DNA from: Fimbriiglobus ruber
Lineage (GTDB): Bacteria > Planctomycetota > Planctomycetia > Gemmatales > Gemmataceae
Assembly (NCBI RefSeq): GCF_002197845.1
Contig: NZ_NIDE01000014.1
Span: 806,001 to 870,000, forward strand
Length of the DNA stretch: 64,000 nt
Direction of reading: 5' to 3'
The translations under genes and the position numbers were made by a program. Positions 1 to 64,000 of the stretch are shown one piece after another. Every line of letters begins with the position of its first letter. Within the stretch, counting starts at the first letter, position 1. The notes beneath the pieces are model-generated. The model did no database searches. It saw only the letters and a list, made by a program, of their open reading frames with translations, and was not told the origin of the DNA.

Positions 1-1
1 G

Positions 2-289
2 CGGGCCAAGCGGCCGGTGGTGTTGAAGGAAACCGGCTTCCCGCACGGCGGCAAGCCTGCCTACACGCCGGAAACCCAAAAAGCGTACTGGGAAGCGTAC
101 CTCAAGCCGGGCGTGGTGGAGAAAGTCGGGGCCGACAATTTCGCGTACTTCGGCATCGGGTTCGAGGCATTCGACCTTCCCTGGAAGGCGCAAGAATCGG
201 GCCTCGGCATCGAGAAGTATTGGGGCCTGTATTCGACCAAACGGGAGCCGTTCCCCGCGGCCGGGGTGTGGGAAGGGCTGAAGAAGTAA
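2..289 (+). CDS. C-terminal fragment of a GH17-like glycoside hydrolase (partial)
   Basis: The reading frame is open from base 2 to a TAA at 287-289, so the 5' part lies outside the window. The 95 or so visible residues carry the block VVLKETGFPHGG. It resembles the strand that bears the nucleophile Glu in GH17 beta-1,3-glucanases (E-T-G-x-P), followed by a Trp/Tyr-rich tail ending in VWEGLKK. Family knowledge suggests hydrolysis or transglycosylation of beta-1,3-glucans, probably periplasmic, but the signal peptide and the proton-donor Glu are not visible. Another TIM-barrel hydrolase of the same clan is possible. Confidence 0.55.
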   Translation, partial: RAKRPVVLKETGFPHGGKPAYTPETQKAYWEAYLKPGVVEKVGADNFAYFGIGFEAFDLPWKAQESGLGIEKYWGLYSTKREPFPAAGVWEGLKK

Positions 290-388
290 GGGTAAGGAAA
301 GCCGACTGAGGTTCGACGCTCCCGCCCTCCGAACTGTCCATCCAGCTGGGGACCGGCGGGTGAGCCACGCCAGTCCCAGCGGGCTCGA

Positions 389-892
389 TCAGCGGTCGAC
401 CGGCTGTTCCAGCTGAACCATCGTGTACAGGCCGTGCCGGACCTCGATGTACGCCGAGGGCGTCTGCGGGGGCCGCGCGCCGGTGGACGTGACCGGAACG
501 GCCTGTTGGTCGTGTAGGAACCGCACTTGGTACGTTCCCGGTCGCAAGTCGACCCGGAACCGGCCGTCCGCGTCCGCCCGGACGACCGCGACTTGCGACC
601 GGTGGTACATTTGCTCGATCACGACCGGACACCCCACGCGGGGCCGCGAGCGGACCACCTTAAAGCCTGCCGCCGTCCCCGGGGCGCTTTCGTAGACAGT
701 TTCCTGGCACATGCCCTGGACGCCGGTGTGGGGCGGTAGGTCGAACCACGACAGCCAGAACGTCCACACCCCGGCGACCACGATCAGGAGCGCCCCCAGA
801 ACCAACATCCAGCGCACCGCGCGAGATTGCGGTGCCCGCGGGGCCGGGGTCACGTCCTCGGCGACGTCCGGTGGCATGTCGAGAGTGGACAT
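389..892 (-). CDS. One-TM membrane protein with carboxypeptidase-regulatory-like domain (paralogue of 966-1427)
   Basis: The protein has 167 residues from the ATG at 892 (MSTLDMPPD). An in-frame upstream start would add 23 unconserved residues. A single hydrophobic helix (about residues 27-50, MLVLGALLIVVAGVWTFWL) precedes PPHTGVQG, shared with its neighbour, and a beta-rich domain with GRFRVDLRPGTYQVRF. That sequence is typical of carboxypeptidase-regulatory/transthyretin-like folds. Predicted topology is an N-in anchor with an exported domain. Function is unknown. It is the last of three minus-strand genes (DUF1080, paralogue, this gene) with gaps of 38 and 73 bases, possibly co-transcribed. 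Confidence 0.7.
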   Translation of the reverse strand: MSTLDMPPDVAEDVTPAPRAPQSRAVRWMLVLGALLIVVAGVWTFWLSWFDLPPHTGVQGMCQETVYESAPGTAAGFKVVRSRPRVGCPVVIEQMYHRSQVAVVRADADGRFRVDLRPGTYQVRFLHDQQAVPVTSTGARPPQTPSAYIEVRHGLYTMVQLEQPVDR

Positions 893-965
893 AGGGTGAA
901 ACCGTATTGCAGCAGACACATCAAAATGGCGCGTGGGCGGTCGCCCGTCTCCACAGAACATGACG

Positions 966-1427
966 TCAGTCGACCGATACCGATGTCACTTCTCGCTCCA
1001 GTTTGACGGGCGTGTACCCACCGGGGTGAACGTCCAGGATGCCCTCCGCGATAACCTGCGACCACTTCCGACTGACGGAGTGGACAAAGTAAACCTGATA
1101 CATTCCCGGTCGGAGGTCGACCTGGAACCGACCAGTTGCGTCCGTCCGGACGTATGTGAGATGCGTGCCATTCAGCCGCTCAATCGCGATTTCGCAGTCC
1201 GCCGCGGGCCGGGTGCGATCGAGTTCGAAGCCGGGTTTGTAAACAATGTCCTCACAATATCCCTGGACGCCGGTGTGCGGCGGCACCGCGAACCACGACA
1301 GCCAGAACGCCCAGCCCGCCGCGACGAGAACGAGCAATACGCCGAGGCCGAACACCCAGCGCATCGCGCGGCCGTCTTGCCGAGGCGTTTCCGATGTCGC
1401 TTCAGGATCTGTAGCCGGAAGCGGCAT
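966..1427 (-). CDS. One-TM membrane protein with carboxypeptidase-regulatory-like domain (paralogue of 389-892)
   Basis: The protein has 153 residues from the ATG at 1427. The layout matches the following gene: a short cytoplasmic head, a membrane helix at about residues 23-46 ending in FWLSWF, the shared block PPHTGVQG, then GRFQVDLRPGMYQVYF. The closely similar anchor and extracytoplasmic domain indicate a tandem duplication followed by divergence in the C-terminal tail. No enzyme motif is visible. The ordered copies downstream of DUF1080 suggest a cell-envelope role, but this is inference. Confidence 0.72.
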   Translation of the reverse strand: MPLPATDPEATSETPRQDGRAMRWVFGLGVLLVLVAAGWAFWLSWFAVPPHTGVQGYCEDIVYKPGFELDRTRPAADCEIAIERLNGTHLTYVRTDATGRFQVDLRPGMYQVYFVHSVSRKWSQVIAEGILDVHPGGYTPVKLEREVTSVSVD

Positions 1428-1467
1428 GGTGTCGAACCGTTTGCGGTGTGGAGCGAGGCGGCCCCGT

Positions 1468-2037
1468 TTACTTGAGTTCCTTCAGCCGGAGGTTGCGGTA
1501 CTCCATCTGGCCGCGGTCGGCTTCGAGGCCGATGCCGCCTGTCTCGGGGACTTTCAGCGCCGCCTCAAGGACTTCGCCGTTACATGTGCAGTGGGCGGTC
1601 GTGCCCTTGACCACGACCACGATCTCGTTCCAATCCTGCGGCTTGTACTTCTTCAGCATCTTGTACGGCCCGGCGACGAGGTAATCGCGGACCTGGAGTT
1701 GTGGTGCGCGGACGAACAGGCCGCTGTCCGCGTTGACGGCCGCCCGGAACTCCACCCGCAGTTCGAAGTCCTTCGGGAACACGGCCGTCGTCCAGAGTTG
1801 CTTGATGCCCTTGCCCGGGTTCACGACGATCGTGCCGTCCTTGGCCGTGTACCGCTTGTCGTCCGATTCGGTCTTGCCGTCGAACTTCTCGCCCGACTTG
1901 TAGCCCCACCCGGTCAGATCTTTCCCGTTGAATAACTCGATGTTCCCGTCGGCGGGTTTCTTGTCGTCGGCGGTCGCCGCGACCGGGGCGAGGATCAGCA
2001 TCGCGACACACAGGAAACGGCAGAACAAGCGCGGCAT
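1468..2037 (-). CDS. Secreted DUF1080 (3-keto-disaccharide hydrolase-like) protein
   Basis: The 189-residue protein starts at the ATG at 2037, which has AAGGAG eight bases upstream. An open frame continues upstream but lacks a comparable site. A signal peptide (MPRLFCRFLCVAMLILAPVA, then ATADD) is followed by the DUF1080 hallmark LFNGKDLTGW. Further family features are KDFELRVEFR, NADSGLFVR, DWNEIVVVVKG and GQMEYRNLRLKEL, which together span a concanavalin-like jelly roll. DUF1080 proteins are abundant in planctomycetes, and some cleave 3-keto-glycosides outside the cytoplasm. Which sugar this copy binds cannot be read from the sequence. Confidence 0.88.
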   Translation of the reverse strand: MPRLFCRFLCVAMLILAPVAATADDKKPADGNIELFNGKDLTGWGYKSGEKFDGKTESDDKRYTAKDGTIVVNPGKGIKQLWTTAVFPKDFELRVEFRAAVNADSGLFVRAPQLQVRDYLVAGPYKMLKKYKPQDWNEIVVVVKGTTAHCTCNGEVLEAALKVPETGGIGLEADRGQMEYRNLRLKELK

Positions 2038-2647
2038 CACGGACACTCCTTGGTTGGTGGGTCGGCCCGGGGAGGGGCCGGTGAGCGTCCGAGTATACCG
2101 CCCCCGCGGCGCATTGGTAGCCCCCACAACCGGCTGCGTCGCGGAAGGCTGCCGTTCACGCAATTCGGATCAAATCAGGTAGAATGTGATCTGGTCGATA
2201 GTCTAAATGGGACCATCGCATGGGTCCGCTCCGAACGCGCATCCGGTGGTCGGTGCGATTGCCCTCCCGGTGTCCCCGGGCTTCCGCCCGGGTCTACGTT
2301 CGGCCGCCCCGGAGGGGCGGAAATCCGGCGCCCGTGTAAGAGACCAAGCGCGACGACCGTGCGCCGTGTTCCGCCCCTCCGGGGCGGCCGAACGTAGACC
2401 CGGGCGGGAGCCCTCGTTGTACCCCATAAGTCGGAAACAGCGAAAATGCCCCTTCCGAATGGCCTGGAAAACAAGCGTTTTCCAAACGGCGAAGCGGATT
2501 TGGGCCTTCCGAATGCCGTTTCCGCAACATCTTGTTACGAAAGACGTTGCAGACTTGTGGGGTACAACGAGGGCGGGAGCCCGGGGACACCGGGGGCCGA
2601 CGTGAACCCACACACAGAACCTGCACGGGATCGGTACGAGGTGCCCC
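2038..2647. repeat. Gene-free stretch filled with palindromic intergenic repeats
   Basis: An inverted repeat of 36 bases per arm (2287-2322 and 2369-2404) can be extended outward with one mismatch to about 2279-2411. Its arms contain a smaller palindrome (GCCCCGGAGGGGC). The module CCGGTGTCCCCGGGC starts at 2268, and its complement GCCCGGGGACACCGG lies at about 2579-2593. The string GGGGTACAACGAGGGC occurs in both orientations (about 2409-2424 minus, 2558-2573 plus). Related palindromes lie at 23166-23199. No convincing coding frame was seen, and the apparent frames here are read-throughs of the palindromes. Confidence 0.8.
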
Positions 2648-3124
2648 GTGACGGACGACGCGAAGGAACTGTTTTTGGCCGGCCGGGTGCGGGCACTGGC
2701 CGCGGTCGTTCTGACGCGCCGCGACGACCTGTCGATCGCCGAAACCAAGCAGAGTACGGGACTCGACCTTCACGTCTACGTCGACCGGGAAGACAAGCCA
2801 ATGCGTCTCGCGTTCGGCGTCCTGCTCCGCGGGGTGACGGCCCCAATGACGGTCGACAAGGCGAATCAGGTACTCGGGCCGACTTTGGGGCAGTTCCAGG
2901 GGATGCGGAAGTTCACGTACCCCGTCTGCTTGCTGTTCTTCACCATGCGGGACGAGCGGGCTTTCTTTTCCTGGCTCGCCGAACCCATTCTCACCAACGG
3001 CGGTCCGAAGCTCGTCCACCACGTCACGGCCGACTGCGTCGAGTTGACCGAAACGCAACTCGATCAGGCCGTCGAACGGATCGTGGGCTGGTACGACGCC
3101 GTCGAGGCGGTACTGATCGCGTGA
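2648..3124 (+). CDS. DUF4365-like protein
   Basis: The 158-residue protein starts at a GTG (2648) with GAGGTG just upstream. An N-terminal acidic/helical segment leads to GLDLHVYVDREDKPMRLAFGVLLRG. That resembles the DUF4365 core, in which an Asp-x-His/Lys type strand pair recalls the PD-(D/E)xK nuclease fold. The middle (YPVCLLFFTMRDERAFFSWL) and a helical end follow. The catalytic residues of a nuclease are not clearly present, so activity is not claimed. It stands alone between the repeat-rich region and nadE in the same orientation. The assignment rests on pattern resemblance only. Confidence 0.6.
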   Translation: MTDDAKELFLAGRVRALAAVVLTRRDDLSIAETKQSTGLDLHVYVDREDKPMRLAFGVLLRGVTAPMTVDKANQVLGPTLGQFQGMRKFTYPVCLLFFTMRDERAFFSWLAEPILTNGGPKLVHHVTADCVELTETQLDQAVERIVGWYDAVEAVLIA

Positions 3125-3274
3125 CGGGACTCCCACCCGACTGTACCCCGGCTGACACTTCCCACACGCCGGTGCTCGGGACTGAGTCCTGATCGCCAGG
3201 AGCGACGGCTACCGTTCGGCCGACCTGGTGGCTACAACATCTGCAACGAGTTGTTTCCATCGTCCCCGTGAATT

Positions 3275-5284
3275 ATGCCCCACCACGGCTTTCTCCGCGT
3301 CGCCGCCGCCGCCCCGGAATTACGGGTCGCGGATTGCCGCTACAACGCGGAGCGGACGCTCGACCTGCTCCGGGCGGCCGACGACGCCGGCGCGAACCTC
3401 GTCGTCTTCCCCGAGATGGGGCTGACCGGATACACCTGCCACGACCTGTTCCACGACCAGACGCTCGTCCCGAGCGCGGCGGCTGCCCTCGACACGCTCT
3501 TGGGCGCGGCCGAGATGTTCTTCGGCGGGGTCGCCGTCGTCGGGCTGCCGGTGTACGCGGACGGCCGACTGTTCAACTGCGCGGCCGTGTTCCGCGGGGG
3601 CAACCTGCTCGGCGTCGTCCCCAAGTCGTTCCTGCCGAATTACAAGGAGTTTTACGACGCGCGGTACTTCGCCCCGGCCTCGGCCGCCGTCGCGGACACC
3701 GTCACCCTGGCCGGGCGGACGGTCCCGTTCGGCACCGACCTGCTGTTCGAGTCGGCATCCGTCCCGGGGTTCGTCCTGGGCGTCGAGATCTGCGAAGACT
3801 TGTGGACGCCAATCGCCCCGAGTTCTCTGCAAGCGCTGGCCGGGGCCACCGTGCTGGCGAACCTGTCGGCGAGCAACGAGACGATCGGGAAGGCGTCGTA
3901 CCGCCGGCAGCTCGTCGCCCAGCAATCGGGCCGGTGCCTGGCCGGGTACGTTTACGCGGGCTGCGGGCCGGGGGAATCGACCACGGACGTCGTCTTCGGC
4001 GGGCACTGCATGGTCGCCGAGTGCGGGACGATGCTGGCCGAATCCGCGCGGTTCCGGCGGGACGGCCACCTCACGGTCGCCGACCTCGACCCGGACCGCA
4101 TCGCCCACGACCGCGTTGTCACGGGCACGTTCCACGGCAACCACCTGGACGCCCAGCGGACGAAGACCTTCCGCCGGATCAAGTTTACCCACCTGATCGA
4201 CGCCGACCGGGGGCCGGCGCTCGTCCGGCCCGTGGACGCGCACCCGTTCGTGCCGTCCGACCCGGCCACGCTCCGCGAGCGGTGCGACGACATTTTCCAC
4301 ACCCAGGTCTGCGCGCTGGGCAAGCGACTCGACCACGCCGGCCGGCCGACGGTCGCCATCGGCGTCTCCGGCGGGCTCGATTCCACGCTGGCCCTGCTCG
4401 TCGTCTGCAAGACGTTCGACGCCCTCGGGGAACCGCGGGCGAAGATCCAGGCCCGCACGATGCCCGGGTTCGGGACGACGACCCGGACGCTGGCGAACTC
4501 GCGGGCGCTGATGACCGATCTCGGCGTCACGGCCCGGGAAATCGACATCCGGCCGCTCTGCCTCGAACAACTCCGCGCGCTCGGTCACTCGCCGTTCGGT
4601 ATTTCGCTCGACGGCGCCACGGTCGACGGCTTGTCCGACAGGCTCCGGAACCTGCCCGTTGACAAGCGGAACGACCTGGTGTTCGAGAACGTCCAGGCCC
4701 GCGTCCGCACGAGTTTGTTGATGAACACGGGCTTCGTGATCGGGACCGGCGACCTGTCCGAACTCGCGCTCGGCTGGTGTACGTACAACGCCGACCACAT
4801 GAGCATGTACAACCCGAACATCGGCATCCCGAAAACGCTGGTCAAGTTCCTCGTCCGGTGGGCGGCCCAGACCGAGTTCACCGGCTCCGGGCGGGACACG
4901 CTGATGGACGTGGTGGCGACCGAGATTTCCCCGGAATTGTTGCCGCCGAGCGCGACGGGCGAGATTGTCCAGTCGACCGAGCAGGCCATCGGCCCGTACG
5001 AGTTGCACGACTTCTTCCTGTATCACTTCCTGCGGTTCGGGGCGGCTCCCGAGAAGATCCTGTTCCTCGCCGGGCAAGCGAAGTTCAACCGCCCGTACAC
5101 CCCGGACGAGATCCGCCGGTGGCTGGCGGTCTTCCTGCGGCGGTTCTTCGCGAACCAGTTCAAGCGGTCGTGCGTGCCGGACGGCCCGAAGGTGGGCAGT
5201 GTCAGCCTGTCCCCCCGCGGCGACTGGCGGATGCCGAGCGACGCGACCGCCCGGGCCTGGCTGGACGCCGTCGAGCGGGGGTAG
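3275..5284 (+). CDS. nadE: Glutamine-dependent NAD(+) synthetase
   Basis: The 669-residue two-domain enzyme makes NAD+ from deamido-NAD+, ATP and glutamine in the cytoplasm. Residues 1-290 form a nitrilase-type glutaminase with the expected triad Glu47 (FPEMGLTGYTCHDLF), Lys117 (VVPKSFLPNY) and Cys173 (GVEICEDLW). The C-terminal synthetase has the ATP-binding P-loop SGGLDS at 365-370. The later blocks are GTGDLSELALGWCTYNADHM and KRSCVPDGPKVGSVSLSPRG. The length fits the long bacterial (NadE2) form. The gene is complete, with no sign of frameshift. A repeat-rich region follows. Confidence 0.96.
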   Translation: MPHHGFLRVAAAAPELRVADCRYNAERTLDLLRAADDAGANLVVFPEMGLTGYTCHDLFHDQTLVPSAAAALDTLLGAAEMFFGGVAVVGLPVYADGRLFNCAAVFRGGNLLGVVPKSFLPNYKEFYDARYFAPASAAVADTVTLAGRTVPFGTDLLFESASVPGFVLGVEICEDLWTPIAPSSLQALAGATVLANLSASNETIGKASYRRQLVAQQSGRCLAGYVYAGCGPGESTTDVVFGGHCMVAECGTMLAESARFRRDGHLTVADLDPDRIAHDRVVTGTFHGNHLDAQRTKTFRRIKFTHLIDADRGPALVRPVDAHPFVPSDPATLRERCDDIFHTQVCALGKRLDHAGRPTVAIGVSGGLDSTLALLVVCKTFDALGEPRAKIQARTMPGFGTTTRTLANSRALMTDLGVTAREIDIRPLCLEQLRALGHSPFGISLDGATVDGLSDRLRNLPVDKRNDLVFENVQARVRTSLLMNTGFVIGTGDLSELALGWCTYNADHMSMYNPNIGIPKTLVKFLVRWAAQTEFTGSGRDTLMDVVATEISPELLPPSATGEIVQSTEQAIGPYELHDFFLYHFLRFGAAPEKILFLAGQAKFNRPYTPDEIRRWLAVFLRRFFANQFKRSCVPDGPKVGSVSLSPRGDWRMPSDATARAWLDAVERG

Positions 5285-5365
5285 GCGCCGAGGGGCTTGC
5301 CCTCTGTCCAGCGATTGAAGCGGTCGTCAGCAGTCGGGTGGGTGGGGATTCCGGGGAGGGCGTCT

Positions 5366-5682
5366 TGGGGCTCGGCCCCAAACCCCGCCGGAGGGGCGGG
5401 ACCCCTCCGGACCTCCCATCGGCTCCCGATCCGTGGGGCGATCCCAGAGCGGATCGCCCCACGGATCGCTCGCGGGACCGTTTGTTGCCCAAACTCGAAC
5501 CGAGCGGGCCGTCGATGTCTTCTCACCTCACGAACCGTCACTGTCTTCCGCCGAAATCAACCCAGGCCCCTGCGAGCGACCCGCGGACTCATCCGCTCTG
5601 GGATGAGTCCGCGGGTCGGGAGCAAGTGAGGAGGTCCGGAGGGGTTCGACCCCTCCGGCGGGGTTTGGGGCCGAGCCCCAAG
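5366..5682. repeat. Pair of inverted multi-hairpin units with covarying stems
   Basis: The outer arms at about 5366-5416 and 5630-5682 are near-perfect inverted copies. Each contains the mini-hairpin TTGGGGCTCGGCCCCAA and a CCGGAGGGG/CCCCTCCGG stem with different loops. Inside each arm lies a longer hairpin: 5427-5468 and 5577-5618, each an uninterrupted 18-bp stem with a six-base loop. Read in the same sense both loops are CAGAGC. The stems differ at several positions, yet both sides change together and pairing is kept. Flanks (GCTCCC before, GCTCGC after) are also conserved. No ORF is credible in 5285-5827. Confidence 0.85.
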
Positions 5683-5827
5683 GTGTCACCCCACAAAAAC
5701 CGTCCACATGACCAGGCACCGGCACCAGCACAGGTAGGTTTCCCAGCGCCCTTGTCGGTTCGCGCGGGGGCCGATACTTTATAACCTTCTATCGTTAAAC
5801 GACGGATTTACTCTCGGAGCGCGAACG

Positions 5828-6088
5828 ATGGTCGAACGGCGGATCGAACTGGACCGGCGGTACCAGCGCAAAAAGAAGATGCACAAGCTCAAGGCCAAGC
5901 TGATCGCGGCGCCGGCCGGTCCGGACCGGGAGAAGATCCTGGAAAAGATCAAGCGCATCAGCCCGTGGTGGACCGAGGCATCCCTCAAGCCGGTCGCCCC
6001 GGAAGCCCCCAAGGCCGAAGCCGAGGCCGCCAAGGAGCCGAAGAAGCCCAAGGCGCCGCCGAAGCCGAAGCCCGAAAAGAAAGCCTGA
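5828..6088 (+). CDS. Small basic protein, planctomycete DUF6800-like
   Basis: The 86-residue protein starts at the ATG at 5828. The N-terminal half (MVERRIELDRRYQRKKKMHK, then a KLKAKL helix and REKILEKIKRISPWW) is the conserved part, remembered as a small planctomycete family (DUF6800). The rest is an Ala/Pro/Lys-rich tail of EAPKAEAE and PKKPKAPPKPKPEKK type, probably disordered. The high positive charge suggests nucleic-acid or ribosome association, but no domain proves it. A strong hairpin terminator follows eight bases after the stop. Confidence 0.7.
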   Translation: MVERRIELDRRYQRKKKMHKLKAKLIAAPAGPDREKILEKIKRISPWWTEASLKPVAPEAPKAEAEAAKEPKKPKAPPKPKPEKKA

Positions 6089-6096
6089 CAACACTC

Positions 6097-6123
6097 GAAC
6101 GCCCCGGGAATCCCGGGGCGTTC
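6097..6123. terminator. Hairpin terminator after the small basic protein
   Basis: A perfect 27-base palindrome centred on 6110 (arms GAACGCCCCGGGA and its complement, one-base centre) sits between the small plus-strand gene and the convergent PEP-CTERM gene. There is no long T tract, so it may stop transcription from both sides as a stem alone. Confidence 0.7.
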
Positions 6124-6157
6124 GGCGTTAATCGATCGATCCGGCCCCAATTCCGCT

Positions 6158-7000
6158 TCACCCGATTGCATGCCGTCCCGTGCCCCGCATCCGCAGGCGG
6201 CGCACGCCGACCAGCGCCGCACAGCCGGCCGCCGCGAGTACGAGCGTGCCGGGTTCGGGGGCGTTGACCGGTGAGGTCACCGTCCCGACGGGCGGGGTGC
6301 CCGTGCCCGAATCGCCGCCACCGAACCCGCCGCCCGTCGGGGGTGAGCCGCCGCCCGACGAAGTGGACCCGCCGCCCGCACCGGTCGAGCCAGTCGACCC
6401 GGTGCCCGTGCCGGTCGTGGTGGTGGAGGGGTTATTGCTGGTGAGGGTGTTGGCCGGCGGAGTTGTCGCGAGCGACCCGAGGCCGAGAGCCGGCGTGCCC
6501 GTGGTCGAGGCCGCCGGCTGGGCCGTGGCCGAGCTGGAAGTCGGCGTTTGTGATGCGGCGGACGACGTCCCGCTGCTGGACGACGGGCTACTACCAGATC
6601 CGCCGCCCCCGGACCCGCCCGAGCCGGGTCCGCCGCCGCCACCGGCCCCGGAGGGGCGAACGCCACCGAACGCGACCGGGTTGCCGCCGTTCGGGCCGAA
6701 GAACATCGGCGGCGCGTTGGCCGGGTTCGAGAAATCGTTCTTCCGCGTTTCCAGATGGACCCAGCCCGCGGTCAGCGGATGGCTCCCGGTGGCCACGAAC
6801 TCGGCGACCGCCGTGGCCCGTTCGGCCGGCGAGGCGGTGATCCAGAACGTTTTCTTGTTCGCCGGCGTGGTTTGATTGCCGGTGAGCATCAAATCGAGCA
6901 GATTAGACCCAACGCCCGGTTTGTCCGGCGTTTGCGCCCGCGCATCCGGCCCGGCGACCCACACGATTCCCGCGGCTGCCACCCCGAACCAGCGTCGCAT
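6158..7000 (-). CDS. PEP-CTERM sorting-signal protein with Gly/Ser/Thr-rich low-complexity region
   Basis: The 280-residue protein starts at the ATG at 7000, chosen for GAGGA upstream over a GTG six codons earlier. The order is a signal peptide ending near ARAQ, a short globular part (to about residue 115, with FWITASPAERATAVAEFV), about 120 residues dominated by Gly, Ser, Thr and Pro, and a C-terminal sorting signal. The signal is APEPGTLVLAAAGCAALVG followed by RRLRMR, the PEP-CTERM layout (Pro-Glu-Pro, hydrophobic helix, basic tail). Such proteins are processed by exosortase and retained in or released from the envelope. Substrate or partner is unknown. Confidence 0.85.
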   Translation of the reverse strand: MRRWFGVAAAGIVWVAGPDARAQTPDKPGVGSNLLDLMLTGNQTTPANKKTFWITASPAERATAVAEFVATGSHPLTAGWVHLETRKNDFSNPANAPPMFFGPNGGNPVAFGGVRPSGAGGGGGPGSGGSGGGGSGSSPSSSSGTSSAASQTPTSSSATAQPAASTTGTPALGLGSLATTPPANTLTSNNPSTTTTGTGTGSTGSTGAGGGSTSSGGGSPPTGGGFGGGDSGTGTPPVGTVTSPVNAPEPGTLVLAAAGCAALVGVRRLRMRGTGRHAIG

Positions 7001-7535
7001 GGGCTTTCCTCGCCTCACTTCGGACCCGCGACCCGCGGAACCCGGGGTCGCATCAAGACCGCGGGAGAATAGCGGGGGTCGGGGAGAATGAAAAGGTGAG
7101 GTTACGGGACCGATAGCCGGAGGGAGCCGGACAATTTAGGGAAGAAGCGAGAGCGTTGGGACAACGTTACCGGGGCGGTGGTCATCCCGGCACCCGGTTT
7201 TTTCCAAACGAACCCATTTTGCGGTGCCGTGCATCGCTCTGCGTTACCCTCCGAGCCCGTCCCGCACCCGGTTTTTTCCAAACGAACCCATTTTGCGGCG
7301 GGTCGGGCGCACTCCGGCCGATCCGACCCGCCATCCCACGAACAGGATAACCGCGGTGACCGCGAGGGCGGAGTCTTCCCGGGGTGGCCCGGCTGTGCCG
7401 CGCCCGAGCAGACCCTGATCGCCCGCTCCCATTCTGGCACGTCGCCTTCACAATAGGTTGCCCGAAAACACTTCCAGCCGGTGGCGAACGGGGGCCGGCG
7501 CGTTATGCTGTCCGCTTTCCGATCCGAGGTGACCG
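7001..7535. repeat. Intergenic region with two direct copies of a 34-base repeat
   Basis: No credible gene lies between the PEP-CTERM start and the MFS start. Two identical 34-base copies (7191-7224 and 7265-7298) begin CACCCGGTTTTTTCCAAACG and end CCATTTTGCGG, in the same orientation with starts 74 bases apart. Short frames through the repeat encode the artefact peptide FFQTNPFC. The T6 tract inside each copy makes a transcription-stop role conceivable on the plus strand, but no stem precedes it. Confidence 0.7.
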
Positions 7536-8831
7536 ATGGGTGCTGATCAGAAAGTCCCGGCCCGGGCGTGGGTCGTCACCGGCGCGGGCACGGCCGTCAA
7601 CCTCTGCCTGGGCATCCTGTACGCGTGGAGCGTCTGGAAGGCGAACCTACTCGCATCCCCGGCTCACCCGGCCGGCGAGCCGATGGAAGGCGCGAACGCA
7701 GGCTGGACGTATCTGAGCAGCACCCAGGCGACCTGGGCCTACGCCATCTGCGGGTTCACGTTCGCGCTCTTCATGATCCCCGGCGGCCGCATCCAGGACC
7801 GATTCGGGCCGCGGGCCGGCGTCACCCTCGGCGGCCTCTGCCTCGCGGCCGGGTGCGTCGTCGCCGGGCTCATGCAGAATTTCACCGGCCTCCTCCTCGG
7901 GTTCGGCCTGCTCGGCGGGATCGGCATGGGCCTCGGGTACGCGGCGGCCACCCCAGCGGCCGTGAAGTGGTTCGGGCCGCACCGCCGCGGGCTCATCGTC
8001 GGCCTCGTTGTCGGTGGGTACGGCGGGGCCGCCATCTACATTTCGCCGCTCGCCACGTACCTCATCAAGAATTACGGGCTGACGGAAAGCTTCGTCGTCC
8101 TCGGCTGCCTGTTCGCGCTGGTCGTCGTGGCGGCCGGGTCGCTCTTGAAGCGACCGCCCGAAGGGTACGTGCCGCCGGGCGCCCCAGCCGCGACTGGTCC
8201 CAACCCGACGCAATCGCAGACAGACTGGGTGCCCCGCGAGGTGTTGAGAACCTGGCAGTATTACGCCCTCGTCGTTCTGTTCATCGGGTCCGCCCAGTCC
8301 GGGTTGCTCGTCATCGCGAACGCGACCAAGACCCTGAACGACACCGCCAGGCACATCCCGTTCTTCGCCCAGAACGCCTGGCTATTGGCTTCGTTCGGCG
8401 GGCTCGTGAACGCGCTCGGGCGGATCGGCACCGGGTCGTATTCGGACCGCGTCGGCCGGCGGAACGCGTACGCCCTGAACGGCCTCGTCTCCGCGGTCTG
8501 CCTGTTCCTCACGCCGACCGTGATCGCTGACCAGAACGTCGCCTTGCTGTTCGTCGTGGTCGGCGTGGCGTTCTGGCAGTACGGCGGCGGCCTGTCGCTG
8601 ATGCCCGCGCTGACGGCCGACTTCTTCGGGGCGAAGAACCTGGGCACGAACTACGGCCTCGTCTTCCTCGGCTGGGGCATCGCCTTCTTCGTCCCCCAGG
8701 CGGCCGAGTACATCAGCGAAGCCACCCAAAACCGCGACGTGCCGTTTTACCTGTCCGGGGCGCTGCTAATTGCGACGGTGATCCTGAGCCGGTTCGTAAC
8801 CCGCCCGGTGCGGGCGGGTGAGAAGAGCTAA
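7536..8831 (+). CDS. MFS transporter, oxalate/formate antiporter (OFA) family
   Basis: The 431-residue inner-membrane carrier has about 12 hydrophobic helices. The start ATG is preceded by GAGGTGACCG. The first helix has the OFA pattern NLCLGILYAWSVWK. The loop 2-3 motif is GGRIQDRFGPRAG, followed by GIGMGLGYAAATPAAVKWFG, the OFA signature in helix 4. GRIGTGSYSDRVGRRNAYAL marks the second-half loop. Family members exchange oxalate and formate or take up small monocarboxylates. No oxalate-decarboxylation genes are adjacent, so the substrate is open. The gene is convergent with the helicase across an inverted repeat that may serve as a shared terminator. Confidence 0.88.
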   Translation: MGADQKVPARAWVVTGAGTAVNLCLGILYAWSVWKANLLASPAHPAGEPMEGANAGWTYLSSTQATWAYAICGFTFALFMIPGGRIQDRFGPRAGVTLGGLCLAAGCVVAGLMQNFTGLLLGFGLLGGIGMGLGYAAATPAAVKWFGPHRRGLIVGLVVGGYGGAAIYISPLATYLIKNYGLTESFVVLGCLFALVVVAAGSLLKRPPEGYVPPGAPAATGPNPTQSQTDWVPREVLRTWQYYALVVLFIGSAQSGLLVIANATKTLNDTARHIPFFAQNAWLLASFGGLVNALGRIGTGSYSDRVGRRNAYALNGLVSAVCLFLTPTVIADQNVALLFVVVGVAFWQYGGGLSLMPALTADFFGAKNLGTNYGLVFLGWGIAFFVPQAAEYISEATQNRDVPFYLSGALLIATVILSRFVTRPVRAGEKS

Positions 8832-8845
8832 TGCAGAAAGGCCAC

Positions 8846-8977
8846 AAGAGATTTAGCCACAGAGGGCACAGAGAACACAGAGAGAAAACCGACACGAAAG
8901 ACGCCTCGCCGACGCCGAACTCTCTTAACGCTCTCTCTTTCTCTGTGTTCTCTGTGCCCTCTGTGGCTAAATCTCTT
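8846..8977. repeat. 38-base perfect inverted repeat between convergent genes
   Basis: The arms are 8846-8883 and 8940-8977 (AAGAGATTTAGCCACAGAGG and onward, with exact complement), separated by a 56-base spacer. The GCCACAGAGGGCACAGAGAA sequence is a dispersed repeat known to recur in genomes of planctomycetes and other soil bacteria. It lies 14 bases after the MFS stop and 10 bases before the helicase stop, which fits a bidirectional terminator. Short frames inside both arms are artefacts. Confidence 0.9.
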
Positions 8978-8987
8978 GTCTTCACTT

Positions 8988-10376
8988 TCACTGAAAGGCA
9001 TGGTGCTGCCGGCGGCGGTCGCTGGTGAATTCCTCGGCCGTGCCCTTGGCGACGACCTCGTACAGCACTGCCTGTTTATCGCCATATTTCCGCAGGATGC
9101 GGCCGAGCCGCTGGACGTTTTCCTTGATTGTCCCGCTGCCCGACAGCACGATGCCGACGCTGGCGGCCGGCACGTCGACGCCCTCGTTGAGCACCTGACT
9201 GGTGACGAGGATCGAGTATTCGCCGCTGTGGAAGCGTTCGAGGATCTGCTTCCGCTCCTTGATCTTGGTCTGGTGCGTAATCGCCGGAACGAGATACCGA
9301 CGGGCGATCTCGTAGACGGTCGCGTTGTCAGCCGTGAAGATCAGGGCCCGCTCGCCCGCGTGGTCGCGGAGCAACTTCTCCAGCGTGGTGAACTTCCCGC
9401 TCGCGCTCCGCTCGATCCGCTTCTGCTCCCGGTACGCCCGGAGCGCGGCCACGCCATCGGGAGTGCGGCTCGCCTCGAAGATGAACTTCTGCCAGCCGTT
9501 CGGCCCGCCGAGGCTGATGCCCCGCTCGGCGACGAACCGCCGGTACTCTTCGCGGGCCTTGCGGTAGGCGTCTTCCTCTTCCGGCGTCAGGTCGACGTAC
9601 ACTCGCTTCGTGCGGTACTCGGCCAGGTACTCGCCTGAAAGTTCGGTGATTTCCTTGCGGTAGACGATCGGCCCGACCAACTCGGGTAGAGCCAATTCCC
9701 CACCGTCCGCCCGCTCCGGGGTGGCGGTCAGACCGAGGCGGAACGGGGCGAGGCTGCCGATCGCGGCCATCGCGTAGGTCGGCCCCGGCAGGTGGTGGAC
9801 TTCGTCGAAAATGAGCAGGCCGTACTTGCCGCCCCAGCGTTCCAGGTGAATGTAGGCCGAGTCGTAGGTCGTCACCGTGATCGGTTGGAAGTCGTAGTAC
9901 CCGCCGCCGAGCAGACCGACTTCGACGCCGAACGAGTCCTTGATCACACCGTACCACTGGTTCATCAAGTCGATGGTGGGCGTGACGATGAGGGCCGGCC
10001 GGGACACCTTCTCCATGCAGAGTACGGCGACGAAGGTCTTCCCGGTCCCCGTGGGCAGCACCACGGTCCCGCGGCGGCCGGTCTGCCACCACGTCGCGAC
10101 GGCCTCGGCCTGGTGCGGGTACGGCTCCCGGGCCGCCTGGAGTTTCCAGCCGGCCGGCTTGTTTTCCCACCCGCGGGCCGCGTCGGTGTACGCGATCTTT
10201 TCGCGGAGGCAGTGTTCGACGATCGCGCGGTAGTGCCGGGCCTGGGCCCGGTGGGTGGACGTCCGCGGGTCGAACAGCACACCCGGCAGGGCGGTGAAGT
10301 CGAACCCCGGCGGCCCCTGGGCGACCAAAACGGTGCCGCGGTCGTAACTCAATGCGATCGGTGCGTCGGTGGACAT
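8988..10376 (-). CDS. XPB/SSL2-like DEAD/DEAH-box helicase (SF2)
   Basis: The 462-residue ATP-dependent nucleic-acid helicase starts at the ATG at 10376. After about 75 residues, the Q-like YPHQAEAV leads to Walker A LPTGTGKT (107-114), motif Ia PTIDLMNQW, Walker B DEVH (191-194) and motif III LTATPERADGG. The C-terminal RecA domain follows, with LIFTADNATVYEIA, TSQVLNEGVDVP and the arginine finger QRLGRILRKYG. The layout matches bacterial XPB-like translocases. The nuclease partner sometimes found beside these (Bax1/DUF790) is not present here. A role in repair is inference. Confidence 0.9.
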   Translation of the reverse strand: MSTDAPIALSYDRGTVLVAQGPPGFDFTALPGVLFDPRTSTHRAQARHYRAIVEHCLREKIAYTDAARGWENKPAGWKLQAAREPYPHQAEAVATWWQTGRRGTVVLPTGTGKTFVAVLCMEKVSRPALIVTPTIDLMNQWYGVIKDSFGVEVGLLGGGYYDFQPITVTTYDSAYIHLERWGGKYGLLIFDEVHHLPGPTYAMAAIGSLAPFRLGLTATPERADGGELALPELVGPIVYRKEITELSGEYLAEYRTKRVYVDLTPEEEDAYRKAREEYRRFVAERGISLGGPNGWQKFIFEASRTPDGVAALRAYREQKRIERSASGKFTTLEKLLRDHAGERALIFTADNATVYEIARRYLVPAITHQTKIKERKQILERFHSGEYSILVTSQVLNEGVDVPAASVGIVLSGSGTIKENVQRLGRILRKYGDKQAVLYEVVAKGTAEEFTSDRRRQHHAFQ

Positions 10377-10567
10377 GCCTGCGATTATGACCGATCGGGC
10401 CGGCGTTGGCCACATCGGGAATCGGGCGGGGGCACACGAAGCCGCTCTTGTTCGCGTAAAATTTGCCCGCCCCTGTCCGGCGCGTTATGATCCGCGGCCT
10501 GGAGTTTCGACCCGCCGTTTCTCGCCCGTCCTCAGCTTTTCCACGAATGACATCGAGGACCACAGCT

Positions 10568-11503
10568 ATGTTCCCCAGAATCCTCGTCGCCGCGACGATG
10601 GTTGCGTTCGGGCTCACGGTGGGCGCCCCGGACCTGTGTGCCGCGCCGCCTGCCCCGGCGCACGCGGACGTGTCATACGGCCCGAGCCCGCACCAGATTC
10701 TGGACATTTACGTGCCGACAAAGGGCACGGGGCCGTTCCCCGTTCTGATCTGGTACGGCGGCATCTGGGAACCGAGCAAGCACGCGCCGGACCCCAACCG
10801 CTTTCTCACGGCCGGCATCGCCGTGATCGCTGTGGAAACCCGCACGATGAAGGACGCCGTCGCGGACAAGGCGAGCCCGCCCGTTTCCTACGTCTTGAAC
10901 GACGCCTGCCGCGCCGTGCAATTCGTGCGGGCGAACGCCGCGAAATGGAACCTCGATCCCGCCCGGATAGCGGTGGGCGGTGGATCGCAGGGGGCGCTGC
11001 CGGCACTGTACGTCGGCTGCGTCGACGACCGCGCCGACCCCAAATCGGCCGACCCCGTCGCCCGCGCCTCGACGAAGGTGGTCGGCGTCGCGGCCTATCG
11101 GAGCCAGCCGAGCATCGACCCGAAGCGGATGCAGGAATGGGTACCGGGCGTGAAGTGGGGCGCACCGGCCCTCGGTTACAACTTCGAGGAATCGCTGAAG
11201 CGGCGTGACGAATTGCAGCCGCTGATCGAGGCGTGGTCGCCCGACTACTTATTGAAAAAGGGGGCGGCGCCGATCTACTTCGAGAACAACTGGGGCCTGA
11301 CGCAGCCGGAAAAAGTCACCGAGATGGATTACAAGGTTCACTCGCCCGCCTGGTCGCTCGGGTTCCAAAAGCTCGCGCAACAGGCGGGCGTCGTCTGCCA
11401 CGTCAAATACCCCGACCACCCGACGGACGGCTACAAGGACATCTGGGACTTCCTGGTGCAGGAACTGCGAAAGCCCGCTCCCGCGGCGCCGGCGGGGAAA
11501 TGA
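10568..11503 (+). CDS. Secreted alpha/beta-hydrolase, acetyl-esterase-like
   Basis: The 311-residue protein starts at the ATG at 10568 with AGGA upstream. The signal peptide is MFPRILVAATMVAFGLTV, followed by about 10 residues to an AAPPAPAHA end. The BD-FAE-type core has LDIYVPTKGTGPFPVLIWYGG (oxyanion region, GG instead of HGGG) and the nucleophile elbow GGGSQGALPAL (Gly-x-Ser-x-Gly). Near the end KYPDHPTDGYKDIWDFL probably supplies the catalytic His. It likely removes acyl groups from polysaccharides or small esters in the periplasm. It is divergent from the helicase across 191 bases. Confidence 0.82.
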   Translation: MFPRILVAATMVAFGLTVGAPDLCAAPPAPAHADVSYGPSPHQILDIYVPTKGTGPFPVLIWYGGIWEPSKHAPDPNRFLTAGIAVIAVETRTMKDAVADKASPPVSYVLNDACRAVQFVRANAAKWNLDPARIAVGGGSQGALPALYVGCVDDRADPKSADPVARASTKVVGVAAYRSQPSIDPKRMQEWVPGVKWGAPALGYNFEESLKRRDELQPLIEAWSPDYLLKKGAAPIYFENNWGLTQPEKVTEMDYKVHSPAWSLGFQKLAQQAGVVCHVKYPDHPTDGYKDIWDFLVQELRKPAPAAPAGK

Positions 11504-11674
11504 CCTGTAAGCGACACTGGTTCGGATGTGGGGTGCGGTCGGGGTCACACCCGGGGCTACCTTGTACCGCTCCCATACGCATCAAGTTACCCGAGTGCCG
11601 GCGAGAGAAGATGAGTCGCTGACAAGCGGCCAACGCCGGCGGATGTGGGTACGACTCGCCTTGTGGCTCACAAC

Positions 11675-11971
11675 TCAGGCCCGCGATTGCCACACGGAAG
11701 CGTCTTGTGAGCCGTGGAGTACGGCCAGCACCTCAACGCGATCGGCGAAAACCACATAGTAAACGACTTGTCGAAACTTCCGCAGTCGCGCCGCCCGCAC
11801 GTCCTGCCATACCTTTCCGTACATGTCGGGCATGGCTTCGATGCGTTCGAGCATCTCCCGGACGCGAGCGACGAACCGATTTCCCAGACCGGCTTGCGCC
11901 TGTTCAAATTCATCATACGCTGCTTGGATATCGGCGTCGGCCGCCGAGCGAAGGATAACGGGCAGGCTCAT
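11675..11971 (-). CDS. ParE/RelE-family toxin of a type II toxin-antitoxin pair
   Basis: The 98-residue protein starts at an ATG that overlaps the antitoxin stop by one base (TGATG at 11969-11973). It begins LPVILRSAADADIQAAYDEF, the alpha-helical N-terminus of ParE/RelE toxins. It continues with GLGNRFVARVREMLERIEAMPDMYGKV, then VRAARLRKFRQVVYYVVFADRVEVLAVLHGSQD, the four-strand core. Family members act on the ribosome or gyrase; the sequence does not decide which. The arrangement antitoxin-first, overlapping, is typical and implies co-transcription and autoregulation. Confidence 0.88.
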   Translation of the reverse strand: MSLPVILRSAADADIQAAYDEFEQAQAGLGNRFVARVREMLERIEAMPDMYGKVWQDVRAARLRKFRQVVYYVVFADRVEVLAVLHGSQDASVWQSRA

Positions 11972-12192
11972 CACTCGTGCCCGAATCGCGCCAGGGCTTC
12001 GCGCCAGGGTTTGCCTTCTCGGGGTGCGGTGTCGACCTCCGCGCGTCGCTTGGCGAGTTCCGCAAGGTGCCACGCCGGTACCTCGTCCGAGTTGATATGG
12101 TCCGGGAGGCTATCCCAGATTTGCTCGATCAAGTCCAGGCGCTCTCGGACGCTGAGTTGGTCGATTCCCAGTGATTCGATGCTGACAGGCAT
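11971..12192 (-). CDS. Antitoxin, addiction-module (TIGR02574-type) family
   Basis: The 73-residue acidic/helical protein starts at the ATG at 12192. A longer in-frame start is available but adds 26 residues unlike the family. The block LSVRERLDLIEQIWDSL is the characteristic helix of the addiction-module family, normally paired with ParE-like toxins. The C-terminal AELAKRRAEVDTAPREGKPW is the toxin-embracing arm. It is expected to neutralise the overlapping downstream toxin and repress the pair. No inverted repeat operator is obvious upstream. Confidence 0.87.
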   Translation of the reverse strand: MPVSIESLGIDQLSVRERLDLIEQIWDSLPDHINSDEVPAWHLAELAKRRAEVDTAPREGKPWREALARFGHE

Positions 12193-12477
12193 TGCCGCTT
12201 CTCCCGTGCGCGTGTTTTCACAGGATACCAGGGCCGGTGAATGGGGGAAAGAATGCCGAAAGCCATCCAACCCGCTTCACCCTGCATCAAATCGACGAAC
12301 GCGGCCCGATGCGAACGTGTGTGCGACCCGCGCGGGGGGTGTCAACGTGAGCAATGCTCTACACTGATTCCCGGCGAAGCCACTCAATACCCGGTATTCC
12401 CATCTGTTCGCACTTCGTTCAGAAGGCGTGTGAGACATACGTGCGAATACTATGTGCGTATCGATTCTGGTGTCGTG

Positions 12478-13383
12478 TTATTGCATGATTGCCTGGTACA
12501 ATCGCCGGCAAACCTCTTCTTCCCCAATCTGAGCCCAGTTGAGCCCAACTACGTTTAAAAGGCTTGGACTATACGCGTATACGGCCTCTCGTGTGACATT
12601 GTGCCAAATAGGGAGAATCAGTCTTTGTTCTTCAAGAATTTCTCTCGTAAATATGGAATTAAATTCCGTTTTGGTCCAGCCGTTATTTGAGAGAAAATTT
12701 GGGCTAAGTACCAGAATGCATTTCTTGCATTCTTTTAATCCTTTCTCAATACTCTCTCGAAGCCGGTCGCCTACTTTCAGAGAGAATTCATCATACCACA
12801 CCGGACACATCATCTTTTGGAGGTTGATTGCCACTGGTCTGGCTATAGCCTCTTTGTCTCTTGAATCGTGGCTAATGAAAGCCAACGGTGTTTCAATTTT
12901 TGCTCTTGCCATAGCATGCCTCATTGATCTGAATTGAATATCTTGGCCAATTTTATGTCCTTCTTCCTTTAGTATTCGCACTTCACCTTCGAGAAGATCG
13001 GATTCCGAATAAATGAAAAATCTCCCAGAGGATCGAATATCCTTTGTCGAAACCCAATCTGGATCGGCCAAAAACTGTGCGCGTATCTCAATGTCTTCCT
13101 TGTTATTCACTTCTATGTGTCCGACGAACTGACGTGCAGATGGCAAAGTTATTTTTCCACTCAAATGCAATCGAGTGCGTCCAAATTCGAGTTGTTGGAT
13201 CAGCCTGAGATAGAATCCGAGTTCACGCTCTTTACCTGGAACGTAGCATGCGATGAAGGCAGAATATCCAGAAAAATCGTAGAAGACAGATGCTTCGATA
13301 GTTTCTTCGCCGGACGGTAGCGAGACATGTAATCTCGCAGTGTGGCTAAAGTCGGTATCAAAATACTGTCGAAGAGTAGCCAT
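12478..13383 (-). CDS. TIR-domain protein with an uncharacterised N-terminal domain, AT-rich
   Basis: The 301-residue protein starts at the ATG at 13383. Residues 1-155 are a probably beta-rich domain not recognised (starts MATLRQYFDTDF). From about 166 the TIR fold is clear: PLAFISHDSRDKEAIA, then VWYDEFSLKVGDRLRESIEKGL and KCILVLSPNFLSNNGWTKTEF. An acidic pair (Asp198-Glu199) lies in the loop where NAD-cleaving TIRs hold a catalytic Glu. Exact register is uncertain. The base composition is far below its neighbours (35% GC in 12601-12660), indicating transfer. Such genes commonly serve in anti-phage defence or signalling. No obvious partner effector is adjacent. Confidence 0.85.
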   Translation of the reverse strand: MATLRQYFDTDFSHTARLHVSLPSGEETIEASVFYDFSGYSAFIACYVPGKERELGFYLRLIQQLEFGRTRLHLSGKITLPSARQFVGHIEVNNKEDIEIRAQFLADPDWVSTKDIRSSGRFFIYSESDLLEGEVRILKEEGHKIGQDIQFRSMRHAMARAKIETPLAFISHDSRDKEAIARPVAINLQKMMCPVWYDEFSLKVGDRLRESIEKGLKECKKCILVLSPNFLSNNGWTKTEFNSIFTREILEEQRLILPIWHNVTREAVYAYSPSLLNVVGLNWAQIGEEEVCRRLYQAIMQ

Positions 13384-13535
13384 TATCGGTAGCCCCAGCC
13401 ACTGCTAAGCTTTTATGATTGCGATCGCTGGCAATATTGCCTGTTCTCGTAAGTCGGCAATATCATTGCAATCGCTTTTGTCCTAACAAATCTCCAGGTC
13501 AACTTCCGACACCCGCGTCGCTCATACCCACCTCC

Positions 13536-14180
13536 TCAATGCGCGTCCGCCCGCGCCCAGTCCATGTACGCCAGGAACGCCAGCCCGCCGAGGATCAGGT
13601 AGCACGTGAGCGTTCCCGCCCACGACGGCGAAACGAACTTGACCGCGCTGCCGGCCGACTTGTTGAGCCGCAGGCGGATGCCGTTGAAGTCGACGCTGTA
13701 GATCTCGTCGAGGATCAGGTGCGAGAGGAAGCCGATCATCACCCCGCCGGCCAACATCAACCGGACGGCCCGGTCGGGCGAGCGGTATTCCAGGTACACG
13801 ACCAGGCCGGCGATCAGCATGGCCGGGATGCTGTGGAACATCCCGCGGTGGACGCTCACGCTGCGGACCAGCCAGGCGCCGCCGTAGCGGATCAGGAAGT
13901 AGAGGCCGCCCATCGTCGCCAGCATGCTCTCGTGCGTCATGCCGGACGCGAGCAGTCGCCGCGCGAGCAACAACGGCACGATGGCCGCCGCCAGGCCGGA
14001 CAACTCGCGGACCGGCACGCCCGAATCGCTGTCCAGGTCGGGCAGCATGCCGCCGACGCCGGTGAGCCCGGCCGCCAGCACCGCCGCCTCGGACGGGAAG
14101 CCGAGCGGGTCGACGGCCGCCGCCCCGTACCCGACGCCGCAAAGGGTCGACACCGTGATGTGCGTACGAAACCCGGCCAT
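13536..14180 (-). CDS. YdjM-like (DUF457) metal-dependent hydrolase, integral membrane
   Basis: The 214-residue protein begins MAGFRTHITVSTLCGV at the ATG at 14180. The frame stays open upstream but that part looks non-coding. The family pattern is present: His near the N-terminus (RTHI), then GGMLPDLDSDSG (metal-binding Asp), VHRGMFHSIPAML, then FLSHLILDEIYSVDF with the final His/Asp pair. Several hydrophobic segments lie between. YdjM/DUF457 members are regulated in SOS or related stress in enterobacteria, and their substrate is unknown. The gene is complete and has normal high-GC codon usage, unlike the TIR gene beside it. Confidence 0.85.
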   Translation of the reverse strand: MAGFRTHITVSTLCGVGYGAAAVDPLGFPSEAAVLAAGLTGVGGMLPDLDSDSGVPVRELSGLAAAIVPLLLARRLLASGMTHESMLATMGGLYFLIRYGGAWLVRSVSVHRGMFHSIPAMLIAGLVVYLEYRSPDRAVRLMLAGGVMIGFLSHLILDEIYSVDFNGIRLRLNKSAGSAVKFVSPSWAGTLTCYLILGGLAFLAYMDWARADAH

Positions 14181-14487
14181 GCGTGCGCTCCGCGCTCGAA
14201 AGTTCCCCGCCCGCTCCGCGGGCTGATGAGAACCCGCCCCGGACACGATACACCCGGGACGGGCCGCGGACAGCCCGAGGCTTGAACGCGACCGACGTGC
14301 CCCGTTCGCCCAGCTTCCAATCCGCGACTCGCAATTCGCAGGCAACCGGCCATTTTTTTCTGTTACTAGTCTTGTGTACAGGTGTACTGATGTGGTGAAA
14401 TGGTGGTGGGCGGGTGACGATTGGTGCGGTTGCACCACGTACTCCCCGGCGCGTGGAACGTGCCGACCGCCCGCCGGAGGGTCCGCC
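14181..14487. other. Divergent intergenic region between YdjM-like and HhH genes
   Basis: This stretch of 307 bases between two divergent starts holds presumed promoters for both. An AT-richer patch at about 14350-14400 (GGCCATTTTTTTCTGTTACT, then a GTGTAC repeat) is the likeliest promoter for the plus-strand gene. No hairpin or ORF of note was seen. Confidence 0.4.
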
Positions 14488-14766
14488 GTGACGAACGACG
14501 ACATCGCGCAAAAACTCCGAACCCACGCCACCTCGCTCGCCCGGAGCGGCAACAACCTCTATCGGGTGCGGGCGTTCCGGCAGGCGGCCATGGCCGTCCT
14601 CATGCTGCCGACGCCGGTCATGACGATGCTGTCCGACCGCGGCCGGCCGGCGCTGGAAGAAGTCCCGGGGATCGGCCCGAGCCTCGCGGAGACCATCGAC
14701 GAGTTCACCCGGACCGGCGACTGGAAGCCGCGGACGAAAAGCCGGGACGCGTTTTGCCGCAGATGA
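14488..14766 (+). CDS. Small helix-hairpin-helix protein (DNA polymerase X N-terminal-like)
   Basis: A GTG at 14488 with GGAGGG upstream gives 92 residues. The pattern is TNDDIAQKLRTHATSLARSG, then NNLYRVRAFRQAAMAVLMLP, then LEEVPGIGPSLAETIDEFTRTGDW, a classic 8-kDa-like domain ending in a helix-hairpin-helix (GIGPS). It would bind DNA non-specifically or act at gaps. It lacks the polymerase domain of PolX, so it is either a stand-alone small protein or a truncated relative. The last residues run into CGCAGATGAACGCAGACCAA, the kind of sequence found in dispersed repeats, so the original C-terminus may have been altered. Confidence 0.7.
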   Translation: MTNDDIAQKLRTHATSLARSGNNLYRVRAFRQAAMAVLMLPTPVMTMLSDRGRPALEEVPGIGPSLAETIDEFTRTGDWKPRTKSRDAFCRR

Positions 14767-14931
14767 ACGCAGACCAACGCGGACAGGTCACAGACCGGGG
14801 CGAATCCGCGTTAACGTGTTCCGCACCGACACGAACCGGGTAGCAGTTGCCCACCTCGTGAAATTGGGACCGCGACCGCCACCCCCTTTTTGCCGACTTT
14901 TCACCCCGACGCGGCTCGGCCGATCTGTGCC

Positions 14932-15294
14932 TCAGCCGCCTTTGATGAACTTGCCGGTCGGCCCGTCGAGCGGGCCGCCGGCCGGGGGCCGCCAGAGGGT
15001 GACGAGGTCGATGCGGGCGGCCAGCGCAAAATCCTTGTCGGTGATGCCACCGGCCGAGTGGGTCTTCAGCTTGACCCACAACTTGCCCCACGTCACGGCC
15101 AGGTCCGGGTGGTGCCCGGCCGCCTCCGCCGCGAAGCCGATCGCGTTCACCAGAAGCAACGTCGTCGGCCACCCCTCGGTGGTGAATTTGCGGCGGAGCC
15201 ACCCGTCTTCCAGATACCAGTCCTTCAACCCGTGTTCTTGCAGTTGGGCCGGGATTTCGGAATCGGCGTACACTCGTTCTTTCGGCTCGGACAT
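14932..15294 (-). CDS. phhB: 4a-hydroxytetrahydrobiopterin dehydratase (PCD/DCoH)
   Basis: The 120-residue enzyme starts at the ATG at 15294, with AGGAGGGA eight bases upstream. A longer frame adds 11 unconserved residues. Its role is recycling of the pterin cofactor of aromatic-amino-acid hydroxylases by dehydrating 4a-carbinolamine. The signature is EAAGHHPDLAVTWGKLWVKL, followed by KTHSAGGITDKDFALAARID. The paired His61-His62 with Pro63 and the later His79 are the expected active-site residues. The length fits the family (about 100-120). No hydroxylase gene is adjacent. The symbol is based on function, as bacterial homologues are called phhB. Confidence 0.92.
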   Translation of the reverse strand: MSEPKERVYADSEIPAQLQEHGLKDWYLEDGWLRRKFTTEGWPTTLLLVNAIGFAAEAAGHHPDLAVTWGKLWVKLKTHSAGGITDKDFALAARIDLVTLWRPPAGGPLDGPTGKFIKGG

Positions 15295-15354
15295 GGAAGT
15301 CCCTCCTGTTGCGGGCGCTGGCATCATACCCGGTGCGGGGCCGGGCGCCCCGGG

Positions 15355-16770
15355 TCAGGGCGCTGCGGATTTCTCGGCCGGCCGCTCCGGCGGGGGTTGG
15401 AACAGCAAAACGAACGCCACCAGCGCGACCGACGCGCCGACGAGCGGGACCGCCCAGACCGGCTGCCAGTCGATTACGGTGCCGGTGCGGAACGCGTCGA
15501 CCACGTCGCCCGCGAGGACGTTCCCGACCCAGTTGCCGAAGCCGTTCGCGACGAACGAGACGATCGCCTGCGCGCTCGCCCGGAGGTGCGGCGGGGCCTC
15601 GCGGTCCAGGTACGTGGCGGCCACCACGAAGTAAAACGCGTAACTCCACCCGTGCATCGGGACGCCGAACGCGATCGCGGCCGGCATCGACCCGAACGTC
15701 ATCGCGAACCCCCGGACCACCCACCCGACCAACCCGGCGGCCATCAGCCACTTCAGGCGCTTCTTCGGGTTCAGGACCGGGATCATGAACATGACCGCCA
15801 CTTCACACACCTGCCCGAGCGTCATCACCATTTCGGGCCGCGGGACGCCCATGTCCGTGAAGTACCGGTGGGCGTACACGCCGTAAAACTGATTCATCAC
15901 CGTGGCCAAGAACCCGACCCCGATGAACACCCCGAACGACCGGTCCCGGAACAGTTTCAGGGCCGGCAGCCCGAGCGCCTCGGCGACTGTCCGCCCGGTC
16001 GCCTTCGGGTGCGTTGCGGGCAGGGTGAACGAGTAGATGCCGGTCGCCAGGGCGGCAGCCGCCCCGAGGTACAGCGGTTGAGGGGAAATCGGGGCCAGGA
16101 AGATTCCGACGGTGTTGCCGGTGACGATCCACCCGACGGTCCCGAACATCCGCGTGCGGCTGAACCGGCGGCCCGCGTCCGGCAGGGTGCGGAGGGTGAT
16201 GACCGTCAGCAGCGTCAGCCCGATCTGCAGGAAGAAGCAGTAGGCGAGCATGACCCCGAACAGCGGCCGGAACGCGGCCGCCGAGGCCGCCCGGACGACC
16301 GCGTCGTCGTTCACCCGGTCGAGCGCCCCGCGAACCGGGCCCCACCGCGGGTCGCCGCGGCCTGCGGCTCTGGGTGGCGGGCCGAGTTCGGGGAGCAAGT
16401 CGAGGACGGGCCGGCCGTCGACCGTTTCTCGGGCGGCCGCCGCGCGGTACTCGCGGTCGACGTTGGCGAAGTTGGAGTCGCACCACCACCCGGCTACCGC
16501 GAGCAGCCCCGCGCACGCCAGGCTGCTCGTCCCGAGTACCCGCTCGGCGCGGAACAGGCGGTCCGCCAGCAGACCGACGAGCATCGGGGCCAGCATGCCG
16601 CCGAACGCGAACGTCGAATAAACCCACCCGACTTCGGCCGTGGAAAAGTTCAGGCCGCCCTTGATCGGCGCCGACATCAGGTACGTGGACAGGACGATCG
16701 CCCACGACCCGAACGAGAAGTAAAACAGGAACATCATGGCCGACAGGCGCGGCCACACGAGCAGGGGCAT
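15355..16770 (-). CDS. MFS transporter, nucleoside-permease (NupG/XapB)-like
   Basis: The 471-residue carrier with 12 predicted helices starts at the ATG at 16770. The N-terminus MPLLVWPRLSAMMFLFYFSF, then GSWAIVLSTYL and VYSTFAFGGMLAPMLVGLLADR, is the nucleoside:H+ symporter pattern. The block TVGWIVTGNTVG and the second-half HGWSYAFYFVVAATYLDRE follow. An 80-residue insert with polar sequence (about residues 100-180) lies between helices 3 and 4, longer than in NupG. Family members import nucleosides by proton symport. The substrate here is not provable from the sequence. The gene lies 60 bases upstream of phhB on the same strand. Confidence 0.82.
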   Translation of the reverse strand: MPLLVWPRLSAMMFLFYFSFGSWAIVLSTYLMSAPIKGGLNFSTAEVGWVYSTFAFGGMLAPMLVGLLADRLFRAERVLGTSSLACAGLLAVAGWWCDSNFANVDREYRAAAARETVDGRPVLDLLPELGPPPRAAGRGDPRWGPVRGALDRVNDDAVVRAASAAAFRPLFGVMLAYCFFLQIGLTLLTVITLRTLPDAGRRFSRTRMFGTVGWIVTGNTVGIFLAPISPQPLYLGAAAALATGIYSFTLPATHPKATGRTVAEALGLPALKLFRDRSFGVFIGVGFLATVMNQFYGVYAHRYFTDMGVPRPEMVMTLGQVCEVAVMFMIPVLNPKKRLKWLMAAGLVGWVVRGFAMTFGSMPAAIAFGVPMHGWSYAFYFVVAATYLDREAPPHLRASAQAIVSFVANGFGNWVGNVLAGDVVDAFRTGTVIDWQPVWAVPLVGASVALVAFVLLFQPPPERPAEKSAAP

Positions 16771-16867
16771 CGGAGTTTCCGGATCGGTGGGCGGGCCCGG
16801 CGTTGTCTATTCAGAGAAGGTCATCTTACTCGCGGTGCGGGAGATGAAAGGCACTTCGCGATCTGGC

Positions 16868-17272
16868 CTATGTGTCACCCGTAACGTCCCCGGTCCCGAT
16901 GTGAACCACCTTCAAGTGTTGTTCGTCGGGGTTGTTGATGAACGACACGCGAAACGTCGCGGGCGGATCGGTCAGGGCGACGAGTTCACCGACGCCGCGG
17001 TATGGCGTAACCGAGTTCGGAACACGCTCGTTGCAGAGGGCGGCAACCCGGGCCAAGATCGCTCGGAAAACGGACTTTTGAAGAGGGATCTCGATCGCAT
17101 CTCGGCCACCGGAACTAAGAGATGTGATGCGACAGTAGCCGTCCTGAAAATCGAGCCGGACTTTATTGTCCCGGCAAGCCGCTAACAGGTCGTCTACGAG
17201 CCCGACGACACCCCGCGGGCCGGGTGTAAACACCGCTAGGAGTTTCTCAGAAAAAAGGACAGTGCCGGTCAT
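16868..17272 (-). CDS. Hypothetical protein downstream of the Sel1-repeat gene
   Basis: The 134-residue protein starts at the ATG at 17272. It starts only 23 bases after the Sel1 gene stop, so co-transcription is likely. It has no signal peptide or membrane helix. The readable pieces are GPRGVVGLVDDLLAACRDNK, RDAIEIPLQKSVFRAILARV and TFRVSFINNPDEQHLKV, suggesting a mixed alpha/beta fold. No family was recognised. Being paired with a Sel1-repeat protein, it may act in the same process, but that is a guess. Confidence 0.6.
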   Translation of the reverse strand: MTGTVLFSEKLLAVFTPGPRGVVGLVDDLLAACRDNKVRLDFQDGYCRITSLSSGGRDAIEIPLQKSVFRAILARVAALCNERVPNSVTPYRGVGELVALTDPPATFRVSFINNPDEQHLKVVHIGTGDVTGDT

Positions 17273-17295
17273 TCGACGCTCCGGATCTCGGCCGA

Positions 17296-18570
17296 CTACC
17301 GCTCTCCCCGATTGCGAAGAATCTCGATCGCTTCGGCATTTCCCCCGTCCGCCGCTTTACGAATCCAGTCGAGTGACATCCGTTCGTCTTTCTCCACACC
17401 CTGTCCCCCTCGGTACATAGCGGCGAGTGAGAGCATCGAGCCGGTGTCACCCAGATCGATGGCCTTGCGGTACCACTTCAACGCTTCCGCGTAGTCTTTG
17501 CCGACATGCTTCCCTTCGTAGTAATTGTGACCGAGTAGCCTCATGGCGTGGACGTTATCCGCGCGGGCTTCTTTCTGAAGGACTTCGAGTGCCTTGGCGG
17601 GATCTCGTTTGACGCCCCGACCCGTCGCATAAGAGGTGTAGACATCGACGACCGCTTCCGTGTCGCCCGCGGCCATCGCGCGTTCCCACCAGCGAAATGC
17701 TTCCGCTTCGTCCACCGGCGTGCCGAGTCCCCGCAGATACATGTAGCCGAGCTGGCGCATGCCGCCCGCGCTTCCCTTCTCAGCCGCTTTTCGCATCCAG
17801 GCCAGCGCCTCGGTCGGATTCTTGTCCGTACCGATACCGAACGCGTAAACCTGCGCGACGTTCACCATGGCCGTCGTGTGCCCCAGGTCGGCTGCCCGGA
17901 GTACGAGTTTCAGCGCCTTCGCGGGGTCGCGGTCCACGCCCTCGCCGCGGAAGTAGAGTTCGCTCAGATTCGTGAGCGCCCAGACGTTCTCTTTCTCGGC
18001 ACCTGAGCGGAACCATTCGGCCGCCTTCGTCAGATCCTTTTCGACGCCGAGGCCGTGGCGGTAAACGTGGCCGAGGTTGTTCATCCCTTCCGCGCTTCCT
18101 TTATCGGCAGCCAGCCGGTAATAGCGCACGGCTTCCTGGTCACTCTGTTTGACGCCGAGACCGTGGAAGTACATCCAACCGATCGACGCCCACGCCGTCG
18201 GGTTACCGTGGTCGGCGGCCTTCCGGTACCAGGCCATCGCCTTGTCGTAGTCGCGCGCTGCTGCAAGTCCGTCGCGGTCCATCCCCCCGAGCATTTCCAT
18301 CGCGTGCGCGTCCTCTTTTTCGGCCGCGAGCAAAAACCACCGGCGCGCCTCTTGGACATCTTCCTTGATGCCAATGCCGAAAAGAAAGCGGTCGGCGTAT
18401 TCGGCCATGGCCGCCCCGTTGCCGGCTTCGGCCCGCTTCTTCAACTCCGGCAACGGCACCGTACCCAAAGGGCGCTTCGGGTTGGGTAGGGCGTGCGCGG
18501 TGGCTGCCAGGGCGAACGACGTGAGAAGAGTGACCAGTCCGTAAAGCAAGAATTCGTGGGAGAGTCGCAT
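17296..18570 (-). CDS. Secreted Sel1-repeat (TPR-like) protein
   Basis: The 424-residue protein starts at the ATG at 18570. The N-terminus MRLSHEFLLYGLVTLLTSFA, continuing to TAHALPN, is a signal peptide. About ten 36-residue Sel1 repeats follow, each with the pattern A-x-x-x-L-G-x-x-Y-x-x-G-x-G-V-x-x-D-x-x-x-A-x-x-W-x-x-K-A-A. Clear copies include LGHVYRHGLGVEKDLTKAAE and LGYMYLRGLGTPVDEAEAFR. Sel1 solenoids are protein-binding scaffolds in signalling or envelope assembly. It is probably periplasmic. The partner is unknown; the 23-base spacing to the next gene suggests an operon. Confidence 0.92.
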   Translation of the reverse strand: MRLSHEFLLYGLVTLLTSFALAATAHALPNPKRPLGTVPLPELKKRAEAGNGAAMAEYADRFLFGIGIKEDVQEARRWFLLAAEKEDAHAMEMLGGMDRDGLAAARDYDKAMAWYRKAADHGNPTAWASIGWMYFHGLGVKQSDQEAVRYYRLAADKGSAEGMNNLGHVYRHGLGVEKDLTKAAEWFRSGAEKENVWALTNLSELYFRGEGVDRDPAKALKLVLRAADLGHTTAMVNVAQVYAFGIGTDKNPTEALAWMRKAAEKGSAGGMRQLGYMYLRGLGTPVDEAEAFRWWERAMAAGDTEAVVDVYTSYATGRGVKRDPAKALEVLQKEARADNVHAMRLLGHNYYEGKHVGKDYAEALKWYRKAIDLGDTGSMLSLAAMYRGGQGVEKDERMSLDWIRKAADGGNAEAIEILRNRGER

Positions 18571-18661
18571 CGAATGACCCGCAATGAGCCGGCAGGAGCT
18601 AAGGCGATGAGCGACAGAATACCGTTTTGATCGGGAGCAGCCACTATCAGATTAAGCGCAG

Positions 18662-18692
18662 GCGAGCGGGGGCGACGTACGCCCCCGCTCGC
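18662..18692. terminator. Hairpin terminator after the ThuA/PVC dehydrogenase
   Basis: A 13-bp GC-rich stem (GCGAGCGGGGGCG and complement) with loop ACGTA lies 33 bases past the stop of the large minus-strand gene, before the Sel1 promoter. T tracts are short on both sides. Confidence 0.65.
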
Positions 18693-18724
18693 TTTGCCAG
18701 CCCCAGGCTGTCGCTGGCCGCGCC

Positions 18725-21700
18725 TTACGGCGTCTCCACCGTGACCGCCATCACGACCGGCGCCGACGAATCCGGGCCTTTGACGAACTCAATCTGCTTG
18801 ATCACATCCGGCTTTTTCGGTGTGACCGCCAGGTAGCGCATCTGCTGGCCGCGCATCGCGAACGCGAACTTCGACCCCGGCACGTCTACCCGGTGGATGT
18901 AGTCCGCGAAGTGGACGCCGTTCTTGAGTGGGTGGTCTTCCGTCGTGCCGTCCGCGTAGTGCAGGCGGACGATCATCGACACCGACCCGCTCCCGTCCTT
19001 GGACGGCTGCAGCGCGTTCCACCCGCCGACGCCGCTCAGGAGGTGGATCGCCTTCGCGGCCGTGTTACACGGGACCGTGACCGATTTCGGCATCTTCGGC
19101 GGCACCTTCCCCTGCGGGCCGTACAGCAGAACCATGTTCTTGATCCGCGCCCCTTGCGGGTCGACCAGGTAGAACGGCACGCTGTTCACCGTTCGCGGTG
19201 CCCAGTCGCGGAGGATCAACCGCTCGACGTCACCGTCTGGCTCGAAGAACATGCCGAGGGTGCTGACGACCGTCGCCACCTTGTCGAGCGGGATCGAGAC
19301 GTACTTGCCCTTCTGGGTCAGGAATTCGAGCAGGTCGGCCACCTCGTCCGGCTTCATCTGCTTCTCGAACCCCTCGGGCATCAGCGACTTCTTCGACTCG
19401 GTCAGCTCGTCGATGTCGTCCCGCCGGACCGCGTGCCGCTTGTTCTCGGCGTCCAACAACTCGACCGCCGTCTTCGACTCGGCCGCCAACAGCCCGGTCA
19501 GCACCCTGCCGTCCAGCGCCTTGAGGGTGTACGCCTTGTAGTTCCCTTCCACGCTCCGCGACGGGTCGAGGATGGCGATGGCCAGTTCCTCCTTCGGGTG
19601 GACGGCCATGCCCGTCAGGTCGGGGCCGATCTGCTGGCCCTCGCCGGAATGCCGGTGGCACTTCGCGCAGTGCTGGGTGAACAGCTTCTTCCCGTTCGCC
19701 GGGTCGCCGGTCTTCTTGATCGAAGACGCGAGCTGCTCGATCACCTTCTGCCGGTCGGCGTCGGGCAGACCACCGCCCAAGGAGAGGAGCTTCTTGGCCC
19801 GCTCGGATACGGCTTTGTTCGGGTGCGCCGCGAGGGCCGTCTTCTGGTCGAGGTCGAGCATATCGAACCGCAGCTTGCCAGCTTCCACCGCGTCGAGGAA
19901 GGCGGCCGTTGGCTCCGGGCGAGCGAGGACAAGCCGGAGGGCGGCAGGGCGCGCCGCCGGAGGCAGCGACCCGAGCTTGGCGACGACCGCCGGGCCGAGG
20001 TTTTTGGCTTTCGCCCCAGCTAACGCGTCGAACACGCCGGCCGCGAACTGCGGGGACGCCTGGGCCGTCACCGCGTCGAGGAGCTTGGCCGCGGTCGTGT
20101 CGTCGCCGCCTGCGAATTCGACCACCTGTTTGGCCGCGTCGACGCGGGCCGTGTCGTCCGCCTTGGCGTCGGCGACGATCGTGAGCAGACCCTTGGCGAT
20201 CTCGGCCATCTGGGCGTCCAGCCCCTTCACGCCCCAGACGCCCGCGAGCCGGAGGACGCGACCCCGCGCGGCAGCAGGAGCCTTCGTCAGAAGCGTCGCG
20301 ACGGCCTTCTCGCCGTCGGCCGTCAGGGCGGCCTTCTTGCCGTCGGGCCAACCGGCGGAGAAGCCGTTCAGGATCGCCTCCGTTACGTCCGGCTTGGCCG
20401 TGGCGAGCGTAGTCAACACTTCGTTCAAGGAGCCGGCCGACTTGCCGGAGGCGTAGTGTTTGGCCACCATCTGCACTACGGCGAGCCCGCGCGGCGCATA
20501 CGTGTGCGAGCCCGCGGCCGCGAGGAAGTAAACGTCCTGGGCGGCGGCGGCGGCCGTCAGAGCTTCGCCGTACACCTTGTCGTCCGCCCCTTCGACCTTG
20601 GCCAGCGCTTCGGCGACGGCCTTCCCGCACTCGGCGCTCGGCTTTGCGTCGGCGATCGCCAGGAGCGCCGCGAGCCGGACCTGAACGTCGGCGTCGGCCA
20701 GCGCGCCACTTTCCAAAAGCGCGTTCACGCCCGCGTCTCCGCCAGCGTGGGCGACGAGTTGCACGGCTGCCCGGCGGACAGCTGCGGACTTGTGCTTGAG
20801 GGCAGCCTTGACCTCGGCCGGGTACTGGCCGATGGCACCCAGGCCGTCGAGCGTCCAAAGCGCGTGCAAGGCACCGGCGTTCAGGCCGGCCGCGTCGACC
20901 GACTCGTCCTTGACCAACGCCGCGAGCGCGGGGGCCACGTCTTGTTGGTTGCGGTCAAGGAGCAGGCGTTGGGCGTGCTGCCGCCAGGTCATGTTCGGGT
21001 GTTTGAGGGCTTCCACGAGCTGGGCCGGCGTGGCGGACGCGAGTGCGGCGGGCTTTTCACCTTTCGACTTGGTGTAGACCACGCGGTAGATGCGGCCGTG
21101 CGTCTTGTCCCGCAGCGGCGTCTCGTAAGCCCCGCGGCGGCCGGTTCTGAAGCCGGCGGGCGTCGGGTTGTGTTGGACGATGAAGTTGTACCAGTCGAGT
21201 ACCCACATGTTCCCGTCGGGACCGACCTCGGCCTGGATCGGAGCGGCCCACTCGTCGTCGCTGGCGAGCAGGTTCCAGCCGAGCTTGGCGGTGTAGTCGG
21301 CGCCGGCCCGGTTCAGGACGAACGTCGCGACGAGGTGGCCGGTCGGCTCGGTGATGAACGCGGTGCGGTTCCAGTATTCCTGCGGGTAGGTCCGGGCGGT
21401 GTAGACGGTACACCCGGCCGCCGCCGTGAAGCCGCCGTGCCAGTCGACCTGACGGACCTTGTCCGTGACCGGCTCGAAATGGTAGTCCGGGGCGATGTTT
21501 TGCAGGACTCCCGGCGTCAGGCCGCGGACCTTCTCGTAGTACCGGTTCGGGATCGGCATGTGCACGATCGGGCAGCCGTTGGCTGTCGACCCGAACGCGA
21601 GTCCATCTTCCGTCAGGCCGAAGCCCCAGGTGTTGTTGGACGTACTGCGGAGGAATTCGAGCTTCGTCACCTTCAGCCCACCGGGGACCGTCTTGTCGTG

Positions 21701-23086
21701 TTCGACTTTAAAGCGGTAGTAGCCCATGCGGAAGTTGTGCCGCTCGCCGCCGACCTCGCCGACGAACCCGGAATAGCCGAGCGAGCCGTACACCCAGTTG
21801 TCCAGGCCGTAGCGGAGGTAGCTCGGGCCGGCATGGGTGTCGCCGGTGCCCCAGCCGGTGAAGAGGATGTCGCGGACGTCGGCTTTACCGTCGCCGTCGG
21901 TGTCCTTGAGGAAAAGCGTATGCGGGGCCTGGTGGACGATGAGCCCGCCGGCATAAGGGAGGATGCTCGTCGGGATGCTCAGCTTGTCGGCGAACAGCGT
22001 TACCTTGTCGCAGACGCCGTCGCCGTCGGAATCCTCGCAGCAGACGATGCGATCGCGGCCTTCGCCCTGAGGCTTGAGTTCGTTCGGGTAGTCGAGGGTG
22101 AGGGAGACCCAGAGTCGGCCGCGCTCGTCCCACGCCATCGCCAGCGGTTTGCCGCCCAGCTGGTCTTCGGTGACGAACGTCTTGACTTCAAAATCTTTCG
22201 GCGTGATGTAGTGCTTGATGCTCTCTTCGACCGGGAGCGGCTTCTGCATCTGGTTGATCCGGTCGGCCCCACCGCGGTTGGCCTTGGGCGAGTAGAACGG
22301 GATCTGGGCTTCCTGGTATTCGAACGGCTTCACGTCCGTCCGCTTGGCCGTCATCTGGGGGCGGTCGGTGTACGTGGGCACCTCCGTCAGGTCTTGCCCG
22401 CAAGCCCACCGAATGCCGCGCTCGACGAGAACCTGGAACCCCGGGTGCGACCAGGTCCGCTGGTCGTGGCCCCAGGCGGTGTAGAAGACGCGGCCCTTGC
22501 CCTGCGTCCGCACCCACGACCACGGTTCTTTTACGTCGCCTTCGACTCGCGTTTCGAGGACCGTCCGGTCTTTGGTGTTGTGCTTGGTGTGGACGTAGGT
22601 CTCGTCCCAGCTCTCGAAGCCGCCGTAGCCTCTGGTAATCGGGTGGTCGCGGGTTTCGATGTGTGTGCGGAAGGTGCCGGTCGTGTGGCTGCGGAATTGC
22701 GCCCCGACGAGGTCGACGTAAGGCTTCGAGTCGATGAAGCAGTAGCTCGCGCAGTGGAGCGGGATGAAGCCTTTGCCGGACGCCACGTAGTCGAGCAGGG
22801 CCTTTTCCTGGGCCGGGTCGGTGAACTTCGTGTGGTTCGCGTAGATCGCGAGGCCGTCGTACTTGTTCAGCGTCTCGGGATTCAGGTCGTCGAGCTTATC
22901 GGTGTACGTCAGAGTAATGCCACGGGCGGCCATGACCGGTTGAAGCTGACGGAACCGGGCGGCGGGTTGGTGGTGGCCGGTGTCGCCGAGAAACAGCACC
23001 TTCAGCGGGGGCGGGTCGGCCGCGAACGCGGGCGACGCCGCCGCGAGGCCGACGAGAGCCGAGAGCCAGAACGAACCGAGACGCAT
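18725..23086 (-). CDS. Giant secreted ThuA + PVC-type dehydrogenase + HEAT + haem-c protein
   Basis: The 1453-residue protein starts at the ATG at 23086 with AAGGAG and a signal peptide (MRLGSFWLSALVGLAAASPA). Order: ThuA domain (about 25-260; LKVLFLGDTGHHQPAARF, GFIPLHCASYC); PVC-type membrane-bound dehydrogenase N-terminal propeller (about 310-690; LDYPNELKPQGEGRDRIVCC, GDTHAGPSYLRYG); HEAT-like helices (about 690-1100); cytochrome c with C1140-A-K-C-H1144 (CAKCHRHSG) and NGKKLFTQH before it; C-terminal domain. The combination is characteristic of Planctomycetes. It probably oxidises an extracytoplasmic substrate and passes electrons to haem. The substrate is unknown. It lies downstream of the ROK regulator. 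Confidence 0.93.
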   Translation of the reverse strand: MRLGSFWLSALVGLAAASPAFAADPPPLKVLFLGDTGHHQPAARFRQLQPVMAARGITLTYTDKLDDLNPETLNKYDGLAIYANHTKFTDPAQEKALLDYVASGKGFIPLHCASYCFIDSKPYVDLVGAQFRSHTTGTFRTHIETRDHPITRGYGGFESWDETYVHTKHNTKDRTVLETRVEGDVKEPWSWVRTQGKGRVFYTAWGHDQRTWSHPGFQVLVERGIRWACGQDLTEVPTYTDRPQMTAKRTDVKPFEYQEAQIPFYSPKANRGGADRINQMQKPLPVEESIKHYITPKDFEVKTFVTEDQLGGKPLAMAWDERGRLWVSLTLDYPNELKPQGEGRDRIVCCEDSDGDGVCDKVTLFADKLSIPTSILPYAGGLIVHQAPHTLFLKDTDGDGKADVRDILFTGWGTGDTHAGPSYLRYGLDNWVYGSLGYSGFVGEVGGERHNFRMGYYRFKVEHDKTVPGGLKVTKLEFLRSTSNNTWGFGLTEDGLAFGSTANGCPIVHMPIPNRYYEKVRGLTPGVLQNIAPDYHFEPVTDKVRQVDWHGGFTAAAGCTVYTARTYPQEYWNRTAFITEPTGHLVATFVLNRAGADYTAKLGWNLLASDDEWAAPIQAEVGPDGNMWVLDWYNFIVQHNPTPAGFRTGRRGAYETPLRDKTHGRIYRVVYTKSKGEKPAALASATPAQLVEALKHPNMTWRQHAQRLLLDRNQQDVAPALAALVKDESVDAAGLNAGALHALWTLDGLGAIGQYPAEVKAALKHKSAAVRRAAVQLVAHAGGDAGVNALLESGALADADVQVRLAALLAIADAKPSAECGKAVAEALAKVEGADDKVYGEALTAAAAAQDVYFLAAAGSHTYAPRGLAVVQMVAKHYASGKSAGSLNEVLTTLATAKPDVTEAILNGFSAGWPDGKKAALTADGEKAVATLLTKAPAAARGRVLRLAGVWGVKGLDAQMAEIAKGLLTIVADAKADDTARVDAAKQVVEFAGGDDTTAAKLLDAVTAQASPQFAAGVFDALAGAKAKNLGPAVVAKLGSLPPAARPAALRLVLARPEPTAAFLDAVEAGKLRFDMLDLDQKTALAAHPNKAVSERAKKLLSLGGGLPDADRQKVIEQLASSIKKTGDPANGKKLFTQHCAKCHRHSGEGQQIGPDLTGMAVHPKEELAIAILDPSRSVEGNYKAYTLKALDGRVLTGLLAAESKTAVELLDAENKRHAVRRDDIDELTESKKSLMPEGFEKQMKPDEVADLLEFLTQKGKYVSIPLDKVATVVSTLGMFFEPDGDVERLILRDWAPRTVNSVPFYLVDPQGARIKNMVLLYGPQGKVPPKMPKSVTVPCNTAAKAIHLLSGVGGWNALQPSKDGSGSVSMIVRLHYADGTTEDHPLKNGVHFADYIHRVDVPGSKFAFAMRGQQMRYLAVTPKKPDVIKQIEFVKGPDSSAPVVMAVTVETP

Positions 23087-23165
23087 GGCAGACTCCTTCG
23101 CGCGAGTCGGAGGGGGAAAGGTCGGAATCGAAGTCAGTGGTATCGTGATGGCAGGCTGGTCCGGG

Positions 23166-23199
23166 CCGGTGTCCCCGGGCGGGAGCCCGGGGACACCGG
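23166..23199. repeat. Palindromic repeat between ROK gene and ThuA/PVC gene
   Basis: A perfect 15-bp stem (CCGGTGTCCCCGGGC and complement) with a GGGA loop sits between the ROK stop and the large gene start. The same CCGGTGTCCCCGGGC module occurs in the repeat region at 2268 and its complement near 2579. Because it separates a regulator from the gene it may control, it may stop ROK transcription. No T tract follows. Confidence 0.75.
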
Positions 23200-23257
23200 G
23201 CATTGGCCTGATGCCGCCCCACGAACACCGGGCGCCGATCGCCACCCGTAAGGCCGC

Positions 23258-24439
23258 TTACACGTGTTCGAGCCCCGGCGCCACCGCGTTCGTCAGATGT
23301 TGGACGATCCCGGCGACCGCGCCCTGGGGCTTGTTCCCCCGGGCACGGACGATCTCGCAGTCGCGCAGCGTCGGCGGCAGGCTTCGCCCCCGCGCCAATT
23401 CGACGACCTGCTCGAACAGGCCGGGGACCGCCTCGAACAGCCGGCTGTGGATGAACACCGTGGACGGATTGAACAGGTTGATGACCGTGCCGACACCGAT
23501 CGCCAGGTAGCGGGCGGTCAACGGCAGCTCCGCGGCCACCTCCGGGCGACCTGCCCGGGCCATTTCCACAACGTCGTCCACCGACACCGGCTCGCCGACG
23601 CGGGCCGCCACGCGGGTCGCGAGGGCGGCGTCGCTGGCGATGGCCTCCAGGCAGCCCTCGTTCCCGCAGCCGCAGCGGGGGCCGTTCTCGGCGACGACGG
23701 TCATGTGCCCGAGTTCGCCGGCCAGCCCGCGGGTACCGAGGAGTAGACGACCGCCGCTCATGACGCCGAGGCCGATGCCGGTGCTGGCGTCCATCATGGC
23801 GAAGTCCGTCAAGCCGACAGCGAGGCCGTGGTCCCGCTCGGCCAGACAGAGCGCGTGCGACTCCTGAATGTGGACGGCTGGCAGCCCGAGTCGGGTACCG
23901 AGGTCGGCCGCGGGGGTTTGCCCGTTGGTGATCGGGACGTTCGGCGAGAGGACGCCGGTCCCGGTCGGGTGGTCGATGAGCCCAGGCAGGCTGAGCCCGA
24001 GGCCGAGCGTCGTCACGCCCGGCTTGTCCACCGCGGCCCGACAGCGGGTGGTGAGTGCCGTGAGGAGCGCGGCGTACGTCCGGGGCGTCGGGACGGTCGC
24101 GAGGGACTCCGGGTGCATCACGCCGTCGAGCCCGGCGGACGTGACCGTGCAGTGTCCCGCGTCGATCACGACGCCGAGAACCTGCACCCAGGCGGACGCG
24201 ACCCGCAGCTTGGGCGCGGGCCGCCCGCGGCCGGGTGCGGAGTCGTCCGGCTCGGCCTCTTCGAGCAGTCCCGCCACGATCAGCGAGGCGACCGCCTTGG
24301 ACACGGTCGGCGCGCTGAGCCCGCTCTGCCGCGCCACTTCCGCGCGAGAGAGTGGCCCCCGCGACTGGATCACGCGGAGCACCTGGCGCTCGTTCAATTT
24401 CCCGACCTGGCTCGGCCGGAGTGCGGGGATCAGGCTCAT
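23258..24439 (-). CDS. ROK-family transcriptional regulator with winged-helix N-terminus
   Basis: The 393-residue protein starts at the ATG at 24439. A TTG start would add only six residues. Residues about 10-70 are a MarR-type winged helix (LNERQVLRVIQSRGPLSRAE, SGLSAPTVSKAVASLIVAGL). The ROK sugar-kinase fold follows: MDASTGIGLGVMSGGRLLLG, then GELGHMTVVAENG and the zinc motif CGCGNEGCLEA. Presence of the HTH marks it as a repressor of sugar-responsive genes rather than a kinase alone. Likely targets are itself and the ThuA/PVC gene that follows in the same orientation. Three TTTRGYAAA repeats lie upstream of its start. Confidence 0.9.
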   Translation of the reverse strand: MSLIPALRPSQVGKLNERQVLRVIQSRGPLSRAEVARQSGLSAPTVSKAVASLIVAGLLEEAEPDDSAPGRGRPAPKLRVASAWVQVLGVVIDAGHCTVTSAGLDGVMHPESLATVPTPRTYAALLTALTTRCRAAVDKPGVTTLGLGLSLPGLIDHPTGTGVLSPNVPITNGQTPAADLGTRLGLPAVHIQESHALCLAERDHGLAVGLTDFAMMDASTGIGLGVMSGGRLLLGTRGLAGELGHMTVVAENGPRCGCGNEGCLEAIASDAALATRVAARVGEPVSVDDVVEMARAGRPEVAAELPLTARYLAIGVGTVINLFNPSTVFIHSRLFEAVPGLFEQVVELARGRSLPPTLRDCEIVRARGNKPQGAVAGIVQHLTNAVAPGLEHV

Positions 24440-24468
24440 CGTGGAGCCAGGATACAAGCGCGGAAGAT

Positions 24469-24504
24469 TTTGGTAAAGAGATTTAGTAAAGTTTATTTAG
24501 CAAA
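24469..24504. promoter_or_regulatory. Candidate operator: three direct TTTRGYAAA repeats upstream of ROK
   Basis: TTTGGTAAA (24469-24477), TTTAGTAAA (24482-24490) and TTTAGCAAA (24496-24504) lie on one face with spacings of 13 and 14 bases in an unusually AT-rich patch 30-65 bases upstream of the ROK ATG. The repeat is close to palindromic (complement TTTACTAAA). It is a plausible autoregulatory binding site, but no experimental consensus for this protein is known to me. Confidence 0.5.
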
Positions 24505-24588
24505 TCAGAAATAGGAGCAATGTATGCTTTGTTGGAAGAGCGGTAACAAGGGCCACGACCGCGCGCCGGCTTGATACGCCTTTGCGTA

Positions 24589-25326
24589 TCATGTGCCCCG
24601 GGGCGTCGGCGCTATCGCCGCGAGCACTCGCTCCGCGTTCGCCCGCAGCTCCGCGGCTCGCCCCTCGCCCAACTTCTCCTTCACCCAGGCGTACCCGGCC
24701 GACAGACCGGAGCAGCGCTGCAGGTTGTGGGCGTCGGACGCCAACACCGCGATGGGGTACTCCCGCAGCATCCATTCTCCGGCCTTCCGCGCGGTCGGGC
24801 CGAAATTCCCGAGCAACGAATCGACCGTCACTTGAATCCATGCGCCAGCTTCGACGAGCGCACGTAACCGTGGCGGGTCGTCTGTAAAGAAACTGTGTCG
24901 CTCGGGGTGGGCGACGATCGGGGTGGTGCCTCGGGCGAGCAGCCAGCCGATTAGCTCGACCGCGTCGGTCGGGTACAGCTCCGGCTTCCAGCTGAACTCC
25001 AACAAGGTGAACGCCCGACTATCGTTCAGATGGCAGTACAGGCCCGCCTCGAACTCCCGGCGGTACACGGCCGAATCGGGAACCTGAATCTCCGAGCCGG
25101 GGAGTACGACCAATGGAATGGCTGCCGTCGCCAGCGCCTCGTTGAGCCGGGCGACGCGAGGCACGACGTCGGCCCGCAGCAGCCGGTATCCGCGGTGACA
25201 GTGCGGGGTGGCTACGACGTGGGTGATGCCGTCCCGGACGAAGAAGCGGGCCATCGCCAGCGACTCTTCGAGCGACGTCGCCCCGTCGTCGACGCCGGGC
25301 AAAATGTGACAGTGCAGGTCTAACAT
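24589..25326 (-). CDS. PHP-domain tyrosine-protein phosphatase, CpsB/YwqE-like
   Basis: The 245-residue protein starts at the ATG at 25326, since AGGA lies five bases before it, versus zero for the ATG six bases earlier. The metal-binding PHP pattern is present: MLDLHCHILPGVDDGATSLE, VATPHCHRGY, GSEIQVPD, PIVAHPERHSFF and VLASDAHNLQRCSG. These bind several divalent metals. Family members dephosphorylate the Tyr kinases that control capsule or exopolysaccharide export. No such kinase is adjacent in the window. The gene stands alone between two terminator-like hairpins or gaps. Confidence 0.9.
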   Translation of the reverse strand: MLDLHCHILPGVDDGATSLEESLAMARFFVRDGITHVVATPHCHRGYRLLRADVVPRVARLNEALATAAIPLVVLPGSEIQVPDSAVYRREFEAGLYCHLNDSRAFTLLEFSWKPELYPTDAVELIGWLLARGTTPIVAHPERHSFFTDDPPRLRALVEAGAWIQVTVDSLLGNFGPTARKAGEWMLREYPIAVLASDAHNLQRCSGLSAGYAWVKEKLGEGRAAELRANAERVLAAIAPTPRGT

Positions 25327-25524
25327 GCTCATCCTGTCCGGTTTGGACCGACCGACTGTTCCGCCAACGCATCGGGCGATGCCGGGTGGACAGCAAATAC
25401 TCGCGGTCCGGGTTTCGGACTTCGCCGAACGGCCGCGAGCCGGTTTTATAGGGATTTCGCGGACTCGATGTGGCCGGCACTGCATTGGCAGTTTGCGGAC
25501 TCGTGTACCCGTGTACCAACGAAG

Positions 25525-25570
25525 CGGTCCGGGGCGGGCGCGACACCAGTGCCGCGCCCGCCCCGGACCG
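25525..25570. terminator. Strong hairpin terminator after the PhoB-type gene
   Basis: A perfect 18-bp stem (CGGTCCGGGGCGGGCGCG and complement) with a ten-base loop lies 21 bases past the response-regulator stop. It separates the pst-pho run from the PHP phosphatase gene, which therefore probably has its own promoter. Confidence 0.8.
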
Positions 25571-25590
25571 TTACCACCATTGCCGGCCGA

Positions 25591-26307
25591 CTACGTCGCG
25601 ACTTCTTCCTGCACCGCTTCGCGGAATCGGTAGCCGACGCCGCGGACGGTCTCGATCAGTTCCGCCGCCCCGCCCACGTCGATGAGCTTCTTGCGGAGCG
25701 TCTTGATGTGGACGTCGATCGTCCGCTCCAGCACGATCTGGCCCTCGCCGATGGCCGCGTCCATGAGCTGGTGGCGGCTGAACGCCCGGCCCGGCTGGCG
25801 GACCATGCATTCGAGTAGGCGGAACTCGGTCGGCGTCAGGTCGACCTTGTCGGTGCCGACCGTGACCCGGTGGCGGATGCGGTCGATCTTCACCCCGAGG
25901 TGTTCGAACACGTCGCCGGGGTCGCCCTGGCCCTCGACCCGGCGGAGCAGCGCCTTCACCTTCTGGAGCAGGATCTTGTTGTTGAACGGTTTGGTGACGT
26001 AGTCGTCCGCCCCCATGTTGTACCCGACGAGCTGGTCCGTCTCCTCGGCCTTGGCCGTGACCATGATGATCGGGACGTCCCGCGTCCGCTCGCCCGCCCG
26101 GAGCTCGCGGCAGATCGAGAGCCCGTCCAGGCTGGGCAACATGAGGTCGAGGAGGACGAGGTCCGGCAGCAGCGTCTGCGCTTTACGCAGACCCTCCTGG
26201 CCGTCGTGCGCGGCGATCGTCTCGTACCCTTCGCGGGTGAAGTACCAGCTCAGGGTCTGGACCAATCCCCGCTCGTCTTCGATGAGCAAAATCCGCGGCT
26301 GTCCCAT
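25591..26307 (-). CDS. phoB: PhoB-type response regulator (OmpR/PhoB family)
   Basis: The 238-residue protein has receiver residues 1-120: LLIEDERGLVQTLSWYF, phosphoacceptor Asp54 (LVLLDLMLPSLDG), MVTAKAEE and Lys106 (GADDYVTKPF). The C-terminal winged helix has FRLLECMVRQPGRAFSRHQL and RTIDVHIKTLRKKL. Adjacency to phoU and pstB suggests control of the phosphate-starvation regulon. No PhoR-type histidine kinase lies in the window, so the cognate sensor must be elsewhere. The ATG at 26307 is 40 bases after the phoU stop. The gene is the last of the run, closed by the hairpin at 25525-25570. Confidence 0.88.
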   Translation of the reverse strand: MGQPRILLIEDERGLVQTLSWYFTREGYETIAAHDGQEGLRKAQTLLPDLVLLDLMLPSLDGLSICRELRAGERTRDVPIIMVTAKAEETDQLVGYNMGADDYVTKPFNNKILLQKVKALLRRVEGQGDPGDVFEHLGVKIDRIRHRVTVGTDKVDLTPTEFRLLECMVRQPGRAFSRHQLMDAAIGEGQIVLERTIDVHIKTLRKKLIDVGGAAELIETVRGVGYRFREAVQEEVAT

Positions 26308-26347
26308 CGGCGGTGTACTCCAGTCGTGGATGTCGTGCGCGCGGCGG

Positions 26348-27022
26348 TTACCCGCCCCGCGGCGAGGACTTGGGCCGGTGCCGGACGATCTCCCCTTCGA
26401 TCAGGTAGACGACGTCTTCGGCGATGTTCGTGGCGTGGTCGCCGATCCGCTCCAGGTGGCGGGCGGCGCTAAACATGGAGACCCCGGCTTCGACGACCTC
26501 CGGGTCTCGTTTCATTTTACCGACCAGTTCGTCAATCACCTCGGCGTGCAGCCGGTCGGCCTCGTCGTCCAGGCGGATCACCCGCTCGGCCTGTCGGATG
26601 TCCAGGGAGACGAAGGCGTCGATCGCCTGGCGGACCATCGACGCCACCACGTCGGCCAGCCCGCGGATCGCCCCGGGGGCTTCCAGCCCCGGCGTCCCGA
26701 CCAGCGCGACCACCCGCTCGGCGATCTCGACCGCCAGGTCGCCGATCCGCTCCAGGTTGGTGGCGATGCTGAGCGCGGCGGCCGTCTTGCGGAGGTCGAC
26801 CGCGACCGGCTGGTTGAGCGCGAGGATCTTGAGGCAGTCCTCCAGGATCTCGTTCTCCAGGGCGTCGACCGCCACGTCCCCCGCGATCACCTCGCGGGCC
26901 AGCCGCACGTCCCGGGTCTCGAGCGCCTTGGTCGCGTGATAGACGGACTCCTCGACCCGCGAGGCCATTCCGAGGAGCTGCCGTTGCAAGGCTTCCAGGT
27001 CGCGGGCGAGGTGCTTGGCCAT
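26348..27022 (-). CDS. phoU: Phosphate-signalling protein PhoU
   Basis: The 224-residue protein starts MAKHLARDLEALQRQLLGMA at the ATG at 27022. Two symmetrical three-helix bundles carry the repeated metal-binding motif: IATNLERIGDLAVEIAERV in the first and SAARHLERIGDHATNIAEDV in the second. PhoU links the Pst transporter to the PhoR/PhoB kinase system and limits phosphate uptake. The gene lies 53 bases after pstB and 40 before the response regulator. The tail ends with a basic RHRPKSSPRGG. Confidence 0.95.
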   Translation of the reverse strand: MAKHLARDLEALQRQLLGMASRVEESVYHATKALETRDVRLAREVIAGDVAVDALENEILEDCLKILALNQPVAVDLRKTAAALSIATNLERIGDLAVEIAERVVALVGTPGLEAPGAIRGLADVVASMVRQAIDAFVSLDIRQAERVIRLDDEADRLHAEVIDELVGKMKRDPEVVEAGVSMFSAARHLERIGDHATNIAEDVVYLIEGEIVRHRPKSSPRGG

Positions 27023-27075
27023 GGGGTACCTGTGGCGGGACTTCGGCGCCGGGACGGGCTGGGGGTGCCGCCCGG

Positions 27076-27903
<828 letters not shown>

Positions 27904-28191
27904 GGGAGAACACTCCAACCGGGCTAAAAGGTCGGCCGACTTGGACTAAAACTGTTCTAATCCCGAAATGTGAAGATTTGGCAAAGAATCCGTGAAGACG
28001 TAATACTCGCCTCTGGCGTTGGAACGCAGAATCGCTGTTTCGCGAGGAAGTAAATCCTGCCGGAATTGGTATTTAGGAAATCTAGCGACCCAACTCGGCG
28101 CGATCCCACAACTTTGGGCCGGGGCGGTCGTAATTGGGGATCAATTGCCTGATTCGACACCGCGACTGTCATGCCGACGGACCAACTGCCA

Positions 28192-28632
28192 TCACGATTT
28201 GTCTCGGACTGTTGGCACCACGAACAGGATCGTGCTGATCCCGACCAGTCCGAGGCACGGGATCATGATCCGGACCCAGTCCGGCAGCGACGTGCGGCTG
28301 GCACTGAACGTACACGCCACGCAGACCATGCACACGGCCAGGATCTTCACGTTCCGCCGGATGCCGCCGTGCTCTTCCCAGTCGCGGATCAGCTTTCCGA
28401 AGAACGGCGACCGCTTCAGCCACCGCTGGAGGCGGGGCGACGACTTGCCGAAGCAATAACTCGCCAGCAGCACCCACGGCGTCGTCGGGAGTCCGGGGAG
28501 GAGCGCGCCGAGGTACGCCATCCCGATAAAGAATAGCCCGGCCGCGACGTACAGGAGACGACGCAGCCCGGTAGCGGGTTGGGGTGGAGTACTGGGTGTG
28601 GGTGGCGACGTTGGCTCGGGTACAGTCGACAT
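28192..28632 (-). CDS. YbaN-family (DUF454) inner-membrane protein
   Basis: The 146-residue protein starts at the ATG at 28632. A Pro/Thr-rich head (about 25 residues) is followed by a helix LLYVAAGLFFIGMAYLGALL. The family hallmark PGLPTTPWVLLASYCFGKSS, then RLQRWLKRSPFFGKLIRDWE, is present with further hydrophobic segments (VKILAVCMVCVACTF). DUF454 proteins are small membrane proteins of unknown function. The gap of 11 bases to the preceding lipoprotein gene suggests co-transcription with it. Confidence 0.88.
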   Translation of the reverse strand: MSTVPEPTSPPTPSTPPQPATGLRRLLYVAAGLFFIGMAYLGALLPGLPTTPWVLLASYCFGKSSPRLQRWLKRSPFFGKLIRDWEEHGGIRRNVKILAVCMVCVACTFSASRTSLPDWVRIMIPCLGLVGISTILFVVPTVRDKS

Positions 28633-28643
28633 ATCAAGGCATC

Positions 28644-29405
28644 TTATTTCGCCTTGTCGCTCCGCACTTGATCAAGAAGTTGCTTCGTCGCCGCCACGAC
28701 CGATGCGCCGACGCCTTCGTACCGGCGGACGAGGCCCGGCGACTGGTCGGGATTAATCGGCACGTCGGCCCGGACGACGTATTGGCTGCCCTCGCGGGCC
28801 GGCGATTCGATCGTCGCCCCGTACCGGCGGAGTTCGGCCGCGATCTGGTTGAGGGTCATCCCGCCGGCTGTTTCGCTGGAGGGGGCGGGTGTCGTTGCCG
28901 GCGGGTCGGTGCGGCGGAGCGGGACCGCGCCACGGGGCACGCTCGCGGTACTCGCGAGCGGCCGGCGGTCGCCGATCGACATTGTGGAATCGTCGGTCGA
29001 AATCGGACCCATGGCCAGCGCGGCCGGTGTGACGGTGCGGTCCGGGCGGAACGGCACCTCGCGGGTCGACGTTCGCGGCGGGAGGCTGGCCGACCCGCCG
29101 GCCGGGGTCGCGTCGGGCGTGTCGCCGGCGCGGTCGTTCCGCTTGTCGTCCGCAGTCGGGGTGCCGAGCAACGGATCTCGCTTCTGTTTCGACCCGTAAC
29201 CGTCTTTGCCGGGAACCGGCAGATCTTGCGGGGGGATGCGCGAGCCGAACAGCGGGTCGCCGCGCTTCGGGGTGGAGCCGTCGTCCTTGGATTTGTCCCC
29301 GCTTTTACACCCGCCAGCGACGACTGCCGCGCACGCGCCGGCCCACACCGCGAGCCGGAGGCGGCGGGCAAAGGTCGATCGGCGGGGGGGACATCGGGCG
29401 GTCAT
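28644..29405 (-). CDS. Lipoprotein of unknown function
   Basis: The 253-residue protein starts at the ATG at 29405 with GGAG eight bases upstream. The N-terminus runs through basic residues, a hydrophobic stretch and a lipobox-like VVAGGC (Cys about residue 33). A long polar, Pro/Ser/Thr-rich and probably unstructured middle (to about residue 180) leads to a small C-terminal domain. That domain is MTLNQIAAELRRYGATIESP, QYVVRADVPINPDQS and GASVVAATKQLLDQV. No known family was recognised. Its only context is the YbaN-like gene 11 bases downstream. Confidence 0.7.
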   Translation of the reverse strand: MTARCPPRRSTFARRLRLAVWAGACAAVVAGGCKSGDKSKDDGSTPKRGDPLFGSRIPPQDLPVPGKDGYGSKQKRDPLLGTPTADDKRNDRAGDTPDATPAGGSASLPPRTSTREVPFRPDRTVTPAALAMGPISTDDSTMSIGDRRPLASTASVPRGAVPLRRTDPPATTPAPSSETAGGMTLNQIAAELRRYGATIESPAREGSQYVVRADVPINPDQSPGLVRRYEGVGASVVAATKQLLDQVRSDKAK

Positions 29406-29653
29406 CGACGTTACTCCGGGCGGATAACCCGGCCACACACTACTCCACTTTGTAAACTTTGCCCCGACGAACCCGGTCGCGCCGACCCCGGCGCGCGGAA
29501 ACCGGCCCGGAGTTTCTCTCCGAGCGACGGGCGGTGACGGGGGTAGCGGTCGCCCCGGGTGGGGTGATCGTGCCGGAGCCCGGGACAACTGCCCGAGATT
29601 ACCCAAACCTCCCGCCACACCGGTTCGCATACCGGAAACGAAGGAAGTTCGCA

Positions 29654-30718
29654 ATGCCAGCACACCGCATCGCCGTGATCGGCGGGGACGGGATCGGCCC
29701 CGAAGTCATCGACCAGGCCGTCCGCGTGGTCGAGAAGGCCGCCGCCAAGTTCGACAAGGCCGAGTTCGCCTGGAACAAGCTCCCCTGGAGTACGAGTTAC
29801 TATCAGCAACACGGCCACATGCTCCCGCCGGACGGCTGGGACACCCTGGCCAAGCACGACGCCATCCTCTTCGGGGCGGTCGGCAACCCGGCCGTCGTTT
29901 CGGACAAGGTGACGGTCCACGAACTGCTCCTGCCGATGCGGCGGAAGTTCGACCAGTACGTGAACTTGCGCCCGGCCTTCTTGTTCGCCGGAGTGCCCTG
30001 CCCGCTGGTCGGCAAGGCGCCGGGGGCGATCGACATGCTCGTCTACCGCGAGAACACCGAGGGCGAGTACGCCCCGGTCGGCGGGAACCTCTACCCGGGG
30101 ACGGAGAACGAGATCGCCGTCCAGACGGGGGTGTTCACCCGCCGGGGGTGCGAGCGGATTCTCCGGGCGGCGTTCGAGGCGGCCCGCAAGCGGCCGCGGA
30201 AGACACTGACGAGCATCACCAAGTCGAACGCCCAGGTCTACGGCATGGGCCTCTGGGACGACGCGTACCTGGCGGTCCGCAAGGAATACCCGGACGTCCG
30301 CTCGTCGTCCCTGCTGGTGGACGCGGCCGCGATGGACTTCGTCCGTAAGCCGGAGACGTTCGACGTGGTGGTGGCGAGCAACCTGTTCGGCGACATCCTG
30401 ACCGACCTGAGCGCGGCCGTGACCGGCAGCATCGGGCTGGCGAGCAGCGCGAACATCAACCCGACGAAGCAGTTCCCGAGCATGTTCGAGCCGGTCCACG
30501 GGTCGGCCCCGGACATCGCCGGCAAGGGGATCGCAAACCCGATGGCCGCGATCCTGTCGGCGGCCCTCATGCTCGACCACCTCGGCCTGGCCGCGAGTGC
30601 CGCGGGCACGCGTGACGCGGTGGCCAAGGTGCTGGCTGAGGGCAAGGTCAAGACGCCCGACCTGGGCGGCACGGCCACCACGACCCAGATCGGCGACGCG
30701 GTGCTGGCGGCGCTGTAG
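29654..30718 (+). CDS. Tartrate/D-malate dehydrogenase-like (isopropylmalate dehydrogenase family)
   Basis: The 354-residue enzyme is of the beta-decarboxylating dehydrogenase fold. Motifs: IGGDGIGPEVIDQAVRVVEK at the N-terminus; LFGAVGNP; LRPAFLFAGVPCPL; YRENTEGEYAPVGG; ITKSNAQ with the catalytic Lys; FDVVVASNLFGDILTDLSAA; and EPVHGSAPDIAGKG with the nucleotide site. The YRENTEGEYAPVGG and LPMRRKFDQY blocks fit tartrate/D-malate dehydrogenases better than LeuB. It would oxidise a hydroxy-dicarboxylate with NAD+ and divalent metal. The start ATG is preceded by AAGGAAG. A hairpin terminator follows. Confidence 0.88.
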   Translation: MPAHRIAVIGGDGIGPEVIDQAVRVVEKAAAKFDKAEFAWNKLPWSTSYYQQHGHMLPPDGWDTLAKHDAILFGAVGNPAVVSDKVTVHELLLPMRRKFDQYVNLRPAFLFAGVPCPLVGKAPGAIDMLVYRENTEGEYAPVGGNLYPGTENEIAVQTGVFTRRGCERILRAAFEAARKRPRKTLTSITKSNAQVYGMGLWDDAYLAVRKEYPDVRSSSLLVDAAAMDFVRKPETFDVVVASNLFGDILTDLSAAVTGSIGLASSANINPTKQFPSMFEPVHGSAPDIAGKGIANPMAAILSAALMLDHLGLAASAAGTRDAVAKVLAEGKVKTPDLGGTATTTQIGDAVLAAL

Positions 30719-30737
30719 TCGCGGGGACAACAGCGAC

Positions 30738-30775
30738 GGGGAACGGCTTCAATCGATGAAGCGAAGCCGTTCCCC
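30738..30775. terminator. Hairpin terminator after the tartrate dehydrogenase-like gene
   Basis: A perfect 13-bp stem (GGGGAACGGCTTC and complement) with a 12-base loop lies 19 bases past the stop of the dehydrogenase gene. It probably separates it from the SUFU gene. Confidence 0.75.
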
Positions 30776-30852
30776 GGCCGTGTGGACGGGTTAAAGTCAC
30801 TGAGGGGCCGAGTCACAGAACTGAGATCCTACGGCGTGGATGGAGACTCGTG

Positions 30853-31401
30853 ATGGATTACAAGCAGTTCTACTCCCAATTGTTTGCGCCGCTGGAAACT
30901 GAGATCGGCCCGATCGACCCGCACACACTCTTTGCCATCATGGGCTTCGACGGGGGTGGCCCCCTCAACTTCGACACGATCGGAGCCAAGCAGGGGCGAC
31001 CCTTTGTCACGTACGTTTCCTGTGAACTAGCCGTCCGAAAGGAACAGCGGCCGAGCAGCGTGGGGCGGTTCGAGTTGCTATGCAGCTGTGACGACGAGCA
31101 ATGGGTCCGATCGATCCTGTCTGAGCTAGGCCGGATGTCTTTGCGTTCCACGTTCGGACACGGCCATACCATCGACATCGGTCCGAAGGTAGGGCCCGAT
31201 GCGCCAATACAAGGCGTTTGGTTGGAGGCAGAATATTGCGTACCGATCGACGATCAGGTGTTCGCGATATACCGGGTGATCGGGATCACCCGACCCGAGA
31301 TGGAGTACAAACGGACCCACGGCTCAGAGGCTTTGGAAGACACGCTCAAGGCCGGCGGGGTGTACCCGAACACGGCGGTTAATCGGGCGTCCGTGGTATA
31401 G
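30853..31401 (+). CDS. Suppressor-of-fused-like (SUFU-domain) protein
   Basis: The 182-residue protein starts at the ATG at 30853. GTG at 30850 is directly adjacent. Recognisable blocks are FVTYVSCELAVRKEQRPSSV, GRFELLCSCDDEQWVRSIL, STFGHGHTIDIGPKVG and IDDQVFAIYRVIGITRPEME. This is the order seen in bacterial SUFU-domain proteins (the FELL/GH-T-D core). Members often act as immunity-like or scaffold proteins, and bacterial function is not established. The codon usage is somewhat less GC-rich than neighbours. It has no signal peptide. It is probably a single transcription unit. Confidence 0.8.
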   Translation: MDYKQFYSQLFAPLETEIGPIDPHTLFAIMGFDGGGPLNFDTIGAKQGRPFVTYVSCELAVRKEQRPSSVGRFELLCSCDDEQWVRSILSELGRMSLRSTFGHGHTIDIGPKVGPDAPIQGVWLEAEYCVPIDDQVFAIYRVIGITRPEMEYKRTHGSEALEDTLKAGGVYPNTAVNRASVV

Positions 31402-31525
31402 CTCTGCCCCAAGCACTGCACTTGGCCCGGCCCGCATGACGACTTTTCGCGAAGTGGCTGTCTGAGCTTGCCTGGCAGGTGAGCTTCGTTCCATCGCGTC
31501 GAGAACACACCGGAGGGTACCGCGG

Positions 31526-31861
31526 ATGTATCACCTGAAACTGCACGCGGAAAAGGTAGCGTGGGCGCCGCTCGACTTCCCCGGCGTGTCGCTCCGGGTG
31601 CTGTTCACCGATCCGGCCAGCGGGACGATGTCGGTCCTGACCCGCATGGCGCCCGGCGCATCCATCCCGGCCCACTTGCACACCAAAGCCGACGAGACGG
31701 TGTACGTCCTGGAGGGAGACTTCGTCGAGGAGGGCACCAGCCACGGGCCGGGCAGTTTCTTCGCCGGCAAAGCGGGAGTGCCCCACGGTCCGCACGGCAC
31801 GGTCGGCGGCTGCGTGGTTCTAACGACGTTCTCCGCCGAACTGGACTTCGTACTGGTGTGA
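31526..31861 (+). CDS. Small cupin-domain protein
   Basis: The 111-residue single-domain cupin starts at the ATG at 31526 with CGGAGGG upstream. Motif 1 is PAHLHTKADETVYVLEGDFVEEG and motif 2 is AGKAGVPHGPHGTVGG. They give the usual His, His, Glu and later His metal ligands (His in HLH, Glu in DETVYVLEG, His in VPHGPHG). Such proteins hold Fe, Mn or Zn and serve as dioxygenases, isomerases or binding proteins. The substrate cannot be read from sequence. No metabolic neighbour helps. Confidence 0.85.
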   Translation: MYHLKLHAEKVAWAPLDFPGVSLRVLFTDPASGTMSVLTRMAPGASIPAHLHTKADETVYVLEGDFVEEGTSHGPGSFFAGKAGVPHGPHGTVGGCVVLTTFSAELDFVLV

Positions 31862-32017
31862 GCCTGCTGCCTCCCGCGCGTCCTTGTCCACCCGCCTGCG
31901 GTTCCTTATATTTTTCGGACCGGTCGCCCTTTCGCTTGCAAGCGAGACACATCTGGACCCCCGACCGGTCGCCTTGGCACACTGTCTCTTGTGAAAGATC
32001 GACTCAAGGAGATTCTC

Positions 32018-32506
32018 ATGTCCCGACTGTTATTCTCGGCTGTTGTCGTCGCGGCTATCGCCTTGCCCGCCTTTTCCCGCGACGATAAGGACACCAAGTT
32101 CGTGAAGTTACTGAACGTGGAGACCGGAAAAGTTCTGGCCATTGCGGACAATTCGACCGAGGCTTCGGCCAAGGCCGTCCTCGCCAAAGACGGCGACAGC
32201 GAGTCCCTCCAGTGGAAACTCGAACGGGACGGGAATTTCCTGAAAATGGTCAACCGGAAGAGCAAGCTGGTTCTCGACGTGTTTGAAAGCTCGCGGGACG
32301 AGGGAGCGGCGGTCATCCAGTGGGACGAGAAGGGGGACGACAACGATAACCAGCGGTGGGCGTGGAGCGGGGAAGGGAAAGAGCGACGTCTGAAGTCCAA
32401 ATCGAGCGATCTGGTCCTTGTCGCGGACAAGGACGGCAACATCGTCCAGAAGAAACTGGACGAAAAAGATAAGGGGCAACTCTGGTCGGTCGTCGAGGTG
32501 AAGTAG
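32018..32506 (+). CDS. Secreted ricin-B-lectin-fold (RICIN) protein
   Basis: The 162-residue protein starts at the ATG at 32018 with AAGGAG seven bases upstream, rather than 27 bases earlier. The signal peptide is MSRLLFSAVVVAAIALPAFS. A beta-trefoil follows with the repeat pattern V-K-L-x-N-V-E-T-G-K-V-L, KMVNRKSKLVLDVFESSRDE and NQRWAWSGEGKERRLKSKSS (Q-x-W type), then GQLWSVVEVK. This fits carbohydrate-binding lectin-like domains. It is probably periplasmic or surface located. The sugar partner is unknown. Confidence 0.8.
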   Translation: MSRLLFSAVVVAAIALPAFSRDDKDTKFVKLLNVETGKVLAIADNSTEASAKAVLAKDGDSESLQWKLERDGNFLKMVNRKSKLVLDVFESSRDEGAAVIQWDEKGDDNDNQRWAWSGEGKERRLKSKSSDLVLVADKDGNIVQKKLDEKDKGQLWSVVEVK

Positions 32507-32539
32507 CTTCGGACAGACTCGTGATCCCCGACCCGGCGA

Positions 32540-33820
32540 TCACTGTTCTTTCACGGACTTCTCGGACGTGTCTTGTTTGGCATCACGGATCGGCAGCTGG
32601 GTAAGAAGTCGCCCGACCTCCTTGCCCCCGACAACGGCGACGAGCGTGGCCGCGACGGCCGTGACCTCGGCCTTCGGCTTCAATTCGATGTTGTCCGCGG
32701 CCGACAGGTCAAGCTTCAACTGAATACTGCCCACGGCCACCGGAACGGCTCCGATGCCGGTGATCGCGCCCTCAAGGGCGGTCTTCCCGTCCGCGAGAAG
32801 GACTCGCGGCGCGGGCTTGAACTCGACCCGCCGGACCGCGCTCAACTTTATCGGCTTGCCCCCGACCCGGAACTCCAGGTCGCCGACCTGTCCGGTGACC
32901 ACCCCCGGACCGAACCCGGCCGTGATCCCCGACAGGGCCGCCTCGACCGGGGGCGGGACCGGCGCGGCCGTGGCCGAGTACACGTCGCCCACCTTCTTCA
33001 TGACGAAAGTCCGCGGCTCTTCGTCCCCGGCCCGGAGCAGCAACCGCAACTCGGGTTCCGCGGCCCCGGGCATGAAGACGGTCATGCGGGCCTTGAACGG
33101 GAGTGGGGTTTTACAGTTCGCGTCCGTCAACTTCGGGAAGTCGAGCGTGAGATCCGGCTCCGCGAGGCACGCCGCGAGGTGCGACACGGGTATGGCGAGG
33201 TTGATCCCGGCGGCCCCGCGGATGCCGGACACGACGATTCCGATGACGCGGCCGCGGGTGTCCAGGACGGGGCCGCCGGAGTTCCCCGGGTTGAGCGCCA
33301 CGTCGAGCTGGAAGTGGTCCAGTTCGCCCTCGCGGAGTCGCAGGGTGGTAACGCTCCCGGCGTTCACGCTGACCGTCGGGTAGTCCTTGGCGACGTCGGT
33401 GGCGAGCAGGCGGCCGAAGGGGAACCCGACGGCCACCACCTCGGCCAACTCGGTGATGTCGTCGGCCGACCCGAGCGGGAGCGCCGGGAACGCGCCGGGC
33501 GTGTCGACGCGGAGAATGGCCAGATCGTGCGCCTTGTCGGCGCGCACGACCTTGGCCGCGACAATTTTCTGGTTCTTCAATCCCGAGTTTAAAACGAGCG
33601 CGACGGGCGTGCCGGCGGGTCCGCCGACGTGTTCGTTGGTGACGAAAATGCCCGACGGGTGGACGCAGAATCCCGACCCGGTCCCCCGGCCTTTCACTTC
33701 CACCAATGCGGTCGCCCCCTTCCCGCGCCTGGCGATTTCCGCCTTGGGGAGTGGGTCGTCCACGCCGAGGAGGGCGACGGTCGTGCCACACGCGACAATG
33801 AACAGGGCGAGGCGAAACAT
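32540..33820 (-). CDS. Secreted trypsin-like serine protease, shorter tandem copy
   Basis: The 426-residue protein starts at the ATG at 33820. The signal peptide MFRLALFIVACGTTVALLG is followed by the HtrA-like fold with the triad His64 (FVTNEHVGGP), Asp99 (KAHDLAILRV) and Ser181 (LNPGNSGGPVLD). The rest (from about 220) is a beta-rich region with repeats of GSIQLKLDLSAADNIELKPK type. It resembles no known PDZ domain. It is probably a periplasmic protease. Its protease and beta-rich regions closely match the next copy (33885-35822), and their 5' leaders are almost the same. Confidence 0.88.
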   Translation of the reverse strand: MFRLALFIVACGTTVALLGVDDPLPKAEIARRGKGATALVEVKGRGTGSGFCVHPSGIFVTNEHVGGPAGTPVALVLNSGLKNQKIVAAKVVRADKAHDLAILRVDTPGAFPALPLGSADDITELAEVVAVGFPFGRLLATDVAKDYPTVSVNAGSVTTLRLREGELDHFQLDVALNPGNSGGPVLDTRGRVIGIVVSGIRGAAGINLAIPVSHLAACLAEPDLTLDFPKLTDANCKTPLPFKARMTVFMPGAAEPELRLLLRAGDEEPRTFVMKKVGDVYSATAAPVPPPVEAALSGITAGFGPGVVTGQVGDLEFRVGGKPIKLSAVRRVEFKPAPRVLLADGKTALEGAITGIGAVPVAVGSIQLKLDLSAADNIELKPKAEVTAVAATLVAVVGGKEVGRLLTQLPIRDAKQDTSEKSVKEQ

Positions 33821-33884
33821 GGGGATGTCCGTTGTGGCGTGGGACGGTGAATGCGGCAATCGTACCATTTTTCTGCGGCCCAGA

Positions 33885-35822
33885 TCATTTCTTGAATGCC
33901 CCTTCCGGGGCCGGCAAAATCCGGAGCGCGTCCAGGTACATGCCCCCGGCGTTCTCGACGAGGAAGTTGACGCCCTGGATGGCGTCCGGTCGGCCGCGGA
34001 AGTGTAGGTCGGTGTGTTCGTATTTCTTGTCGTTGACGGCGAACTCCCAGCGATGATTTTTGACGTCCGTCAACACGACCGCCTTGTACCACTTGTCCGG
34101 TACGCAATCGATTCCCGTATCGACCCACCGGCCGCTCCCGCGCTCGTCGCCGTCGAAGACGCGGAACTGGCCCCCTTCCGCTCCCCAGTGCGGCCCGCAT
34201 AGCGTCGTTTGACCGTCGGACCCCATGACGTATGCCTTGAAGCCGCCGCCGGACGGCACCCGAACGTACTGCTCGATCAGGAGGGCCTTCGTCTGGGGTT
34301 TCGAGAGCCGGCGGTGCGGCTGGACCGTCCCGCCGTGAATGCGGAGCGCGCCGTCGCCCTCGTAGACCACCTCGCTCTGGTATTCGACCCGGTCCAACCC
34401 CAACCCGGCCCAGTTCGTTTCCCACCCCGGTTCCCCCTGGCCCCCCTCGACGCCGCGCTTGCCGAGCGGGAAGGGTGAATCGGGTTGCGGGTTGGCGTTG
34501 ATCCCCTTGGCGTCGTTGAACCCCGACTCGGCAATTAACGTCCCGTCGGCTATGGCCTGCTCCGCCGCGACTTGTTGGGCGGCGCGGATCGGGAGTTGGG
34601 TCAGGAGTCGGCCGACTTCTTTACCCCCGGCAACGGCGACGAGGGTGGCCGTGACGACCCCGACCTCGGCTTTCGACCGCGTTTCCACGCTGTCCGCGGC
34701 GGACAGGTCGAGCGCTACCTGAAGGGTACCGACGGCGACCGGGACGGCCCCGACGCCGGTGATCGCGCCCTCAAGGATCGTCTTCCCGTCCTCGAGAACG
34801 ACCCGGGGCCTGGGCTTGAATTCGACCCGGCGGGTCGCGCTCAACTTCACCGGCTTGTCCCCGACCTGGAATTCAAAGTCGCCGACTTGTCCGGTGACCA
34901 ACCCCGAGCCGTATCGGGCCGTGATCTCTGACAGGCCCGCCTTGACCGGGGGCGGGACCGGCGCGGCTGCGGCCGTGTACAACCCGTCCACCTCTTTCTT
35001 CATGACGAAAGTCCGTGGCTCGTCGTCCCCGGCCCGGAGCAGCAACCGCAACTCGGGGTCGGTGGCCCCGGGCACGAAGACCGTCATGCGGGCCTTGAAC
35101 GGGAGCGGGGTGTTGCAGTTGGCGTCCGTCAACTTCGGCGGGTCGAGCGTAAGCTCCGGCTCCGCGAGAAACTTCGCGAGATGCGACACGGGAATGGCCT
35201 GGTTGATCCCGGCGGCCCCGCGGATGCCGGACACGACGACCCCGACGACGCGGCCACGGGTGTCCAGAACGGGGCCGCCGGAGTTCCCCGGGTTGAGCGC
35301 CACGTCGACCTGGAAGTGGTCCAACTCCCCGTCGCGGAGTCGCAGGGCGGTGACGCTCCCGGTGTTCACGCTGGCCGTCGGGTACTCCTTGGTGACGTCC
35401 GCGGCGAGCAGGCGGCCGAACGGGAACCCGACGGCCACCACCTCGGCCAGTTCGGTAATGTCGTCGACCGTCCCGAGCGGGAGTGTCGGGAACGCGCCGG
35501 TCGCGTCGACGCGGAGGATCGCCAGGTCGTGAGTCTTGTCGGCGCGGCCGACCTTGGCCGGAACGACGTTCTGGTTCTTCAATCCCGAGTTCAAGACGAG
35601 AAGAACGGCTTTACCCGCGGGGCCGACGACGTGTTCGTTCGTGACGAAAATCCCCGAGGGGTGGACGCAGAACCCGGACCCGGTCCCCCGGCCTTTGACT
35701 TCCACGAGCGCGGTGGCCGCCTTCCCGCGCTTGGCGATTTCGGCCTTGGGGAGTGCGTCATCCGCGCCGAGGAGGGCGACGGTCGTGCCGCACACGACTA
35801 CGAACAGCGCGAGGCGAAACAT
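33885..35822 (-). CDS. Secreted trypsin-like serine protease with C-terminal jelly-roll domain
   Basis: The 645-residue protein starts at the ATG at 35822. The first 420 residues correspond to the adjacent protease: signal peptide MFRLALFVVVCGTTVALLGA and triad motifs TNEHVVGP, KTHDLAILRV and NPGNSGGPVLD. It then adds about 210 residues with FNDAKGINANPQPDSPFPLG, ETNWAGLGLDRVEYQSEVVY and HRWEFAVNDKKYEHTD, ending MYLDALRILPAPEGAFKK. This is a concanavalin/LamG-like fold that could bind a substrate or glycan. Upstream of the start lies the leader shared with the other copy, so the duplication included the promoter region. Confidence 0.88.
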   Translation of the reverse strand: MFRLALFVVVCGTTVALLGADDALPKAEIAKRGKAATALVEVKGRGTGSGFCVHPSGIFVTNEHVVGPAGKAVLLVLNSGLKNQNVVPAKVGRADKTHDLAILRVDATGAFPTLPLGTVDDITELAEVVAVGFPFGRLLAADVTKEYPTASVNTGSVTALRLRDGELDHFQVDVALNPGNSGGPVLDTRGRVVGVVVSGIRGAAGINQAIPVSHLAKFLAEPELTLDPPKLTDANCNTPLPFKARMTVFVPGATDPELRLLLRAGDDEPRTFVMKKEVDGLYTAAAAPVPPPVKAGLSEITARYGSGLVTGQVGDFEFQVGDKPVKLSATRRVEFKPRPRVVLEDGKTILEGAITGVGAVPVAVGTLQVALDLSAADSVETRSKAEVGVVTATLVAVAGGKEVGRLLTQLPIRAAQQVAAEQAIADGTLIAESGFNDAKGINANPQPDSPFPLGKRGVEGGQGEPGWETNWAGLGLDRVEYQSEVVYEGDGALRIHGGTVQPHRRLSKPQTKALLIEQYVRVPSGGGFKAYVMGSDGQTTLCGPHWGAEGGQFRVFDGDERGSGRWVDTGIDCVPDKWYKAVVLTDVKNHRWEFAVNDKKYEHTDLHFRGRPDAIQGVNFLVENAGGMYLDALRILPAPEGAFKK

Positions 35823-36111
35823 GGGGATGTCCGTTGTGGCGTGGGACGGTGAGTGCGCCCGGTACATTATCTTGAGCTACCGGACGGTTACCATCAATCG
35901 CTGTAGGGACGGTTTTCCCCATTTTGAACCTTTGCCCGGGAGCATATTCTCACGGGGTCCGCGGTGGCACTCTGGGATATCAGGGCTCCGTTCCGCGTCC
36001 GTCGCTCGTGGCAGGGTGCTGGCCGCGCTGTAGAGTGGTGGGTGAGAGCCCGAGCCTTTTCCGCGGCCCGCGCGGGTGGGAGACGCGGCCGTAGCCCACG
36101 GAGGCACACCG

Positions 36112-36570
36112 ATGAAGTTTCAGGTGCCCTGCGAATGCGGGCGGCGGCTCGCCGTGAGCGGCGCCCGGGCTGGCGCGACACTCGTGTGCAAATGCGGTCT
36201 ACTGGTGCAAGTTCCAGGGCTCCGGGAACTTCGGGACGCCGCGCCGGCCGCCGCACTGGAGCGGGACGCGGACCGCAAGCGCCCGCGGCCGTACCCGGCC
36301 GAACTGCGGCCGGCTGGCATTATTTTGGTCGGCCTTGCATTCGTCGGAACTTGTCTGGCCAGTCACATCACGAGAGCCGTCGCCGAGACGCCGGAAAACC
36401 TGGCGGTCGGTCAGGTACTCATCTCACTCGCCTTCTACACTCTGTACATCATCGGGATGATGCTCTGGGCGTTGGGCAAGGGGTACTCGGTCTGGTACGG
36501 GTTCTTGCTGATGCTCCTTTGCCCGCTCGGCCTGATCGTCCTGATTTTCTTCCCGGCCCGGGAATACTGA
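36112..36570 (+). CDS. Small zinc-ribbon membrane protein
   Basis: The 152-residue protein starts at the ATG at 36112, with GGAGG seven bases upstream. The N-terminal PCECGRRLAVSGARAGATLV, then CKCGLLVQVPG, is a Cys4 zinc ribbon (C-x-C and C-x-C pairs). After a charged linker, two hydrophobic segments follow: GIILVGLAFVGTCLASHI and VLISLAFYTLYIIGMMLWAL, then a third, FLLMLLCPLGLIVLIFF. The type is common in planctomycetes. Function is unknown. It is divergent from the protease across about 290 bases that presumably carry both promoters. Confidence 0.75.
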   Translation: MKFQVPCECGRRLAVSGARAGATLVCKCGLLVQVPGLRELRDAAPAAALERDADRKRPRPYPAELRPAGIILVGLAFVGTCLASHITRAVAETPENLAVGQVLISLAFYTLYIIGMMLWALGKGYSVWYGFLLMLLCPLGLIVLIFFPAREY

Positions 36571-36686
36571 GGGGAATTTAGCCGCCGCCGACGACCGAGA
36601 CTTTTTTTGTGGCGGTGGTGTTGATGGTCGATCGGGAGCAGGAGCGGTTGGCCCCGCAAGAGGTAGCCGGCCGAGGAGATCGCCGG

Positions 36687-37081
36687 ATGGGAATCGTCTC
36701 GACGCGAACCCCCGAAGGTGAGCCGGTCCGTTGCCCCGTCTGCCGGGAGCGGGCGCTCGTGGTCCCGTCGGTGTTCCCGACCACTGACGCCCCGTGTCCT
36801 TCATGCGGCACGCTGATTTGGTTTAGCGGCGAGTCCGGCCGGCAGGCCGGTGGAATGGTGAGCGTCGAACAAGCGGTGGCAAGGATGGAGGCGGCCATCC
36901 GGAGGGGGCAGAACGACTCCGGGAACTCCAGCGCCAGGACGCGGCGAAGCGGCAGAAGGTGGCGCAGCAAGCTCTCGAAGCGTCTTCCGGCGCAGACCCG
37001 GTGGATTCGCCGCTGTGCGTTCGCGAGGTGACGGATCCGATCGAGATTCGCGTGCTGGAAGGCCATATTACAGGCCGTTGA
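36687..37081 (+). pseudogene. Zinc-ribbon protein, one frameshift in a G5 run
   Basis: From the ATG at 36687 the frame gives MGIVSTRTPEGEPVRCPVCR, a zinc-ribbon head, then PCPSCGTLIWF (C-x2-C pairs) and VEQAVARMEAAIRRG. At the G5 run 36904-36908 this frame turns into a low-quality Ser/Arg-rich tail. The next frame carries a proper helical sequence, ERLRELQRQDAAKRQKVAQQ, then ALEASS and DPIEIRVLEGHITGR, to the TGA at 37079-37081. Restoring one G reunites them. This is either a real frameshift or an assembly error. The family type is planctomycete-specific, with unknown function. Confidence 0.65.
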
Positions 37082-37210
37082 GGAAAGGCGGCCACTGAGG
37101 AAACGCGGCGGCTGAATCCGCAGCCGTACCGGACCCGGTTCGCACGTTTGATCCGGATGTTGGTCGGTCGCCGAACTCTTTACTCTAAACCGCGCGCCGG
37201 AGAAGTACGG

Positions 37211-38155
37211 ATGAGCCTCGACCGTCAGCTCGTTGACTCGATCAAGGCGAACTTTGCCCGCAAATCGTCGGCTCAGCTCTGGCTGATCGCACACCCCAAC
37301 AATCACGAGGATTGGTCCCCGGAAGCGGTCGTGGCGGCCGGCGAAGTCCTCGACGACCGCGCGGACGGGTACGCCCACGAACCGGCGGTCCCCCAGGGCG
37401 ACGACCCGCCGCCGCCGTCCCCGTATGACGCCATCGGCACCCTTGCCCTTTTCGCGGGGCTCGGCTTCATCGGTCTCGGATTAGGGGTCATCGTGATTCC
37501 CGGCCGTCGTTCCGCCGTGGACGACCCGGTGGCCCGGGACCAGCCGGTGTCGTTCGGCTCTCAGATCGCCTGGCTGGCCGTCCGCACGTCTGACACCGCT
37601 AACGTGGCGACGACCCTCGACCTGCGGAGGGCTCGCGAGGCGGCGTGGAAAGAGGGCATCGCCGCCGCATATCAGTCATCGGTATTCGTTTCGCCTCCCG
37701 TCGGGGAGTGGACGTTGGTGGTCGGTGCTGCCCTGTTCCCGCCGACCCAGGTGGGGGCGTTCGTCAAGCCTCTCCTGGAGCTTCTCAGCCGGCGGTTCGG
37801 AGAGGCCCAATATTTTTGCACCCACCAAAGTGCCGGGCTCCACGTCTGGGCGAAGGCCCGCGGCGGGCAACTGGTCCGGGGCTACGGCTGGCTCGACAAC
37901 CAGGACCGGGCCCGCTGGGACGAAGGCCCGCCCACGAAGCAGGAACGCTACGTCGGCCTCAGGTTCGCCGACGGCAAAGCGCCCACGATCGAGGGGGGCG
38001 GTGACGGCCAGCCGACCGCCCTGGACGAGAGTTGCGTATCGCAACTGGCGTGCCTCTGGAGCATCGATCCGACGGCCCTGAGCGAGGAGTTTAAAGAGCC
38101 GGTCATGGGGCTGTCGGGCCAGATTACGTGGGGCATGAACCGAATCGCGCCTTGA
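37211..38155 (+). CDS. One-TM membrane protein, unknown function
   Basis: The 314-residue protein starts at the ATG at 37211. The first 60 residues (MSLDRQLVDSIKANFARKSS, EDWSPEAVVAAGEVLDDRAD) are cytoplasmic-like, followed by Pro/Asp-rich DDPPPPSPYD. One helix, LALFAGLGFIGLGLGVIVIP, is next, with the rest (about 190 residues) outside. Pieces are GEWTLVVGAALFPPTQVGAF, YFCTHQSAGLHVWAKARGGQ and QERYVGLRFADGKAPTI. No family was recognised. The N-terminal EAVVAAGEVLDDR block is seen in other planctomycete membrane proteins, from memory. Confidence 0.65.
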   Translation: MSLDRQLVDSIKANFARKSSAQLWLIAHPNNHEDWSPEAVVAAGEVLDDRADGYAHEPAVPQGDDPPPPSPYDAIGTLALFAGLGFIGLGLGVIVIPGRRSAVDDPVARDQPVSFGSQIAWLAVRTSDTANVATTLDLRRAREAAWKEGIAAAYQSSVFVSPPVGEWTLVVGAALFPPTQVGAFVKPLLELLSRRFGEAQYFCTHQSAGLHVWAKARGGQLVRGYGWLDNQDRARWDEGPPTKQERYVGLRFADGKAPTIEGGGDGQPTALDESCVSQLACLWSIDPTALSEEFKEPVMGLSGQITWGMNRIAP

Positions 38156-38530
38156 CGCCGGCCCAATCGCCCTCAGATTGTCCAGAGTGCGAACCCTTCT
38201 GGCGAAAAGACGCGATCAACCCGGACGTGACGGACTTCGTCATCGTTGTTGATCGCGGGGTTTGGCCGGGCTGTTCTGATCAGTCTGAAAGACTGACAGT
38301 TCTCAGCCCAGGGCAACGCCCTGGGGACCGCCGACACGCATCCCGATATCCGCAGTCGCCCTCGTCACAACCTTTCAGGCTGAAAATTCTGGCCGCCGTA
38401 TGACCCAGGGCGTTGCCCTGGGCTGAGAACTACCAGCCCTTCAGGCTGGAAACCACCGCGTCTGTTTTCCCACCGTGAAACGGTCGTCGGATGGGACAAT
38501 GAGGTCGGGTTCGACCCGAGGAGGAGTGAT
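38156..38530. repeat. Gene-free stretch with a 27-base perfect inverted repeat
   Basis: The arms are GTTCTCAGCCCAGGGCAACG onward at 38299-38325 and the exact complement at 38404-38430. Each arm contains the palindrome CCCAGGGC-AACGCCCTGGG. A smaller CAGTCTGAAAGACTG hairpin lies at 38281-38295 and TTCAGGCTGAAAATTCTG at about 38375. The CCCAGGGCGTTGCCCTGGG motif is, from memory, widespread in planctomycete intergenic DNA. No ORF is supported. Confidence 0.85.
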
Positions 38531-39029
38531 ATGCGGTATGAAGTGAAAGTTGCCGAGGTCGGCCCCCAGCTTTTGGCGGCGGCGCGGGGTCAGGGCACCC
38601 CGCGGAATTATGTTACGCGGCTGTTCGCCCTCCTGGACGAGGTGTGGCAGTTTTTGAAGGACAACCCACAGCAAGCATTTGGGGCAGAACGTTTTCATCT
38701 ATTGGGGCGAAGAGAAGCAACACCTGCTCTACACCGGCGAGAGCCTATCAATCGAGGCGGGCGTGCAGGTGACCGAGCCGTTCGAGAGTACCGGACGGGT
38801 CCGCTGCTCGACCACTCCCGGCGGCGCGGTCGCAACGGTCGTTCACTTCGGGCCGTACGAGAAACTGTCCGAGGCACATGGCGTCTTGCGCGATTGGTGC
38901 AAAACCAACGGCCACTCACTGGCGGGTCCGAACTGGGAAATTTACGGCCACTGGGATGAAAACCCCGAGCGGCTAAGAACCGACGTCTGTTACCTGCTCA
39001 AGCAACCGGCGGTATCGGCGGCCGAGTAG
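38531..39029 (+). pseudogene. GyrI-like (AraC effector-binding domain) protein, one frameshift in a G4 run
   Basis: The ATG at 38531 has GAGGAG upstream and gives MRYEVKVAEVGPQLLAAARG, then RLFALLDEVWQFLKDNPQQA. At 38681-38684 (GGGG) the frame fails. The next frame continues as GQNVFIYWGEEKQHLLYTGE, IEAGVQVTEPFESTGRVRC, TTPGGAVATVVHFGPYEKLS, then NWEIYGHWDENPERLRTDVC to 39029. This is a complete GyrI-like small-molecule-binding domain (G-P-Y-E and W-E-x-Y-x-x-W). Removing one G would join them. It is one of seven split genes in this part of the window. Confidence 0.8.
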
Positions 39030-39224
39030 CCAGGAGTGGCACGGCCGACAGCGAGTAAGATGCCGATGTCCGCGCAAAGCGGAACGTTTTTTTGGGTCGT
39101 TGTTCGTTTTCGTCTTGACGACCAAACGGTATTAATTAAGATCCTCTCATCAAATTTCTTTGATTTCGCAATTCGTTCCGAAAGTAAATTTCTCAGTTCG
39201 CCCAGATTTATTTGGGGGGTTGAT

Positions 39225-40151
39225 ATGCCGATCGATTGTCGGTCTTTTCGTCGACTTCGGCCGGGTTTTACGCTGATCGAATTGCTCGTGGTGATCGCGA
39301 TCATCGCCATCCTGATCGGGTTGCTCTTGCCGGCCGTGCAAAAGGTTCGGGCGGCCGCCGCGCGGACGCAGTCCGCGAATAATTTGAAGCAGATCGCCCT
39401 GGCAACCCACGCATGCCACGACGTCTACGGGAAACTGCCGCCCGCCATCGGCTTCTTCCCGGGCACGACGGGCAGCACGACGGCCACGCCCGCCCAGCAC
39501 GGGAGCATCTTCTATTTCCTGTTGCCGTACATCGAGCAGAACGCCGTCTACCAGAACACGACCGGCTACTCGTACACCAGCACCGCCATTATCAAAACGT
39601 TCATTGCCCCGCTCGATCCGTCGGTCTCCAGCGGCACACCGATCGCCAACAGTAAGGGCGTTCAGACCGGGCCGTGCAGTTACAAGTTCAACGGCTACCT
39701 GTCGTATGGCGATCAGGACGCGAAGTGCTACTACCTGGGCGGGTGTACCTCGTCGAACGGCAACACCGCCGGCCCGGCCCCGAACCCGCTCATGAACCCG
39801 AAGATCCCGGCCTCCTTCTCGGACGGGACGTCCAACACCATCCTGCTGGCCGAGGGGTACGCTTACAACTGTCTTTATTCGACCGGCGTTTACGGCAACC
39901 ACACCTGGGGCGAGGACAACGCCGGCCCGTCGCAGTGGGCCCCGATCCTCATCCACGCCGACCTGTACGACATCGGCCTGCCGGTCGGCAAGCAGTCGTG
40001 CTACACGCCGAACGGGTACAACGCGTCGGGCGTCCAGGTCGGTCTCGCGGACGGCAGCGTCCGGAATGCCAGCCCGAGCCTCAGCGCGAAGACCTGGTGG
40101 CAACTCATGCTGCCCGACGACGGCACTGTTGTGGGGTCTGACTGGCAATGA
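39225..40151 (+). CDS. DUF1559 pseudopilin-like protein with type IV prepilin signal
   Basis: The 308-residue protein starts at the ATG at 39225, with an SD-like GGGGGG just upstream. The upstream AT-rich stretch is non-coding. The N-terminus has the prepilin signal: basic leader, cleavage after Gly14, Phe15, Glu19 ([20 protein letters not shown]) and a long helix ending [20 protein letters not shown]. The DUF1559 body follows with [40 protein letters not shown] and [20 protein letters not shown]. Planctomycetes carry many such genes; they probably form envelope fibres or secretion pseudopili. It overlaps the next gene by four bases. Confidence 0.95.
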
Positions 40152-40552
40152 CCATCATCAGCGTTGCGGCCCGCGGGCTCGGCCTCGGCGTGATTCTCGG
40201 GTTTGCCGTGGGGTGTGCGGGAGAGGTCTCCCGCCCGGCGGTCGAAGGGAAGGTCACGTACAAGGGAGCCCCGGTCGCCGACAAAACGATCTCACTGGTG
40301 AAAGGCGCCCCGCCTGACATCGTCTCCAAAACATTCTCGTTGGGACCGGACGGAACGTTCACCGGAGAGGTGCCCGAGCCGGGCGACTACAAGGTCGTGA
40401 TCGGGGAATCCCTGGCCGTCATGGAAGGTGGCAAGTCGAAAGCGGCGACCGGAGGGAAAGTGCCAGCGAAATACGCCCAGGCCGCCACGTCGGACGTGAC
40501 CTGGGCGGTCAAGACCGGCTCGAACAAGCGCGAGATCGAGTTGAAAGACTGA
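40148..40552 (+). CDS. Small lipoprotein with carboxypeptidase-regulatory-like domain
   Basis: The 134-residue protein's ATG overlaps the DUF1559 stop (ATGA). It starts [20 protein letters not shown], followed by a lipobox-like VGC (Cys23). The single beta-sandwich domain is typical: [40 protein letters not shown], ending [12 protein letters not shown]. The pair DUF1559 plus this lipoprotein is a recurrent planctomycete arrangement, from memory, and suggests functional linkage at the envelope. Confidence 0.85.
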
Positions 40553-40577
40553 TATCGCGCTTGTTGACGACGGCGTT

Positions 40578-40694
40578 TTATTTGTCGACCACGACCCATT
40601 CGACCAGATTGCCGTCCGGCCCGAGGAGCCGCCCTTCCGGCTCAACGAAGCGAAACTTCCCGCCACCGTTGGGCAGGGTGGGCACGTCTTTAGA
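40578..40694 (-). pseudogene. Short C-terminal remnant of a minus-strand gene
   Basis: Thirty-eight codons with planctomycete-like sequence (TLPNGGGKFRFVEPEGRLLG, then PDGNLVEWVVVDK) end at a TAA (40578-40580), with an in-frame stop just upstream (40695-40697) and no start. The clean ending suggests the tail of a deleted gene, but the length is too short for certainty. The next gene upstream is in a different frame. Confidence 0.35.
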
Positions 40695-40737
40695 TCATCT
40701 TTCATGACCGCGCGGTCAACGTGCCTGGTGGCCCATG

Positions 40738-41229
40738 TCAGGTGAGTGACTCGCCTTCCGGCGAGAACTCCGCGACCCACATTGCAGTAGACGCCCAGCC
40801 GAAACTTCCGACCACGACACGCTCGCCCGTCGCGGGGTGAGCGAATTCGTCGGCCGTCGGTATCGGGACAGGCCCGGATGCCCCACATGCCAGGCAATGT
40901 GACGGGCTTTGCCGTTCGAGCCGCCATTCGATGCGGCGACACAACTCGGCGATCTTTTCCGCAACAGGCGCGTCACCGGAAATGAACGCCCATGTGCGAT
41001 GAGCTTCGGCGTCACCCGTCCGGTATCGAGCGAGTTCGGTCTCCAAGTCGGCGATGGTGGGTATTGACTCCGCGATCACAAACCGGTTGCAGGCGGAACA
41101 CCAGGTGGGTTGCTGGTCGACAGAGAGTTTCGTGCCGTCCGCCAAGCGATAATCCAGGAACGCAGAGTACAGTACCCACTCCTCGCGCCCGGAATCGGGA
41201 AACTGATACGCGATATAACCGCGTCCCAT
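40738..41229 (-). CDS. Hypothetical protein with two Cys pairs
   Basis: The 163-residue protein starts at the ATG at 41229 with GGGGGA upstream, 13 codons shorter than the longest frame. It reads GYIAYQFPDSGREEWVLYSA, then DYRLADGTKLSVDQQPTWCS with C-x2-C (CSAC), helical IPTIADLETELARYRTG, and a second Cys pair (CLACGASGPVPIPTADEF). The spaced pairs suggest a metal-binding or structural zinc site. No known family or enzyme motif. It is flanked downstream by the remnant at 40578-40694. Confidence 0.65.
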   Translation of the reverse strand: MGRGYIAYQFPDSGREEWVLYSAFLDYRLADGTKLSVDQQPTWCSACNRFVIAESIPTIADLETELARYRTGDAEAHRTWAFISGDAPVAEKIAELCRRIEWRLERQSPSHCLACGASGPVPIPTADEFAHPATGERVVVGSFGWASTAMWVAEFSPEGESLT

Positions 41230-41336
41230 TGTCTGATCCCCCTGGAACCGCTTGACCGCACCATTCACTTCGTCTTGGGACGATCGATCGGAGTCAGGTA
41301 AACAGGGTCGAACGCAGTCCCGGACGATTCGACCAG

Positions 41337-41987
41337 TCAGTCAGCGTCGGCCAGGTCGTACCGCTTTCGCTTTCCGATCCGCGGGCGGGGTCTACAAGCC
41401 ACGATCCCGACGTCGTCCCACAGGTCGCCCGAGGGCAGGCGCACCATCTCCACCAGTTTGCGGGCCAAGACGATGAATTCGATCCAGAGGGCGTCCTTCA
41501 TCAACTGCTCGCGCCGCACGTAGTTGCAAAAGCCGTCCGTCGCGACGAGTAAGAGGCCCTGAGCCGAGGGGTGCGAGAATCCCGTGGGAACGGCTTCCCC
41601 GGACCCGAGCAACGGTTTCCGCACGCGATTCCGGGTGAGGTCCAGCAACTCGCCGTCGGCAAGAAGCCAGGCCTGACTGTCTCCCACGCAAGCCCCGACG
41701 ATGCCCCGAGAGGAACAGGCGACGACCACGCCCGTGGATTCCCCGTCCCCAATCCGGTGATCGATTTGTTGAAGGATGTGGCACCATGCCGTCTCGTCGT
41801 GCGTCAGGGACGCAAAAGAAACGATTTCTCGAATGACCGTTTCGGCCGCCTGGTCCCCCGCACCGATGCCGCCGGCGCCGTCGGCCACGGCAATGACGAC
41901 GCCGTCATCGAAGTCCAGAACCTGGACCCGGTCTTCACACCGGCCGCGGTAAGGAACCGTGACGGTCGTGGTTTCAAAGGGGCTCAT
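41337..41987 (-). CDS. PP2C-family Ser/Thr phosphatase
   Basis: The 216-residue protein starts at the ATG at 41987, with GGGAGA five bases upstream; two further starts lie at 41999 and 42002. It has the metal-binding order of PP2C: CEDRVQVLDF (in place of EDR-D), VVIAVADGAGGIGAGDQAAE (core D-G), STGVVVACSSRGIVGACVGD, LVATDGFCNYVRREQL and WDDVGIVAC at the end (DD pair). It is shorter than typical catalytic domains, close to the PrpC or SpoIIE forms. It would dephosphorylate Ser/Thr-kinase targets in the cytoplasm; no kinase is adjacent. It follows the signal-peptidase-like gene by 24 bases. Confidence 0.85.
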   Translation of the reverse strand: MSPFETTTVTVPYRGRCEDRVQVLDFDDGVVIAVADGAGGIGAGDQAAETVIREIVSFASLTHDETAWCHILQQIDHRIGDGESTGVVVACSSRGIVGACVGDSQAWLLADGELLDLTRNRVRKPLLGSGEAVPTGFSHPSAQGLLLVATDGFCNYVRREQLMKDALWIEFIVLARKLVEMVRLPSGDLWDDVGIVACRPRPRIGKRKRYDLADAD

Positions 41988-42011
41988 ACCGTCTCCCATC
42001 ACGACCGTTAC

Positions 42012-42991
42012 TCACCGGACAATCCGCCAGCGCGATAACGGGAAGTAAACGACGTCGACCACGCCCTCAACATTCGTCGCCGGTACAGCGCCCCAATTCC
42101 GCGCTTGCGAAGTTCGTAATGAAAAGTTGTCGATAATGAAATACTCGTTGTCGCCGAGCCGCACGGATCGTTCGATCGGCTCCGGTTCTTGATTCGCTTC
42201 TTCGCCACCGAAAGCCAAAATGGGCACAGTGGTTCCGGGAGGAAGTTCCTGGCTGACGCCATTCACCCAAACCCCGCCGTCTTTGACGACGACCTCGTCG
42301 CCGGGCAGGCCTACGAGCCACTTGAGGTATTGTGTGGGCGGGTTTTCTTGAGAACGAAACACGATCAGATCCCAGCGCCGCGGAGTCAACAATCTGTTAA
42401 CGGCAAACCGGTCGAACGAATAAAGCTCTGAAGACACCTGATCGATCGGACCCATCCGTTTGCACGCGCTACACGTTCCCGACACTGGTATGTAGTCGGG
42501 GGCATCTCCGGGTAGTGGGGAACCGCGACGGGTTGCCCGCAATGACGGCAGAGACCTTGCCGGTGCGGCCCGAGCAGAGTGGGTGCAACCGCGTCAGACG
42601 GCACGATGTAAAACGCCACGACGTGAGGGAGGATGACCAGGTAGAGCAGGGCGAACAGGACGCCTCCCGCGAGAAGGGTGGGTAGCCAACAGACGATAGC
42701 CCGCCAGAACGTGGTCCGAAACAGTGTTCGGAGAACGAACCCGCACACGAGCAGGGACACAACCGTCTGAATCCCCGTGGCCGGCCACGGCCCGACGGGG
42801 AACTGCGACCAAAGCAGCACGAAAATCGGCTGTAAAAACAGTGAAACCAGCCCGAGTGCGAAGGTTCCGAGTAAGGACCGCGCGAACGTAATCTGGGGGA
42901 CCTTTGCCCACTTTGCCCCGAGCCAGAGGCATAGCGCGCCGAACAATTGACCCGCCACAAGGAGCAGTATTACGAGGGCCAGACTCGTCAT
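42012..42991 (-). pseudogene. Signal-peptidase-I-like protein, frameshifted, catalytic Ser replaced by Ala
   Basis: The frame from the ATG at 42991 has four hydrophobic helices, then VAFYIVPSDAVAPTLLGPHR and CRHCGQPVAVPHYPEM. At the C5/G5 run 42498-42502 it fails, and the next frame continues YIPVSGTCSACKRMGPIDQ. Then come RWDLIVFRSQENPPTQYLKW, LVGLPGDEVVVKDGGVWVNG and DNEYFIIDNF to 42012. This is a complete S26 core. The usual S-M-A-P-T-L is A-V-A-P-T-L here, so the nucleophile Ser is absent although the Lys (YLKWLVGLPGD) is kept. Whether a pseudoenzyme or a decayed gene is not decided. Confidence 0.8.
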
Positions 42992-43265
42992 ATCGGAATC
43001 TCAAAAAGGACGTGATTTGTGGACGGCAGCACGCCCGTTGGCGTGCGAGCCGACATTTGGCCGTCGTTTCACTACCCACAACACCCGCATCCACCCAAGT
43101 CTACCCAACCTCCCGGCGCCGTGGCAAAGTTTGCCGGATTTATCGGCTGCGAGGTCTTTGCCGAATTTGCGCTCATGACGGGTTGTGCCGCCCTCCGATA
43201 TTGATCGCGATGCCCGGTGCGCGGGTTTTGCTCACGCAAGGCGTCTATTGCACGGAGGCGGAACG
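42992..43265. promoter_or_regulatory. Divergent promoter region between signal-peptidase-like and DUF1207 genes
   Basis: This 274-base gap separates two divergent starts and presumably holds both promoters. An AT-rich stretch (about 43125-43200) is the likeliest site for the plus-strand gene, and GGAGG precedes its ATG. No clear hairpin or repeat was seen. Confidence 0.35.
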
Positions 43266-44543
43266 ATGCCCGGTTTGGTCGGTCACAGGTGGGCACTGTT
43301 CGCCGTGGCAGCCGGGGTCATCCTGTCCGCCGCCGGCCCCGGTCAGGCACAACGCATTCTGACGGACCCGTCGCAGTGGTCGGTCGCGGTCTCGCCGGTG
43401 TTGATCAAGGTTCCGGCCGGGCCGGGGACCGCGGGGTGGCCGGTGCCGCTCGGTCAGCAGCCGCCCGCGGTACTGCCCGCTCAGCCGGTCTACCCCCTGC
43501 CAGCCCAGTCGCCGCCGCCCGGAGTCCCCGGGCAGTCGTTCCCGCTGCCGACGCCGGCTCCACTGCCGGGACAGCCTTCGGCCACGACGGTCTTGGGCGC
43601 TCCGCCGTCGGTGATCGTCGGGTCGCCGTTGCTGGACGGGCCGCCGGTGGGGACTCGGCCGGTCGACCTGCAGCCGCTCCCGGGGAGCTTGATGGACACC
43701 TTCGGTCAGGAGTACGAAGCCCGCAAACAGCTCCGGACGACCACCTGGAAGGGAACCACCATCACCGCGTTCCCGAATTCCCTGCTGTGGACGCCGCCGC
43801 TGGCCGGCCCGCGGGAACCGCGGATGCAAGTCATCGGTGGGAGCAGCAGCCTCAGTGGTTCCGACTCGAGTACCACGGTCGACACCGAGATCGGCGGGAC
43901 GCTCGGGATCGCCCGGTTCCAACCGGTCGGGGAGGATCTTTCCTTCCAGCTCGACTTCTTCGCGATGGTCAACTCCCGGTTCGTTTCGAGCGACCTGTTG
44001 GTCGCCGACTACCGGTTCGGGATTCCGATCTCCTTCCAGTGGGGCGAGTGGCACGGCAAGCTCGCGTACGAGTACACGAGTTCGCACCTCGGGGACAGCT
44101 ACATCCGGGACTCGACGCCCGCCCAGATCCCCGTGTACACCAAGGACGAAGTGGTTCTCGGGATCGACCGCTACCTGTTTCGCGACCTGCGTGTCTACGG
44201 GATCGCCGCGTACGCGTTCCAACAAACCCTCCCGCCGTACGCCCCGGGGCAGCAGAACGCGGAACGCAGCAAGGGGCGGTTCAGCGGCGGCTTCGAGTGG
44301 GCCCCGCGGCTCCCGACCAACTGGTCCGGCGGGCCGTTCGTCGCCGCCAACGTGGACGCCGACGGGACCGTGGGGTACAACGCGAGCCTGACCGCCCAGG
44401 TCGGCTGGCTGTGGCGGAACCCGCTCCAGCGGCTGGCGTCGCTCCGGGTGTTCGCCGAGTACTACGACGGCCACTCCCCATACGGGCAGTTGTACATGCA
44501 GCGGGAAAAGTTCTACGCGGTCGGCATGGCCGCCGACTATTAA
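43266..44543 (+). CDS. DUF1207-like outer-membrane protein with Pro-rich leader
   Basis: The 425-residue protein starts at the ATG at 43266 with GGAGG nine bases upstream. The signal peptide is MPGLVGHRWALFAVAAGVIL, followed by SAAGPGQAQ. A Pro/Gly-rich segment (about residues 45-145) precedes a beta-barrel-like body with alternating aromatic strands: IGGTLGIARFQPVGEDLSFQ, VVLGIDRYLFRDLRVYGIAA, and LRVFAEYYDGHSPYGQLYMQ before the terminal FYAVGMAADY. The family (DUF1207) is found in planctomycetes and marine bacteria. Likely an outer-membrane porin-like protein, inferred. Confidence 0.8.
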   Translation: MPGLVGHRWALFAVAAGVILSAAGPGQAQRILTDPSQWSVAVSPVLIKVPAGPGTAGWPVPLGQQPPAVLPAQPVYPLPAQSPPPGVPGQSFPLPTPAPLPGQPSATTVLGAPPSVIVGSPLLDGPPVGTRPVDLQPLPGSLMDTFGQEYEARKQLRTTTWKGTTITAFPNSLLWTPPLAGPREPRMQVIGGSSSLSGSDSSTTVDTEIGGTLGIARFQPVGEDLSFQLDFFAMVNSRFVSSDLLVADYRFGIPISFQWGEWHGKLAYEYTSSHLGDSYIRDSTPAQIPVYTKDEVVLGIDRYLFRDLRVYGIAAYAFQQTLPPYAPGQQNAERSKGRFSGGFEWAPRLPTNWSGGPFVAANVDADGTVGYNASLTAQVGWLWRNPLQRLASLRVFAEYYDGHSPYGQLYMQREKFYAVGMAADY

Positions 44544-44548
44544 TTCGG

Positions 44549-44596
44549 AACCTCGGGGGACCGGCCCGGCACTTTCGAGGGCCGGCCCCCGAGGTT
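44549..44596. terminator. Hairpin that also covers the Shine-Dalgarno of the next gene
   Basis: The arms AACCTCGGGGG-A-CCGGCCC and its complement (18 bp with one bulge) enclose an 11-base loop. The 3' arm ends in GAGGTT, seven bases before the ATG at 44603, so the only SD-like GAGG of the downstream gene lies in the stem. It may terminate DUF1207 transcription or throttle translation of the next gene. Confidence 0.6.
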
Positions 44597-44602
44597 CCCG
44601 CG

Positions 44603-45997
44603 ATGTCGACCGACGTGTTCACCCTTCGCACCCCGGTGCCGGTTTCGGCCGACGCCCTCTTCGCCTGGCACGCCCGGCCGGCCGCCTTCTTCCGCCTCGT
44701 CCCGCCGTGGGAGCAGGTCACGCCCGTGGCCGTCAAGGGGCCGTTCGGGAACGGCCAAACGGTCACTGTCCGCACGCCCATCTTCGGGCCCATTCAGAAG
44801 ACCTGGACGGCCGAGCTGTACGACGTCGAACCGGGCCGCCGGTTCCGCGACCGCCAACTCCACGGCCCGTTCGCGGCCTGGAACCACACCCACGAGATGA
44901 TCCCCGACGGGCCGGACCGATCGACCCTCGAAGACCACGTCGAATACCGCGTTCCCCTCGGACTACTCGGCCACGCACTCGGAGCCGGCGGGGTCCGCCA
45001 TCGTCTGTCGGCTCTGTTCGCGTACCGGCACGCGCTGACAGAGAGCGACTTGCGCCGCCACGCTCAGTTCCACGACCGCCCGCGGCTCCGCGTCATGATT
45101 ACGGGCGCGCGGGGGCTGATCGGCGCGGACCTGTCGCTGTTCCTGGCCGCCGGCGGCCACGAGGTCGTTCGGCTGACCCGCGGTGCTGTCGCCCCGTCCT
45201 CGTTCGACGACGGAACCACGACCGTGACCTGGAACCCGGACGCGCCCGACCCGGCCCTGTTCGAGGGGGTGGACGCGGTCGTCCACCTGGCCGGCGATAG
45301 CCTGGCGGCCGGCCGGTGGGACGATGCGAAGAAGGCCCGCATTCTGGAGAGCCGAACCGGCCCGACGCGGCGACTGGCGGAGGCAATTGCGAAGTCGGGC
45401 CGGCCGAAGGTGTTCGTGTGTGCGTCCGCGGTCGGCTTCTACGGGGACCGCGGGGACGAAGAACTCGACGAGTCGTCTCGCCGGGGAACCGGGTTTCTGG
45501 CGGACGTCTGCGAGGAGTGGGAGGCGGCCACCGAACCGGCGGGGCGGGCCGGGGCTCGTGTGGTCAACACCCGGTTCGGCGTCGTGTTGTCGCCGAAGAA
45601 CGGCGCGCTGGCGAAGCAACTGCCGGCGTTTCGCGCGGGCGGCGGGGCCGTCCTCGGAGCCGGAACGCAGTGGCTGAGTTGGGTTTCGATCGGCGACGTG
45701 GTCGGCGCCTTGCACCACGCGTTGATGACCGAGGCGCTCGCGGGGCCGGTGAACGTCGTCACCCCGTTCCCGGTGACCAACCGCGAGTTCGGCCGCGTGC
45801 TGGCCCGGGTGCTGAGCCGCCCGTACCTGCTGACGGTCCCGGCGCCGGCGTTGCGCGTCCTGTTCGGCGAAATGGCCGACTCCGCGCTACTCGCGAGTAC
45901 CCGCGTGGTCCCGCGGCGGTTGGCGGAGACCGGGTTTCAATTTGATTACCCGCGATTGGAGGACGCGCTGCGGTTCGTGTTGGGACGGTTAAACTGA
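44603..45997 (+). CDS. TIGR01777/YfcH-family epimerase with N-terminal SRPBCC domain
   Basis: The 464-residue protein starts at the ATG at 44603. Residues 1-150 form a START/SRPBCC-like domain (LRTPVPVSADALFAWHARPA, YDVEPGRRFRDRQLHGPFAA, HTHEMIPDG). From about 163 the extended short-chain-dehydrogenase fold begins: RLRVMITGARGLIGADLSLF and VVHLAGDSLAAGRWDDAKKA. KVFVCASAVGFYGDRGDEEL and a C-terminal domain with FPVTNREFGRVLARVLSRPY follow. This fusion is common in bacteria, and family members are near-ubiquitous with no settled substrate. NAD(P)-dependent epimerase or reductase activity is inferred from the fold. Confidence 0.92.
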   Translation: MSTDVFTLRTPVPVSADALFAWHARPAAFFRLVPPWEQVTPVAVKGPFGNGQTVTVRTPIFGPIQKTWTAELYDVEPGRRFRDRQLHGPFAAWNHTHEMIPDGPDRSTLEDHVEYRVPLGLLGHALGAGGVRHRLSALFAYRHALTESDLRRHAQFHDRPRLRVMITGARGLIGADLSLFLAAGGHEVVRLTRGAVAPSSFDDGTTTVTWNPDAPDPALFEGVDAVVHLAGDSLAAGRWDDAKKARILESRTGPTRRLAEAIAKSGRPKVFVCASAVGFYGDRGDEELDESSRRGTGFLADVCEEWEAATEPAGRAGARVVNTRFGVVLSPKNGALAKQLPAFRAGGGAVLGAGTQWLSWVSIGDVVGALHHALMTEALAGPVNVVTPFPVTNREFGRVLARVLSRPYLLTVPAPALRVLFGEMADSALLASTRVVPRRLAETGFQFDYPRLEDALRFVLGRLN

Positions 45998-46032
45998 CTA
46001 GGGTCGATCTCAGGAGAAATGAGGTGGTTGTA

Positions 46033-46929
46033 ATGCGGTATCGTTTGTTCATACTGATAGCGGCTATTCTCTCGGCCCGCTTTTCGTGTTCGGTGCTACC
46101 CTTTCCCGACGAGATCTGCGCTCAACATGCCGAATTTCCGTTGGCAGGTTTCGCAGGCCTCGATCTTAAGACTTTAGACGAAGGTGGAATATCCGATCTC
46201 AAAAAGGCTTGGGATTCGTGTCTGCCAGAGGAATACCGTACAACACATTCCGTGGCATATCCGCCGATATTTGTTTGGCATACCAAAGATAAAGAAGGGC
46301 AAAAAGGGTACGTTGTTCTTCAAAAAAATCCCGTCGAGATTTTTCCGAGCGCGTCTTACGTATCAGCGCATACTTTCGACCATTCCGGCAAGCGGTTGGA
46401 CTCAGTTAATTTCCCGACCGGATGGCGTATCCTTGTTCAGACAGTAAATTTTCGGTATGAACCGACGCTGCAGGGTCATATTATCGAGATGGGTTCTGCC
46501 CCTTGGAATCTCGGGCGCTCTGTCCGCCGTCAAGTTTACGGGATACTGCGAGACCGCCTTGTGTTACTTTGGCTCGAAGGACCGGATGGCGGACTGATCC
46601 CGAACATTTACTACGCACCCAACCACACCATTGGTCCTCCCCAACCAAATCGTTCAGCCGAACAATGGGCGGAGGCGTTGACCTCAGATCATCCAATGGT
46701 CGTGTTGGAAGCTCTTTCCTGGCTCGGGGGGACCCACCGACTCAGCCTTTCCGACACCCCCAAGGATCAGCACTGGGAGAATTTGGAGTCAACAAAATTG
46801 ATCGTTACCGTGCGGCGGCGTCCGGATGTGATCACGGCAGTTGAAGAGTTGGCTCGGTCCAGTAACCCGTGGCTTCGCCAGGCAGCCATTTTGGCGATTG
46901 AGCAGATGACAGCCCAGGTTAACTGGTAA
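46033..46929 (+). CDS. Hypothetical exported protein, atypical base composition
   Basis: The 298-residue protein starts at the ATG at 46033 with AGGTGG upstream. The N-terminus MRYRLFILIAAILSARFSCS is a signal-like segment. Readable blocks are FPLAGFAGLDLKTLDEGGIS, EEYRTTHSVAYPPIFVWHTK and VYGILRDRLVLLWLEGPDGG, then a helical end WLRQAAILAIEQMTAQVN recalling HEAT-type repeats. No family was recognised. Codon usage is less GC-rich than the flanks (47% in 46201-46260), suggesting acquisition or relaxed selection. It begins the duplication- and IS-rich part of the window. Confidence 0.65.
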   Translation: MRYRLFILIAAILSARFSCSVLPFPDEICAQHAEFPLAGFAGLDLKTLDEGGISDLKKAWDSCLPEEYRTTHSVAYPPIFVWHTKDKEGQKGYVVLQKNPVEIFPSASYVSAHTFDHSGKRLDSVNFPTGWRILVQTVNFRYEPTLQGHIIEMGSAPWNLGRSVRRQVYGILRDRLVLLWLEGPDGGLIPNIYYAPNHTIGPPQPNRSAEQWAEALTSDHPMVVLEALSWLGGTHRLSLSDTPKDQHWENLESTKLIVTVRRRPDVITAVEELARSSNPWLRQAAILAIEQMTAQVNW

Positions 46930-47044
46930 CGATTCTGGTACGGATCTGCGATTCACGACGCGAGATGCCCTGTCGCCAGTCCAAATTTAAGGCCGTGGCG
47001 CCGTGCTTTAATCGGTGATGTCGCTGATCTATACTTTTCCCCCG

Positions 47045-47254
47045 TCATTTAGCCACCGGCGGCGCCCCCGTGCTATTCTGGTCGGTCCCCTGCGGGTGCG
47101 GCGCGGCGGTACTCGGCTTGCGGACGGTCAGGATGAGCCCGGCCCGGTTCTCGATCCGCTCGCCGACTTCCAACCCGGGCGGCACGTCGCGCCACGCAGG
47201 GCCCGGAGTCTTGAACAGAATCGGCGGCCCGTCTCGACCCGGTCCGTCCGCCAC
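47045..47254 (-). pseudogene. Duplicated C-terminal tail of the patatin gene
   Basis: Sixty-nine codons read DGPPILFKTPGPAWRDVPPG, LEVGERIENRAGLILTVRK and PHPQGTDQNSTGAPPVAK, ending at a stop (47045-47047). This is nearly the same as the last 65 residues of the patatin-like gene at 50792-52299 (one Thr to Ile and a few other changes). No start or upstream patatin sequence is present, so it is a fragment. It lies in the same orientation as the full gene, 3.7 kb away, with a sigma factor and an IS between. Confidence 0.85.
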
Positions 47255-47296
47255 CGGCTATCTGGAAATCGGAAGATCCGCTGGTGCCGTCGCGGA

Positions 47297-47782
47297 TCAG
47301 GTCGCCGAGGGGCTCGGGGGGCCAGAAGAAGCCGCGGACCGGCGCAACTCCTCAAGCTGTCGCGCGATCTCGACGAGCCCGGCGTTCAACTGGCGGACCG
47401 TGGCCCGCCGGGAGGCGAAGATCAGGACTACCGTCGCCAGGGCGCCCACGGCCATCACGGCCACGGAGAAGGCGATCAGGAGCGTGCCCTTCTGGAACGA
47501 GACCAGAACGAGCCGCTGGGCCTCGTCACGCTGCGCCGGTGTGAGCTCGCCCGTCTCGACGTCGTGGACCAGTTTCGCCTGGCGGGGAAACGTCAGCCCG
47601 AAATTGACGAGCCCGGCAAGCACCAGCGCCCCGGCCGTCAGCCAGACGAGGACGGTCAGCCCCATCAGCAGGCGGACCCGGCGGCGGTCCCGGTCCAGCA
47701 CCAACCGCGTGTGGACCCGCGGGTCCCGCGCGTCTCCGGCGTCCACCCGCAAGAGGGCCGTGCCGATGTCTTTCTCGTTCAT
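47297..47782 (-). CDS. Two-TM membrane protein co-encoded with an ECF sigma factor
   Basis: The 161-residue protein's ATG overlaps the stop of the sigma factor gene by four bases (47779-47782). It has two membrane segments: LLMGLTVLVWLTAGALVLAG (about 39-58) and LLIAFSVAVMAVGALATVVL (about 101-120), then RRATVRQLNAGLVEIARQLE, a coiled-coil-like helix. The overlap with an ECF sigma gene marks it as a probable anti-sigma factor or sensor. It lacks a zinc-binding ZAS motif, so that role is inferred from position. Confidence 0.7.
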   Translation of the reverse strand: MNEKDIGTALLRVDAGDARDPRVHTRLVLDRDRRRVRLLMGLTVLVWLTAGALVLAGLVNFGLTFPRQAKLVHDVETGELTPAQRDEAQRLVLVSFQKGTLLIAFSVAVMAVGALATVVLIFASRRATVRQLNAGLVEIARQLEELRRSAASSGPPSPSAT

Positions 47783-48324
47783 CGTCGTGTCTCCCTGGTC
47801 AGGACGCCGCGAAGCGCCCGTTTAGCGTAATGAAGCCGGGACCGGACGGTCCCGGCGGGACATCCGGTCACGCGGGCGATCGTGTCGCAGCTCATCCCTT
47901 CAAGGAACCGCAGGACAAGTACCTCCCGGTACTCGATCGCGAGTTGATCCAGGGCGGCGTGGATGGCCTCCGCGTCGGCCGAGGGAAAATCCCGGTCGTC
48001 GGCGTCGGCTACGTCCTCCAGCGAGAGCGACTGGACCGGCCGGCCCGGCTGGCGGAACTCGCGGGCGGCACGGTCGCGAGCGATTCGGTACACCCAGGCC
48101 GGGAACGCGGCCGGGTCGGCGAGCTTGGGCAGCCCCCGGAACACGCCGAACCACACGTCCTGGAGGGCATCCTCGGCCCGGTCGGGGTCGCCGAGCAGCT
48201 TCCGCAGGTAGTACCGGAGCCGCGGGCCGTACCGCGCGACGAGCGTGCCGAACGCCTCACGGTCCCCGGCTTGGCACCGTAGGATTAGCGTTCGCTCGTA
48301 GACCCGCTCGATCTCGTCTGCCAT
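47779..48324 (-). CDS. ECF RNA polymerase sigma factor
   Basis: The 181-residue protein starts at the ATG at 48324. Region 2 is LILRCQAGDREAFGTLVARY, RAEDALQDVWFGVFRGLPKL and FPAWVYRIARDRAAREFRQ. Region 4 is ALDQLAIEYREVLVLRFLEG, MSCDTIARVTGCPAGTVRSR and LHYAKRALRG (helix-turn-helix). No region 3 or extra C-terminal domain is present, so it is a minimal ECF. It is followed in the same operon by a two-TM protein, a probable partner. Its target promoters are not identifiable here. Confidence 0.92.
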   Translation of the reverse strand: MADEIERVYERTLILRCQAGDREAFGTLVARYGPRLRYYLRKLLGDPDRAEDALQDVWFGVFRGLPKLADPAAFPAWVYRIARDRAAREFRQPGRPVQSLSLEDVADADDRDFPSADAEAIHAALDQLAIEYREVLVLRFLEGMSCDTIARVTGCPAGTVRSRLHYAKRALRGVLTRETRR

Positions 48325-48543
48325 CGGGTGATTTCCGCCGCCGGGATCGTTCGCCCGAAAATCAGGTTGCGCGAAGCGGGGTGTTTGTTCAAAGATTGTC
48401 GGGAACTGATCTCTGACTTGGAGGGCTTATAGATAATCACCCACACCCGTCCCGTTGGCGCGGTGCTCGGGCGAGTGGGGGCACAAGCGGAAAATTCGCC
48501 GCGACTCCGACTTGGCGCGTGAAGCCCGTTGAGGAATGACCGG

Positions 48544-48819
48544 ATGAAATGGGGGTCTTGGAAGGGATGGATTTGCTTCGCCTTCCTGACAGCATTAACC
48601 GGCCTGACGGTTTGGGCTGCACCGTATGCCCGTTGTGGGCACTGTTGGCTTCCGATACTCGGCGCGTCTCTTCTCGGGCTCCGGTTGTTATTTACTGCCG
48701 CCTCTTTGGTAGAAACAGAGAAGGGTATCCGTCCACGACTCCATTTCTGCTTCGGCTTGACAACCGCGACGGGTGCCGCGCATTTACTTGGCTATGCCGC
48801 GACCGCCTTCGATTCCTGA
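48544..48819 (+). CDS. Small membrane protein beside the IS66 element
   Basis: The 91-residue protein starts at the ATG at 48544 and overlaps the start of the transposase gene by 26 bases. Hydrophobic segments are WICFAFLTALTGLTVWAA and LPILGASLLGLRLLFTAA, ending in a polar tail. The protein could be real or be the left flank of a gene interrupted by the IS element. No family was recognised. Confidence 0.4.
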   Translation: MKWGSWKGWICFAFLTALTGLTVWAAPYARCGHCWLPILGASLLGLRLLFTAASLVETEKGIRPRLHFCFGLTTATGAAHLLGYAATAFDS

Positions 48820-50313
48820 CGACTTGTGGGCCACGTTTCCCGCGGCCGCGCAAGCCATCATCGCCGCTCTCACCGAAGAGATCGCCACCCTCCGCGCCCA
48901 GGTCGCCCATCTGTCCGAACGAGTCAGCCAGAACTCGACCAATTCACACAAGCCGCCGTCGTCCGACCCACCGCACGCCAAGCCGGCCCCGCCCCGAACG
49001 CCGTCCGGCAAGAGACGGGGTGGCCAACCCGGTCACCCGAAGCACGAGCGGACGATTCTTCCGGCCGACGAAGTCCTCGACCACAAGCCGACCCGCTGCG
49101 GCCGCTGCCAACAGGCCCTCACCGGTGACGACCCCGAGCCCGTTATCGATCAGGTCATCGATCTGCCGGCGAAGATGCGGCACGTGATTCACCACCGCCG
49201 TCACACCCTGACCTGCCCGCACTGCCGCGTCCGGACGACCGCCCCGCCGGTTCCCGAAGCCGCCACCGGGTTCGGCCCGGCGGTCCAAGCGACCGCCGCG
49301 TACTTGACGGGCGGGTGCCGGATCGGCAAGCGGCCGACCCGCCAACTCTTCGAGGACGTCTTCGGCATCCCCATGAGTCTGGGCACCATCACCAATCTGG
49401 AGCACCGGACCAGCACGGCCCTCGGGCCGATTCACACCGCGGCTCATGAGTACACCAAGACCCAGGATGCCAACCTCGACGAAACGACGTGGTATGAGGG
49501 CCGCCACCCGGCGACCCCGCCGGTCGAGTCGTCGCCCCCTCCGGACCCACCGACCGAAGCGCCCCCACCTCCACTGCCCCTGGACGCGCGCGGGACCACG
49601 CCGACCCACCAACGAAAGAAGAAGGCGTGGCTGTGGGTCGCCGTCACCCCCGCGGTCGTTGTTTTCCTCATCCGCGGGTGCCGCAACCGGGCCGCGTTCG
49701 ACGACCTCCGGGGGGAGCCACGACGATCCACACGACGGACCGGTACGTCGTCTATGACCACCTCACCCCGGCCCGGCGCCAACTCTGCTGGGCCCACCTC
49801 GCCCGCGATTTCCAGGCCATGATCGACCGGACGAACGCCGGGTCGGGGATCGGGGAGGAATTGTTGGCTCACGCCCGGATCTTGTTCGAACACTGGGAAC
49901 GCGTTCGCGACGGGACGATCACCCGCGGCACGTTCCGGCGGAATTACCTTCCGGGGTTGCGGGACGAGGTCCACGCCCTGCTCGCTCGCGGCCGCGCCTG
50001 CGGGTGCCCGAAGACGGCCGCCGTGTGCGCCAACCTGTGGGCGACGGCGGACGCGTTGTGGACGTTCGCCCGCCGGTCGACGGTCGAGCCGACGAACAAC
50101 GCCGCCGAGCGGGAACTCCGTCACGCCGTCTGCTGGCGGAAGACCAGCTACGGGACCGACAGCGCCCGCGGGAGTCGGTACGTCGAGCGGATCTTGACGG
50201 TGATCGCCAGTTGCCGGCGGCAGAAGCGGAACATCCTGGCGTTCCTGACGGCCGCGGTCGTGGCCGACCGGAATGGGACCGCACGACCCTCACTCGTCCC
50301 CGTAGCGGCCTGA
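48794..50313 (+). mobile_element. IS66-family transposase (tnpC-like), frameshifted
   Basis: The ATG at 48794 starts MPRPPSIPDDLWATFPAAAQ. Domains in order: a leucine-zipper-like helix (EEIATLRAQVAHLSERVSQN), then NSHKPPSSDPP and GGQPGHPKHERT. A zinc-binding HTLTCPHCRVRTT and ATAAYLTGGCRIGKRPTRQL follow. The DDE core (ANLDETTWYEGR) begins before the break. At the G6 run 49710-49715 the frame fails and continues in the next one: TDRYVVYDHLTPARRQLCWA, ERELRHAVCWRKTSYGTDSA to 50313. A missing G would rejoin them. No tnpA/tnpB and no terminal inverted repeats were found. Confidence 0.85.
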
Positions 50314-50459
50314 CCGACAACATCGCCCGCGTGAGTTCATCGCGAAATGCCCTTAAAAATCCAGGCGCAGATCACGTGAGTCGGAGCCCGTGAACGGATA
50401 CAGAGAAGGACGCTCCGAGTTACGGGCCGCCGCGTCGGGCATTTCTTACATATGCCGTC

Positions 50460-50699
50460 GTGCTGTGCGCCTTTCAACCCGTGCTATTGGTCAAGCGGGA
50501 AAATGATCCGGCAATGTGGTTCGTGCCGTTATTAGCCCCGCTCGTATGGGCCGGGGTTACGGATTTCAGACGCGGCAGGTGGAAGCGTGCGATCGGGGCA
50601 TGGCTGGTCGTGTTCTGTCAGTATTTCGCCATGATTTACAACATGACCCACGAACTTTCTGGGCTCGGCGTTTGGTTGTGCTGGGTCTACTTGGATTGA
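50460..50699 (+). CDS. Small membrane protein, possibly 5'-truncated
   Basis: A GTG at 50460 gives 79 residues with three hydrophobic segments: MLCAFQPVLL, MWFVPLLAPLVWAGVTD and WLVVFCQYFAMIYNM. The frame stays open upstream for about 22 codons with RRAFLTYAVV, which looks like a further helix, but only a stop (50391-50393) and no ATG precedes. It may be the right flank of a gene interrupted near the IS element. Function is unknown. Confidence 0.4.
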   Translation: MLCAFQPVLLVKRENDPAMWFVPLLAPLVWAGVTDFRRGRWKRAIGAWLVVFCQYFAMIYNMTHELSGLGVWLCWVYLD

Positions 50700-50791
50700 T
50701 TGTCTATCACAATTAGGGCACTTCTCAGATCAGAGACACTTGTGCCCCGTGTCGGTTACAGCTTTTCCTGCACGTTCACCGGTTCCTGCAA

Positions 50792-52299
50792 TTACTTGGC
50801 GACCGGCGGAGCCCCCGTGCTGTTCTGGTCGGTCCCCTGCGGGTGCGGCGTGGCCGTACTCGGCTTGCGGACGGTCAGGGTGAGCCCGGCCCGGTTCTCG
50901 ATCCGCTCGCCGACTTCCAACCCGGGCGGCGTGTCGCGCCACGCCGGGCCCGGGGTCTTGAACAGAATCGGCGGCCCGTCCGCGTACTGGTACGGGGCGC
51001 CGGTCGGACTCCGCGGGTCGGGTAACTTGCTGCGGGTGAAGGCCCCCTCGGCGCCCAACTTGTACCCCTCGCTGAACATCTTCCGCGTCTCGGCCGGGTC
51101 GAAGTTCGTGCTCGAATTGGTGACCTTGAGTTCCGGCGGGATCGCGGACACGAAGTAGTTCATGCCGGTCAGCATGCAGTACGTGTAGAACCGGTACAGG
51201 TCACCCCGGGTGGTCGCGTACAGCAGGTTCGAGACGGACGCCCCGACCACGGCCACGGTCCGCTCGCGGACGCCCTCCGGGTCCGGGTAGATCTTCCCGG
51301 CCACCAGCGAGTACAAGTTCGACCCGGCCACAACGGTCAGGGCGCTCGCCTTGGTCTCGGACGCCGGGATGAACGGCGGGCGGAAGAAGAGCGCCCGCGT
51401 GACCCCGCCGTCGACGTGCATTTCCTCATACGGCACCCCGTCGATCGTCACGTGGAAGCGGGCGGACGGGAAGAAGCCCGGGATCGTGGCCGACGCGATG
51501 ATGACGTCCACGAACAGGCGCCGCGCCTCCTCCGTACCCCGGGTCGCGATCACCCCCATGTCCCAGACGATCAGCCGCTTGGTGTCGAGATTCGTGCTGC
51601 CGACGTACAGCCGCCGGCCCTTGGCGTGTTCGCCCGCCACCTTTCGGAGCATGTCATACGTGACCTGGGCGTCGACCCGGATCTTGAGCGGGGCGTTGTC
51701 CGCCACCGATTCGGCGAAGAACGACCGGACCGACCGGCGGATCTCGAAGATGTCCGGGTTGCGGACGTTCGTGTACAGGTCCTGGATGACGGGGTCGTAC
51801 TCGGAGCCGAGGAACGCGAACGGGGCGATCAGGGACCCGGTGCTGATTCCGGTGACCACGTCGAAGACCGGCCGGCCGCCTTCTTCCGGGGACTTCCCGG
51901 ACGCCGACCACCCACACAACACGCCGGCCGGGTACGCCCCATAGACCCCCCGCCGGACAGGGCCAGGATGTTGTACTCCTTCGAAACGGCCTTCTTGTCC
52001 CCCGGGGCTAGCTTCCCTTGTTTGATGTCCTGCTCCCGCCGCTCCCGGAGGGCCTGGACCTGCCGCTCGCGGAAAACGGAGGCGAAGGAGTTGTTCGGGT
52101 CCACCGTGTCGAGCGCGGCGGGCGGCTCGTTCGCGTCGATTACGTCGCGCGCGCTCACCCCTTCGGGGAGCGGCGTCGGCCGCTTGCCCCGCTCCTTGAA
52201 CCGGTCCTGAATCTGGCACGCCCCGAACAAAACGACCAGACAGGTCGCAAAGCCGAGCGGCTGCACGAAGCGGACCAACCACCGTCGGCCGAACGCCAT
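50792..52299 (-). pseudogene. Patatin-like phospholipase (lipoprotein), frameshifted in the glycine-rich box
   Basis: The ATG at 52299 with AGGGGG upstream starts MAFGRRWLVRFVQPLGFATC, with a lipobox LFGAC (Cys27). After a charged region comes EYNILALSGGG, the patatin oxyanion loop. At the C6 run 51946-51951 the frame breaks. The other frame continues VYGAYPAGVLCGWS, then VFDVVTGISTGSLIAPFAFL (nucleophile Gly-x-Ser-x-Gly), EEMHVDGGVTRALFF (catalytic Asp-Gly) to 50792. Adding one G restores the box GGGVYGAYPAG. It would hydrolyse phospholipids at the membrane. The tail is duplicated at 47045-47254. Confidence 0.88.
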
Positions 52300-52768
52300 G
52301 CGATCAACCCCCTGAGAAATCCGCCCGCCACGACCCACGACCGCAAAGAGACTGCCGCTGGAAGACACAGCATCCTTTAATAGTTCGATTGCGGGCAGGC
52401 GTGAACTTAGGCGAAAACGTGCGCGAAATGCCGATTGCGAGGAAAAGACCGGCAACAACGACCGCGACGATGTTGCCCAGACTTCCCGGCCGAGTGAGGG
52501 TCGCCATTTTTCGCTGATTACATGCCAATGAAACGTAGGTCGTCAGATTGTCTGGCCAGGATCACGTCCCACTCGACCTCATTTGACGCACTCGAACACG
52601 GGTTTGAGTCCCTAATTTTGGCCTACGCGATATCAGGCGGAGCATCACTATTACGATGTGAACGAAAGAGCTTGACCCGGCGCATGGGTTGGGGCGAAAC
52701 TACCGGCAGGCCGCTCCCCCGGTCGTCGATCGGATGCAGGCGGTGTCTCTTACGTCCTGGCGAGGCTA
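52300..52768. other. Intergenic region between patatin and aquaporin genes
   Basis: The region is less GC-rich than its flanks and holds the presumed divergent promoters. A minus-strand frame from 52507 to 52304 (MATLTRPGSLGNIVAVVVAG, one hydrophobic helix then a polar tail) is the only candidate small gene, but it has no clear ribosome-binding site or homology I can name. No repeat was seen. Confidence 0.3.
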
Positions 52769-53521
52769 ATGATGCCGCTACCGAAACGCTGTGTCGCCGA
52801 GTTCCTGGGAACGTTCTGGCTGGTATTCGGGGGCTGCGGCAGCGCGGTCCTGGCCGCCAAGGTTCTGCTCACCGAAGGATCGACGCCGATCAACATCGGG
52901 ATCGGCCTCGTCGGGGTCAGTCTGGCGTTCGGGCTGACGGTCATGACGATGGCGTACGCCATCGGCCACATCTCCGGGTGCCACCTGAACCCGGCCGTCA
53001 CGCTCGGCCTGGTCGCCGGCGGGCGGTTCAAGGCCGTCGAGGCAATCCCGTACATCGTTGTTCAGGTGGCCGGTGCCGCCGCCGCGGCGTGGGTGCTGTT
53101 CGTCATCGCCTCCGGTCAGCCCAAGTTCTTCATCGACACGACCGCGGCCGGGGCGTTCGCGACCAACGGGTTCGCGGACCGGTCGCCCGGCGGGTATTCG
53201 ATGCAAGCGTGCTTTTTGAGCGAAGCCCTACTGACCTTTTTCTTTTTGCTCATCATTCTGGGCTCGACCGACCGGCGGGCCCCGGGCGGGTTCGCCCCGC
53301 TCCCGATCGGGCTCGGCCTCACGCTGATTCACTTGATCGGGATTCCGGTCACGAACCTGTCGGTCAACCCGGCCCGGAGTACCGGCCCGGCTCTGGTCGT
53401 CGGCGGTGAAGCGCTGACTCAACTCTGGCTCTTCTGGGCCGCCCCGATCGCCGGGGCCGTGCTGGCCGGCATCGTTTACCGGGCCGTCTTCTCGGAGGAA
53501 TCCGCGCCAGCGGCGAAGTGA
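52769..53521 (+). CDS. aqpZ: Aquaporin (MIP family, AqpZ-like)
   Basis: The 250-residue inner-membrane channel has six helices. The start is ATG at 52769 (a second follows at 52772), with GAGG upstream. The two pore NPA boxes are present: HLNPAVTLG (NPA 74-76) and SVNPARSTG (NPA 200-202). The N-terminal [20 protein letters not shown] and [20 protein letters not shown] fit the water-selective subgroup. The Arg in NPARS and the selectivity His (LIHLIG) support water transport. It is one gene long, with no partner. The AqpZ symbol is by family resemblance. Confidence 0.95.
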
Positions 53522-53691
53522 CGCCGTAACGCAACGACTCGCGGATTGAGGGATTGTGCTGTTCATACGGCCGACGACCGTGGTCCGGCGGACGGGGAGG
53601 GCGCGGTGGAACGGGAGGGGCGGCGCCTGCGCCCGGGCGAACACCCGGCCGACCCGTTCGCGCGCCGGCCGCGGGTGAGTAGAATGATGAA

Positions 53692-55131
53692 ATGAACGCA
53701 CACCAGACCACGCCTCAACCGGCCCGCGCCCACGAGCCGACGCTCACCTTTTGGGGCGCGGCTTCCTCCGTCAGCGGGTCGATGCACCTGCTCGAAGCGG
53801 GGAACACCAAGATCCTACTCGACTGCGGCCTCCACCAGGGCCGCCGCGAGGAGGCGCGGGAGCGGAACAGCCACTTCCCGTTCCACCCCCACCAGATCGA
53901 CGCCGTCGTCATCAGCCACGCCCACATCGACCACTGCGGGAACCTGCCGACGCTCGTCCGCCAGGGGTTCTCCGGGCCGGTTCTGTGTACGCCGCCGACC
54001 CGCGACCTGCTCAAGGTGATGCTCACCGACTCGGCCAAGATTCAGGAAGAAGAGGCCGCCCACCTGAACATCGCCCGGAACTACGCGGAGCCGTGGGTCC
54101 AGCCGCTGTACACGATCCACGACGTCGAGCGAGCCCTCGACCAGGCGATCTCCGTCCCGTACGGCAAGGAGACCGAGGCCGGCCGCGGGGTCCGGTTCAA
54201 GTTCATCGAGGCCGGGCACATTCTCGGGTCGGCCATCGTCCACCTCACGGCCGACGGTCCCGTTCGCCCGCGAACGCTGACGTTCAGCGGCGACCTCGGC
54301 CGCCGTGGGATGCCGCTGCTCAAGCCGGCCGCCCCGGTGCCCCCGGCCGACATGGTCGTGAGCGAGAGTACCTACGGGAACCGGTTCCACGCCCCGATCG
54401 ACGGGACGGTCGAGAAACTGTACGAGACGGTCCGGAACACGGTCGCGCGGGAGGGGAAGGTACTCATCCCCGCGTTCAGCCTCGGCCGCACGCAACTGAT
54501 CGTCCACTTCCTCCAGCGCGGGCTCCGCGCCGGGCTCGTGCCGAAAGTGCCGATCTTCGTCGATAGCCCGCTCGCGTCCGACATCGCGGACGTCTACCGG
54601 GCGCACCCGAACAGCCTCGACGCGGAAGCGAGCGCGGCGGTCCGCGAGGGGCACGGCGTCCTCGGCGGGGACGGGGTGGTCAACGTCCGGTCGTTCGAGG
54701 AGAGCTTGCGGCTGACGACGCGGCCGGGGCCGGCCATCATCATCGCGTCGAGCGGCATGTGCGACGCCGGCCGCATCCTGGGGCACCTGAAGCAGCACGT
54801 GGACGACCCGCGGTGTACGGTGATCCTGGTGAGTTACCAGGCCCCGGGGACGAACGGCCGCCGTTTGTTGGAGCAGAAGCCGACGATCCGGTTGCTCGGC
54901 CGCGAGTGGAACAAGTGGATCGACGTGGTCCACCTCGAAGGGTTCAGCGGCCACGCGGACCGGACGGACTTCCTGGCGTACCTGTCACCACTGGTGGGCA
55001 AGGTCGGCAAGGTGCGGTTGATCCACGGCGAGCGCGAGCAAGCGGAGTCGCTGGCCGGGGCGCTGCGCGAGGCCGGGTTCGCGGACGTGGGCGTCCCGCT
55101 ACCGGGCGACCGGGAGTCGCTGTACTCGTAG
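53692..55131 (+). CDS. Beta-CASP metallo-beta-lactamase-fold ribonuclease-like protein
   Basis: The 479-residue protein starts at the ATG at 53692. MBL motif 2 is SHAHIDHCG (His76, His78, Asp80, His81). Others are GHILGSAIVHL, TFSGDLGRRGMPLL with the third metal ligand Asp, and ESTYGNRFH. The beta-CASP insert follows: LIPAFSLGRTQLIVHFLQ, PIFVDSPLASDIADVYRAHP, IIIASSGMCDAGRILGHLKQ and VHLEGFSGHADRTDFLAYL. This is the RNA-processing CPSF-type family (Ysh1-like). It is expected to cleave RNA with two zinc ions in the cytoplasm. The gene is complete and 30 bases upstream of the first Uma2 gene. Confidence 0.93.
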   Translation: MNAHQTTPQPARAHEPTLTFWGAASSVSGSMHLLEAGNTKILLDCGLHQGRREEARERNSHFPFHPHQIDAVVISHAHIDHCGNLPTLVRQGFSGPVLCTPPTRDLLKVMLTDSAKIQEEEAAHLNIARNYAEPWVQPLYTIHDVERALDQAISVPYGKETEAGRGVRFKFIEAGHILGSAIVHLTADGPVRPRTLTFSGDLGRRGMPLLKPAAPVPPADMVVSESTYGNRFHAPIDGTVEKLYETVRNTVAREGKVLIPAFSLGRTQLIVHFLQRGLRAGLVPKVPIFVDSPLASDIADVYRAHPNSLDAEASAAVREGHGVLGGDGVVNVRSFEESLRLTTRPGPAIIIASSGMCDAGRILGHLKQHVDDPRCTVILVSYQAPGTNGRRLLEQKPTIRLLGREWNKWIDVVHLEGFSGHADRTDFLAYLSPLVGKVGKVRLIHGEREQAESLAGALREAGFADVGVPLPGDRESLYS

Positions 55132-55160
55132 AGATCGGCCTGTTCGGGAGGAGGCAAGCC

Positions 55161-55936
55161 ATGAGCGCGGTTGTGTCGCCGGTGCCGCCGGGCGTCGTGT
55201 TTCCCGATTCGGACGGCAAACCGATGTCCGAGAACACCAAGCAGTACGAGTGCATCGTTACCCTCAAGGGGAACGTCGAGGCGGTCCTCCCGGACACCGC
55301 GTTCGTGGCCGGGGACAACCTGATCTACCCGGACCCGACGGACCCGGGGGTGTGCCAGGCGCCGGACGTGTACGTGGCGTTCGGCCGCCCCGGGGGCACC
55401 GCGGGAGTTACAAGGTGTGGGAGGAAGGGGGCGTCTTCCCGCAGGTCATCTTCGAGGTCCTGTCGCCGTCGAACACGGCGGCCGAGATGCGCCGCAAGCG
55501 GGCGTTCTACGAGCACCACGGGGCCGACGAGTACTACGAGTACGACCCGGACACGGGTGGGTGGGACGGGTGGGTGCGGGCCGCGGCGACCGGCCGGTGG
55601 GCGGCCGTCGAGATGGACGAACACGTGAGCCCGCGGGTCGGCATCCGGTTCGCAGTACGGGACGAGCTGACCGTCTTCCGGCCGGACGGCAGGCGTTTCT
55701 TCTCGTTCCAAGAAATCAACGAGCGAATGGAGGCGGCCGAGCGGCAAGTCGCCGCCGAGCGGAAACAGAAAGAGGCGGCCGAGCGACGGGCCGAGACCGA
55801 GCGGAAGCAGAAAGAGGCCGAGCGGAAGCAGAAGGAAGCCGAGCGGAAACGGGCGGTTACGGCGGAGACGGAGGCAGAGCGCTTGCGAGCCCTACTGCGT
55901 GCCGCCGGCATCGACTCGAATGCAAGTGAGCCGTAA
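55161..55936 (+). pseudogene. Uma2-family (PD-(D/E)xK) restriction-endonuclease-like protein, first copy, frameshifted
   Basis: The ATG at 55161 has GGAGGAGG upstream. The first frame reads FPDSDGKPMSENTKQYECIV, NLIYPDPTDPGVCQAPDVYV and AFGRP. At C4G5 (55388-55396) it fails, and the next frame continues GSYKVWEEGGVFPQVIFEVL, then SPSNTAAEMRRKRAFYEHHG and ADEYYEYDPDTGGWDGWV. The tail has Lys/Glu-rich repeats ERKQKEAERK, then ETEAERLRALLRAAG to 55936. One added C rejoins RP-RGHRGSYK. The fold is Uma2 (D, E-V-L, K). It is nearly identical to the copy at 56630-57399. Confidence 0.88.
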
Positions 55937-56025
55937 TCGATCGCACGGCTCGTTCCGTGTCCTCGAACTGGACAGATGGGTGTCGGTCGCATCAGGGATG
56001 CCTCGTCGGCCGGGGTAGGCGAACG

Positions 56026-56457
56026 ATGATGCAAGTTCGATCACTTATTTGGCTGAGGGTAGCCGTACTCGTCACCGCATTTACGCTGTACATCGTTGCG
56101 TGCGCCCTCCCGGCAGCCGCGTTCAGCGTTGCCAGCAACGACAGTATCGCTTACGGGTTGGGCCTCCTGCTGTGCGGTTGGATTGACGGACCGCAAGCGT
56201 TCCTGCCGTGGTCGTCCAATTTCCTCTGGCTGATCGCGGCGGCATTGCTTGTGGTGGGTCAGCCGAAGTTGGGGTGGGTCTTCTCGATGTTCGGCCTGCT
56301 GTTCGCGAGCCGGGTGCTTTTACCGTACCCCGGTGCTGTGTTATTGGAGGCCAAGTATTGGTGGCTGGGAAGCCACGTGGCGATGGCCACGGGAAGTACA
56401 ACGGCGTGCGTCTGGTCGTGGCTGTGCGACCCACCACGGAACGACTCCGTGCCGTGA
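56026..56457 (+). CDS. Small multi-TM membrane protein
   Basis: The 143-residue protein starts at the ATG at 56026 (a second ATG follows). Hydrophobic segments are VAVLVTAFTLYIVACALPAA, AYGLGLLLCGWIDGPQAFLP, FLWLIAAALLVVGQPKLGWV and FGLLFASRVLLPYPGAVLLE. This resembles small planctomycete membrane proteins with YIVACALPAA near the N-terminus. Function is unknown. It sits between the two Uma2 copies, so it may be carried with the duplication. Confidence 0.6.
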   Translation: MMQVRSLIWLRVAVLVTAFTLYIVACALPAAAFSVASNDSIAYGLGLLLCGWIDGPQAFLPWSSNFLWLIAAALLVVGQPKLGWVFSMFGLLFASRVLLPYPGAVLLEAKYWWLGSHVAMATGSTTACVWSWLCDPPRNDSVP

Positions 56458-56629
56458 GAGCGGTGAGACGACGGAGTTAAGCTGTCGGGCGCGTCGGCCG
56501 CCGTAAGCCGCTGTGCGGATCGATGGTTCGCGAGCCCTTCCCGCGTGTGGCAGTCTCACGAGACGTCAGCTGTAATTTTCGGGCGCCACCTGGGAAGATG
56601 TCGGTGTCGTTTGCGAGGAGGTGTGAGCC

Positions 56630-57399
56630 GTGAGCGCAGTGACATCGCCGGTGCCGCCGGGCGTCGTGTTTCCCGATTCGGACGGCAAACCGATGTCCGA
56701 GAACACCAAGCAGTACGAGTGCATCGTTACCCTCAAGGGGAACGTCGAGGCGGTCCTCCCGGACACCGCGTTCGTGGCCGGGGACAACCTGATCTACCCG
56801 GACCCGACGGACCCGGGGGTGTGCCAGGCGCCGGACGTGTACGTGGCGTTCGGCCGCCCCGGGGGCACCGCGGGAGTTACAAGGTGTGGGAGGAAGGGGG
56901 CGTCTTCCCGCAGGTCATCTTCGAGGTCCTGTCGCCGTCGAACACGGCGGCCGAGATGCGCCGCAAGCGGGCGTTCTACGAGCACCACGGGGCCGACGAG
57001 TACTACGAGTACGACCCGGACACGGGTGGGTGGGACGGGTGGGTGCGGGCCGCGGCGACCGGCCGGTGGGCGGCCGTCGAGATGGACGAACACGTGAGCC
57101 CGCGGGTCGGCATCCGGTTCGCAGTACGGGACGAGCTGACCGTCTTCCGGCCGGACGGCAGCCCGTTCGACTCGTTTCAGGAAATCGACCGGCAACGCGC
57201 CGCCGAACGACGGCGGGCCGAAACCGCCGAGCGGCAAGTCGCGGCCGAACGGAAGCAGAAAGAGGCCGAGCGAAAACAGAAAGAAGCTGAGCGGAAGCAG
57301 AAAGAAGCCGAGCGGAAACGGGCCGTCACGGCGGAGACGGAGGCCGAGCGCTTGCGAGCCCTACTGCGGGCCGCCGGCATCGACCCGGATAAACATTGA
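56630..57399 (+). pseudogene. Uma2-family protein, second copy, same frameshift
   Basis: A GTG at 56630 with GAGGAGG upstream gives the same N-terminus except at a few positions. It breaks at C4G5 (56857-56865), exactly as in the first copy, and continues GSYKVWEEGG to 57399. The copies are close to identical over about 510 bases (55177-55690 and 56646-57159), including the frameshift. They diverge in the tail, where this copy has FDSFQEIDRQRAAERRRAET and more AERKQKE repeats. Recent duplication or gene conversion after the frameshift, or a sequence-specific read error, would explain the shared break. Confidence 0.88.
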
Positions 57400-57630
57400 G
57401 TCATCGCCGAGCCTGGCCGGATCGGTGACATACTCGCGGCATGGGAGGCGATCCACCGCCGGTACGCTGGGATCTGGTTGTACGGACCGGACTCTTGGTA
57501 TCAGACCCGCGAGTCCTTCATCGAGATGTGCAGCCGGGCTTGAGGTTTTGTCGTAACAAACTCCACCTCCTGCCAGTTCCTTCGCCGCTATATCGGTTTG
57601 TTGGCGCGAAGGGGATATCAAGTCGGTCCG

Positions 57631-58269
57631 CTACGCCTTCTTTTTCGCCTTCCGTTCCTTCTTCACCTTCGGCTTGATCGCCGGGATCTCGGCGTTGGAA
57701 ACGTGCATCTCGCGCAGCTTCTTTCTGGCCCGCGACAGCAGGGCGCCGATCGTGTTGACGGGGATGTTGAGTTCGGTGCTGATCTCTTCGTACGTCCGCC
57801 CTTCCAGGTAAAAGAGGCGGACGACTTCCCGGTCTTTGCCGGACAGGCGTCGCAGCAGCGACTCGACCTCGTCCAAACTTTCCATGCCCTTCTGGGCGGC
57901 CGGGCTGTCGTCCGGGAGTTCGATCGGGGTCTTCACGTCCCCCTTGCGGATCGCCTCGCGGACCGTCTGCCGACGGTTCAACTCGTGGATGCAAATTCGC
58001 CGGGCAATGACGGTTAGATACGTCGCGAGGTTGGCCTGCCCGCGGAACTGGCGGAGGACTTTGTAATCCTCGGCGACGATTTGCAACAACACCTCGGCCG
58101 CGATGTCTTCGACGTCCTCGGGGTTGACGCGGGCACTGCGGAGGTGCGAGGTGTGTTGGATGACGTGGTAAATGAGACTCAGGAACCGGTCCACGAAGTC
58201 GTTCCACGATCCGGGCTGCTTGGTCAGGCAGCGCTGGAGCAAGTCGCGGTCGATTGGCGTCAGCGACAC
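57631..58269 (-). CDS. ECF-like RNA polymerase sigma factor
   Basis: The 212-residue protein starts at a GTG (58269) with GAGGGG upstream. A longer frame to 58356 is possible, but the conserved planctomycete start SLTPIDRDLLQRCL is here. Region 2: DFVDRFLSLIYHVIQHTSHL, EDVEDIAAEVLLQIVAEDYK and LRQFRGQANLATYLTVIARR. Region 4: SLDEVESLLRRLSGKDREVV, RLFYLEGRTYEEISTELNI, NTIGALLSRARKKL (helix-turn-helix). A Lys-rich tail (KVKKERKAKKKA) follows. The target promoters are unknown. Confidence 0.9.
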   Translation of the reverse strand: MSLTPIDRDLLQRCLTKQPGSWNDFVDRFLSLIYHVIQHTSHLRSARVNPEDVEDIAAEVLLQIVAEDYKVLRQFRGQANLATYLTVIARRICIHELNRRQTVREAIRKGDVKTPIELPDDSPAAQKGMESLDEVESLLRRLSGKDREVVRLFYLEGRTYEEISTELNIPVNTIGALLSRARKKLREMHVSNAEIPAIKPKVKKERKAKKKA

Positions 58270-58569
58270 GGCGGGAACCCCTCGTGGCGTGCGGGAGAGC
58301 CTGTTCCCCGGAACCATCCCAGCGGCCAGGCGGCGCGACCAGCGGATGCGAGTCATCTCCGCTTACCCCCATTTTACCTGCGCCCGCACCGCCGGCATAG
58401 TCTGCCGCGTCACGGGCCGCACTTTTCGTCCCGGTCGGGGCGGCGCCTTCGTACCTTCAATAAGAGGTACAGGCCCGGAAGGAACTCTTTACACGCGCAC
58501 TTTTTGCTTCCGCCCCCCGTGCGGCGGGTGTACCCTCCTTAAACACCCTTTTCCCGCCGGAGTCCCGCC

Positions 58570-59322
58570 GTGCAACCCTCCCGTCGCGAATTTTCCGCCC
58601 GACTGTTCGGATCGCTCGTCGCTTATGGCCTGGTCGAAACCCTCTGGACCCGCGACCTCTTCGCCGACGCGATCAAGCCGGCCATCGGCGACTGGTTCCG
58701 CGAACTGGTCACGATGACCAAGGATCTCCGCGGCCGAAAGTTGTCGGACCTGGAGTTCCAAACCAAGATGGAAGACCTGTACCGCCGGGTCGATCTCACG
58801 GCGCTGGCGGGCCTCGTCAAACTCGACGAGATCGAGAAGAAGACGAAACTCCCGGAAAACGGGGCCGCGAGCCTGGGCTTCGACCTGAGCCGGGTCGAGG
58901 GGTTGCCGCGGGAGGTCGAGTTCGGCAAGCAAATTTTCGGCTGCCGGAAGGACCGGTCGATCGTGCCGCACGGGCACGCGAACATGTGTACCGGGTTCAT
59001 CGTGTTAAAAGGGAAGTGGCTCGGCCGGCACTACGATAAGGTCGAGACGCAGAAGGACCACTACGTGGTCAAGCCGACCATCAACCGCGAGTTCGGCCCT
59101 GGCGACCTGTCGACCATCTCGGACCACAAGGACAACGTCCACTGGTTCAAGGCAGTGTCGGATACCGCGTACATCTTCAACGTCCATGTCACCGGCTACG
59201 ACCCGGACATGAGCGGCGGCTCCGGCCGGCTCTACCTCGATCCGGACGGCGAGAAGCTGTCAGGCGGCCTGATCCGGGCGGCGAAGATGTCGTCCACCGA
59301 GTGCCACAAGAAATATGGCTGA
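58570..59322 (+). CDS. Cupin-like protein, Tat-like N-terminus
   Basis: A GTG at 58570 gives 250 residues. An N-terminal SRREFSARLFGSLVAYGLVE resembles a twin-arginine signal (S-R-R-x-F), so export is possible. The C-terminal half has IVPHGHANMCTGFIVLKGKW, then HYVVKPTINREFGPGDLSTI and DNVHWFKAVSDTAYIFNVHV. This resembles the His-x-His and later His of RmlC-like cupins. No enzyme family was recognised with certainty. The preceding helical part (MTKDLRGRKLSDLEFQTKME) has no match. It is divergent from the sigma factor, about 300 bases upstream. Confidence 0.6.
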   Translation: MQPSRREFSARLFGSLVAYGLVETLWTRDLFADAIKPAIGDWFRELVTMTKDLRGRKLSDLEFQTKMEDLYRRVDLTALAGLVKLDEIEKKTKLPENGAASLGFDLSRVEGLPREVEFGKQIFGCRKDRSIVPHGHANMCTGFIVLKGKWLGRHYDKVETQKDHYVVKPTINREFGPGDLSTISDHKDNVHWFKAVSDTAYIFNVHVTGYDPDMSGGSGRLYLDPDGEKLSGGLIRAAKMSSTECHKKYG

Positions 59323-59367
59323 GCGAGAACCGGACACTTTGGGAGCGGAAGTGCTTGACGAAGTGGG

Positions 59368-59820
59368 TTACTTTGCCGTGGGCTGAGACGCAGGAACCGG
59401 CCCGCGCTGTCCACACTGCTCGGGAACGGCTGTTAGTCCCAATTTTCGCATCGCGGCCACGAATCGATCGCGATCCACTCGATAAGAATGTCGCCCGTCG
59501 TAATATTCGTAATAACGGTCGTCATGCCCCGGCAAGAACCCGAGCCGCACGGATTCACCAGATCGCCGAGTTAGTACCAGTTCTCCCGTATCTATACACA
59601 TGTGCGGCTTGGGTGGATCGGCCGTCGGGGACAGGGCAGCCAGAACCGCCTCAATGACAGCCGGATCGTCGGACGATACCCAATCTGGGGGCGCCCAATC
59701 CACATTCAAGCGAGCGTCCACTCGCTCCACGTCATCGACGGTGAGTGTGTGGGCTTGCGGCGAATGCGACCGACCGCACCCGAGGAGGATCAACAACGCC
59801 AACAGGGTCAGCGAGCGCAC
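59368..59820 (-). CDS. Small lipoprotein of unknown function
   Basis: The 150-residue protein starts at the GTG at 59820, preferred over one nine codons upstream because GGAGG sits just before it and the lipobox then comes early (LTLLALLILLGCGRSH, Cys about 15). The mature part has VDDVERVDARLNVDWAPPDW and ELVLTRRSGESVRLGFLPGH. YYEYYDGRHSYRVDRDRFVA follows. Nothing was recognised. It follows the small gene at 59847-60137 by 26 bases and may share its transcript. Confidence 0.6.
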   Translation of the reverse strand: MRSLTLLALLILLGCGRSHSPQAHTLTVDDVERVDARLNVDWAPPDWVSSDDPAVIEAVLAALSPTADPPKPHMCIDTGELVLTRRSGESVRLGFLPGHDDRYYEYYDGRHSYRVDRDRFVAAMRKLGLTAVPEQCGQRGPVPASQPTAK

Positions 59821-59846
59821 AACTCCTCCAATTGCATTCGACGCCA

Positions 59847-60137
59847 CTAAGGAATCACTTCATAGACCGCTTTCGTTTCACAGCTATCGTGCGGGTCCGT
59901 GTACTCTTCAGTTTTTGCCACGAGTCCGGCTCGTTCCAGCGCGTCAAAGTCGGTCCGTGACCACCCCTGAGGTAGTGATAATGAGACGTCTTGACCGCCG
60001 ATAATGACCCAATGGTAAAGGCCGTACGGTAAATAACCAAGCCATTCGGAATAGTAGACGATGCGTCGGTCTGCTTTCGTACTAACCATTTTCCGGAGGC
60101 ATTCAAACAGATCGGATTGCAACGTGGTCAGGAGCAT
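59847..60137 (-). CDS. Hypothetical protein
   Basis: The 96-residue protein starts at the ATG at 60137 (TTG at 60143 is the alternative). It is rich in aromatic residues: FECLRKMVSTKADRRIVYYS, EWLGYLPYGLYHWVIIGG, then WSRTDFDALERAGLVAKTEE. It has no membrane helix or signal. Short length and lack of a clear ribosome-binding site lower confidence. It lies upstream of the small lipoprotein gene in the same orientation. Confidence 0.5.
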   Translation of the reverse strand: MLLTTLQSDLFECLRKMVSTKADRRIVYYSEWLGYLPYGLYHWVIIGGQDVSLSLPQGWSRTDFDALERAGLVAKTEEYTDPHDSCETKAVYEVIP

Positions 60138-60244
60138 CAGCAATCAGAGCAAAGTGTTCGCCGCGTTTTTCAGCCCGGCCCTGTCGGCACGAGTCGAAAA
60201 AGGTCGATGCCGAAATTGTACCGCGGGAAGGTTTCGCATCAATG

Positions 60245-60285
60245 AAGAAGGGGGCGGCGGTCACTCTGACCGCCGCCCCCTTCTT
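60245..60285. terminator. Bidirectional hairpin terminator downstream of the FabF-like gene
   Basis: A perfect 18-bp stem (AAGAAGGGGGCGGCGGTC and complement) with loop ACTCT lies 15 bases past the FabF stop. The stem begins and ends in A/T-rich steps, so termination in the minus direction is likely. Confidence 0.8.
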
Positions 60286-60299
60286 GAGTCATTATCTCG

Positions 60300-61586
60300 C
60301 TACGCCGCCGCCATGACCAACGCGCCGTTCTGCCCGCCGAAGCCGAAACTCGTGGATAGCCCGTATTTCACCGGCGTTTCCCGCGCCGTGTTGGGCACGT
60401 AGTCGAGGTCGCAAGCCGGGTCGGGGTGGGTCAGGTTGATGGTCGGGGGTAAGACCTGGGTCTTCAGACTCATCGACAGGGCCGCCGCCTCGATCGCGCC
60501 GGCCGCCCCGATCGAGTGGCCGATCATCGACTTGATCGACGACAGCTTCAGCTCGCTCGCCCGGTTCCCGAACACCCGCTTCACCGCGGCCGTCTCCATC
60601 ATGTCGTTGAGTCGCGTACTCGTGCCGTGGGCGTTGATGTAGCCGACGTCCCGGTGGTCGATCCGGGCCTCGTGGAGCGCGGAGCTGATCGCGCGGGCGC
60701 CGCCGCGGCCCTGCGGGTCCGGCTTCGTCACCGAGTAGGCGTCGAAGCTGCTGCCGAACCCGAGTACCTCGGCGTAAATCTCGGCCCCCCGCGCCTTCGC
60801 CCGCTCGTACTCTTCCAGCATCAGAACCGCGGCCCCCTCGCTGATGACGAAACCGTCACGCAGCCGGTCGAACGGGCGCGAGAGTTCGTCTGCCGGTCGG
60901 TCGGCCGTGGTGAGGGTGCCGAGGGAGGAATAGCCGAGCAGGAGCAGCGGGTCGATCCGGCTGTCGGCTCCGCCGGCCAGCATGACGTCCGCCTCGTCGT
61001 GGGCGACCAGCCGGAATGCCTCGCCGATCGCCTGCGTCCCCGCCACGCACGCCGTCACGATCGTGTTGTTCGGCCCTTGGGCGTTGAACGCCATCGACAC
61101 GTGGGCTGCCACCATGTTCGGCAGGTGCTTGAGCAGCCAGAGTGGGAACAGCGGCGACGAATCCCGGGCCGCCGGGAGCTTGGTCGGGTCGAATTCGCCG
61201 TTCTCGGACAGCGACCGCGACAGGATCGGGCCGAGTTCGGCCAGGTCGACCGGCACCATCCCGGTGCCCATGACCACGCCCACCCGCTCGTGATTCTCGG
61301 CCGTCATGTCGAGGCCGGAGTCGATCACCGCCAGCCCGGCCGCGCCCACGCCGAATCGCGCAGCCCGGCCCATCACCTTGAGCGATTTTTTTCCCGCTTC
61401 CGGCACGTACGGCGACGGGTCGAACTCGTGGACTTCGCCGGCCATTCGCACCGGGTGTTTGGACGCGTCGAACGAGCGGATCGGCCGGATGCCGCTCACG
61501 CCGTTGACGCACGCGGACCAGAATTCGGACCGGCCGATTCCGTTCGAAGCGACGACGCCGATTCCCGTTACTACGACTCTACGCAT
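60300..61586 (-). CDS. fabF: Beta-ketoacyl-ACP synthase II-like (FabF) protein
   Basis: The 428-residue enzyme starts at the ATG at 61586 with AGGGGG eight bases upstream; a GTG nine bases earlier is also possible. It elongates acyl chains by condensing malonyl-ACP. Catalytic Cys180 lies in TACVAGTQAIGE, His320 in INAHGTSTRLND and His357 in SIKSMIGHSIGAAGA, followed by a Gly-rich end. The N-terminal RRVVVTGIGVVASNGIG is typical. The only neighbours are small proteins, so it may be a dedicated rather than the housekeeping synthase. The symbol is by homology only. Confidence 0.92.
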   Translation of the reverse strand: MRRVVVTGIGVVASNGIGRSEFWSACVNGVSGIRPIRSFDASKHPVRMAGEVHEFDPSPYVPEAGKKSLKVMGRAARFGVGAAGLAVIDSGLDMTAENHERVGVVMGTGMVPVDLAELGPILSRSLSENGEFDPTKLPAARDSSPLFPLWLLKHLPNMVAAHVSMAFNAQGPNNTIVTACVAGTQAIGEAFRLVAHDEADVMLAGGADSRIDPLLLLGYSSLGTLTTADRPADELSRPFDRLRDGFVISEGAAVLMLEEYERAKARGAEIYAEVLGFGSSFDAYSVTKPDPQGRGGARAISSALHEARIDHRDVGYINAHGTSTRLNDMMETAAVKRVFGNRASELKLSSIKSMIGHSIGAAGAIEAAALSMSLKTQVLPPTINLTHPDPACDLDYVPNTARETPVKYGLSTSFGFGGQNGALVMAAA

Positions 61587-62133
61587 GATGGCCACCCCCT
61601 ACCGCTCGAACCGTCCGTGTTGCTAAGGTTGCCCCCCGGATGCGAACCGCGAACCCCGTTCGATGACACCTACAGTAAATTAGGTGCCGAAACTGCGCAT
61701 CCGGTTGCAAATTCGTTACTATCCGCAGAGCCCGCAAATTTCCCAAATTAACCCTACGATGTACCCTACGTCGAAAACCAGTGCTATTCAACAGTTCCGG
61801 CCAACAGGTTTCGCCGGATCGTGAGAGGCGGTTCGCACAGTCCTTGCGGACGGAAAGACCGCGCAGCGTGGAGCATTTTGAGGGAATGGAATTTGTTAGA
61901 ACGGGGAGCGAACATACTGGTGGGGGGATCGATCACGGCGCACGGTCGGGCCAGATATCGCAGCCGCGCGATGGCGGGTGCAAAGGTCACATCCTGTGAC
62001 GGCCGCCGGGACTGCGGCGCCCGCTCCGTGCCCTTTCCGCGCGGGAAGCTTTTGCCCGGTTTTCCGAGCAACGTTATAATCTGTCTGTGGTATCCCGCGT
62101 GGCGCGGCGTCCAGGACCAAGGACTCACACCCG
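61587..62133. other. Intergenic region between FabF-like and NfeD-like genes
   Basis: The stretch of 547 bases between divergent starts has an AT-rich part at about 61660-61790 that is the likeliest promoter zone for the minus-strand gene. Short frames on both strands lack family features. No hairpin, repeat or RNA was recognised. The plus-strand gene is preceded by AAGGA about ten bases from its ATG. Confidence 0.35.
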
Positions 62134-64000
62134 ATGACCGCAGTATCCCGCCGCCTCGCCCGGTCGGTCGGTTCGGCCGCCTTGCTCGTATTTCTGCTGG
62201 CGGCCCCGGCCGCCGCCCAGAACGCCATCGCGCAGGCCGGCTTGTTCGTGACCGTCCCCAACCCGCTCACGAGCGACGGGTTCAAGCGAATCGAGAACCG
62301 CGTCCGGGCCGCCCGGGAGAAGCCGGACCGGGTACCGGGCACGATCGTCTTCGATTTCAACCCGAACGACCGGGACGCGGCCACGACCGACTACGGCAGC
62401 TGCTACAATCTCGCGAAATTCATCGCCAGCCTCCACGACACCAAGACTGTCGGGTACGTCCACCACAAGGTGTCCGGGCACACCGTCTTGCCGGTCCTGG
62501 CGTGCCAGCAGATCGTCGTCGGCCCGCAGGGAGCGGTCGGCGAGGTCGCGCCCGGAGACCAGCCACTGAACGAGACGGAGGCGAACGCTTACGCGGCCGT
62601 CGCGTTGGGCGACCGGCCCCAGTATCACGCGGTCGCCCGCAAGATGTTTGACCCCGCCGTCCGCCTTCGTAAGGGGAAGAAGAACGGGGCCGCGTGGTAC
62701 TTCGACCTCAGCAACCGGGCCAAGGCCGAGAAAGACGGCGTTTCGGTCACCGACACGGCCGCCCTCCCGTCCGCCCCGGACGGCCGGGTCGGGTTGTTCG
62801 GGGCCGACGCCCTCCGCGAACTCGGCCTGAGCCAGGGCCGCGCCGACTCGCGGCAGGATCTCCTCGAACAGTACGGCATCGGCTCGTCCGCCCTCCGGGA
62901 AGACCCGCTCGACGGCCGGGCGCCGGTCGCGTTCCATTACGTCTTGCACGGGCAGGTCGACGGCGGCGTGAAGGAAGCCGTCGTCCGCCTCGCACGGGAG
63001 GTCGTCCGGCAGAAGGGCAACGTCCTGTTCCTTCAGCTGGAATGCGCCGGCGGCGACCTGCAAGCCGCCCGCGACCTAGCTGAGGAGCTGCGGAAGATTC
63101 AGGCGGTCCGCGGCGACGACGGGTTGCTCGTCGTCGCGTTCATCCCCGACCGCGCCCCGGACACGGCGGCCGTAATCGCCCTCGGGTGCGCCGAGATCGT
63201 GATGAGTAAGCGGACGGACGCCAAGTCGGTCGGCGAGGACGCGGCCCCGGAGGCCGAGTTCGGCGACTTCGACACGCCGGTCGGCAAGGCGATCGGGCCG
63301 AACGTCGAGTTCTGGGTCGCCAGCCTCCGCGAGCTGGCGGAAGCCCAGGGCTACCCGCAGATTCTCGTCGACGGGATGCTCAAGAAGGACATCGAAATCG
63401 TCCGCGTCCACAAGAAGGACCGGAGCGTCCGCCGGCTGATGACGGACGCCGAGTTCCAGGAGGACAAGGCGAAGGGGGCCGCGGCCGAGTGGGTGTTCGA
63501 GGCGTCGGTCAAGCCGAAGGGGCAGTACCTCAAGCTGACCGCGTCGAAGGCCGAGGAACTCGGGCTGGCCCGGTTCACCGTGGACACCCGCGACCCGGCC
63601 GAGGTGTACGCGAAGTACGGCATCTCCGACTCGTCGAAGGTGAAAGAAGCCGCCCCGGCCTGGCTCGACAAGTTCGCCGACTTCTTGAAGATCCCGGCGG
63701 TCACGGTCCTCCTCGTGGTCATCGGGTTCACCGGACTGATCCTGGAGCTGAAGGTGCCCGGAACGACGGTCCCCGGCATCGTCGCGGCCCTCTGCTTTAT
63801 CATGGTGTTCTGGGCGCACACGCAGTTCAGCGGGCAGGTCGCGGTCCTGGCCGGGTTACTGTTCGTTCTCGGGCTCGTCTTGATATTGCTCGAAGTGTTC
63901 GTCCTGCCCGGGTTCGGGGCGGCCGGGGTGAGCGGGATCGCGCTGATGCTGGCGGCCCTCGCCCTGGCGACCGTGGGGGCGGCCGACGGCACCATTGAGT
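62134..64000 (+). CDS. NfeD/ClpP-class membrane serine protease-like protein (partial)
   Basis: The frame is open from the ATG at 62134 to the end of the window (at least 622 residues). The signal peptide MTAVSRRLARSVGSAALLVF is followed by AAPAAAQ. The first part resembles a ClpP/SppA crotonase-like fold: GTIVFDFNPNDRDAATTDYG, then TVGYVHHKVSGHTVLPVLAC. A second such unit follows (VLFLQLECAGGDLQAARDLA). From about residue 515, helices VTVLLVVIGFTGLILELKVP and IVAALCFIMVFW and VLIL repeats give the NfeD transmembrane domain. The catalytic Ser/Lys of active members is not evident. The C-terminal OB-fold is outside the window. Confidence 0.88.
   Translation, partial: MTAVSRRLARSVGSAALLVFLLAAPAAAQNAIAQAGLFVTVPNPLTSDGFKRIENRVRAAREKPDRVPGTIVFDFNPNDRDAATTDYGSCYNLAKFIASLHDTKTVGYVHHKVSGHTVLPVLACQQIVVGPQGAVGEVAPGDQPLNETEANAYAAVALGDRPQYHAVARKMFDPAVRLRKGKKNGAAWYFDLSNRAKAEKDGVSVTDTAALPSAPDGRVGLFGADALRELGLSQGRADSRQDLLEQYGIGSSALREDPLDGRAPVAFHYVLHGQVDGGVKEAVVRLAREVVRQKGNVLFLQLECAGGDLQAARDLAEELRKIQAVRGDDGLLVVAFIPDRAPDTAAVIALGCAEIVMSKRTDAKSVGEDAAPEAEFGDFDTPVGKAIGPNVEFWVASLRELAEAQGYPQILVDGMLKKDIEIVRVHKKDRSVRRLMTDAEFQEDKAKGAAAEWVFEASVKPKGQYLKLTASKAEELGLARFTVDTRDPAEVYAKYGISDSSKVKEAAPAWLDKFADFLKIPAVTVLLVVIGFTGLILELKVPGTTVPGIVAALCFIMVFWAHTQFSGQVAVLAGLLFVLGLVLILLEVFVLPGFGAAGVSGIALMLAALALATVGAADGTIE

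Follow-up and report, generated by a model that had tools for sequence, protein, structure and literature searches.

Paired covariation is commonly held to be the strongest evidence that an RNA or DNA structure is functional, and positions 5366–5682 of the window analysed here (the whole stretch of 64,000 nucleotides from the planctomycete Fimbriiglobus ruber, family Gemmataceae) raise the question of what such covariation means when two neighbouring hairpins keep their loops and flanks while their stems differ and still pair perfectly. The first-pass annotation described two units of about 110 bases lying head to head, took the compensating changes on both sides of the stems as an indication of selection for pairing, and named a structured RNA, a non-autonomous mobile palindrome (REP-like) and a paired terminator as possible readings. 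The explanation that we favour, with a probability of about 0.68, is that the locus belongs to a ~450-bp non-coding, non-autonomous transposable element, found between genes at about 40 sites in a single Gemmataceae genome, whose stems stay paired mainly through a DNA mechanism.

The anatomy described at the outset is largely borne out. Both central hairpins (5427–5468 and 5577–5618) consist of a perfectly paired 18-bp stem and a 6-base loop, and a 47-nt pattern comprising the loop CAGAGC and the flanks GCTCCC and GCTCGC, read in the same sense, matches the window at these two places only, against a chance expectation of 0. The hairpins are enclosed by a 53-nt inverted repeat (5364–5416 and 5630–5682; 94% complementary, 213 nt between the arms). 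Arms of about 110 bases, each with three hairpins, are real, but the unit does not stand alone: homology between copies extends a further ~60–75 bp beyond the palindrome on each side, to give an element of ~450 bp (~5290–5738) that sits between a glutamine-type NAD synthase gene (3275–5284) and a DUF6800 gene (5828–6088). Its layout is an X flank of ~74 bp, a nested palindrome and a ragged Y flank, as follows.

5290–5363, plus strand: X flank; its outer end, GAGGGGCTTGCCCTCTGTCC, is conserved and abuts a direct repeat in other copies
5364–5416, plus strand: left outer palindrome arm, with HP1 (5365–5381), HP2 (5388–5410) and ACCTCC, from inverted-repeat search and alignment
5427–5468, plus strand: hairpin 3 with type A stem and loop CAGAGC; outer flank GCTCCC, inner flank GCTCGC
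5469–5571, plus strand: interior spacer, from the fold and interior divergence
5577–5618, minus strand: hairpin 3 with type B stem; its CAGAGC loop reads on the minus strand
5630–5682, minus strand: right outer arm, with HP2 (5636–5658) and HP1 (5665–5681)
5683–5738, plus strand: Y flank, outer limit approximate in the window copy; its length differs between copies

The fold energy of this segment lies far below that of shuffled sequences (z = −18.7), and the predicted fold is a cloverleaf or four-way junction of outer stem, hairpin A, inner stem and hairpin B, without unpaired bases at the junction; the inner junction stem is closed by GCTCGC (5468–5473) pairing with GCGAGC (5572–5577). The window also holds further long perfect hairpins at 25525–25570 and 60245–60285 (stems of 18 and 19 bp), unrelated to the element in sequence, and, at 2266–2594, a second MITE-like palindromic repeat family, with 45-nt arms (2278–2322 and 2369–2413; 98% complementary) and several dozen places in the same genome (105 matches, both strands counted).

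The pair is no local accident. A covariance model (R1), built from 63 units, finds ~71 units in this genome (12.36 Mb, 20 contigs), where the element occupies about 40 dispersed places and where X and Y flanks occur only beside the palindrome. Elsewhere, a DNA search of 40 relatives and the covariance-model search of the other 94 genomes of the family returned none, 392 genomes of the phylum gave 2 weak arm-only matches, and the element was absent from the plasmids and phages searched and, by element-specific patterns, from GTDB contigs and IMG/VR. Among the genomes searched, the full element is thus restricted to a single planctomycete.

The outer two-hairpin arm motif, GGGGC-N3-GCCCC..CCCCGCC-HP2-GGACC, recurs more widely: 18 times in G293, a MAG from a distant planctomycete, a handful of times in others (loci in G293 and G142 are L129, L130, L135, L139, L142, L144, L146, L148 and L150), and on 19 diverse viral contigs in IMG/VR (L151–L169), the majority forming HP2 even though the search pattern left that hairpin unspecified. 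At L151, L153, L156 and L161 it occurs as head-to-head inverted pairs. Thirteen such loci searched against Rfam gave no match at the gathering score, and a control pattern for the wider motif gave 0 matches versus 4, numbers too small to use.

Classified copies are nearly all intergenic, the strands of neighbouring genes being supported in several cases by Pfam matches. Between tandem genes, the X end lies at the stop of the upstream gene in 16 of 17 contexts; of 31 copies that could be classified, a single one sits in a convergent gap, a class that makes up 14% of background gaps of at least 150 bp, so the depletion is no more than suggestive of avoidance. Contigs C1, C17 and C19 each carry a single X orientation, which prompted the idea that orientation follows the replichore and not the gene; this was dropped, because the GC skew is slight and agrees in sign between C1 and C19, whose X orientations are opposite. 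Several copies stand out. L031 (1514–2435) and L033 (1695–2614) are longer, with ~700 bp between the arms and an ORF of ~150–160 aa each that has no Pfam match and is possibly captured cargo; the left flank of L027 (about 1393–1502) consists of tandem ~45-bp units of Y end plus HP1; and L013 and L015 (G000:C17:1071639-1071953 and G000:C3:437999-438312, the latter near a contig end) are near-identical, share flanking sequence and represent either a duplication or redundant assembly.

The ends of the copies indicate mobility. Each copy's bases immediately beyond X were matched to its own Y side, the Y sides of the remaining copies serving as control. In 7 of the 11 copies whose X end is intact (L002, L003, L006, L008, L011, L021 and L023; in L006 the repeat is two bases from X), exact direct repeats of 8–11 bp abut X. 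The summed score was 90, where permutations averaged 49, and none of 20,000 permutations scored as high. We read these repeats as target duplications; no clear one was seen at the window copy. The two ends are an unusual pair: X is fixed, Y is ragged (48–71 nt from core to direct repeat), and they are not inverted repeats of each other. Searching the genome for the X end with up to 3 mismatches gave 13 matches, 12 of them at elements and the remaining one with 3 mismatches, so that no autonomous partner with this end was found in the genome. Three Y1 transposase (Y1_Tnp) genes are present, and a link to RAYT enzymes was rejected because no element lies near them; likewise, none of 16 RT matches has an X or Y copy nearby. 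Five of the RT matches (L106–L110, on contigs C6, C9, C17, C18 and C20) have identical score and range, four of them in open frames of 715 aa, and are possibly a multi-copy group II intron.

The stems of these copies show the covariation seen in the window in a very strong form. Stem 3 has 42 distinct 5′ arms among 63 units, 54 of which are perfectly paired; of 1,118 cells, 1,108 are Watson–Crick pairs, 10 are mismatches and none is G–T, and no one-sided change occurs among the standard pairs. Double changes fill 253 cells compared with 64 in shuffles, about four-fold more, and exceed slid controls six-fold or more. The same stem alleles recur among copies. The compensating changes and their significance are accordingly confirmed, but the conclusion drawn from them, that they indicate selection for pairing, does not follow. 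In element pairs whose interiors are 8–15% diverged, 12% of stem pairs show two-sided differences and 1.3% one-sided ones; double changes thus reach 12% of stem pairs at an interior divergence of 13%, in a comparison made pairwise between elements and not on a tree. On these figures, double changes accumulate at about the interior substitution rate, a paired change behaving like a single event. The loop and HP1, by contrast, change much less than the stems (divergence of 5% and 3–6%, respectively, versus 15–18%), and therefore a sequence-specific constraint acts on them, which probably reflects recognition during transposition.

How one event might alter both sides of a stem is suggested by the copies in which the process seems to have gone too far. 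In five independent hairpins (L003, L013/L015, L025, L031 and L034), the inner flank reads GGGAGC in place of GCTCGC and so repeats the outer flank in complement. This overwriting lengthens the hairpin and destroys the inner stem of the junction, the opposite of what selection for the junction predicts. The loop of the L013 hairpin is inverted as well, and that of L031 carries a deletion. At a larger scale, the outer arms differ by 5% within an element and by 11% between elements, the unpaired HP2 loop is identical in both arms of 19 of 28 elements as against 6% between elements, and the core is turned one way against X and Y in 16 cases and the other way in 8. Overwritten flanks, the inverted loop, homogenised arms and the two core orientations, together with the lack of G–T pairs and the pace of double changes, point to DNA-level arm copying by template switching, as read from the aligned copies.

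Homogenised arms and inverted spacers have been documented as outcomes of polymerase template switching (PMC8604942), a process that has been proposed both to create and to maintain perfect pairing in hairpins (PMC8794818); by analogy, we infer that it is the source of stem pairing here. A stem or arm would acquire a mutation, and template switching during replication (quasipalindrome correction) or inverted-arm conversion would then copy one arm onto the other, so that the change would show on both sides at once. Overshoot of the copying would carry the flank along, and switching could invert the loop or the entire core, while the loop tip, flanks and outer arms, all conserved, would be the probable recognition sites of a putative mobilising enzyme. 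Several points count against this account. All five overshoots run from the outer to the inner flank, a bias that it leaves unexplained; exchange between copies could move ready-paired stems, as the recurring stem alleles allow; and the constraint on loop and HP1 means that part of the pairing may be owed to selection in the active lineage. Also against it stand the genome search that turned up no further element with the X end, the pairwise basis of the rate comparison and the window copy's lack of a clear target duplication.

Such selection on DNA hairpins could in principle explain the pairing as a whole. A transposase that recognises an extruded or single-stranded hairpin, as in IS200/IS605 or REP/RAYT systems, would let only source copies with paired stems spread. 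The conserved loop tip and GCTCCC/GCTCGC flanks beside freely varying paired stems fit this well, as do the three Y1 transposase genes and the precedent of REP palindromes, which likewise keep pairing through complementary changes (PMC2817692). IS200/IS605 elements, however, come without larger target duplications (PMC2817692), which does not agree with direct repeats of 8–11 bp; the Y1 genes have no element nearby; and the flank overshoot, loop inversion and homogenised HP2 loops are left unexplained. We therefore regard this explanation as unlikely, even when a mixed form is included in which arm copying is joined by possible selection for pairing in active source copies. It is more doubtful still whether the combination of one fixed end, one ragged end, variable target duplications of 8–11 bp and transcription-oriented placement in 16 of 17 tandem contexts signifies movement by an unrecognised route, either one-ended or SINE-like and RNA-mediated, for which the four-way-junction core would be the substrate.

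The readings that place the function in RNA fare less well. A structured RNA family with stems covarying under selection for folding would account for the very strong predicted fold and for covariation above shuffles and slides, but it would be expected neither to lack G–U in all 1,118 cells on the given strand and to show few A–C mismatches (G–U on the opposite strand), nor to have a core in both orientations, nor to be confined to one genome; with an Rfam search that returned just weak generic hairpin matches and none at the gathering score, we consider it highly improbable. A paired bidirectional transcription terminator between genes would suit the intergenic position of nearly all tested copies and the X end at upstream stops, yet no terminator-like site with a T tract was found within 5200–5900, and the near-absence of copies between convergent genes, suggestive as it is, runs the wrong way; this reading is scarcely tenable.

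For a transposable element probably kept paired mainly by arm copying, the implications are practical. Because very strong covariation here coincides with marks of DNA arm copying in a mobile repeat, covariation-based screens can go astray on intergenic repeats. The dozens of copies in one genome also make it a natural resource in which to measure template switching.

Among known systems, the element resembles bacterial MITEs in being short and non-coding, with many dispersed intergenic copies, an inverted-repeat structure and direct repeats at its ends. The usual form is under ~600 bp, without coding sequence and in multiple copies (L031 and L033 are longer, with ORFs), and target duplications of 8–11 bp flank 7 of 11 intact-X copies. 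It differs in that its inverted repeats are internal, its X and Y ends are not terminal inverted repeats beside the duplication, the Y end is ragged and the genome search yielded no parent IS with the same X end; it is MITE-like, but not a MITE in the sense that requires terminal inverted repeats.

The first-pass annotation's reading of a non-autonomous mobile palindrome is supported, the copies being many and their stems covarying. With REP and BIME sequences (GTAG and CGTC families, associated with RAYT), the element has in common intergenic hairpins in inverted pairs whose pairing is kept by complementary changes. The tetranucleotide before HP1, to be compared with the unpaired GTAG or CGTC head of REP hairpins, gives a mixed picture: CGTC in 30 and TGTC in 5 of 70 cases (together half), and AGTC, GGTC and the like in the others. 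REP sequences of the CGTC family, however, have a stem of 8–9 bp, a loop of 4–5 bases and the tail CCA (PMC3733652), whereas HP1 has a 7-bp stem, a 3-base loop and the tail ACC. The unit is also much longer (a 42-nt hairpin in a ~450-bp element), makes target duplications and, unlike repeats that flank a RAYT gene, is not found near any of the three Y1_Tnp genes.

In its multi-base paired changes, loop inversion and arm homogenisation, the element resembles the hairpins ascribed to template switching (PMC8794818, PMC8604942), showing arm homogenisation together with both spacer inversion and flank overshoot. It differs from them in that a mobile repeat presents these changes dozens of times over in the same genome, and at several nested scales.
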